From contig JAGCVD010000016.1 of the NCBI GenBank assembly GCA_017962545.1, positions 1 through 32,628 on the forward strand: DNA of 32,628 nucleotides. The letters run 5' to 3'. Made by a program: the position numbers and the translations under genes. Under the pieces are notes generated by a model. That model was not told the DNA's origin. It saw only the letters and a program-made list of their open reading frames with translations, and did no database searches. The DNA comes from Bacteroidales bacterium (GTDB lineage Bacteria; Bacteroidota; Bacteroidia; Bacteroidales; P3). This document shows positions 1 to 32,628 of the stretch, piece after piece; position 1 is the first letter of the stretch, and each line of letters begins with the position of its first letter.

Positions 1-33
1 CATCCTGAGCCAGGATCAAACTCTTCATTGTAA
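1..33 (-). rRNA. rrs: 16S ribosomal RNA, 5' end only
   Basis: The reverse complement of the first bases reads GAAGAGTTTGATCCTGGCTC, the nearly universal 5' end of bacterial 16S rRNA (the 27F primer site). Transcription runs leftward out of the window, so only about 33 bases of the gene are present. The exact mature 5' end is uncertain by a few bases. A matching promoter lies upstream at 170-200. Confidence 0.96.
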
Positions 34-169
34 GAATTGTTCTTTGTTTACCTTCTTGACTCGTCTTCGTGTCTCACACACATACCTATATATATGTATG
101 ACGACACACGCTATCTCTTTCTTCTCATCATGTCAAATTTCTCTGTCCCCCTTAGGCGGAAAACGGCTG

Positions 170-200
170 CAAAAGTACAACCTTTTTCTAAACCACCAAA
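170..200 (-). promoter_or_regulatory. rRNA operon promoter, Bacteroidetes type
   Basis: On the minus strand a TTTG (197-200) is followed after exactly 19 bases by TACTTTTG (170-177), which fits the Bacteroidetes sigma-ABfr consensus TTTG-N19-21-TAnnTTTG. It points at the 16S gene, with a leader of about 130 bases. The placement and perfect spacing make it the likely rrn promoter. Confidence 0.85.
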
Positions 201-316
201 ATATTTTTTCAAAAAAAATGCAATATTTTTCACAACATACTGATTACCACAATAAAATATTTGAAGAAAAATTAAAATCCGACTTTAAAGCCAAATCCAT
301 TCCCCAATTTTTGAAT
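201..316. other. AT-rich spacer between rrn promoter and glycosidase terminator
   Basis: I see no gene here. The stretch is strongly AT-rich compared with the surrounding GC-rich genes. It may act as upstream activating DNA for the rRNA promoter, which is an inference from position only. Confidence 0.5.
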
Positions 317-317
317 T

Positions 318-359
318 AAAAAAATGGCATTTTCTGCCTTTTAAAAACAGAAAATGCCA
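318..359 (-). terminator. Intrinsic terminator of the GH20 gene
   Basis: A perfect 12-base inverted repeat, TGGCATTTTCTG (325-336) and its complement (348-359), surrounds an 11-base loop. Read on the minus strand the stem is followed by a run of seven T. It lies about 40 bases past the glycosidase stop codon. Confidence 0.9.
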
Positions 360-396
360 AAAACAGCGAAAAATCAATATAGAATACTGATTTATA

Positions 397-3087
397 TCAT
401 CTTATAATAATTTCATCGGTAAAAAGATAACTAGGCTGGCCGGGGGCGGGGTGCCACGCAGGCAGCGGGCCGGGATTGGGCACCACCACACGGAGGTAGC
501 GGACAACGAAGGGGCCTATGTAGATTGACGAATAATATGAAGGAATCCCCAATGTTATATTATAGTTTTTCAGGCGCATACCAGTTTCTCGCGGATCCAT
601 GTCGAAGGTCCAATCCGAAACCAAATCCCATTCTTTTCCGTCATTGGAGACATATGCTTTAATCTCCTTCGGTGCCAATATCCAGTCGAATGTGTTTTGC
701 ATGAAGCGCATTGTGACTTCGTGGATTTCAGTAGGCTTGCCAAAGTCGATAGTGGCGTCGATGCTGTCGCCCCAATAGCCCTGCCAGTGGCCGTCGGCAT
801 AGGTGGAGTTGGAGCCGAGCTGGCCGTCGATAAGGGCATTTTCTCCCCCACCCGAATAAATGGACTTGTAGGTGCTGTACTGCGTATTGAGGGTAATCTT
901 GGCGCCCATCCCGAGGTGACTCAACAGATACTGCTCGGTGACGACACCTTCGCCGTACTCGTTATAGCTAATGGCCTTGATGGTCGCTGAGCGCTCCAGC
1001 GGGAAGGGTTCGGTATAGAGTGTGGAACCCTTGTTTGGCTCGTTGCCGTCAAGGGTATAATAGATGGGGCGGTCGTTATAGAGGGTCCTTAATGAAACAT
1101 AAGGGTATCCTCTCCCCTCTCCTGCGGGAGAGGGGCTGGGGGTGAGGCTCATAAACACATGCCTGTCTAGTTCCAGCACCTCGCGGGCAAGGTCGTCGTA
1201 ACGGTTCATCACGATATAGCGCTCATAGTCGCCGTTCTCTTGGTCCCACAAATTCAGATAGAACGTCTTAAGAATGTGCAGGTCTCGGAAATACGAGTAG
1301 GCATTATCTTTAATGCTGCCCTCTAAATCCACTCCCTCTTGCTTATCTCCTTGCAGCAACTTATAAATACTATGTCTTAACAAAACCTTTTTCACCGTAG
1401 CTTTAATCCTTTCCAAAGCATAGGCCGCATGTGGATTCTGATAAGATACCGTAATGGTATCCAATGCTTTCAACACCTTGGCCACACGCGAATACACCGC
1501 AGTTCCATCGGTGTTGTCTGGATTGAAGTTAAGCAGAGGCTCGAGAAGAGCTGCAGTGGTGTACCAGTCGGCCACGTCGGGGTTGTACATCAGGGCACCG
1601 ACATCATACAGCTGTTGCGTCAGTGGGTATCCACTCCCCTCTCCGCTCGGAGAGGGGCTGGGGGTGAGGCTATAGAACAGCCGCTCGAAATTCTCGTTGA
1701 ACTGCGCCTCGCGCTGGCGGAGCTCCTCAGGGTCGTCGGTTTTGAGGGGATTCCATGCCATCTCGGCGGCCCAGTACTGGGCGTGCCAACTGTTGTCGAA
1801 GAGGGCCTCGCCATTATCGTCCCAGCAGGTGAGCATGCAACCTTCGGCACCATCGCGGTAGCCGTCGCGGAACAAGTTGGCGATATTCTTGATATACCGT
1901 TGCGGCGTGGAGGTCATGGTGGCGCTATGGCCCGTCGAGGCCGCCACCCAGAAGGGGTTACCCTGCTCCTTGAAGGGCTTTATCAGGTGCGTAAAGCTGT
2001 CGATAGGCTCGTAGGCCCACATAATGTAGGTCATATCCTCCGGCAACTGTTTCATCATGGCGGGGTTCTTGGCCACGATGTCGCCCCACATGGCAAGCCT
2101 CACCCCCTGCCCCTCTCCTGTTAAGAGAGGGGAGTGGTTTGAACCCGTCTCTTCTCTCCCCTCTCCTTTTAGGAGAGGGGTACGGGGGTGAGGCTGCTCT
2201 GCTCGTACCATCCTGTAGCAGCGGTTGATGAAGTCCACATACACTTGGTCGGCACCGAGGCTGTCCACCAGTTCCTTTGCACGACCGGTGCCGAGTTGTT
2301 CGGTCTCGTCGCAATTGATGATGAAGAAGGGCGAGTTGGGGATGCGCTGGTAAGCGGCCTCGATGCGCTTGCGCAGAAAGTCGTAGGTGGCCTCCTTCGA
2401 GGGGTCGAAGTTGGTGCGACTGTCCATCATGTTCTGGTAGAACGGTATGCGGAGCGTCTTCTCGGCGTGGGCGAAGAACTGCAGGTTGATAACCTCGTCT
2501 GGGTGCGGCTTGCACTCGGCGGCGTAGGCGGGCGCCAGGTCGGGGAACTCCGGCTGGTAGAGGGTGTGCTCGGTGTAGTAGTTGCAGTAGTTGTACTTCA
2601 GCGCATGGAGCCTATTCCATTGCTTCTCGCGAAAGGCCTGGTGCGGGACGGGGCCGCGACTGATGTCGTCCATCCATCCACGGTATGTAAAGGCCGGCCA
2701 GTCGGTGATGGTACAGCATGGCAGCGTGTCTCCATGGATAAGCTTCAGCTGTTCCAGCGTCATGTATGCGTACTTCAATCCCTCATCACCGTTCACATTA
2801 TAATATTCGATAGTGATTCGCTTGGGTTCAATCTTGAGTACATAGGCTTGGTCCATGTTTGCCTGCACCCAGTGCAACATGGTGCTTTTGAGAATATCAA
2901 TCTCTGTGTTGTCCAGGCCGACCTCTTTCACTTTGGCTTTTTTCCATACGCACACTTTGCCGCTCATATCCACTGCCACACTCTGTGGTGTGGGGATAAG
3001 ACCAAGGTTTACATCACTACGGATCTGTCCTTGTGCCATGATGGGCAGCACGACAGCCAGCAACAAAACAACAACAATTCTTTTCAT
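397..3087 (-). CDS. GH20-type beta-N-acetylhexosaminidase-like glycosidase, secreted, with C-terminal F5/8 carbohydrate-binding domain
   Basis: The 896-residue product starts with a signal peptide (hydrophobic residues 5-20, then AQGQ). Residues ~30-120 resemble the GH20 N-terminal zincin-like domain. The catalytic barrel follows and contains NCDETEQL at about residue 260, which matches the Asp-Glu pair of GH20 enzymes that cleave terminal N-acetylhexosamines by substrate-assisted catalysis. Near residues 660-720 is a chitobiase-type C-terminal segment (YYTLDGNEP), and the last ~160 residues look like an F5/8 type C (CBM32) module. Three palindromic repeat elements are translated in frame (near residues 298-331, 473-485 and 647-659), so the protein is longer than its relatives should be. 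It is the last gene after metK, DUF4491 and pdxJ on the same strand, with a 64-base gap. The exact substrate is unknown. Confidence 0.85.
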   Translation of the reverse strand: MKRIVVVLLLAVVLPIMAQGQIRSDVNLGLIPTPQSVAVDMSGKVCVWKKAKVKEVGLDNTEIDILKSTMLHWVQANMDQAYVLKIEPKRITIEYYNVNGDEGLKYAYMTLEQLKLIHGDTLPCCTITDWPAFTYRGWMDDISRGPVPHQAFREKQWNRLHALKYNYCNYYTEHTLYQPEFPDLAPAYAAECKPHPDEVINLQFFAHAEKTLRIPFYQNMMDSRTNFDPSKEATYDFLRKRIEAAYQRIPNSPFFIINCDETEQLGTGRAKELVDSLGADQVYVDFINRCYRMVRAEQPHPRTPLLKGEGREETGSNHSPLLTGEGQGVRLAMWGDIVAKNPAMMKQLPEDMTYIMWAYEPIDSFTHLIKPFKEQGNPFWVAASTGHSATMTSTPQRYIKNIANLFRDGYRDGAEGCMLTCWDDNGEALFDNSWHAQYWAAEMAWNPLKTDDPEELRQREAQFNENFERLFYSLTPSPSPSGEGSGYPLTQQLYDVGALMYNPDVADWYTTAALLEPLLNFNPDNTDGTAVYSRVAKVLKALDTITVSYQNPHAAYALERIKATVKKVLLRHSIYKLLQGDKQEGVDLEGSIKDNAYSYFRDLHILKTFYLNLWDQENGDYERYIVMNRYDDLAREVLELDRHVFMSLTPSPSPAGEGRGYPYVSLRTLYNDRPIYYTLDGNEPNKGSTLYTEPFPLERSATIKAISYNEYGEGVVTEQYLLSHLGMGAKITLNTQYSTYKSIYSGGGENALIDGQLGSNSTYADGHWQGYWGDSIDATIDFGKPTEIHEVTMRFMQNTFDWILAPKEIKAYVSNDGKEWDLVSDWTFDMDPRETGMRLKNYNITLGIPSYYSSIYIGPFVVRYLRVVVPNPGPLPAWHPAPGQPSYLFTDEIIIR
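1107..1150. repeat. Palindromic element inside the GH20 gene, copy 1
   Basis: The core is CCCCTCTCC, a 4-base loop and GGAGAGGGG, followed by CTGGGGGTGAGGCT. It is translated on the minus strand as LTPSPSPAGEGRGYP and the frame stays open. The same core and GGGGTGAGGCT flank occur at 1632-1672 and 2096-2195. Confidence 0.9.
1632..1672. repeat. Palindromic element inside the GH20 gene, copy 2
   Basis: CCCCTCTCC, a GCTC loop and GGAGAGGGG are followed by CTGGGGGTGAGGCT, almost identical to copy 1 except in the loop. It is translated as LTPSPSPSGEGSGYP. The loop difference with an intact stem suggests selection on, or conversion of, the palindrome. Confidence 0.9.
2096..2195. repeat. Inverted pair of palindromic elements (REPIN-like) inside the GH20 gene
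   Basis: Two copies face each other: AGCCTCACCCC at 2096 opens the first and GGGGTGAGGCT at 2195 closes the second. Each contains the CCCCTCTCC/GGAGAGGGG-type stem (the first copy's stem is one base shorter), and ~20 unrelated bases lie between them. The layout matches paired REP sequences (REPINs or BIMEs) of other bacteria. The pair is translated in frame as about 33 residues rich in PLLKGEG and PLLTGEG, next to the catalytic region. Confidence 0.88.
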
Positions 3088-3103
3088 ACACTTACATAAA
3101 AAA

Positions 3104-3151
3104 CATTTGTCCTTTCACTCCTTTTCACCCCCCATCACTCCTTCTCACTCC
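3104..3151. repeat. Degenerate ~9-base repeat between pdxJ and the GH20 gene
   Basis: On the minus strand, variants of GGAGTGANA recur about four times with spacing near nine bases, filling most of the 64-base gap. The register is less strict than in the 7- and 8-base arrays elsewhere in the window. Confidence 0.55.
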
Positions 3152-3886
3152 CTACTTCAAGCATTCCAAATACCGATGGATGGTCTCTTCGATGCCGAGG
3201 TAGAGGGCGTCGCTGATGAGAGCGTGGCCGATACTCACCTCGTCGCACCAAGGTATCTGTTGGTGGAAGTAGGTGAGGTTCTCCAACGAGAGGTCGTGTC
3301 CGGCGTTGAGTCCAAGTCCACAGTCACGGGCCACCTTGGCAGCTTCCACGAAAGGAGCGATGGCAGCCTCGCGGCCAGCAGGATATTCGCGGGCATAGGC
3401 TTCGGTGTAGAGCTCCACGCGGTCGGTGCCGGTTTTGGCAGCCATCTCAATCATCTGCGGGTTGGCGTCGATGAAGATGCTCACGCGGATGCCACAAGCC
3501 TTGAACTCCTTGACAACATCACGCAGATAGTCCTGGTTCTTGACGGTGTCCCAACCAGCATTGCTGGTCAGCACCCCTTCGGCATCGGGCACCAGTGTCA
3601 CCTGCGCAGGCCGTATCTCTTTCACCAGGTCTATGAAACCGTAGGGGCGACTCTTCGAGATGCCTTTAGGATTACCTTCAATATTGTATTCCACTCCGAT
3701 GAGCGGCTTGATGGCCAGCGCATCGGCGTAGCGGATATGGCGCTCATCGGGACGCGGATGCACGGTGATACCCTGGGCACCGAAACGCTCGCAATCCACA
3801 GCAAACTTTAATACGTCAGGAGTGTTGCCGCCACGCGCATTTCGTATGGTGGCCACCTTGTTGATATTTACACTAAGCTTTGTCAT
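3152..3886 (-). CDS. pdxJ: Pyridoxine 5'-phosphate synthase PdxJ
   Basis: The 244-residue product forms pyridoxine 5'-phosphate from 1-deoxy-xylulose 5-phosphate and 3-amino-2-oxopropyl phosphate, the last ring-closing step of DXP-dependent vitamin B6 synthesis. Family signatures include the N-terminal [28 protein letters not shown], the central VTLVPD and the late [10 protein letters not shown] and EVSIGHALI segments. The reading frame is open upstream to 4027, but the start [10 protein letters not shown] at 3886 matches the family's N-terminus, so I use it. It overlaps the end of the DUF4491 gene by 14 bases. With metK upstream it forms a probable operon, so its expression may follow the SAM-II element. 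Confidence 0.95.
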
Positions 3887-4178
3887 TATATTTGTTTTTT
3901 CTTTTAGGATTTTCCGGGAACCAACCTTTCTTGACACGCTCACGCTGCTTAAATAGCTCCAGTATTGACCACAGACTTGAGAATGCCATGACGCCCAACA
4001 AGGTGGACAGTATGGTGCTCTCCACAATTAGAGAGCCTCCAACGCAAACCAATCCCAACACGAGGAATGCCCACCAGCAACCCACTCCGAAATAATATTC
4101 CGCCTTGATTACCATGGGGTGGAAAAGGCCGATACACAAGAATGTTGCAACGCCAATAATAAGGCCGGTGTAATTCAT
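3873..4178 (-). CDS. Small integral membrane protein, DUF4491 family
   Basis: The 101-residue product has three or four hydrophobic segments (about residues 3-20, 30-48, 50-68) and a basic tail ending [18 protein letters not shown]. This matches the DUF4491 family of Bacteroidales, whose function is unknown. Its start codon overlaps the metK stop by four bases (ATGA) and its end overlaps the pdxJ start, so it is translationally coupled on both sides. Lying inside a SAM-controlled unit between two cofactor genes, it could be linked to methionine or cofactor transport, but nothing in the sequence proves this. Confidence 0.85.
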
Positions 4179-5431
4179 ATATTAAATTCTTTCTTTATCG
4201 CGTCGACCATGTCGAGTTTTTCCCAGCCGAAGAACTGCACCTTCTTGGTGCGCTTGCGGCCGACAGCGTCGTAGAGGATGACGGTCTCCTCCTTTGGATC
4301 GCGGCCCATGTGGCCGTAGGCGGCTGTCTGGCGGTAGATGGGGTTCTTGAGGCCGAAGCGCTGCGTGATGGCGAAAGGACGCATGTCGAAAAGTTTCTCC
4401 ACGCGCTTGGCAATCTCGCCGTCGGTGAGTTTGACCTTGGCCGTGCCATAAGTGTTGACGTAGAAGCCCACAGGCTCGGCCACGCCAATGGCATAGGCCA
4501 CCTGCACCAGCACCTCGTCGCAGAGTCCCGCTGCCACCATGTTCTTGGCGATATGGCGGGTGGCATAGGCTGCCGAGCGGTCCACCTTCGAGGGATCTTT
4601 ACCACTGAAGGCGCCGCCGCCGTGAGCACCGCGACCGCCATAGGTGTCGACGATGATTTTGCGCCCCGTGAGGCCCGTGTCGCCATGGGGACCGCCGATG
4701 ACAAACTTGCCCGTGGGGTTGACATACAGCTTGTAGTCCTGCTTGGCGAAGAGGGCGCGGTTCTTGGCGTTGATGCGCTTCAGCACCCGTGGTATCAGTA
4801 TCTCGCGCACGTCCTTCTCAATCTGCTTGAGCATGCGGCGCTCGGTGTCAAACTCGTCGTGCTGGGTCGACAGCACGATGGTGTCGACGCGCAGCGGCTT
4901 GCCGGCGTCGCTGTATTCGATGGTAATCTGGCTCTTGGCGTCGGGACGCAGGTAGGTCATCACCTTGCCCTCCTTACGGATGCGGGTCAGCTCCTGCAAG
5001 AAGATATGCGCCAAGGTGATGGGCAACGGCATATACTCGCGTGTCTCGTTGCAGGCGTAGCCGAACATCATGCCTTGGTCACCGGCGCCCTGCTCCTCTT
5101 CCGTTTTGCGGCTGACACCCTGATTGATATCGCCACTCTGGCCGTGGATGGTGGAGAGCACCGCGCACGACTCGGCCTCAAACTTATACTCGCCCTTGGT
5201 GTAACCTATCTCTTTGATGACGTCGCGGACGGTCTCCTGGATGTCGACCCAACCGTTGCAGGTCACCTCACCGCTGACGACTGCCAGGCCCGTGGTCACC
5301 AGTGTCTCACAAGCCACATGGCTCTCGGGGTCGCGGCGCAGGAATTCATCGAGCAAAGCATCTGAAATCTGGTCGGCCACCTTGTCGGGATGGCCCTCCG
5401 AAACACTTTCTGAAGTGAAGAAATAACTCAT
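4175..5431 (-). CDS. metK: S-adenosylmethionine synthase MetK
   Basis: The 418-residue product makes S-adenosylmethionine from methionine and ATP. Signature motifs are all present: [16 protein letters not shown] near residue 14, [12 protein letters not shown] near residue 115 and the phosphate-binding [19 protein letters not shown] near residue 270. Length and ends fit the family. It is the first gene of a run with DUF4491, pdxJ and the GH20 gene. The 5' leader holds a candidate SAM-II riboswitch directly behind a well-spaced promoter, which would allow feedback control by the enzyme's own product. Confidence 0.98.
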
Positions 5432-5499
5432 TTTGTTACAATTTAGTTTAGTTAATACTATGTTCTAAATGTAACAGATTTGAGAATGAAGTCGCAGTT

Positions 5500-5553
5500 G
5501 AACAACGCTTTAGCATTTTTTCAAGTGGTTGCAATCATTACAAATCTATCCAC
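5500..5553 (-). promoter_or_regulatory. Candidate SAM-II riboswitch in the metK leader
   Basis: Read on the minus strand the leader has GTGG (P1), an ATTTG loop segment, ATTGCAA, then CCAC closing P1, followed by AAATGCTAAAG. These elements and their order fit the SAM-II aptamer known from Bacteroidetes and alphaproteobacteria. GTAATG in the loop can pair with CGTTGT after the CTAAAG, giving the pseudoknot P2 with several G-U pairs. It sits only a few bases after the predicted transcription start and about 70 bases before metK, a gene whose product makes the ligand. The match is by eye against remembered family features. Confidence 0.82.
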
Positions 5554-5564
5554 ATTTGCGGATG

Positions 5565-5595
5565 CAAAGATACGAAAAATTCCCGATATGACAAA
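5565..5595 (-). promoter_or_regulatory. metK operon promoter
   Basis: On the minus strand TTTG (5592-5595) and TATCTTTG (5565-5572) are separated by exactly 19 bases, the Bacteroidetes consensus. Transcription would start near 5558, just ahead of the candidate SAM-II aptamer. The upstream element lies just beyond the marC stop codon at 5600. Confidence 0.85.
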
Positions 5596-5599
5596 AACA

Positions 5600-6199
5600 T
5601 TATTGTCCAATGACACCATTGAACACGCCGGCAATGCCGCCGGCGAAGAGCTTGACGCTCATGGCCAGCAGGATGACGCCGAAGAACTTGCGCAGCACAT
5701 AGATAATGTCGGCGCCCAGCTTGTTGGCTATCTTATCGAGGAAGCGGATGACGAAGTAGTCGAGCACGATGTTGAGCAGCAGACCAATGAGGATATTGAC
5801 GGTGGCGTACTCGGCGCGCAGCGAGATGAGCGCCGTGATGGCTCCCGGACCTGCGATGAGCGGGAAGGCCACCGGCACCACGCTGGCGCCACTGGTGGGA
5901 CCGTCGTTCTTGATAATCTCGCGTCCCAACACCATCTCGAGCGCCAAGATGAAGAGCACCAAGGCACCGGCCACAGCGAAAGAGGCCGAGTCGATACTGA
6001 AGAGGTGCAGCAATCCGTCGCCGACGAAATAGAAGGCCACGAAGAGCAGCAACGCCACCGAGGTGGCCTGCAAAGGCTTGATGGCCTTACCTTGGTCGCG
6101 CATGGAGACGAAGATAGGTATGGAACCCGTGATGTCGATGATGGCGAACATCACGAGGAAAGTGCTGAAGATTTCGACGATATTGATTGACTGTAGCAT
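5600..6199 (-). CDS. MarC family integral membrane protein
   Basis: The 199-residue product has about six hydrophobic segments. Family features include the start MLQSINIVEIFSTFLVMFAIIDITGSIPIF and the central VVPVAFPLIAGPGAI. MarC (UPF0056) proteins are inner membrane proteins of unresolved function; the older link to multiple antibiotic resistance was later disputed. The gene starts 6 bases after the radical-SAM stop, so it is probably cotranscribed with the lipoprotein/radical-SAM genes, though no functional link is known. Confidence 0.92.
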   Translation of the reverse strand: MLQSINIVEIFSTFLVMFAIIDITGSIPIFVSMRDQGKAIKPLQATSVALLLFVAFYFVGDGLLHLFSIDSASFAVAGALVLFILALEMVLGREIIKNDGPTSGASVVPVAFPLIAGPGAITALISLRAEYATVNILIGLLLNIVLDYFVIRFLDKIANKLGADIIYVLRKFFGVILLAMSVKLFAGGIAGVFNGVIGQ

Positions 6200-6205
6200 A
6201 TATGG

Positions 6206-7294
6206 TTATTTGTGATAGATTCTGTTGTAGTGGCAGACGAGCAGGTTGCCGTTGTCGTCGTAGAGATGGAGTCCCGAGCCCTCGCAGTAGCGCCACACCT
6301 TGCAGTCCTTGCATTGGTCTTTCTTGGCCCACGAGCGGTCGCGCATCACCTGGAAGCGGTTCTGCCAGACCTCCCAGAAGTCGTCCTTATAGATATTGCC
6401 CTGATCCATGTTACTGCGCACCGAGGTACAGCCGCTGATGGCGCCGTCGCAACGGATGCTGGCTACGTCAATACCGCTGCGGCAGAAGAAGAAATGGTCG
6501 CGCACCTTCTGCTCGTACTCGCCGAGGAAGCCCTCGCAGGCGTAACTCACGTTTAGTTCGGGGTTCGGAGTTCGGAATTCGGAGTTTCTGCAATCCTTGA
6601 TAAAATCAAGGATGCCGCGGAACTGCTCGTCGGTGAGCTGCAGCTCGGGGTCGTGAGCGGCGCGCCCCATGGGGAAGATGCTGAAGAGGCGCCAAGCGGG
6701 GACGCCGAGCGAGACAAGGTAGTCCTTGAACTCGCGCAGATGGGGATAGCTGCGGGGATTGACGCAGGTGACAACATCCCAAAGGATGTCCTTCTGCTGC
6801 ACCAGCAACTTGATGGCCTGGGTGGCTTTCTCGAAACTCTGCGGATGGCGTCGTATCCAGTTGTGTTGCTCCTCGAAGCCGTCGAGGCTCACGGTGATGC
6901 TGTGCATGCCGCTGGCCAGCAGGCTCTCCAGGCGCTTCTCGTCCAGCAGGAATCCGTTGGTGACCACGCCCCACGGGTACTCGCGGCGGTAGAGCTCACG
7001 CCCCACCTCTTCGAGGTCGTCGCGCAGCAGCGCTTCGCCGCCGGTGAAGATAATAAAAACCTTATGGGGGTCGACATGCGGCGTGATGCTGTCTATCACC
7101 TTCAGGAAGTCCCCCGCGGGCATATCCTTCACCTCGGGCTGCACCTTGCAATCCGAACCGCAGTGTCGGCATGACATATTGCACCGCAGCGTGCACTCCC
7201 AGAAGAGCGTCTTGAGGGGGTGCAGTTGCTCGTCGGTCTTGCGCAGCGAACGCTGCAATTCCAACCCTATGCGTTGCTTGACGGAAAGGCTCAT
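6206..7294 (-). CDS. Radical SAM/SPASM enzyme of the rSAM/lipoprotein system (TIGR04133-like)
   Basis: The 362-residue product has the radical-SAM cluster motif CNMSCRHC (Cys38, 42, 45), the GGEALLR motif and a C-terminal SPASM-like region with further cysteines (CRSG, RCDGAISGC, CKDCKVWRYC). It most resembles the family seen in Bacteroides and Prevotella next to a partner lipoprotein, and two such lipoprotein genes lie directly upstream here. The enzyme presumably modifies the lipoprotein, but the chemistry is unknown. I chose MSLSVKQ (7294) over the upstream in-frame start at 7333, because it begins just after the short lipoprotein stop (7296) and the extra 13 residues are not family-like. 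Residues ~235-247 (NSEFRTPNPEL) are encoded by a 7-base repeat tract. Confidence 0.88.
   Translation of the reverse strand: MSLSVKQRIGLELQRSLRKTDEQLHPLKTLFWECTLRCNMSCRHCGSDCKVQPEVKDMPAGDFLKVIDSITPHVDPHKVFIIFTGGEALLRDDLEEVGRELYRREYPWGVVTNGFLLDEKRLESLLASGMHSITVSLDGFEEQHNWIRRHPQSFEKATQAIKLLVQQKDILWDVVTCVNPRSYPHLREFKDYLVSLGVPAWRLFSIFPMGRAAHDPELQLTDEQFRGILDFIKDCRNSEFRTPNPELNVSYACEGFLGEYEQKVRDHFFFCRSGIDVASIRCDGAISGCTSVRSNMDQGNIYKDDFWEVWQNRFQVMRDRSWAKKDQCKDCKVWRYCEGSGLHLYDDNGNLLVCHYNRIYHK
6556..6590. repeat. 7-base repeat tract inside the radical-SAM gene
   Basis: Five consecutive heptamers, variants of GTTCGGA (plus strand), run without a register slip; the fifth is GTTTCTG. They encode NSEFRTPNPEL between the barrel and the SPASM region without breaking the frame. 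The period and the leading RTT match arrays at 10877, 11426 and 32453. Confidence 0.8.
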
Positions 7295-7295
7295 T

Positions 7296-7445
7296 CTATT
7301 CGACAACGTTGTATGCCTTCGTCGGCGGACCATACATCAGATGAGGTAAATCGTTATCATCCTCTTTGCTGCACGACGAGAGGCCCATCAAGCCGAGAAG
7401 CGCGATGAGCAGCCAATGTTTTGCTTTGAGATAGCGCAGTTTCAT
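7296..7445 (-). CDS. Short lipoprotein, truncated form of the rSAM-associated lipoprotein
   Basis: This 49-residue product begins MKLRYLKAKHWLLIALLGLM and has the lipobox LSSC at about residue 23. The mature part is only ~27 residues and contains LMYGPPTKAYNV, which matches LMYGVPTMEFQI in the longer lipoprotein upstream. It stops exactly where the longer protein continues into its Ig-like domain. It starts 4 bases after the upstream stop and ends one base before the radical-SAM start, so it sits tightly inside the operon. It is either a decayed duplicate or a minimal lipopeptide substrate. The intact signal, lipobox and motif argue that it is made. Confidence 0.72.
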   Translation of the reverse strand: MKLRYLKAKHWLLIALLGLMGLSSCSKEDDNDLPHLMYGPPTKAYNVVE

Positions 7446-7449
7446 ACCC

Positions 7450-8001
7450 TTATTTGTTTTCCAGCCTAATCTCCACCTTCTTCTTGAAGGTGCCCTGGTT
7501 CCAGCCGTCGGCATTGGTGCGGTCGACATCCTCCGGAGTGACCTTCATCTCGACGATGCTGTTGTGGAACTCACCGTTCTCCTCGCCGTCGACATCGCGC
7601 ACCATCAGGCGTACCTGCTCCTGCGGTATGCCACTGCTCTTTATCTCGAAGCGCCCCTCTGCATCGGTCTTGACGGCGGTCTTCTCAAGCCAGCGGTTGA
7701 CGGCCTCCTCGTCGCCCTCCAAATCACCCTCGGGCGTGGTCTCCATGCCGCGTTCCAGCATATTGACCCGTATGCCACCCACGGGATTGCCGTCGGGGTC
7801 GTGCACTTGGCCGCGTATCTGGAATTCCATCGTCGGCACGCCGTACATCAGGCGCATCTCGCCGCGGTCCTTCATCTCGACGGGCTCGGCCTCCGGCTCG
7901 GGCTCGGCGAGTTTCTTGTGGCAATGGCAGCCACTCATTCCCAAGGCGCCCATCAGAGTGATGAGCAGCCAGTTCTTCAGTTTCAGAAACTTTATTTTCA
8001 T
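7450..8001 (-). CDS. Radical SAM-associated putative lipoprotein (TIGR04134-like)
   Basis: The 183-residue product starts with a signal peptide and lipobox (MSGC, Cys at about residue 24), followed by an acidic linker (AEPEPEAEPVE). The motif LMYGVPTMEFQIRGQV leads into a domain with DPDGNPVGGIRV and KTDAEGRFEIKSSG, typical of a carboxypeptidase-regulatory-like beta-sandwich. This layout fits the lipoprotein partner of the adjacent radical-SAM enzyme. It should be anchored on the periplasmic or outer face of a membrane. The first 25 residues are very like those of the short lipoprotein downstream, which points to tandem duplication. Confidence 0.85.
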   Translation of the reverse strand: MKIKFLKLKNWLLITLMGALGMSGCHCHKKLAEPEPEAEPVEMKDRGEMRLMYGVPTMEFQIRGQVHDPDGNPVGGIRVNMLERGMETTPEGDLEGDEEAVNRWLEKTAVKTDAEGRFEIKSSGIPQEQVRLMVRDVDGEENGEFHNSIVEMKVTPEDVDRTNADGWNQGTFKKKVEIRLENK

Positions 8002-8166
8002 GCTTTAATAACGGCTATGGCGACAAAATATTGTATCGTGCGCGGAAAATACATTTCCCCCTCCGAAACGTCATTTTTACCGTGCACGACAAATTTCTTG
8101 CCAGCTGGGAGGCTGTGGAGGGGAGGTGGATTTGGGGCCATGGGGATGCAATTCGGAAAAATTGTG

Positions 8167-8174
8167 TATCTTTG
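8167..8174 (+). promoter_or_regulatory. -7 element of the DAHP synthase gene
   Basis: TATCTTTG followed by C matches the Bacteroidetes -7 box and lies 24 bases before the start codon at 8199. I see no convincing TTTG at the matching upstream spacing. The rest of 8002-8198, between the divergent lipoprotein and DAHP synthase genes, shows no gene and no clear minus-strand promoter. Confidence 0.65.
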
Positions 8175-8198
8175 CAGCCGATTTCAGTCGACAGAATC

Positions 8199-9227
8199 AT
8201 GGAGAAAACAATCATAGCAGGCCCTTGCAGCGTGGAGAGTCGCGAGCAGTTGCGCGAAGTGACGGCGGCGCTGTCGCGGATGCCACAGGTGACGATGATA
8301 CGTGCCGGCGTGTGGAAGCCGCGCACGCGGCCGGGGGCCTTCGAGGGCCTCGGCGAGCCGGCGTTGCGATGGATACAGGAACTTGCGAAAGAATTCGGCG
8401 TACGCTATTGCTGCGAGGTGGCGCGTCCGGAGCATGTGGCGTTGTGCCAGCACTACGGCATCGACACCGTGTGGCTGGGCGCACGCACTACGGGCAACCC
8501 CTTCATGGTCGAGGAGCTGTGCCAGGCCCTGCGGGGCAGCAAGATGGCGGTGTTGGCGAAGAACCCCACGAGCCCCGACGTGCGGCTGTGGCTCGGCGCC
8601 ATCGAGCGCCTGCGTGCCGCCGGCATCGACGACATCACCGCCGTGCACCGCGGCTTCGCGATGTACCACAACCAGGGCTACCGCAACGCGCCGTTGTGGG
8701 AGGTGGCCCTCGAGCTGCGGCGCGAGATGCCCGAAATCCCCATCCTCTGCGACCCCAGCCACATCGGCGGACGTGCCGAACTGGTGGCGCCATTGGCGCA
8801 GGCAGCTATGCAACTCGACTACGACGGCCTGATGGTCGAGGTGCATCCCCACCCCGAAGCCGCCCTGACCGACACAAAGCAACAGATAGACCCCGCCGCG
8901 CTGGCAGCGCTGCTGTCCGTCATCCGCGACAGCGCCACCTCGCAGCCCGCCGGGAGCGACCAGCATCTTGCGCCCTTGCGCGAAGAGATAGACACCGTCG
9001 ACCACGAGATGCTCACGCTGCTGGCACGCCGCATGGAGCTGTCGCGCCAGATAGCCGCCGTCAAGCATGAGCAGGGCATGGCCGTCTACCAATCGAAGCG
9101 CTGGGAGGCCGTGATGAACGACCGTCTGCGGCTGGCCCACGAGATGGGGCTCGACGAGAATTTTACCAAGGAGCTGCTGGAGAAGATACATGCCGAGAGC
9201 GTCCGCGTGCAATTAGAGACCCACTAA
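8199..9227 (+). CDS. Bifunctional DAHP synthase (type I beta) / chorismate mutase
   Basis: The 342-residue product joins two shikimate-pathway activities. Residues 1-~250 carry AGPCSVES, RAGVWKPRTRPGAFEG, WLGARTTGNPF, KNPTSPD and CDPSHIGG, typical of the KDO8P-like 3-deoxy-7-phosphoheptulonate synthases that condense phosphoenolpyruvate with erythrose 4-phosphate. Residues ~262-342 are an all-helical AroQ chorismate mutase (LREEIDTVDHEMLTLLARRM). In this fusion type the mutase domain often serves as the feedback sensor for prephenate. The frame is open back to 8031, but MEKTIIAGPCS at 8199 is the family start and follows a -7 promoter box. The downstream hydrolase begins 10 bases after its stop. 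Confidence 0.95.
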   Translation: MEKTIIAGPCSVESREQLREVTAALSRMPQVTMIRAGVWKPRTRPGAFEGLGEPALRWIQELAKEFGVRYCCEVARPEHVALCQHYGIDTVWLGARTTGNPFMVEELCQALRGSKMAVLAKNPTSPDVRLWLGAIERLRAAGIDDITAVHRGFAMYHNQGYRNAPLWEVALELRREMPEIPILCDPSHIGGRAELVAPLAQAAMQLDYDGLMVEVHPHPEAALTDTKQQIDPAALAALLSVIRDSATSQPAGSDQHLAPLREEIDTVDHEMLTLLARRMELSRQIAAVKHEQGMAVYQSKRWEAVMNDRLRLAHEMGLDENFTKELLEKIHAESVRVQLETH

Positions 9228-9237
9228 CTCTTCCCTT

Positions 9238-9810
9238 ATGAGAAAGACCGCGCCAATCCTCCTGTTGTTGCTTGCCTGCGGCCTCCTGCAGGCACAGCCG
9301 CTCCCCAAGTTGCAGAGCGGCGACCTGCTGTTCGTCAGCGACACCAGCGGCATGGGACAGGCGGTGAAAGCCACCACGGGACACTACACCCATGTGGCAA
9401 TGGTGGAGCGTGTGGGCGACAGCCTCTTCATCATTGACGCCACACAACGACGCGGCGTAGCGCGGAGGCCTATAGAGAAAACCTTTGCCGGCAAAATGCC
9501 TATGGACGTCTATCGTCTCATGGTACCTTTTGATACCACCGCCGTTCTCGTCCGCGCTCACGCGCTCTTGGGGAAGCCTTACGACAATGCCTTCCTGCCC
9601 GACAACGACGCCTACTATTGCTCCGAACTCATCCAGGCGGTGTTCGACAGCTTCTTCCCGTCGGCGCCGATGAACTGGCGAGACAAGGAGGGCCGCCTGC
9701 CCGAATACTGGAAAAAACATTTCGAGGAACTCGGTATGCCTGTGCCCGAAGGGGTGCCGGGAACCAATCCTACCGATATGTCACGGTCGCCGCTGCTGCG
9801 GAAACTATAA
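9238..9810 (+). CDS. Secreted permuted-papain (YiiX/YebB-like, NlpC/P60 superfamily) cysteine hydrolase
   Basis: The 190-residue product has a signal peptide (residues 1-20, ending LLQAQ). The catalytic layout is permuted: the histidine comes first in TTGHYTHVAMV (about residue 59) and the cysteine later in YYCSELI (about residue 128). This is typical of YiiX/YebB-like hydrolases, which may cut peptide, amide or ester bonds in cell-envelope material. It lies 10 bases after the DAHP synthase gene, so it is probably cotranscribed, but a pathway link is not evident. A terminator follows at once. Confidence 0.88.
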   Translation: MRKTAPILLLLLACGLLQAQPLPKLQSGDLLFVSDTSGMGQAVKATTGHYTHVAMVERVGDSLFIIDATQRRGVARRPIEKTFAGKMPMDVYRLMVPFDTTAVLVRAHALLGKPYDNAFLPDNDAYYCSELIQAVFDSFFPSAPMNWRDKEGRLPEYWKKHFEELGMPVPEGVPGTNPTDMSRSPLLRKL

Positions 9811-9845
9811 AAAGAAACCTCCCAGATTTGGGAGGTTTCTTTTTT
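9811..9845. terminator. Bidirectional intrinsic terminator
   Basis: An 11-base perfect stem (AGAAACCTCCC at 9813-9823 with its complement at 9830-9840) and a 6-base loop are followed by a T run on the plus strand and an A run on the left that serves the minus strand. It separates the convergent hydrolase and kinase/deaminase genes. Confidence 0.92.
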
Positions 9846-10872
9846 ACTGGTTGGCGTACTGCTGCACTTCGTCGTGGAAGAACTCGAGCTGGATGCCGGC
9901 CTGGCGGAAGAGTTCCTCGCTCTCGGCGCCAGCGTGGTATTTGCGCTCGCAGACGACGCGCTTGATGCCGCAGTTGATGATGAGCATGGCGCAAGTGCGG
10001 CAGGGGGTCATGCGGCAGTAGAGCGTGGCACCGTCGAGGGCGATGCCGCGACGGGCGGCCTGACAGATAGCGTTCTGCTCGGCATGCACGGTGCGCACAC
10101 AGTGGTTCGAGATATGGCCGTCGGCATCGATGGTCTGACGGAAGAGGTGACCCACCTCGTCGCAGTGCGGCAGGCCGGCGGGCGAGCCGACATAGCCCGT
10201 CACCAGCAACTGCTTGTCCTTGACGATGACGCAGCCCGAGCGGCCGCGGTCGCAGGTGGCGCGGCGAGCGGCGGCGTTGGCCAGCTCCATGAAATACTCG
10301 TCCCAGCTGGGGCGGTGGTAGGTGATCTGCTGCAGCACCTCCTCCACCTGCTTGTGCAAGTCCTCGATGGTGCCGCCGTTGTCGAAGCGGAAGTCAGCCT
10401 GGCTGATGCAGACGCCGAGGTTCTGCTTGTTGGGGTCGGTATTGTTCATCTCGCGCTGCTCGTTGGCGAGGAAGGTCTCGTAGTCGATATGGTCGGTCTC
10501 GCTGCCTCGCAGCACGGCGCGCTCGTAGCGCACCTTGGGGTCGGCGTCGACGGCGAAGAGGTAGAAATTGGGCTTGCCACGCAGCGCCGCCACCTCGCCG
10601 GGGGTGCGCACACTCTCGATGATGCAGTTGCATCCCGAGGCGGAAGCCTTCTCGTAGAGCTGCTCCACAATCCACGACGGCGAGTGCTGGGCGCGGAGGT
10701 CGTTGCCCACAGCCGTCATGCTGTCGCGGTTCACCTCCAGGCCGCGGCGATTGATTTCCTCGATGAGGAAAGCGCGCACGGAGTAGTGCACAAAGCCGCG
10801 CTTCTGCACCAGGTAGTCGACGATGGTGCCCTTGCCGGCGCCCAAAGTTCCTGTGATTCCTATTGTAATCAT
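9844..10872 (-). CDS. P-loop (deoxy)nucleotide kinase-like domain fused to dCMP deaminase
   Basis: The 342-residue product has a Walker A motif GTLGAGKGT (residues 8-16) in a domain like dephospho-CoA or nucleoside monophosphate kinases (residues 1-~185). A dCMP/cytidylate deaminase domain follows, with the zinc site HAEQN (His263, Glu265) and PCRTC (Cys291, Cys294). The C-terminal half should convert dCMP to dUMP for dTTP synthesis. The N-terminal half may phosphorylate or sense a nucleotide. Most bacterial dCMP deaminases are ~150-residue single domains; yeast Dcd1 also carries an N-terminal P-loop-like region, from memory. It follows purE on the same strand after a 40-base gap holding 7-base repeats. 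Confidence 0.85.
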   Translation of the reverse strand: MITIGITGTLGAGKGTIVDYLVQKRGFVHYSVRAFLIEEINRRGLEVNRDSMTAVGNDLRAQHSPSWIVEQLYEKASASGCNCIIESVRTPGEVAALRGKPNFYLFAVDADPKVRYERAVLRGSETDHIDYETFLANEQREMNNTDPNKQNLGVCISQADFRFDNGGTIEDLHKQVEEVLQQITYHRPSWDEYFMELANAAARRATCDRGRSGCVIVKDKQLLVTGYVGSPAGLPHCDEVGHLFRQTIDADGHISNHCVRTVHAEQNAICQAARRGIALDGATLYCRMTPCRTCAMLIINCGIKRVVCERKYHAGAESEELFRQAGIQLEFFHDEVQQYANQ

Positions 10873-10876
10873 TACG

Positions 10877-10904
10877 GTTTACAGTTTAAGGTTTAGGGTT
10901 TAAA
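10877..10904. repeat. 7-base repeat between purE and the deaminase gene
   Basis: Four heptamers in perfect register, all starting GTTTA on the plus strand (ACA, AAG, AGG and AAA-type ends). They begin 4 bases upstream of the deaminase start codon, so in the minus-strand transcript they lie just before translation starts. Confidence 0.8.
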
Positions 10905-10912
10905 GGTGCAGG

Positions 10913-11419
10913 TTAGCATTTAAACTTGTACTGCAGCTGGGCCAGTTCTTCGTTGGCTTTGACGATTTTCTTCTTGAGGCCGGCCTTGTAGGCGACGAGT
11001 TTCTGCATCATGGCTTCGTCGCCGAGGGCGAGCATCTGCATGGCCAGGATGGCGGCGTTCTGTGCACCGTTGATGGCCACGGTGGCCACGGGGATTCCCG
11101 GAGGCATCTGGAGGATGGCGAGGGTGGCGTCGAGGCCCTCGAGGCAGGAGCCCTTGATGGGCACCCCGATGACGGGCAGCGGCGTCTCGGCGGCGATGAC
11201 TCCCGGCAGGGCGGCGGCCATGCCGGCGCCGGCAATGATGACCTTGATGCCACGTCCGGCGGCGTTGCGGGCGAAGTCGGAGACCTCGGCAGGTGTACGG
11301 TGGGCGGAGAGGGCGTTGACCTCGAAAGGTATCTCCATCTCATCGAAGAACTGACAGGCCTTCTCCATGACCGGCAGGTCGGAGGTGGAGCCCATGATAA
11401 TGCTGACGATAGGATTCAT
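10913..11419 (-). CDS. purE: N5-carboxyaminoimidazole ribonucleotide mutase PurE
   Basis: The 168-residue product is the class I PurE that moves the carboxylate of N5-CAIR to give CAIR in purine synthesis. GSTSDLPVM near residue 10, LSAHRTPAEV near residue 38 and the glycine/alanine-rich GAGMAAALPGVIA follow the family pattern, and the length is normal. It lies upstream of the kinase/deaminase fusion on the same strand, so purine and pyrimidine nucleotide genes may be cotranscribed. No purK is present here. Confidence 0.97.
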   Translation of the reverse strand: MNPIVSIIMGSTSDLPVMEKACQFFDEMEIPFEVNALSAHRTPAEVSDFARNAAGRGIKVIIAGAGMAAALPGVIAAETPLPVIGVPIKGSCLEGLDATLAILQMPPGIPVATVAINGAQNAAILAMQMLALGDEAMMQKLVAYKAGLKKKIVKANEELAQLQYKFKC

Positions 11420-11425
11420 GTTCTT

Positions 11426-11453
11426 ATTTCTAATTTATGATTTCTAATTTCTA
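11426..11453. repeat. 7-base repeat upstream of purE
   Basis: Four heptamers in register (ATTTCTA, ATTTATG, ATTTCTA, ATTTCTA on the plus strand) start 6 bases upstream of the purE start codon. No promoter box was found in 11454-11531 for either divergent gene. Confidence 0.8.
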
Positions 11454-11531
11454 AGTTGTTATACAACGCGGTGGCAACGGTTTTATTGTGTAAAAGACAA
11501 TAATTCCATTGACGGCGCCGTTATTAGCAAT

Positions 11532-12419
11532 ATGAAACGACTGCTCATAGTGATGGCTTTATGCTGTGCGGGCGCATCAGTGCGCGCCCAGCAGGGCGTC
11601 CTGCTCATCAGCGAGCTGCTCTACCAGCCTCTCAGCGGCGAGGCGGAATACGTGGAGCTGTACAATGCCGGCAATACGCCGCTGGAGCTTGCCGACTACC
11701 ACATTGTGCGCTGGGTGGGCGACTCGCTGGGACGTCACTACGTGCTGCCACAACATACTGTGGCGCCGCACGACTATGTAGCGCTTACCAAGGATGCCGC
11801 TTCGGTCACAGCCAACTACACCCTACAATATCTGAACAACTTGGTCGAGTGTACCCTGCCGACCTATCCCAACAGCGGAGGCAGCGTCATCCTGGCTTCG
11901 GCCGACAGTCTTATTATAGACCGTTTCGACTATACCCCCTCGATGCACAGCCGCCTGCTGCGCAACAAAGCCGGCGTAAGCCTTGAGCGCCGCAGCTTCG
12001 AGCGTCCCACCAACGAAGCCTCTAACTGGTTCTCCGCCGCCTCGACAGCGGGCTACGGCACGCCGGGCTATGCCAACTCACAGAGCACGGAACAGCTTGT
12101 TGAGGAGAACAGCTTCGAGTTCAGCTCGGCACTCCTCTCGCCCGACGGCGATGGCTACCAAGATGAACTGGAGATAAACTACCAACTGGAAGCTGGCGAC
12201 TTGGTGGCACGCGCCGAGGTCTACAACACCCATGGCCTCATGGTGCGCCGCTTGCTGAACAACGCCCTGCTGGGCACTGCAGGCATCCTCCGCTGGGATG
12301 CGCTGGGAGAGAACGGGCAGCCGTTACCCGAGGGGCAATACATTGTAAGGATTATCATCTACGACACCGCCGGCACACGTCAGACCCTCCGCCGCAACGT
12401 CGCGTTGGTCACACGCTGA
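11532..12419 (+). CDS. Secreted lamin-tail-domain protein
   Basis: The 295-residue product has a signal peptide (residues 1-20, VRAQQ). Residues ~22-150 fit a lamin tail domain: LLISELLYQPLSGEAEYVEL, NAGNTPLELADYHI and the later SGGSVILASADSLIIDRFDY are typical of extracellular bacterial LTD proteins. The C-terminal ~90 residues (SPDGDGYQDELEINYQL, then WDALGENGQPLPEGQYIVRI) resemble the FlgD-type Ig-like fold often found in gliding or cell-surface proteins. No clear type IX sorting tail follows. Function is unknown, and surface adhesion or structural binding is an inference. It stands alone between divergent purE and the convergent dehydratase gene. Confidence 0.82.
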   Translation: MKRLLIVMALCCAGASVRAQQGVLLISELLYQPLSGEAEYVELYNAGNTPLELADYHIVRWVGDSLGRHYVLPQHTVAPHDYVALTKDAASVTANYTLQYLNNLVECTLPTYPNSGGSVILASADSLIIDRFDYTPSMHSRLLRNKAGVSLERRSFERPTNEASNWFSAASTAGYGTPGYANSQSTEQLVEENSFEFSSALLSPDGDGYQDELEINYQLEAGDLVARAEVYNTHGLMVRRLLNNALLGTAGILRWDALGENGQPLPEGQYIVRIIIYDTAGTRQTLRRNVALVTR

Positions 12420-12435
12420 CACATTGGTGTCAGGC
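12414..12435. terminator. Small hairpin between convergent genes
   Basis: CTGACAC and GTGTCAG (12416-12422 and 12427-12433) form a 7-base stem with a 4-base loop across both stop codons. There is no T run, so its role as a terminator is weakly supported. Confidence 0.4.
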
Positions 12436-14400
12436 GTCCGCATACCTCATTGATTCACTGGTTGTTGAGGGGGGGGTAGCGGGGTCTAACTGACAGTAGA
12501 CCGAGTTGTTAGAGAGGAATTCGGGGACAATGTGCTTCATCTTGGCGACAATCTTCATGTCGTCCATCGTCTCGAGCACCTGCCACAGCTCATTGTATTC
12601 ATTGTCGACATCGTTGATGTCGTAGCGACGCACCTGGGCGTGCATAATCTTGGGGTGGTAGGTGGGGATGGTGTTTTCCTTGGTGGCCAGCAGCTCCTCG
12701 TAGAGTTTCTCGCCCGGACGGAGGCCAATCTCCTTAATCTCGATATTGTGACGTCCCGAGAGCTGTATCATCTTCTTCGCCATGTCGTAAATCTTGACGG
12801 GCTTGCCCATGTCGAAGACAAAGATGTCGCCGCCCTCGCCCATGGCGCCGGCTTCGAGCACCAGGTTGCAGGCCTCGGGGATGGTCATGAAGTAGCGGAT
12901 GATGTCCTTGTGCGTCACCGTCAGGGGCCCGCCGGCAGCCAGCTGCTTCTTGAAGAGCGGGATGACGGATCCATTGGAGCCCAGCACGTTGCCGAAGCGC
13001 GTGGTAACGAAATGGGTCTTGTCAGTGGAACGGCTCTGGATGTATATCTCGGCCATGCGCTTGGTGGCGCCCATGACATTGGTGGGGTTGACGGCCTTGT
13101 CGGTGCTAATCATGACGAACTTTTGCACGCCGTACTTGATAGCCAGGTCGGCCAGGTTGCGGGTGCCGAAGACATTGATATAGACAGCCTCGTAGGGGTT
13201 CTCCTCCATGAACGGCACATGCTTGTAGGCGGCGGCGTGGTACACCAGCTGGGGGTGATACTCCTCGAAGACCTCCTCCATGCGGGCACGGTCCTTGACA
13301 TTGGCGATGACGAAGGCCATCTTGTCGAGCCTGTTGGCATAGGTGTTGCGCAACTCAAACTGGAGGTCGTACATAGGACTTTCGGCCTGGTCGAGCATGA
13401 CCACCATCTTGGGCTGGTACTGCATCAGCTGGCGACATATCTCGCTGCCGATGGAGCCTGCGGCGCCGGTGACAAGCACCACCTTGTCGACCACCTCGCG
13501 GACGATATTGACATTGTCCATCTTGATGGGCTCGCGTCCCAGAAGGTCCTCAATCTTAATCTCCTCAATTTGGTTGGACGAGAAGCTGCCGTTCATCCAG
13601 GTGCTGATGTGGGGCACCGCCTTGACGGTGAGCCCCAGGTCGAGGGCACGGTTGGTGATGGCCTGCTTGTGCATCAGACGGATGGTGGGGATGGCGATAA
13701 TGAGTTGCGATATTTCATTCTTCTCGATGAACTTGGGCACCAGCACGCTGCGCACACGCATCACCGGCACGCCGTTGAGTTGCTGGTTCACCTTCGACAT
13801 ATCGTCGTCGATAAACGCCACCACGTGATACTCCACACGCAGGTCTTGCTGCAAGGCATTGTAAGCGATGATACCTGCGGCGCCGGCGCCATAAATAACC
13901 ACGTTCTGCTCGGGACGGCGGCGGCGGAAGTAATCGTTATAGATGCGCTGCAACATCAGTCGCTCGACAATCATCAGCACCGCCAGCAATAAGTAGAGCA
14001 GGAAGGTCTCGCGGTAGGACAGGAGATAGATGCTGGGGATTATCTGCGGGGTGAACTGATTGTTGAAAAGATTGACACCGACGAAGATGATGCCGGGGAC
14101 GATAGTGGCGACAAGTATCTTCCATATATCGCTCATGCCGGCGTGGCGGATGATGCCGCGGAAAGAGCCTACAGCAAGGAAGAAGATGACCGTCAGCATC
14201 AGCGCGGCGAGGAACTTAATCACCTCGGCACGTATCACGGAATCGGCAATACCATTACTGAAATAGCGGAACGCCTCGGTGATGACGAAGGAGGCGACGA
14301 ACAGCATTACATCGATGATGAAGATAATCCATTGCGACACCGTGGAGTGGCGGTATCTCTTCACCAGATTAAAGGTAAAACGCTTGAACGGGTTTTCCAT
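12430..14400 (-). CDS. Membrane-bound UDP-sugar 4,6-dehydratase (CapD/WbpM/PglF-like)
   Basis: The 656-residue product has four to five N-terminal membrane segments (residues ~25-130) and a first Rossmann-like region (VVIYGAGAAGIIAY near residue 170). The catalytic short-chain dehydrogenase domain follows, with VLVTGAAGSIGSEICRQL near residue 310 and STDKAVNPTNVMGATKRM near residue 425. In this family a Met replaces the usual Tyr of YxxxK, as seen here (NVMGATK). The enzyme would turn UDP-GlcNAc into a 4-keto-6-deoxy sugar for surface polysaccharide. It is the last gene of the wza-wzc-rfbC-rfbD unit, starting 26 bases after the rfbD stop. A degenerate C-terminal tail (residues ~630-656) follows the family core. 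Confidence 0.92.
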   Translation of the reverse strand: MENPFKRFTFNLVKRYRHSTVSQWIIFIIDVMLFVASFVITEAFRYFSNGIADSVIRAEVIKFLAALMLTVIFFLAVGSFRGIIRHAGMSDIWKILVATIVPGIIFVGVNLFNNQFTPQIIPSIYLLSYRETFLLYLLLAVLMIVERLMLQRIYNDYFRRRRPEQNVVIYGAGAAGIIAYNALQQDLRVEYHVVAFIDDDMSKVNQQLNGVPVMRVRSVLVPKFIEKNEISQLIIAIPTIRLMHKQAITNRALDLGLTVKAVPHISTWMNGSFSSNQIEEIKIEDLLGREPIKMDNVNIVREVVDKVVLVTGAAGSIGSEICRQLMQYQPKMVVMLDQAESPMYDLQFELRNTYANRLDKMAFVIANVKDRARMEEVFEEYHPQLVYHAAAYKHVPFMEENPYEAVYINVFGTRNLADLAIKYGVQKFVMISTDKAVNPTNVMGATKRMAEIYIQSRSTDKTHFVTTRFGNVLGSNGSVIPLFKKQLAAGGPLTVTHKDIIRYFMTIPEACNLVLEAGAMGEGGDIFVFDMGKPVKIYDMAKKMIQLSGRHNIEIKEIGLRPGEKLYEELLATKENTIPTYHPKIMHAQVRRYDINDVDNEYNELWQVLETMDDMKIVAKMKHIVPEFLSNNSVYCQLDPATPPSTTSESMRYADA

Positions 14401-14426
14401 ATTCTAAATCTTTTTAGAGTCTTGCA

Positions 14427-15293
14427 TCAATTATCTCGCAGAGCAAGGTTGTTCAAACAACGTTGCAGCGCGTCGGTCCAGTGGGGAATCTCCTGGCGGA
14501 AAGTCTGCTTGAACTTAGTCTTGTCGAGCACAGAGTATGCGGGGCGCTTAACGGGCGACGGGTATTCGTTGCTATGGCATGGCAGTATGCGGCATGCCGT
14601 ATGGCCGCTCAAGCGTGCTATCTCATGGGCAAAGTCGTACCAACTGCAGACGCCCTCGTTGGCGAAATGGTAGAGACCCTCGTGCTGCCGGAAGTCGCCA
14701 CTCTCTATGATGGAGAAGACGGCTTTGGCCAAGTCGCCGGCATAGGTGGGGGTGCCCACCTGGTCGAAGACCACCCGCAGCTCGGGTTTCTCGGCTGTGA
14801 GGCGCAGCATCGTCAACAGGAAGTTCTTGCCATACTCGCTGTACAGCCACGAGGTGCGGAACACCAGGCTCTTGCAGCGCGTGGTGGCCTGCTCGCCAGC
14901 CCACTTGGTACGTCCGTAAGCACCAGTGGGGTTGGCAGGCTCCTGCTCTGTGCAGGGAGTATTATTGGGATTTCCGCCAAAGACATAGTCGGTGGAGAAG
15001 TGCATCAACGTGCCCCCCACCCTGTCCATGGCGTCAGCCATGATGCCTACGGCGTCGGCATTGATGCTCATCGCCGCAGCTTCATCGCTCTCGGCACGGT
15101 CGACATTGGTATAAGCCGCACAATTGACGATGAGGCATACCTCATGTCCATCGACGAAGTCGTTCACCGCCTTGCCACAGGTGATGTCGAGCTCCTCCAC
15201 GTCGGTGAAGAGCCAGTCGTGCTGCGACTGTGGGGCAAGCAAGCGGAAGTGCGTGCCCAGCTGACCTTTGGCGCCTGTGACTAGTATATTCAT
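14427..15293 (-). CDS. rfbD: dTDP-4-dehydrorhamnose reductase RfbD
   Basis: The 288-residue product reduces dTDP-4-dehydro-L-rhamnose to dTDP-L-rhamnose. The N-terminal NAD(P)-binding VTGAKGQLG, the FSTDYVFGG motif, the catalytic YGRTKWAGE (YxxxK) and the DQVGTPTYAGDLA segment are all typical. It follows rfbC in the export operon, with 151 bases of tandem repeat between. rfbA and rfbB are not in the window and must lie elsewhere if the pathway is complete. Confidence 0.95.
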   Translation of the reverse strand: MNILVTGAKGQLGTHFRLLAPQSQHDWLFTDVEELDITCGKAVNDFVDGHEVCLIVNCAAYTNVDRAESDEAAAMSINADAVGIMADAMDRVGGTLMHFSTDYVFGGNPNNTPCTEQEPANPTGAYGRTKWAGEQATTRCKSLVFRTSWLYSEYGKNFLLTMLRLTAEKPELRVVFDQVGTPTYAGDLAKAVFSIIESGDFRQHEGLYHFANEGVCSWYDFAHEIARLSGHTACRILPCHSNEYPSPVKRPAYSVLDKTKFKQTFRQEIPHWTDALQRCLNNLALRDN

Positions 15294-15299
15294 TTCTTT

Positions 15300-15461
15300 C
15301 AGTAGTTAAGGAGACAGTAGTTAAGTAGTTAAGACATTACAAATTTTCATCGTCAGTAGTTAAGGAGACAGTAGTTAAGTAGTTAAGACATTACAAATTT
15401 TCATCGTCAGTAGTTAAGGAGACAGTAGTTAAGTAGTTAAGACATTACAAATTTTCATCGA
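15300..15461. repeat. 54-base tandem repeat, three copies, at the rfbC end
   Basis: Three nearly identical 54-base copies lie in tandem (15300-15353, 15354-15407, 15408-15461). On the minus strand each copy begins with the last codons of rfbC (GATGAAAATTTGTAA) and continues into TTAACTAC octamers, so the duplicated unit includes the real end of the gene. Only the copy nearest rfbC ends the coding frame. The other two are non-coding copies in the rfbC-rfbD gap. Near-perfect identity suggests recent expansion. Confidence 0.92.
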
Positions 15462-16011
15462 CGCTTAGAAAAGGCGTTACAAAATCATTAAAGCGGGGGT
15501 GATGTCTATCTTTCTCAGAGAGCAGCACGGATTCGGCCGGCAGTTGCCAGTCGATGGCCAGCGTGGGGTCGTCCCAGGCGATGGCGCCCTCAGATTCGGG
15601 ATGGTAGAGGTTGTCGCACTTATACTGGAACACCGCCGTCTCGCTCAGCACGGCAAAGCCGTGGGCCATGCCGCGAGGCAGGAAGAGCTGACGGTGGTTG
15701 TCGGCCGAGAGCTCGCAGACGACATGATGCCCGTAGGTGGGGCTGCCACGACGGATGTCGACGGCCACGTCGAGCACACGTCCTTCCACTACACGCACCA
15801 GCTTGGACTGGGCGTAAGGTGGCTTCTGGAAATGCAGGCCGCGCACCACACCGTAGCAAGAGCGCGACTCGTTGTCCTGCACAAAGGTGACATCGGCGAC
15901 AGCCGCGAAATCGCGGGCATTGTAGCTCTCGAAGAAATAGCCACGGGCGTCACCGAACACACGGGGCTCAATGATAACAACCCCCTCTATCTCTGTCTTT
16001 ATGACGTTCAT
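15445..16011 (-). CDS. rfbC: dTDP-4-dehydrorhamnose 3,5-epimerase RfbC
   Basis: The 188-residue product epimerises dTDP-4-keto-6-deoxyglucose at C3 and C5 on the way to dTDP-L-rhamnose. Family motifs are FGDARGYFFESYN, FVQDNESRSCYGVVRGLHFQ, DVAVDIRRGSPTYG and LFLPRGMAHGFAVLS, with the conserved His in GLHFQ as catalytic base. Its start overlaps the wzc stop by four bases (ATGA), so the two are coupled. The last five codons fall within the 54-base tandem repeat. Confidence 0.95.
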   Translation of the reverse strand: MNVIKTEIEGVVIIEPRVFGDARGYFFESYNARDFAAVADVTFVQDNESRSCYGVVRGLHFQKPPYAQSKLVRVVEGRVLDVAVDIRRGSPTYGHHVVCELSADNHRQLFLPRGMAHGFAVLSETAVFQYKCDNLYHPESEGAIAWDDPTLAIDWQLPAESVLLSEKDRHHPRFNDFVTPFLSVDENL

Positions 16012-18431
16012 TTCTCCTTTGCCTCGCTCTCGTCACCATAACCGTAGCCATAGCCGTAGCCGTAACCATAGCCATAACCATAGCCGTAACCGTAGCCATA
16101 ACCATAGCCGTAGCCATAGCCACCGTAGCGCTTCTTGATAAGAGGCACGTCGGTAAGCACAGCGGCCATATTCTTGAAGCGGCCCTTGTCAGCCATATCC
16201 TGAATGAACGGCAGCGAACCCTTGTTGAGCTTGCCGATACGCATGACGTAGGTCGTCAGGTCGGCCACTCGGTTGATGATGGCTGCGTCGGCCACAATCT
16301 GGGCAGGTGTCGAGTCGAAGATGATATAGTCGTAGTGCTCACGCAGGTAAGCCACCAGCTTGTCGAGTTTGTCGCCCATAAGCAGCTGCGTGGCGTTGGG
16401 CGGCGTCTTCTCGCAGACGATATAGTCGAGGTGGTCGCTGCTTTCACTATGGGTGATGTACTTCTCGAAGTTGTCTTCAGTATCCAGCAGGTAGTGGATA
16501 AGGCCCATACGGTTGTGACGGTCGATGGTCTTCGACAAGGAACGTTTGCGCAGGTCGAAGTCGGCCAGCAACGTGCGCTTGCCAGTGTATGCCAGCGACA
16601 GCGCCAGGTTGATAGCCATATAGGACTTACCCTCACCAGGTGTCGTGGACACCGTCTGGATGACCTTCTCGCCGTCCTTGAGGAAGAACGGTATGTTGGA
16701 ATGCAGCAGACGGAAGGCCTCCGTGACCACATCGGTGCCGTTGGCGGTGACGATGATTTCGTCGTTCTTGCGTGCCTCGGGCTTGGAGGGTATCTCTCCC
16801 AGCACGGGCAGCGACGTCATCTTCTCCACGTCGGCCTTCGAGCGCAACTTAGTGTCAAAGAAGGTGATGAGGAACATCACCAGCGCCGGCAGACCCAGAC
16901 CCAGCACGATGGCCACCAAGCCGAACATCATCAGACGGGGGCCGGTGAGACCTGTGATGGCGGGCTCAACCACTTTGGCATTGGCGACGGTGATAGCCAG
17001 GTTCATGGCAGTCTCCTCACGCTTGCTGAGCAGATAGAGGTAGAGCTCCTCCTTGATCTTCTGCTGACGCACCACCTCGGTGACAGCCTTGGTCTGCGTA
17101 GGCATGGCGGCAATCTGGCCGCGGGCCTTGGCCTCCTGGGCACGGGCCTCTTTCAGGCGGACTCCCGTGGCAGACAGCAGGTTGTTGACCGACGTACTGA
17201 TAGCCTCCCACTGGGCAGCCATCTGTGCCTTCGCATTACGCACCTGCGGGTTGTTCTCACCGCCGGTAATCTTCACACGAGCCAGATTGTTGACCTGTTG
17301 GTTATAGGCTGCAATCAACTGCTGTGTGGCGCCATCACTGATAGCTACGTTGGCCGGTATAATCTGATCCTGGTTCTCGGGGTCGGAGATATAGTTCTTG
17401 ACAAACTCGATGAGGCGGTATTCGGCCTCGAGCTGCACCACCTGCTCGGTGTAACGGGTGCCCGTCTGCAGCAGCTGGCTGGAAGCGCCCTCGAGGTCGG
17501 GCAGGTTGGACTCCTTCTGGATGCGCTCCACCTGAGCGTCAACATCTCCCAGCTCGCCGCTGATGAGTGCGATACGGTCCGAGATGAACTGCTCCGTCTT
17601 CTGCGCCACCTTGTTCTTGTCTTCGACAGCGTCGTCGTTATAGACGGCTATCAAGGTGTCCACAATCTGGTTGGCACGTTTGGGGTTGCTGTCCTTATAG
17701 CTGATGGCGAGGATGGTGGCCAACTTGTCGACACGTGTGACGCTGAGGTTACCCAGCATACCACGGGCCATGGAGAATGCATTGGCGACACCCACATTGA
17801 GCTTCACGCCCTCAAAACTCTCATTGAAGAACGGCGTCGGCTCCACCACGAACGACACGGTGTCGTCGACCTTGACGACTTGGTTGAAATAGGCTTCACC
17901 CTTTATCTTACGGTTGTTCCACACGGTCTCATAGCTGTACTTGTGGTTGGGCTTCACCTTGACACGGAGTCCGATGCTGGGCTGACGGTCCTCCTTGCTG
18001 TCGTTGACACTCACTTTCAGAGGCTCGTTGCCGAAGTAAGTAATCTTACGGAACATGTCGTTACGCGAGCAGTAGTGGTTCATGTCGAGACGCTGCACCA
18101 CCTGGGCCATCAGCCACGAGGAACGCAGCATATACATCTCGTTCTCCAGCGAGAGGCCGCCGTTATCCATACCCATATTACTCAGGACGGCATCCAAGCC
18201 ACGGCTGGAATAACCCATCTTCTTGTCGTTGTCACGCACAAGGATAGTACCCTTGGCGCTGTACTCCTTGGGCTGGGCCTTGTAGACAAAGCCGGCCACC
18301 ACGAGACACAGCAGCACACTGGCGACGAACCAGTACCAGTTGTTCAGCACGATAAAAACGATATCCCGAATGTTAATCGAGTTCTCGCCGTTACCGTTGT
18401 TGACGTTTTGATTCTGAACGTTATTTTCCAT
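16008..18431 (-). CDS. wzc: Wzc-like polysaccharide co-polymerase with tyrosine kinase (BY-kinase) domain
   Basis: The 807-residue product controls chain length and export of exopolysaccharide through the inner membrane. A Wzz-like part comes first, with a membrane segment near residues 33-52 and a long coiled-coil periplasmic region. A second membrane segment near 515-540 (LMMFGLVAIVLGLGLPALV) precedes the kinase: Walker A TPGEGKSYMA near residue 600, Walker A' LLADFDLR and Walker B DYIIFDSTP. The C-terminus is an unusual tail of 14 YG dipeptides, the tyrosine cluster that BY-kinases autophosphorylate, then DESEAKEK. It lies between wza (28 bases upstream) and rfbC (overlapping). Confidence 0.95.
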   Translation of the reverse strand: MENNVQNQNVNNGNGENSINIRDIVFIVLNNWYWFVASVLLCLVVAGFVYKAQPKEYSAKGTILVRDNDKKMGYSSRGLDAVLSNMGMDNGGLSLENEMYMLRSSWLMAQVVQRLDMNHYCSRNDMFRKITYFGNEPLKVSVNDSKEDRQPSIGLRVKVKPNHKYSYETVWNNRKIKGEAYFNQVVKVDDTVSFVVEPTPFFNESFEGVKLNVGVANAFSMARGMLGNLSVTRVDKLATILAISYKDSNPKRANQIVDTLIAVYNDDAVEDKNKVAQKTEQFISDRIALISGELGDVDAQVERIQKESNLPDLEGASSQLLQTGTRYTEQVVQLEAEYRLIEFVKNYISDPENQDQIIPANVAISDGATQQLIAAYNQQVNNLARVKITGGENNPQVRNAKAQMAAQWEAISTSVNNLLSATGVRLKEARAQEAKARGQIAAMPTQTKAVTEVVRQQKIKEELYLYLLSKREETAMNLAITVANAKVVEPAITGLTGPRLMMFGLVAIVLGLGLPALVMFLITFFDTKLRSKADVEKMTSLPVLGEIPSKPEARKNDEIIVTANGTDVVTEAFRLLHSNIPFFLKDGEKVIQTVSTTPGEGKSYMAINLALSLAYTGKRTLLADFDLRKRSLSKTIDRHNRMGLIHYLLDTEDNFEKYITHSESSDHLDYIVCEKTPPNATQLLMGDKLDKLVAYLREHYDYIIFDSTPAQIVADAAIINRVADLTTYVMRIGKLNKGSLPFIQDMADKGRFKNMAAVLTDVPLIKKRYGGYGYGYGYGYGYGYGYGYGYGYGYGYGYGDESEAKEK
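16035..16127. repeat. Six-base repeat encoding the Tyr-Gly tail of Wzc
   Basis: Fourteen consecutive Tyr-Gly codon pairs. Tyr uses both codons (TAT and TAC) and Gly only GGT or GGC, so the array is not a perfect microsatellite. The mixed codons argue that the peptide repeat is kept by selection, while the six-base period still allows slippage in whole YG steps. Confidence 0.92.
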
Positions 18432-18460
18432 GAGATAAGATTTTTAGCAATACAAAGAAA

Positions 18461-19297
18461 CTAGTTGTTGCGACTACTGTTGTAGTAGTTAGAGAGGACA
18501 ATGTAATAGAACACAGAGCTCAACGTGCTAATCACCGAGAGACCGGCCGAGATATAGGTCATCATCATCGGGTCGCGCATGGCGGTCTTCTTCTTCTTCA
18601 TGTTGGGCTCGACGTAGACCACGTCGTTCTGGTGCAGATAGTAGTAGGGCGAGTTGAACACCTCTTTCGAGCTGAGGTCCAGCTCGCCGATGGTGCGCAC
18701 GCCGTTCTCCTCACGCAGCACGGTGACATTGTAGCGCTGACCGTAGATGGTCAGGTCGCCCACCATACTCAGGGCTTCAAAAATCGTCAGACGCTCACCG
18801 GTAGCCTGGATGGTGCCGGGACGCGCCACGTCGCCCAGGATGCTGACCCTGAAGTTCATCAACTTCACCGTCACCACGGCATCACGGATGTGGCCCTGCT
18901 CGCGCAACTGCCTCTGCAGTTCGGCAGCCAACTCGGCATGCGTCATGCCCAACACCTGAATCTCACCCAACACGGGGAAGATGATGGTGCCCTGGTTGCT
19001 GACGAGATAACCGCTAACGTTGTTGTTGCCAGGGTTCATCACAGCACCGTCGGTCACGGCAATCTTATTGGTCTCCTGATTGAACGGGATGGTAGCCTGA
19101 GGGGTCTCACTCTCCACATAAATGTTCAACAGGTCGTTAGCCTGGATGCCCTTGGTGAACTGGCTATTGACAGCCATGATACTGTCACGCGTGGCATCCT
19201 TGAAGTAGGCGATTTCCTCCGTCGTAGTGCACGACGCGAAAAGAACGGCCACGGCAACAGCGGAGAACAATGCGTTTTTGACGTTTCTGGTTTTCAT
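18461..19297 (-). CDS. wza: Wza-type polysaccharide export lipoprotein
   Basis: The 278-residue product has a signal peptide and lipobox (LFASC, Cys near residue 23) followed by a polysaccharide-export domain (LLNIYVESE, then YLVSNQGTIIFPVLGEIQV) and an SLBB-like region (RVSILGDVARPGTIQ, with EALSMVGDLTIYGQR). A C-terminal hydrophobic helix (TYISAGLSVISTLSSVFYYIV) probably spans the outer membrane, as in Wza. It is first in the operon and pairs with the Wzc-like kinase next to it. The promoter lies at 19378-19408. Confidence 0.93.
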   Translation of the reverse strand: MKTRNVKNALFSAVAVAVLFASCTTTEEIAYFKDATRDSIMAVNSQFTKGIQANDLLNIYVESETPQATIPFNQETNKIAVTDGAVMNPGNNNVSGYLVSNQGTIIFPVLGEIQVLGMTHAELAAELQRQLREQGHIRDAVVTVKLMNFRVSILGDVARPGTIQATGERLTIFEALSMVGDLTIYGQRYNVTVLREENGVRTIGELDLSSKEVFNSPYYYLHQNDVVYVEPNMKKKKTAMRDPMMMTYISAGLSVISTLSSVFYYIVLSNYYNSSRNN

Positions 19298-19377
19298 ATT
19301 ATAATTACGTACTTTATTTTCAATAATACATTATACCACACACTATTACACCAATACTGGCATAATAGATGGTTTTG

Positions 19378-19408
19378 CAAAGATAACCATTATTTTTTAT
19401 TTTGCAAA
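19378..19408 (-). promoter_or_regulatory. Promoter of the wza-wzc-rfb operon
   Basis: On the minus strand TTTG (19405-19408) is followed after 19 bases by TATCTTTG (19378-19385), a perfect Bacteroidetes promoter. The leader to wza is about 75 bases and AT-rich. It is back to back with the kamB-like promoter. Confidence 0.87.
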
Positions 19409-19452
19409 ATATTTTTTCTGCAACAAAATTTATCCATGACGCTTTTTTTTAG

Positions 19453-19460
19453 TAATTTTG
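19453..19460 (+). promoter_or_regulatory. -7 element of the kamB-like gene
   Basis: TAATTTTG followed by C matches TAnnTTTG and lies only 11 bases before the ATG at 19472. The mRNA would therefore have a leader of about five bases, close to leaderless. No TTTG is seen at the usual upstream spacing. Confidence 0.6.
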
Positions 19461-19471
19461 CATTTTCAAAT

Positions 19472-20479
19472 ATGCCCTTCGTCAACGACATACTAAAGCA
19501 CCGGAGCCTCTCCATTGTAGGACTCGAAAAAAACACCGGCAAGACGGTGTGCTTGAACTATATACTACACAGACTAAACGAATTAGGAGTATCTGTGGGC
19601 GTCACCTCCATCGGTGTCGACGGAGAGCAGGTGGATGCTGTTTTCGCCACCGCCAAACCTGAGATTGTCCTTTACGAAGGCACCCGTTTCATCACCTCGG
19701 AGCAACATTACATGAAGCGGCAGGTGGTGAGTGTGCTTGAACATGTCGACTCGCGGCGCACCTCGCTGGGCCCCTTGGTGACGGCCCGTGTGCTGGTTCC
19801 CGGCAAGGTCCTCCTGTCGGGCGCCGCCACCACTGCCGCGCTGCGGGAGCAGATGCAGATGCTTGATTCCATGGGTTGTAACATATCCATCGTCGACGGA
19901 GCGCTGTCGCGCCTGAGCCTCGCCTCCCCAACCGTCACCGAGGCCATGATACTGGCCACCGGTGCCGCCGTGTCGGCCAACGTCAAGCAGCTCATCGCCA
20001 AGACACGCTTCCAGTACAACCTCATCTGCCTCGACGAAGTGGCGCCCTCGTTACGCGACAACCTCAGCACCATAGAATCAGGCATTTGGGCGCTCGACGA
20101 CGAGAACCAAGCCCACGACCTCGGCATCGCCTCGGTATTCCTCATCGACCGCTCCGAGGGCGACATCCTGCGCTTCGGGAAGCGCCTCTTCGTGGCCGGT
20201 GCCGTCAGCGACCGTCTGCTGAAAACGCTCAGCGCCAAAGGCGGCGGCATCACACTGATAGCAAGAGACTTCACTAAGCTTTTCCTCACCCCCGAGACCT
20301 ACAACGCCTATGTGCGCGCAGGCAACCGTCTGATGGTGTTGCAACGGTCCAAACTTATTGCCATCACCCTCAACCCCACCTCGCCGCAAGGCTTCCTGCT
20401 TGATTCCAAGAGCACCTGCGCCGCCTTGAGCGACGCACTGCAGACCCCAGTGTACGATGTAAAGAAGATTGAACAATGA
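19472..20479 (+). CDS. P-loop protein, probable lysine 5,6-aminomutase reactivase subunit KamB
   Basis: The 335-residue product has an N-terminal P-loop, GLEKNTGKT (about residues 17-25). The rest is soluble and has no membrane segment. Together with the overlapping MutS-like gene it matches, from memory, the KamB-KamC pair of lysine-fermenting bacteria, described as reactivating the B12-dependent lysine 5,6-aminomutase. The frame is open far upstream to 18632, but that extension is antisense to wza, and MPFVNDILKHRSLSIV at 19472 fits the family and sits beside a -7 promoter box. No kamA, kamD or kamE is in the window, so the role here is an inference. Confidence 0.68.
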   Translation: MPFVNDILKHRSLSIVGLEKNTGKTVCLNYILHRLNELGVSVGVTSIGVDGEQVDAVFATAKPEIVLYEGTRFITSEQHYMKRQVVSVLEHVDSRRTSLGPLVTARVLVPGKVLLSGAATTAALREQMQMLDSMGCNISIVDGALSRLSLASPTVTEAMILATGAAVSANVKQLIAKTRFQYNLICLDEVAPSLRDNLSTIESGIWALDDENQAHDLGIASVFLIDRSEGDILRFGKRLFVAGAVSDRLLKTLSAKGGGITLIARDFTKLFLTPETYNAYVRAGNRLMVLQRSKLIAITLNPTSPQGFLLDSKSTCAALSDALQTPVYDVKKIEQ

Positions 20480-21867
20480 AGATAAAAGAACTGATAAAAC
20501 AAGACGCCGGCTTTCAATACATCATTGACAGCATGGAATTCATGTCGGCAGCAGGTCGCCGCAAAGCTCTCAATACCGAGTTCTCGACCGATGCCGAAAG
20601 CCTGCGTACCGAATGGCAGCGGCTGGCCAAAGCCGTGACGGCCACCCTCGAATACAAATACAAGAAACCCTACATCGACCTGCGCCACTGCCTGATGTGC
20701 CTGCACGACCTGCAGGGCACCCTTGCCTCGCTGGCCAACCACACGCCTCTCAACGAGGTGGAACTCTTTGAAATCAAGAACCTTGCCATGCTCTGCCGCA
20801 CGGCGAAGGGCGGCATCGACGGCCTCGGCTTGTCCGACGAACTGCCCCTCCCCTGCCTGGATGCCGTATTCGCCCTGCTCGACCCCGACCACACAGGCAT
20901 CGCAAACTTCTATATCTATGACTCTTACGACATCCGCCTCACGCCTCTGCGCCGCGAGTTGAACGCCCTGCAGACCGCTGGCGGCGACCCCTTGCGCATC
21001 AGCGAACTGCTCGTGCAGCAGAACGAGATACAGGATGCTGTCTGCCTGCACCTCTCCGACCAACTGACGCAGTGGACCGACACCCTCGTAACAGCCATGG
21101 AACAAATGGCTTACACCGACCTGCTGCTGGCCAAAGCCGACCTCGCACTCCGATGGAACCTCACGCAGCCCGAGGTGGGAGAAACCATTGAATACAAGAA
21201 CCTTATCAACCCCCGTCTGAAAGAGCGCAACGAGAAAGCGCGGCTGCGCTACCAGCCTGTCGACCTCTCGCTGCGCAGCGGTGTGTGCCTCATCACCGGC
21301 GCCAACATGGCCGGCAAAACGGTGTTGCTCAAGAGTGTGGGCACCGCCCAGTTGATGGCACAATGCGGCATGTTCGTGCCTGCCGAGAAAGCCGTCGTCA
21401 AGTTGGTCGACGGGGTCGCCACCTCCATCGGCGACGAACAGGACGAGATGAACGGACTCTCGTCATACGCCTCGGAAATCATCAAAATCAGCAACATACT
21501 GACCGAGTGCCGTCAGCGTGAGATGCTGGTGCTCATCGACGAGCCCGCCCGCACCACCAACCCCACCGAGGGCAAGGCGCTGGTGCAGGCCATCGTCAAA
21601 CTGCTTGAGGGACTATCTTCCTTCACCCTCATCACCACCCATTACGACCAGCTGGGGACCACCTGCCGACGGCTGCGTGTGCGCGGCTTTGTAGAGGATA
21701 TGGCCGACGTGCCGCTGACTCCGCAGAACATCAACCGCTTCATCGACTACTCGCTCACCGAGGACCAGAGCGACAATGTACCCCATGAGGCCCTGCGCAT
21801 CGCCTCCATCCTGGGCTGCGACGAAGAGTTGATCGCCTTGGCCCAGAAATGCGTGACAGCCCTCTAG
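20476..21867 (+). CDS. MutS-related ATPase, probable KamC
   Basis: The 463-residue product keeps only the MutS-type helical clamp and ATPase: Walker A TGANMAGKT near residue 275, Walker B MLVLIDEPARTTNP near residue 350 and TTHYDQL after it. The mismatch-recognition N-terminal domains of true MutS are missing, so it is not expected to act in mismatch repair. Its start overlaps the kamB-like stop by four bases (ATGA). Orphan MutS-like ATPases paired with a P-loop protein are known as the KamB/KamC reactivase beside lysine 5,6-aminomutase genes, which favours that call over a MutS2-like role. A long inverted repeat follows the gene. Confidence 0.72.
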   Translation: MKIKELIKQDAGFQYIIDSMEFMSAAGRRKALNTEFSTDAESLRTEWQRLAKAVTATLEYKYKKPYIDLRHCLMCLHDLQGTLASLANHTPLNEVELFEIKNLAMLCRTAKGGIDGLGLSDELPLPCLDAVFALLDPDHTGIANFYIYDSYDIRLTPLRRELNALQTAGGDPLRISELLVQQNEIQDAVCLHLSDQLTQWTDTLVTAMEQMAYTDLLLAKADLALRWNLTQPEVGETIEYKNLINPRLKERNEKARLRYQPVDLSLRSGVCLITGANMAGKTVLLKSVGTAQLMAQCGMFVPAEKAVVKLVDGVATSIGDEQDEMNGLSSYASEIIKISNILTECRQREMLVLIDEPARTTNPTEGKALVQAIVKLLEGLSSFTLITTHYDQLGTTCRRLRVRGFVEDMADVPLTPQNINRFIDYSLTEDQSDNVPHEALRIASILGCDEELIALAQKCVTAL

Positions 21868-21895
21868 CCATGCCCTTCCTTGGCTTCTTTTAGGC

Positions 21896-21943
21896 ATTTC
21901 TTTGGTATTTCTTTGCTTTTTTCCAAAGAAATACCAAAGAAAT
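21896..21943. repeat. 20-base perfect inverted repeat after the kamC-like gene
   Basis: The left arm (21896-21915) and right arm (21924-21943) are perfect complements around the loop CTTTTTTC. Each arm is itself a direct repeat of TTTCTTTGGTAT type. It could stop transcription from the plus strand, although no T run follows. It starts 28 bases after the stop codon. Confidence 0.7.
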
Positions 21944-21965
21944 ACCATACATACACCTAATAAAC

Positions 21966-21999
21966 AGCGACGCCGCAGCCTATGAGCTGCGGCGTCGCT
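21966..21999. terminator. GC-rich hairpin between the kamC-like gene and tRNA-Ser
   Basis: A perfect 14-base stem, AGCGACGCCGCAGC (21966-21979) and its complement (21986-21999), has a 6-base loop. It lies 5 bases past the tRNA 3' end on the minus strand and is followed there by TGTTTATT, so it most likely terminates the tRNA transcript. It may also back up the kamC-like gene. Confidence 0.75.
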
Positions 22000-22004
22000 A
22001 TCTG

Positions 22005-22092
22005 CGGAAAGGAGGGGATTCGAACCCCTGAAGCGCTTTTAACGCTTACTCGCTTTCCAGGCGGGCCTCTTCAACCACTCGAGCACCTTTCC
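22005..22092 (-). tRNA. tRNA-Ser (anticodon GGA)
   Basis: On the minus strand the gene runs from GGAAAGGTGCTCGAGTGG to CCTTTCCG. The acceptor stem pairs GGAAAGG with CCTTTCC. The anticodon loop reads CTGGAAA, giving GGA, which reads UCC and UCU. A long variable arm (AGCGTTAAAAGCGCT) marks it as a class II serine tRNA, and the T arm GGGGTTCGAATCCCC is canonical. No CCA is encoded. Confidence 0.96.
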
Positions 22093-22122
22093 GTGGGGTT
22101 GATTTTTCCTGAAAATCGGCGG

Positions 22123-22153
22123 CAAAAGTAATACTTTTTCCCCATACGGCAAA
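22123..22153 (-). promoter_or_regulatory. tRNA-Ser promoter
   Basis: On the minus strand TTTG (22150-22153), 19 bases and TACTTTTG (22123-22130) form a perfect Bacteroidetes promoter, about 30 bases upstream of the tRNA. Its -7 box (TACTTTTG) is the same as in the rrn promoter. Confidence 0.85.
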
Positions 22154-22289
22154 ACAAAAGATGAAACTTTTTACTCACATATCTGTATTCCAACATTATA
22201 CAAAACATCAAATTGTCATCCGACACACCCCCAGACTGTCTTAAAAAAGCTCTTTTGAACATAAATTAGAGCCGTTACATTTTTTTTCG

Positions 22290-22297
22290 TACCTTTG
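22290..22297 (+). promoter_or_regulatory. -7 element of the C25 protease gene
   Basis: TACCTTTG followed by C matches the -7 box, about 60 bases before the ATG at 22359. No good TTTG is found 19-21 bases upstream. I see no gene in 22154-22289. Confidence 0.65.
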
Positions 22298-22358
22298 CAT
22301 TTGGTTTTGTCCTGACCAACCAGCATAATATAAACAAAAACAATGTATTAAAGAAACA

Positions 22359-25300
22359 ATGAACCATCTTCACAAACTATTCATTTGTGTCGTTCTGGGA
22401 TGCGTGCTTGCACCCGCGGCAAAGGCACAAAAAGTAACACTCGACAACTATCAGCGCCTCCAAGTAGAATTCGCCACAGGTCAACTGAGAGTGGCAGAGG
22501 TCTCACTTAACGGACAATCGTACAACACTGTATCCATCGACGGTTACATGGCCTCCGCTGAGGTTGGCCAGCCCTGCCTGCCCACATGGTCCTCCCTCAT
22601 CGAGGTTCCCCTGTGCGACGGCTACGATGTCGTCGTCAGCGACGCCGAATACGACACCCTCGACGCGTCTACCCTCGGGTTGCGCCATCAGCTGCTGCCC
22701 TTGCAGCCCTCGCGTAGCAAGAGCGACACCCGTCAGCATCCCACTGTCGTGGGCAAGGCCTACGCCACCGACGCCTATTACGGTGTGGCGCTGGCGCTCG
22801 TGGAGCCCGTCGGTGTGGCCCGCGACCGCAACCTGGCACGTCTGCAGTACTCGCCCGTCAGCTACAACCCCGTCAGCGGCCGCCTCGTCGTTTGCCGTCG
22901 CGCCACCGTCGAGGTGCGCTACCTCGGCGCCGACCGCGAGGCCACGCTGGAACACTTCAACCGCTACCATTCGCCTCTCTTTGGCGGCATCCCCGTGCTC
23001 AACAGTCTGTATCCAAAGGTGGTTAGAACATCGGCTCCCGTGCGCTACCTTATCGTGGCCCACAGCATGTTCCGTGGCCAGCTGAACGATTTCGTGCAGT
23101 GGAAACGCCGTAAAGGATTTCTGGTCGACATAGTCTACACCGACTCGCCCGCCGTGGGCACCACGACCACCTCCATCCAGTCGTATATCCGCAGCCAGTA
23201 CACCGACGCCACCGCCGCCAATCCCGCCCCCACCTACCTGCTCCTCGTGGGCGACCACGAGCAGATACCTGCTTTCACGGGAACCACCGACAACGACCAC
23301 ATCACCGACCTCTACTACACCACCTGGACCTCGGGCGACAACATCCCCGACTGCTACCACGGCCGCTTCTCGGCACAGAACGTGTCACAGCTGACGCCAC
23401 AGGTGCAGAAGACGCTGATGTATGAGCAGTATACCTTTGCCGACCCGTCGTTCCTGGACCGCGCCGTCATGGTGGCCGGTGTCGACGGCGGCACTACGGG
23501 CGACAACGGCTACACCTATGGCGACCCTGCCCTGGACTATGCCATCACCAACTATATCAACGGCGCACACGGTTTCAGCGAGGTGCGCTACTTTAAGAAC
23601 AACACCAGCATCGTGCCTGCGGGCGTCACCAACGTATATGTCGCCAGCAGTTCCTCTTCCATGTCGGCCACCGTGCGCAGTTACTACAACCAAGGTGCAG
23701 GACTTATCAACTACACCGCCCATGGCAGCGCCACCAGCTGGGGCACGCCCGAATTTACCACCTCGCACGCCGCCGCGATGACCAACACGCAAAAGTTCGG
23801 CCTGATGATTGGCAACTGCTGCCTCACCAACAAGTTCCAGACTGCCACCTGTCTCGGTGAGTCGGTGCTCCGCAAGAACAACTACTGCGGCGCCGTGGGC
23901 TATATCGGTGGCAGCAACAGCACCTATTGGGGCGAGGACTTCTACTGGGCCGTAGGTATACGCAACAGCATCGGACCCTCGATGTCGATGGCCTACGACG
24001 CCTCCCACTTGGGCGCCTACGACCGCGTGATGCACACCCATGGCGAGGCCTACAGCCAGTGGGCCACCTCCCAGGGTTCCCTCATGTTCCAAGGCAACAT
24101 GGCCGTGGAGAACTCCTCGTCAAGCTTGAAGCTCTACTACTGGGAAATCTACCACCTGATGGGCGACCCGTCGGTGATGACTTACCTGACGCAGGCCGAC
24201 ACGATGAATGTCGCGGTGACTACCACCATCACTGCCGGAACCTCCATTCTCCCCGTGACGGCTGCGCCTTTCGCCTATGTAGCTTTGGTCGACACAATGG
24301 CCAACCAGCTGATTGACGCCGCCTATGCCGACGCCACCGGCAACGTCCAACTCACACTCCCCTCCACCCTTTCCGTCGGAAGCTACCGTCTAGCCGCGTC
24401 GGCCCAACAATACCAAACTGCCTTCGTCGATATTCTTGTGATACAGCCCGACGGCCCCTACCCCATTGCAACGCCCGTCCTTTCGGCACCGCTCAATGCC
24501 GGTGAGACCGTGGCATTGACCCTGCACTTCGAGAACCTCGGCAACAGCACTGCCCACCATGTCGTGGCTCATCTCTCCGTCGGCAACCCGATGGTGACCC
24601 TGCCGGTCGACTCGCTTGTGCTCGACAGCCTGGCTGCCGGCGCTGTCGTCGGACTCTCCCTGCCCGGTGGCATCACCATCGCTGACAATGCTCCCGACAA
24701 CACGCTCGTCAACCTGACTATTGGCACCACGTGGACCGAGGACACCCTCACCTCCGTCAGCATGACGGCGCTCCGCCTGAATGCCCCGATCCTCGACATG
24801 ACCTTCTCGCAGGACAATGTCTGTATGTCCCCTGGCGGCGACATCAGCCTTACGGCCACGCTGCACAACAGCGGCCATGCCACAGCGGCCGCCAGCCAGC
24901 TGACCTTCACCTCGCCCACATCCCTCTTCACCGTCACCTGCCCGGCCACCCTTCCCTTCTCCCTCGCACCCGGACACGACACGGCCTTCACCCTGTCGCT
25001 CCATGCCGACAACCTCCTACCGCAGTATATCACCGTTCCCGTGCACTATAACTACCGAAACCTCGACGGCGAGCTACCCGTCTACATCGGCCAAAGCTAT
25101 GCCGAGACCTTCGAGAGTGGCACCATGCAACTTGGCGGAGTGTCCAACAACAGTGCCCACCCCTGGGTGGTCGTTGACACGGTTGCCTACGAAGGCACCC
25201 ACAGCATGCGGTCGGCCGCAGGCCTTTCCGACAACGACTCCTCGGTGATGCACATCGCTGTCAACGTCACCGCTGCCGATAGCGTGAGCTTCTACTATCG

Positions 25301-26201
25301 TGTCTCATCGGAGAACAACTACGACAAGTTCTTCTTCCTTATCGACGGCGTGGAGAAGTTCAACGCCTCGGGCGACGGCGATTGGACTCGAGCCAGCTAT
25401 CTCCTCACGGCAGGCACACACACTTTGACTTTCCGTTATAGAAAAGACTACAGCTGGGAACGTGGCAGCGACTGCGTGTGGATTGACAACCTCGTGCTGC
25501 CGCATCAGTCGCGGGCTGCCGCTTTCCTTAACGACACGCTTTGCGAGGGCAGCTACTATGCCCCCTTCGGCCAGGCCATCAACACCCAGACACCCGGCAA
25601 CGGGACAATACAAGGCACTTTGAATGGCCAGCTGACCTTCATCGACTATTTCGTCCTTACCCCCTTGGTGGTCACTGACAGTGTCGTCGCCTGCGACAGC
25701 TACCTGTGGAACGGACAGGAGTACACCGAAGACGGCACCTACACACAAGCCTACACTAACGACTATGGCTGCCTGGACACCGTCACCGTGGTACTCACGC
25801 TGCATCATTCGATAGCCGTCACCGTTGCCGACACCACCACAGGAGGTGCCTATCTGTGGAACGGCACGGAATACACCACCTCGGGAGAATACCAGCAGGT
25901 GCTCACCACCGTCGACGGCTGCGACAGCACCGTCACCCTCCTGCTGACCATCCTCGGCTCCGAAGGAGTCCCTGACCTCTCAGCGTATCAGCGTATCACC
26001 GTCCACCCCAACCCCACCACGGGCAGCGTGCAACTCAGCGAGCAGGCCGACGAGGTGCGGGTCTACGACCTGCAGGGTCGCGAGGTGATACGTCTGAAAG
26101 ACGTGCAGCAGTTCGACCTCGGCCAGCTGCCACAAGGCGTCTACACACTCCGCATCAGCACCCCGCAGGGCACTGCCGCACTGCGTCTCATCAGACAATA
26201 A
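22359..26201 (+). CDS. Secreted C25 (gingipain-like) cysteine protease with type IX secretion tail
   Basis: The 1280-residue product has a signal peptide (residues 1-23). A propeptide region precedes the C25 catalytic domain. The catalytic His455 lies in NYTAHGSATSWGT and the nucleophile is probably Cys488 in GNCCLTN, 33 residues later, which is the same spacing as in gingipain RgpB. Next come Ig/CARDB-like domains (~680-900), then a cleaved-adhesin/MAM-like domain (~915-1050, YAETFESG to WIDNLVLP). Two repeats containing CDSYLWNGQEYT or AYLWNGTEYT follow, and finally a type A sorting domain (HPNPTTGSVQL, YDLQGREV, LPQGVYTLRI). It should be exported through the outer membrane by the PorSS and anchored or released. 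It precedes the metallopeptidase gene by 32 bases. Confidence 0.93.
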   Translation: MNHLHKLFICVVLGCVLAPAAKAQKVTLDNYQRLQVEFATGQLRVAEVSLNGQSYNTVSIDGYMASAEVGQPCLPTWSSLIEVPLCDGYDVVVSDAEYDTLDASTLGLRHQLLPLQPSRSKSDTRQHPTVVGKAYATDAYYGVALALVEPVGVARDRNLARLQYSPVSYNPVSGRLVVCRRATVEVRYLGADREATLEHFNRYHSPLFGGIPVLNSLYPKVVRTSAPVRYLIVAHSMFRGQLNDFVQWKRRKGFLVDIVYTDSPAVGTTTTSIQSYIRSQYTDATAANPAPTYLLLVGDHEQIPAFTGTTDNDHITDLYYTTWTSGDNIPDCYHGRFSAQNVSQLTPQVQKTLMYEQYTFADPSFLDRAVMVAGVDGGTTGDNGYTYGDPALDYAITNYINGAHGFSEVRYFKNNTSIVPAGVTNVYVASSSSSMSATVRSYYNQGAGLINYTAHGSATSWGTPEFTTSHAAAMTNTQKFGLMIGNCCLTNKFQTATCLGESVLRKNNYCGAVGYIGGSNSTYWGEDFYWAVGIRNSIGPSMSMAYDASHLGAYDRVMHTHGEAYSQWATSQGSLMFQGNMAVENSSSSLKLYYWEIYHLMGDPSVMTYLTQADTMNVAVTTTITAGTSILPVTAAPFAYVALVDTMANQLIDAAYADATGNVQLTLPSTLSVGSYRLAASAQQYQTAFVDILVIQPDGPYPIATPVLSAPLNAGETVALTLHFENLGNSTAHHVVAHLSVGNPMVTLPVDSLVLDSLAAGAVVGLSLPGGITIADNAPDNTLVNLTIGTTWTEDTLTSVSMTALRLNAPILDMTFSQDNVCMSPGGDISLTATLHNSGHATAAASQLTFTSPTSLFTVTCPATLPFSLAPGHDTAFTLSLHADNLLPQYITVPVHYNYRNLDGELPVYIGQSYAETFESGTMQLGGVSNNSAHPWVVVDTVAYEGTHSMRSAAGLSDNDSSVMHIAVNVTAADSVSFYYRVSSENNYDKFFFLIDGVEKFNASGDGDWTRASYLLTAGTHTLTFRYRKDYSWERGSDCVWIDNLVLPHQSRAAAFLNDTLCEGSYYAPFGQAINTQTPGNGTIQGTLNGQLTFIDYFVLTPLVVTDSVVACDSYLWNGQEYTEDGTYTQAYTNDYGCLDTVTVVLTLHHSIAVTVADTTTGGAYLWNGTEYTTSGEYQQVLTTVDGCDSTVTLLLTILGSEGVPDLSAYQRITVHPNPTTGSVQLSEQADEVRVYDLQGREVIRLKDVQQFDLGQLPQGVYTLRISTPQGTAALRLIRQ

Positions 26202-26233
26202 ACATCAAACAACAATATTCAAACCATTCAACA

Positions 26234-27868
26234 ATGAAAAAAATAACCATCTTTGCTATGGCAGCAACAATGCTATTGGCAGTGGGTTGCAAAGGCAAGA
26301 AAGTCGAGAGCGACCCCGAGATTCAACAGAAAGTGAACGAGTACGCCGAGTTCGAACTCACCTCCGACCTCATCGGCACCCTCAGTGCCAACGAGAAAGA
26401 GCTGGTCAAAATCTTCATCGAGATTGGCCAGGTGATGGACGACATCTACTGGGACGAGTACTTCGGTTATGCCAACCGTGCCAGCCTCGACACGCTGAAA
26501 GACCCCGCCATGCGCGCCTTCGCCAACATCCAGTACGGTGCTTGGGACCGTCTTGACAGCGAGAAGCCCTTCCTCCCCGGCTACGGCGAGCGTCCCGCAG
26601 GCTGCAACTTCTACCCGCAGGACATGACCCGCGAAGAGTTCGACGCCCTGGAAGACCCGCTGAAGAACAGCGAATACAGTGTCATCCGTCGCGACGAGAA
26701 CGGCAAGCTCTATGTCCTGCCCTACCACGAGGCCTACAAAGAGGAGCTCGCCAAGGTCGACGCCCTTCTGGAGAAAGCCATCTCGCTGGCCGAGAACGAG
26801 GGTCTGAAGAAATACCTCGAGGCACGCCGCGAGGCCTTCCGCACCGACGATTACTTCAACAGCGACATGGTGTGGATGGACATGAAAGACAGCAAGCTCG
26901 ACTTCGTCGTGGGTCCCATCGAGAACTACGACGACGGCATCAATGGCTTGAAATGCTCGCACGAGGCCTTCGTGCTGGTGAAAGACGAGGCGTGGAGCAA
27001 CGACCTGAGCAAGTTCGCCGCCCTGCTGCCCGAGATGCAGAAGCTGCTGCCCTGCGACCCCAAGTATAAGAAAGAGGTGCCCGGCACCGACTGCGACATC
27101 AACGTCTACGACGTGGTCTACTATGCCGGCGACTGCAATGCGGGCTCCAAGACCATCGCCATCAACCTGCCCAACGACGAGCGTGTGCAGCTGGCCAAAG
27201 GCAGCCGTCGTCTGCAGCTGAAGAACGCCATGAAGGCCAAGTTCGACAACATCATGGTGCCCATCGCCAACCTGATGGTCTGCCCCGAGCAGGTCGACAG
27301 CGTCACCTTCAACGCCTTCTTCGGCAACACCTGCTACCATGAGGTGGCTCACGGCCTGGGTATCAAGAATACCGTCACCGGCCGCGGTCCCTGCCGTCAG
27401 GCCCTCGGTGCCCAGTACAGCGCCTGGGAGGAAGCCAAAGCCGACGTCTGCGGTCTGTTCCTCACCGAGCAGCTCATCGAGCGTGGCGAAATCACCAACA
27501 CCACCGTCAACCAGAACTACATCACCTTCATTGCCGGCATCCTGCGCAGTGTCCGCTTCGGTGCCACCGAGGCTCACGGCGTGGCCAACATCATGTGCTA
27601 CAACTACTTCGAGCAGGCTGGCGCCTTCACCCGCAATGCCGACGGCAAGTACGTTATCAACGTGGAGAAAGCCCGTCAGGCCGCCCGCGAATGGGCTTCC
27701 ATTATCATCGCCATGGAAGGCGAGGGTGACATGGCTGCCGCCAAAGCCTACAGCGACAAGAATGGCAAGATTGGCAACGACCTGCAGAAAGACCTCGATG
27801 CCATCCGCGACGCCAACATCCCGCGCGATATCATCTACAAACAGGGGGCCAGCGTCTTAGGACTGTAA
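26234..27868 (+). CDS. M49-like (dipeptidyl peptidase III-related) zinc metallopeptidase lipoprotein
   Basis: The 544-residue product has a signal peptide and lipobox (LLAVGC, Cys near residue 19). The zinc site is HEVAH (His369, Glu370, His373) with a downstream EEAKAD (Glu399-Asp404), a spacing close to that of dipeptidyl peptidase III. Classic M49 enzymes have the six-residue HELLGH, while this protein has the five-residue HExxH, so it belongs to a related branch. It would remove peptides at the cell surface or in the periplasm. It lies 32 bases after the C25 protease, without a promoter of its own, so the two probably form a protein-degrading operon. A clear terminator follows. Confidence 0.85.
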   Translation: MKKITIFAMAATMLLAVGCKGKKVESDPEIQQKVNEYAEFELTSDLIGTLSANEKELVKIFIEIGQVMDDIYWDEYFGYANRASLDTLKDPAMRAFANIQYGAWDRLDSEKPFLPGYGERPAGCNFYPQDMTREEFDALEDPLKNSEYSVIRRDENGKLYVLPYHEAYKEELAKVDALLEKAISLAENEGLKKYLEARREAFRTDDYFNSDMVWMDMKDSKLDFVVGPIENYDDGINGLKCSHEAFVLVKDEAWSNDLSKFAALLPEMQKLLPCDPKYKKEVPGTDCDINVYDVVYYAGDCNAGSKTIAINLPNDERVQLAKGSRRLQLKNAMKAKFDNIMVPIANLMVCPEQVDSVTFNAFFGNTCYHEVAHGLGIKNTVTGRGPCRQALGAQYSAWEEAKADVCGLFLTEQLIERGEITNTTVNQNYITFIAGILRSVRFGATEAHGVANIMCYNYFEQAGAFTRNADGKYVINVEKARQAAREWASIIIAMEGEGDMAAAKAYSDKNGKIGNDLQKDLDAIRDANIPRDIIYKQGASVLGL

Positions 27869-27893
27869 CACCACTGTTTTAACAACCATCTGT

Positions 27894-27935
27894 TCAAATA
27901 CTGTCAAACTTTTTTGGCAGTATTTGATTTTTTTT
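27894..27935 (+). terminator. Intrinsic terminator of the protease operon
   Basis: A 13-base stem (27894-27906 with 27915-27927, one G-U pair) and an AC-T6 loop are followed by eight T. The upstream element of the next promoter (TTTG, 27913-27916) lies inside this hairpin, so terminator and promoter overlap. Confidence 0.9.
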
Positions 27936-27944
27936 ATATCTTTG
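27913..27944 (+). promoter_or_regulatory. Promoter of the upxY polysaccharide region
   Basis: TTTG (27913-27916), 20 bases and TATCTTTG (27937-27944) fit the Bacteroidetes consensus. Transcription should start near 27950, giving a leader of about 155 bases before upxY. Confidence 0.82.
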
Positions 27945-27947
27945 CAT

Positions 27948-28105
27948 TGTCTATTATGCGCGTATAATATACATATACGCATGATAGACAAAGGGTTGCG
28001 GCAACACTCCTGTGATAGGAGCGCCCGCTGGCCAGCGACCCGACATGCTGGCGAACCCTCGGGGAACTCCAGACATATACCTGGAGGAGAGGGAGAATTG
28101 TATCC
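27948..28105 (+). promoter_or_regulatory. Structured 5' leader of upxY
   Basis: The leader opens with an imperfect inverted repeat (27948-27965 with 27975-27990) right at the transcription start; it could be a hairpin or an operator. Then GGGTT (27993-27997) can pair with AACCC (28054-28058), enclosing two hairpins (CTCCT/AGGAG at 28007-28021 and GCCAGC/GCTGGC at 28031-28052). A last hairpin, CTCCAG/CTGGAG (28067-28086), lies just ahead of upxY. Rival pairings exist: GGGTTGC with GCGACCC (28035-28041), and the palindrome CGCTGGCCAGCG (28026-28037). This could be an antitermination or switch leader, though I do not recognise a named family. Confidence 0.6.
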
Positions 28106-28591
28106 ATGGACAAACATTGGTACGCACTTAAAATCTACTACAACCGAGTGCAGGCGATGATTGCCGACTGCCACAAGGCGGGCATCGAGTTCTTCGCGCC
28201 CACCGACGTCATCAAGTCGCTGCTGTTCCTGCACTGCGATGAAGAGGAGGTGCAGCGTTTTGTGGCCGACCGCTGGCAGCGTGTCTGGCTCTACCGTGAG
28301 GTCGAAAGTCGGCGGCCGGCAGCCATCCCCGACCACGAGATGGAGGTGTTCCGCTTCGTGGTGACGGCCGGACGCGATGGCCTACAGCTGCTGGGCGACG
28401 ACCGCCCCGAATACCATGAGGGCGACCGTGTGGTGGTCACCGGAGGTCCTTTCAAGGGTGCCGAAGGGCACATCAAGCGTATCAAGCGCGACCGCCGTCT
28501 GGTGGTGACCATCCGCGGCGTCGTGGCCGTAGCCACAACATACATTCATCCTTCCTTACTGCGCAAAGCGGATGAGTCTGTGAGTCTGTAG
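28106..28591 (+). CDS. UpxY-type NusG-family transcription antiterminator
   Basis: The 161-residue product begins with HWYALKIYYNRV, as in the NGN domain of NusG/RfaH-like proteins. It ends with a KOW-type segment (EGDRVVVTGGPFKGAEGHIKRI, about residues 110-135). UpxY proteins in Bacteroides keep RNA polymerase elongating through their own capsule operon, acting on the 5' leader. Its place as first gene behind a long structured leader and ahead of sugar transferase and exporter genes fits that role. The last residues (ESVSL) and stop are encoded by 8-base repeats, so the natural C-terminus may have been replaced. Confidence 0.87.
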   Translation: MDKHWYALKIYYNRVQAMIADCHKAGIEFFAPTDVIKSLLFLHCDEEEVQRFVADRWQRVWLYREVESRRPAAIPDHEMEVFRFVVTAGRDGLQLLGDDRPEYHEGDRVVVTGGPFKGAEGHIKRIKRDRRLVVTIRGVVAVATTYIHPSLLRKADESVSL

Positions 28592-28597
28592 GTCTTA
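28574..28597. repeat. 8-base repeat at the end of upxY
   Basis: Three octamers in register (GAGTCTGT twice, then AGGTCTTA). They encode the upxY C-terminus and its stop and reach to 12 bases before the next start codon. Confidence 0.75.
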
Positions 28598-28609
28598 AAG
28601 AAAACTTTT

Positions 28610-28972
28610 ATGAAAAGGATTTTCGAGAATCTTTTCGTTTGGCAAGAAGCACGAGCAATGGTGGTCGAGATATACTCCATGTTAGACGGGTCAAGGGATT
28701 ATGGGTTTAAAGACCAACTTCAGCGTGCCGCCGTCAGTATAATGAACAATATTGCAGAAGGAGCTGACTCTGGTTCTGATGCCAAATTCATCAATTACCT
28801 CAACACTTCACGAGGTAGTTGTTCCGAAGTTCGAAGTATGCTTTATCTTTGCGAAGACCTAGGGTTATGCACCACGGCCAAAAGAGAAGAACTACAAGGC
28901 AGAGTCAATCAAATATCCTACGGCCTTGCCAAACTGACAGACTCCCTCCAACAACCCACCTCAAAGACATAA
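28610..28972 (+). CDS. Four-helix-bundle protein (23S rRNA IVP family)
   Basis: The 120-residue product matches the small four-helix-bundle family: it begins FENLFVWQEARAMVVEIY and contains FKDQLQRAAVSIMNNIAEGA and FINYLNTSRGSCSEVRSML. The family was first seen inside 23S rRNA intervening sequences and is common as lone genes in Bacteroidetes; its function is unknown. This copy is richer in A and T than its neighbours and lies between 8-base repeat tracts on both sides, inside an otherwise GC-rich polysaccharide region. That suggests insertion from outside. A second member starts at 32528. Confidence 0.93.
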   Translation: MKRIFENLFVWQEARAMVVEIYSMLDGSRDYGFKDQLQRAAVSIMNNIAEGADSGSDAKFINYLNTSRGSCSEVRSMLYLCEDLGLCTTAKREELQGRVNQISYGLAKLTDSLQQPTSKT

Positions 28973-29019
28973 GGACTAAACGACTCAAGGACTCATAGAC
29001 TTAAGGACTTAAAGTCTCT
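28964..29019. repeat. 8-base repeat, seven units, abutting a start codon
   Basis: Seven octamers (variants of AGGACTNA) run without a slip from inside the end of the four-helix-bundle gene to the base before the ATG at 29020. The whole ribosome-binding region of the sugar transferase gene is therefore repeat sequence. Confidence 0.88.
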
Positions 29020-30192
29020 ATGAAAAAAGGTCTGTTCCAACTGCAATACGAAGTCGAGGATTCCCGACGCTACACCGAGGCCGGCAGCGACCGCGGTGCC
29101 AAACTGCGTGTCGATGAAGGCATAAACCCCGAGGTGTGGCAGGTGCTCAAGGACACCGAGAAGATGGGCTACAAAGGCACCATCAAATACCTGATGGAGC
29201 GGCAGTCGGAGCCCGGCAGCACGATTATGGTGGTGCCCATCACCACCCGCACGCCCGAGGCGCTGCACTACCGCCTCAACGGACAGACACCCAAGCTGAT
29301 ATTCCTCTCGCGGCCACTGCACACCATCGAGCGGCTCGACGAGCAACTCTACACCGTCAGCCAGATGGTGCCCAACGGCACCTACCTCTGCTGTCACGCG
29401 ATGACAGCCACCCTGAAACGCAAGCTGGCCATGCAACAATACCCGTGGGGCATCAACTACCTAGTGGTAGGCTTGGGCTACCTGTGGCACCGCGTGTGTC
29501 CTAAGCTGCGGCTTACTGAAGGTCTCTACTTCTACCTGACAGGCGGCAAGGACCGCACCATGAGCCGCGTGGAGATCATCGGCCGTCTCTACCGTGCCGG
29601 CTTCGAGGTGGTCGACGAGCAGTTCCGCGAGGGCGAGTTCTTTGTCACCGCCTGCAAGGCCACCGAGCCCGTGGACGATGCGGCGCCGAATGGCTCTCCC
29701 ATCATCCACCTGCGCCGCATCGGCAAGGGCGGCAAAACGATAGTGGTGCACAAGTTCCGCACGATGTACACCTACTCGGAGTATGTGCAGCCTTATATCT
29801 ACCACTACCAGAGCCTCGAGCGCGGCGGCAAGTTCAAGGACGACTACCGCGTCAACTTCTGGGGTCGCCTGTTGCGGCGGCTGTGGCTCGACGAATTGCC
29901 GATGATTTGGAATATGCTGCGCGGCGACCTCAAACTGGTGGGCGTGCGGCCGCTGAGCCGACAGTACTTCAGCCTCTACACTCCCGAACTGCAGGCCTTG
30001 CGCACCAAGACCAAGCCCGGTCTGCTGCCGCCGTTCTACTACGAAGCCAAGACCCCCGAGACCCTCGACGAGGTGCAGGAGAGCGAGCAACGCTACCTCG
30101 AGGCCTACCTCCAGGCCCCCCTCAAGACCGACTGGAAATACTTCTGGGGCATCGTCGGCAACATACTTTTCAACCGAAAACATTCAGCATGA
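29020..30192 (+). CDS. Sugar transferase-domain protein, atypical (polyprenyl-phosphate glycosylphosphotransferase-like)
   Basis: The C-terminal part of the 390-residue product carries bacterial sugar transferase signatures: GKGGKTIVVHKFRTM (Lys245-Met249), GRLLRRLWLDELPMIWNMLRGDLKLVGVRPLS. Two expected features are missing. There is no hydrophobic membrane helix with the KRxxD start ahead of the domain, and the acidic Asp-Glu dyad just after KFRTM is replaced (TYSEY). The usual VGPRP is VGVRP. The N-terminal ~220 residues show no family I recognise; residues ~165-215 (FYLTGGKDRTMSRVEIIGRLYRAGFEVVDEQ) recall the end of a methyltransferase-like fold. It may start chain synthesis in a variant way or not at all. 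The permease start overlaps its stop (ATGA). Confidence 0.78.
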   Translation: MKKGLFQLQYEVEDSRRYTEAGSDRGAKLRVDEGINPEVWQVLKDTEKMGYKGTIKYLMERQSEPGSTIMVVPITTRTPEALHYRLNGQTPKLIFLSRPLHTIERLDEQLYTVSQMVPNGTYLCCHAMTATLKRKLAMQQYPWGINYLVVGLGYLWHRVCPKLRLTEGLYFYLTGGKDRTMSRVEIIGRLYRAGFEVVDEQFREGEFFVTACKATEPVDDAAPNGSPIIHLRRIGKGGKTIVVHKFRTMYTYSEYVQPYIYHYQSLERGGKFKDDYRVNFWGRLLRRLWLDELPMIWNMLRGDLKLVGVRPLSRQYFSLYTPELQALRTKTKPGLLPPFYYEAKTPETLDEVQESEQRYLEAYLQAPLKTDWKYFWGIVGNILFNRKHSA

Positions 30193-31046
30193 AAGAAGAA
30201 GACAACTGGACAACCGTCATCAAGCCGCGAGAAAAGCTGCTGCAGGTCGACTTCAAGGAGTTGTGGCGCTACCGCGACCTCACCAGCCTCTTCGTGCGGC
30301 GCAACATCACGACGCAGTATAAGCAGACCATCCTGGGGCCGCTATGGTACATCATACAGCCCGTCATCACGGTAATCATGTACATGGTAGTCTTCGGTGG
30401 CATCGCCAAGATACCCACCGACGGCCTGCCACAACCGCTCTTCTACCTCAGCGGCATCTGCCTCTGGCAGTACTTCAACGACTGCCTCACCAAGACCTCC
30501 TCCACCTTCACGGCCAATGCCGGCATCTTCGGCAAGGTCTACTTCCCCCGCATGGTGGTGCCCATCTCTACCGTCATCAGCAACCTCTTGCGCTTCGCCA
30601 TCCAGTTCGGCCTCTTCCTGGTGGTCTACGCCATCTACCAGTTGTGGATCATCCCCGGACAGATACACACCAACTGGTACGCCCTGCTGCTGCCACTGCT
30701 GGTGGTGATGCTGGCGGGCTTGGCTTTGGGATTTGGCATCCTCTTCTCGAGCATGACCACCAAGTACCGCGACATGAGCCTGCTGCTCGACTACTTCGTG
30801 CGCCTCTGGATGTACGCCACCCCCGTCATCTACCCCCTGAGCACCATCACCAACGCCAAGTTGCGCTTCGTGATGAGCCTCAACCCCCTGACGGGCATCG
30901 TCGAGGCCTTCAAATACGGCATGCTGGGCGAGGGTCAGTTCAGCTGGGGCATGCTGGGCTACAGCTTCGCCTTCATGGCGGTACTGCTGGCCGTGGGAGT
31001 CGTGATATTCAACCGCGTGCAACGCACCTTTATGGACACCGTCTGA
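30189..31046 (+). CDS. ABC-2 type polysaccharide exporter permease (Wzm/TagG-like)
   Basis: The 285-residue product has about six hydrophobic segments. Typical features are YRDLTSLFVRRNITTQYKQTILGPLWYIIQP near the start and the KYRDMSLLLDYFVRLWMYATPVIYP segment. Such permeases move undecaprenyl-linked polysaccharide across the inner membrane and need an ATPase (Wzt), usually encoded directly downstream; here a 256-base repeat tract follows instead. The frame is open upstream to 29883, but MKEEDNWTTVIKPREK at 30189, overlapping the transferase stop by four bases, fits the family. Confidence 0.93.
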   Translation: MKEEDNWTTVIKPREKLLQVDFKELWRYRDLTSLFVRRNITTQYKQTILGPLWYIIQPVITVIMYMVVFGGIAKIPTDGLPQPLFYLSGICLWQYFNDCLTKTSSTFTANAGIFGKVYFPRMVVPISTVISNLLRFAIQFGLFLVVYAIYQLWIIPGQIHTNWYALLLPLLVVMLAGLALGFGILFSSMTTKYRDMSLLLDYFVRLWMYATPVIYPLSTITNAKLRFVMSLNPLTGIVEAFKYGMLGEGQFSWGMLGYSFAFMAVLLAVGVVIFNRVQRTFMDTV

Positions 31047-31047
31047 C

Positions 31048-31303
31048 GAAGTCTACGAGACATCAAGACAACGAGTCAATAAGACAACGAGTCTTCAAGA
31101 CAACGAGTCTACAAGACAACGAGACATCAAGACAATGAGTCTACAAGACAACGAGACTTCAAGACAACGAGACATCAAGACAACGAGTCTACAAGACAAC
31201 AAGTCTACAAGACAACAAGACAACGAGACTTCAAGACAACGAGACATCAAGACAACAAGACAACGAGACATCAAGACTTCAAGACTTTAAGACATCGAGA
31301 TTC
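31048..31303. repeat. 32-unit 8-base repeat array
   Basis: 256 bases made only of octamers with consensus YRAGWCWW (chiefly CAAGACAA alternating with CGAGTCTA, CGAGACAT or CGAGACTT), with no insertion or deletion in 32 units. Positions 3 and 4 (AG) are invariant and position 6 is C in all but the last unit. CAAGACAA is nearly every second unit, so a 16-base higher-order period is visible. It starts just after the permease stop and ends 12 bases before the start of the nucleotidyltransferase-like gene. Confidence 0.95.
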
Positions 31304-31315
31304 TTTTAGTTCCGA

Positions 31316-32449
31316 TTGAGACAAGAGATTGACATAGTATTTGCGCTGTTGCGCAGTGCCCTTGATGGGACGGTGCCGGAGATTGAACCGCTGGACGCCA
31401 GCCGTTGGTGGAACCTTTTCCGCTTGCTACAGAAAAACCATGTGGCGGCACTGGTCACCGATGGAGTGTCGCGTCTGCCCCAAGCCCTGCAGCCTCCACG
31501 CGATGTATTCATTCCCTGGTTGGCAGAGCAGGAGAAAGCCTCGGCATGGTATCGCCATCAACAGCAGGTACAACAGAAAATTGTCGACCTGCTGCAACAG
31601 AATGGCATTAACACCCTCGTGCTCAAAGGCACCCACACCGCGCAGTACTATCCCAACCCCGAACTCCGTGAGTTTGGAGATTTGGACCTCTATTTTTACG
31701 ATAAACACGACGAAGCCGACCGCCTCATTCAACGGCGGTTCAGTATTGACATCACCAACGACATCAACCACCACACCAAATACAACCTGAGCGGAGTCAC
31801 CGTCGAAAGTCATTACCACCTGCTCAACCACTACCACCCACACAGCAACCGCAGCTACGAGGCCCTCCTCAAGGAGTTAATTAGTGAAAACTATCAACCC
31901 TCAACTCTCCTGCCTGCTTCGCAGGCTTTGAGCACCTCTGATTCAAAAAAAAATCCAGCGAAAAACTCTAAACTCTCAACTTTCGAAATCCTCTTCCTCT
32001 TGCGCCACATGGCCTGCCACTTCGCCGCCAGCCGCATCACCCTGCGCGACCTCGTGGACTGGGCGCTCACCTGCTGCGCCCTGCACGACAAAGTCGATTG
32101 GGAGAAGGTAAACACCGTGGTAAAAGACTTCGGCATGGAGCCCTTCTTCTCCGCCCTCAACACCATCGTCGCCCAACGCCTCGGCCAGCAAACCCTCAAT
32201 GACTCACAGACTCACGGACTCACAGACACAAAGACTCAACATCTCCTCGAGCGCGACATCATATATGGCAACCCCCAATCTGCCGAACGCGAACGTGAGG
32301 ACCTCGGCCGCCTTGTGTGGAAACTGCGCCGCTGGCGCGCCAACCGATGGAAGCAGCGACTTGTCTTCAACGACTCTCCCTTCAGCCTATGGTTCAGCAA
32401 CCTCGGCGCCCATACCCACAATCCTCGCAGTATCCTGCATAAGATGTAA
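31316..32449 (+). CDS. Nucleotidyltransferase-like protein (NTP_transf_5 family)
   Basis: The 377-residue product carries the family core LVLKGTHTAQYYPNPELREFGDLDLYF (about residues 102-128), in which GDLDL is the nucleotidyltransferase Gly-x-Asp-x-Asp-like motif. The family (PF14907) is uncharacterised and is often near capsule or peptide-modification loci. The start is TTG, just after the octamer array, so an earlier start may have been lost. The frame holds two translated repeat inserts (residues ~193-223 and ~296-309), which raises doubt about activity, although the frame is intact. It follows the permease and may belong to the same transcript. Confidence 0.75.
   Translation: MRQEIDIVFALLRSALDGTVPEIEPLDASRWWNLFRLLQKNHVAALVTDGVSRLPQALQPPRDVFIPWLAEQEKASAWYRHQQQVQQKIVDLLQQNGINTLVLKGTHTAQYYPNPELREFGDLDLYFYDKHDEADRLIQRRFSIDITNDINHHTKYNLSGVTVESHYHLLNHYHPHSNRSYEALLKELISENYQPSTLLPASQALSTSDSKKNPAKNSKLSTFEILFLLRHMACHFAASRITLRDLVDWALTCCALHDKVDWEKVNTVVKDFGMEPFFSALNTIVAQRLGQQTLNDSQTHGLTDTKTQHLLERDIIYGNPQSAEREREDLGRLVWKLRRWRANRWKQRLVFNDSPFSLWFSNLGAHTHNPRSILHKM
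31895..31983. repeat. Insert with flanking 7-base repeats and a palindrome in the nucleotidyltransferase gene
   Basis: Heptamers CAACCCT and CAACTCT open the insert and AAACTCT (twice) and CAACTTT close it. Between lies the hairpin GCCTGC-TTC-GCAGGC (31912-31926) and A-rich sequence with a run of nine A. It is translated as YQPSTLLPASQALSTSDSKK and more, without a stop. Confidence 0.75.
32201..32240. repeat. 8-base repeat inside the nucleotidyltransferase gene
   Basis: Five octamers in register (GACTCACA, GACTCACG, GACTCACA, GACACAAA, GACTCAAC) are translated as DSQTHGLTDTKTQ. The GACT core recalls the intergenic octamer arrays of the same region. Confidence 0.82.
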
Positions 32450-32452
32450 GTG

Positions 32453-32494
32453 GTTTACCGTTTTTTGTTTACTATTTACAGTTTACCGTTTACT
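32453..32494. repeat. 7-base repeat, six units, before the last gene
   Basis: Six heptamers in register, variants of GTTTACC, start 4 bases after the nucleotidyltransferase stop. The same period and GTTTA core occur at 10877-10904. Confidence 0.85.
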
Positions 32495-32527
32495 GTTGTT
32501 TCTAATAACATACCAATATAGTTGATC

Positions 32528-32628
32528 ATGTACGCTTTTGAAAACCTTGATGCATGGAAAGAATCGCGCAAGTTAGTGGTGGCTGTTTATCAACTGTTAG
32601 ACAAGTTCCCGAATTTTGAGAAATATGC
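32528..32628 (+). CDS. Four-helix-bundle protein, 5' part (cut by window end)
   Basis: The ATG at 32528 opens a frame reading MYAFENLDAWKESRKLVVAV then YQLLDKFPNFEKY, which runs off the window after 33 codons. The FENLxxWxESRxLVVxVY start is the mark of the four-helix-bundle (23S rRNA IVP) family and resembles the gene at 28610. It is AT-richer than its neighbours and again follows a short-period repeat. Confidence 0.88.
   Translation, partial: MYAFENLDAWKESRKLVVAVYQLLDKFPNFEKY

What the first reader, a model, noticed from the sequence alone, without database searches (positions are those of the whole stretch)
31048..31303. A 256-base array of 32 octamers in perfect register between permease and nucleotidyltransferase genes
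Every unit fits YRAGWCWW, with AG invariant at positions 3-4, and the array has no single-base slip across 32 units even though individual letters vary. Simple slippage would give identical units or drifting phase. Conserved phase with letter variation suggests an imposed 8-base period (also a 16-base superperiod), such as a multi-site binding array, an RNA spacer or the product of an unknown templating process. It also occupies the place where an ABC ATPase gene would be expected.
Basis: seen in the sequence. Interest (0 to 1): 0.8.

Follow-up and report, generated by a model that had tools for sequence, protein, structure and literature searches.

The report
Repeat arms of a mobile element
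The strange 8-base repeat array is most likely a leftover arm of a small mobile DNA element whose only gene makes a four-helix-bundle protein; the same bracketed layout is seen in many Bacteroidota and on cyanobacterial plasmids, which may explain where such bacterial repeat arrays come from.

Summary
It is one of about 20 such places in this rumen Bacteroidales bin. Its genus is full of 6- to 12-base arrays, 19-69 per 100 kb against 4 in 160 kb of other families.

The key is the four-helix-bundle IVP/S23 gene (PF05635). In the genus 52 of 57 IVP genes examined lie between inverted arrays, against 3 of 394 control frames; likewise 23 of 30 IVP loci across Bacteroidota and 13 of 16 plasmid loci, mostly cyanobacterial. 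Of 41 close IVP pairs, 30 sit at non-homologous sites, and 26 of those 30 share arm words.

The window holds two IVP genes with arrays beside them, a solo arm matching an IVP element elsewhere in this genome, and this array. Relatives have IVP genes with arms of this octamer family in the same operon, one of them decayed.

Best reading: the array is a solo, expanded arm of an IVP element. Shown: association, inversion, co-movement. Inferred: this array's own descent, and that IVP drives mobility. No Y1 transposase or reverse transcriptase is common to these genomes.

The parts
31048..31303 (+). The array: 32 octamers, 30 strictly YRAGWCWW; read as a solo, expanded arm in the orientation of an upstream arm (as in L070)
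30189..31046 (+). ABC2_membrane permease gene; its stop codon ends one base before the array
   Evidence: PF01061; sequence
31316..32449 (+). NTP_transf_5 gene after the array (start at the TTG is the tool's choice)
   Evidence: PF14907
31890..31983 (+). In-frame heptamer-array insert with a short hairpin, in a variable loop of NTP_transf_5
   Evidence: Loop longer than in most of the aligned orthologues; sequence
32199..32240 (+). In-frame GACTCACA octamer array in a second variable loop of NTP_transf_5
28571..28600 (+). Upstream arm of the first IVP gene of the window (GAGTCTGT-like octamers)
   Evidence: inverted-flank score 13.5, above the control 95th percentile of 12 but below the threshold of 15
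28610..28972 (+). IVP / S23 four-helix-bundle gene
   Evidence: PF05635 E 1e-29; TIGR02436
28960..29018 (+). Downstream arm of the first IVP gene (GACTYAAG octamers, inverse of the upstream arm), overlapping the last codons of the gene
32453..32497 (+). Upstream arm (GTTTACY heptamers) of the second IVP gene
   Evidence: orthologous, complete copies in L302 and L071 have inverted arms of the same unit
32528..32628 (+). Second IVP gene, cut by the contig end
   Evidence: PF05635 below the curated cut-off because cut
15299..15460 (+). Solo arm: three 54-base copies of the upstream arm of the IVP element at G000 C1:22893-23210, without the gene, next to the PF00908 gene
   Evidence: 44 of 48 bases identical over one copy

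Best explanation
The array is a solo, expanded arm of an IVP element. An IVP element is a small mobile DNA: an IVP/S23 four-helix-bundle gene of about 120 codons between two inward-facing tandem arrays of one short unit (6-12 bases, mostly 7-11), set in the tight gaps between genes of operons. Gene-less arms, and mini-elements made of two inverted arms round a short spacer, are far more numerous than the gene-bearing form and also sit, in frame, in variable loops of proteins. Shown here: the association of IVP genes with inverted arrays, arm units that follow IVP lineage, close IVP genes at unrelated sites together with their arms, solo arms, and an IVP gene decayed between its arms. Inferred: that this particular array descends from such an element; that units are gained and lost in whole steps, which keeps the 8-base phase while letters drift, with stop codons filtering the letters inside genes; and that the IVP protein, whose fold is that of the Avd subunit of diversity-generating retroelements, binds the arms as DNA or RNA hairpins and helps host enzymes to copy them elsewhere. 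The last step is the least certain.
For: Inverted-flank score of 15 or more: 52 of 57 IVP genes of the genus, 6 of 9 in other Bacteroidales families, 3 of 394 control frames; medians 26.5 own pair, 10.5 direct, 9.0 swapped partners, 9.0 controls. Same period on both sides 58 of 66, expected 23.7. 23 of 30 loci over Bacteroidota, swapped partners 10 of 120. 13 of 16 plasmid loci at 17.5 or more. 30 of 41 close IVP pairs at sites non-homologous on both sides; arm words shared in 26 of those 30 against 638 of 2115 other pairs. Arm similarity follows protein identity (Mantel r 0.34, 0 of 2000 permutations). Same operon in relatives: L070 and L066 carry IVP genes with arms of this octamer family before the permease, L062 a decayed one, L058 an IVP gene in the very gap of the array. 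A solo arm at 15299-15460 matches the arm of an IVP element in the same genome, 44 of 48.
Against: No IVP remnant is in the array itself (best profile E about 1). The arms of L070 fit YRAGWCWW at 86.5% and 87.5% of positions but only 2 of 13 and 2 of 12 units strictly; read on the other strand the upstream arm still fits 69%. L066 scores only 13.0 and L058 8.0 (19.5 direct), so the IVP gene in the same gap has direct, not inverted, nearest arrays, of another unit. L330, L336, L361, L363, L342 and L127 score higher in direct orientation. The window's own first IVP gene scores 13.5 and its arms do not lower the predicted RNA energy. The element encodes no known recombinase; no exact insertion site or target duplication could be seen, since all relatives are species apart.
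Confidence: 0.72

Rival explanations
1. The arrays are independent selfish simple repeats, spread and kept in phase by slippage and recombination; IVP genes are hitch-hikers that settle in hairpin-forming arrays because these are harmless places.
For: Arrays are far more numerous than IVP genes (19-69 per 100 kb, against 1-18 IVP matches per genome of the genus); two-arm arrays without any gene exist; some IVP genes lie in direct arrays (L058, L330).
Against: Inserting a gene into a one-way array gives direct flanks, but 52 of 57 are inverted; arm units follow IVP lineage and travel with the gene.
Confidence: 0.17
2. The arms are not for mobility: they are an operator or RNA stem by which each IVP protein controls its own expression, and solo arrays are by-products.
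For: Arms abut the gene tightly, differ by lineage, and predicted energies of arm-gene-arm RNA are at least 2.9 SD below shuffled arms in 9 of 11 armed elements tested.
Against: Arm-arm pairs exceed the largest of 12 shuffles in only 4 of those 11; gene-less arms and mini-elements abound, also inside proteins; genes with arms sit at non-homologous sites.
Confidence: 0.08
3. Assembly or binning artefact.
For: The genome is a 42-contig bin, 81% complete; arrays L004 and L006 lie at contig ends.
Against: Matches to the array occur in 8 other genomes of the genus; the RNase R insert is shared with G015, all 21 arm codons compared being identical.
Confidence: 0.02

Closest known systems
23S rRNA intervening sequences (IVS) with an IVP/S23 reading frame
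   Same: A gene of the same family (PF05635) inside terminal inverted repeats; called selfish, and once proposed to be mobile with the frame as a mobility component (PMC4990558, passages seen).
   Different: There in rRNA helices with a stem that is not described as tandem units, cut out by RNase III; here in gaps of protein-coding operons and on plasmids, arms built of short tandem units, with many gene-less copies. RNase III cutting untested here.
Short tandem heptamer arrays (STRR) of cyanobacteria and the heptamer arrays of Beggiatoaceae, Bacteroidetes and Xanthomonas
   Same: Degenerate tandem arrays of 7 or so bases at many intergenic places (PMC4679880, PMC4692102, passages seen; the name STRR and its 1990 source are recalled).
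   Different: In those passages no gene is tied to the arrays; here IVP genes, also on cyanobacterial plasmids, lie between inverted arrays. Whether the chromosomal arrays are such arms was not tested.
Diversity-generating retroelements (Avd protein)
   Same: Four-helix fold: TM 0.75/0.80 to 8ub7_C, 0.74/0.80 to 4dwl_A; a weak Avd profile match for the armless paralogue only, E 0.00058 under the cut-off.
   Different: No reverse transcriptase in these elements; PF00078 found in 9 of 25 genomes and not in the own one.
Rickettsia palindromic elements, REP/REPIN and MITEs
   Same: Small repeated inverted DNA; the first kind also sits in frame in genes (recalled, not read).
   Different: Here the arms are tandem arrays of a changing unit; Y1 transposase PF01797 was not found in 6 of 25 genomes, the own one included.
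Foldback transposons of Drosophila (recalled, not read)
   Same: Terminal inverted repeats made of short tandem units.
   Different: Eukaryotic, other gene content; a likeness of layout only.

Membership tests
23S rRNA intervening sequence (IVS) | Carries a PF05635 (IVP/S23) gene | tested here: met
   For the gene-bearing elements, the window's 28610-28972 included; the array itself carries none
23S rRNA intervening sequence (IVS) | Inverted repeats at both ends | tested here: met
   52 of 57 in the genus against 3 of 394 controls
23S rRNA intervening sequence (IVS) | Lies within a 23S rRNA gene | tested here: not met
   The window's copies lie between protein genes; no Rfam match in 28000-32628
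23S rRNA intervening sequence (IVS) | Cut out of the transcript by RNase III | not testable with these tools
   Needs RNA ends
Cyanobacterial-type short tandem repeat arrays (STRR) | Degenerate tandem arrays of one short unit at many genomic places | tested here: met
Cyanobacterial-type short tandem repeat arrays (STRR) | Unit of 7 bases | tested here: not met
   This array has 8; 7 is the commonest period in the own contig C12, 23 of 46 arrays
REP / RAYT system | Y1 transposase in the genome | tested here: not met
   0 matches in G000, which is 81% complete; 19 of 25 genomes have one
Diversity-generating retroelement | Reverse transcriptase | tested here: not met
   0 matches in G000; 9 of 25 genomes have one
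Mobile element | Same unit (gene with arms) at non-homologous sites | tested here: met
   30 of 41 close pairs, about 640 bases a side compared
Mobile element | Exact empty and filled sites, target duplication | tested here: inconclusive
   Gaps of relatives are empty or filled, but species are too far apart to place ends

The most novel reading that the evidence does not exclude
IVP elements are a class of mobile DNA of their own: no transposase, recombinase or reverse transcriptase, only an Avd-like four-helix protein that recognises and spreads short tandem repeat arms. The short tandem arrays of Bacteroidota and the heptamer arrays of cyanobacteria would be their arms and remnants, and the 23S rRNA intervening sequences a specialised case.
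Probability: 0.42. Interest if true: 0.93.

Novelty: new variant of a known kind. Interest (0 to 1): 0.8.

Why it matters
Degenerate heptamer and octamer arrays are known from several bacterial groups without a settled origin (PMC4679880 and PMC4692102, passages seen, offer polymerase slippage and possible horizontal transfer), and the large IVP/S23 'four helix bundle' family has no known function outside rRNA that I found. Tying the two gives both a testable explanation: gene and arms form one unit that moves. It would also mean that loops of ordinary enzymes in these genomes are lengthened by mobile repeat DNA, and that a protein with the Avd fold may move DNA without any known transposase.

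Tried and rejected
Local slippage alone: rejected, because one consensus recurs at about 20 places. ABC ATPase slot: see the observation check. RAYT/REP or reverse-transcriptase mobilisation: no enzyme shared by the array-bearing genomes. Rfam over 28000-32628: no match at E 1. PADLOC: no match for three IVP proteins. Phage carriage: no match of one IVP protein in the phage collection. The array has no match in the plasmid collection. Conservation of arm DNA as proof of selection: one locus only, 21 of 21 arm codons against 473 of 636 same-residue codons in the rest of the gene, binomial P 0.002; too thin. Common descent of the gap arrays in the window, L062 and L066: permease tree unresolved. 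Enrichment of arrays inside genes: the reverse, 45 of 133 arrays lie well inside long frames against 94 of 133 random positions. PDB profile search with 14 IVP proteins: only the two known S23-family structures at a convincing level.

What was left out of counts. Of the 91 IVP places over the cut-off (my count of the list), 66 were examined: 61 of the 63 strongest and 5 weaker ones, chosen before their flanks were seen; the 25 left out are weaker, cut, or of the long type found armless here in 3 of 3. The window's second IVP gene is not among the 66, being cut. Of 24 plasmid records 16 were fetched; left out were five of species already taken (H2, H4, H5, H11, H23), a second Nostoc (H7), Scytonema (H10) and Azospirillum (H20). 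In one search, 13 of 13 separate two-strand clusters have the RAGWCWWY arm first; one array read on both strands at once (L035, L040) was set aside, and the arms of L012 overlap. In one search gaps under 25 bases were not scanned for arrays; by eye L057 and L060 hold a few units there. The first run over phylum loci read 16 of 30 minus-strand loci the wrong way round; one search repeats it and only one search is used.

Papers: ten searches listed none that, by title or abstract, joins IVP/S23 genes with tandem arrays; I saw passages of PMC4679880, PMC4692102 and PMC4990558 and only listings of the rest, and most subscription journals are not held. This is no proof of novelty.

Full report
WHAT IS THERE. 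It lies in a gap of 269 bases between an ABC-2 permease (PF01061) and an NTP_transf_5 gene (PF14907). The window is a whole contig of an 81%-complete, 42-contig bin. The closest named hits to its permease are Bacteroidales MAGs, largely from rumen and ruminant gut.

NOT ALONE. A search of the own genome with the array gives 26 matches at E 10 or less, 15 of them at E 0.001 or less, in about 20 separate places; the weakest may be chance. Of 24 other genomes of the genus 8 match at E 0.001, of 16 genomes of other families none. The genus is full of arrays with units of 6 to 12 bases: per 100 kb 23.0 and 19.0 in two long own contigs, 45.6 in own stretches picked for hits, and 23.1, 22.5, 68.6 and 30.0 in G015, G012, G002 and G001 (the last from 20 kb only), against 4 arrays in 160 kb of four genomes of other families; Markov controls gave 0-5 per set. 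Of 133 arrays of 7-11 bases in 538 kb, 45 lie well inside long frames, 31 near the end of one and 57 outside, against 94 of 133 random positions well inside: they favour gaps, yet a third are inside genes.

INSIDE GENES, IN FRAME. In the own genome octamer arrays sit in frame in what look like RNase R (twice), RibD, a radical SAM protein, an ABC-F ATPase and others (names by eye, not from a family search). Aligned with relatives, the RNase R, RibD and radical SAM inserts lie in variable loops; most relatives lack them, G015 shares the RNase R sites, and some hold arrays of another unit in the same loop. NTP_transf_5 beside the array shows such loops too. Many inserts have two arms, an array followed by its inverse: in the YRAGWCWW family the RAGWCWWY arm comes first in 13 of 13 separate clusters. 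Over all units, adjacent same-period pairs within 60 bases are inverted in 14, direct in 5 and neither in 9 cases in 636 kb; none in the Markov control.

THE GENE BETWEEN THE ARMS. Both IVP genes of the window (PF05635; the second cut by the contig end) have arrays beside them. IVP places were listed in 25 genomes and flanks read for 66 of 91 over the cut-off. Most are bracketed at once by arrays of one unit, inverted to each other. Upstream flank against reverse-complemented downstream flank: median score 26.5 for 57 genes of the genus, 10.5 for the direct comparison, 9.0 for swapped partners, 9.0 for 150 control frames. At a score of 15: 52 of 57 in the genus, 6 of 9 in other Bacteroidales families, 3 of 394 control frames. 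The same period is best on both sides in 58 of 66, expected 23.7. The long paralogue (L140, L311, L323) has no arms and is a clade of its own. Upstream arms hold 4.7% C and downstream arms 4.6% G.

BEYOND THE GENUS. PF05635 is in 147 of 198 Bacteroidota genomes searched at E 1e-10 and in 0 of 14 control genomes. Of 30 loci of the strongest matches, each from another genome and taken without regard to flanks, 23 reach 15; swapped partners 10 of 120. On plasmids 24 records match one IVP protein at E 1e-4. Of 16 loci fetched, 14 of them cyanobacterial, 13 score 17.5 or more inverted, such as AACAGGG/CCCTGTT and AGAAGTC/GACTTCT round the gene; Gemmatirosa L342, one of the 13, scores higher in direct orientation. 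The three others are L330 with direct arrays, L336, and L343 with a partial gene. Three lie in CRISPR gene clusters, two between cas6 and cas4 and one between cas10/cmr2 and a cmr3-like gene. One IVP protein finds no match in phages. In the named loci (the contigs around the 80 permease hits), 6 of 8 IVP genes reach 15 inverted.

IT MOVES, WITH ITS ARMS. Among the 66 IVP proteins, 41 pairs are 62% identical or more. In 30 the flanks beyond the arms are without detectable homology on both sides, in 10 homologous on both, in 1 one side could not be judged. The 30 moved pairs share arm 6-mers in 26 cases, other pairs in 638 of 2115; in the seven pairs aligned as DNA, similarity outside the gene is confined to repeat arrays. 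Arm similarity follows protein identity.

BACK TO THE WINDOW. In L070 an IVP gene lies in the gap just before the permease, with arms of this octamer family on both sides: they fit YRAGWCWW at 86.5% and 87.5% of positions, strictly in 2 of 13 and 2 of 12 units; inverted score 29. L066 has one in the same gap (score 13.0). L062 has there, between such arms, the two ends of an IVP gene without its middle (seen by eye against L066; weak profile match, E 0.0014). In the window the two genes overlap at that point. In the gap of the array itself, 18 of 24 relatives have 50 bases or fewer, L062 and L066 have arrays without a gene, L058 has an IVP gene among arrays of another unit with direct nearest arms, L055 and L067 have another frame, L064 has 72 bases. 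Elsewhere in the window, 15299-15460 is three copies of the upstream arm of an IVP element on contig C1 of the same genome, 44 of 48 bases identical, without the gene. So gene-less arms are real, and the array fits that class. No IVP remnant is left in it.

HOW IT MAY WORK. Phase is kept because units come and go whole; the weak 16-base superperiod fits duplication of pairs of units. A period of 7 or 8 runs through all three frames, so inside genes only stop-free units can stay; I infer that this is why the two arms of in-gene copies use different letters. The predicted IVP structure (mean pLDDT 94.5) matches the S23-family structures 2gsc and 2rld, then, weakly by E-value but with TM about 0.75-0.80, Avd subunits of a diversity-generating retroelement complex. 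Reverse transcriptase was found in 9 of 25 genomes and Y1 transposase in 19 of 25, neither in the own genome. I therefore infer that IVP binds the arms and moves or seeds them with host enzymes. This step is untested. Predicted RNA of arm-gene-arm is at least 2.9 SD more stable than with shuffled arms in 9 of 11 armed elements, not in the window's own nor in L265.

WHAT IS KNOWN. Passages of PMC4990558 describe a 23S rRNA intervening sequence as a selfish element with an S23 frame inside terminal inverted repeats, cut by RNase III, and cite the idea that it was mobile. Passages of PMC4679880 and PMC4692102 describe heptamer arrays in Beggiatoaceae, Cyanobacteria, Bacteroidetes and Xanthomonas. 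Ten paper searches listed none joining the two by title or abstract. The element kind is therefore filed as a new variant of the IVP-bearing intervening sequence, though it fails the rRNA location test and is not called an IVS.

LIMITS. All relatives are species apart, so no exact ends or target duplications could be seen. Non-homology rests on up to about 640 bases a side. The array's descent from a gene-bearing element is inferred from its class, its neighbours and its relatives.

Noticed in passing
L066, L002, L003, L041, L046 (2302), L062 (3959): A near-constant hairpin word, about GTGGTGTGCCGTCGGCTTGGCCGACAAG, is nested many times in octamer arrays and once in a heptamer array; a second layer of small repeats inside the arms.
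   Followed up: partly
L227 4628-4709 (G012): A perfect palindrome made of three 11-base units per arm, looking like an oversized terminator hairpin.
   Followed up: no
L330, L331, L339 (cyanobacterial plasmids): IVP genes sit inside CRISPR gene clusters: twice between cas6 and cas4, once between cas10/cmr2 and a cmr3-like gene.
   Followed up: no
L133 12140, L139 8533, L141 18137, L145 10512, L020: Own-genome AACTGCC heptamer arrays share a constant core, about GCTGAGGCCCGCGAGCYTGACGAGCGAACTG.
   Followed up: partly
IVP arms of the genus: Upstream arms are almost free of C and downstream arms of G; 38 of 52 upstream arms have under 5% C. Such arms cannot fold on themselves with G-C pairs, only on each other.
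   Followed up: no
L127 4934-5275: A MAG labelled Desulfococcaceae also has an IVP gene flanked by heptamer arrays, higher in direct (25.5) than inverted (17.0) score.
   Followed up: no
window 16036-16122: A CCATAACCATAG array at the end of a long minus-strand frame codes a glycine-tyrosine-rich tail; probably an ordinary coding repeat.
   Followed up: no
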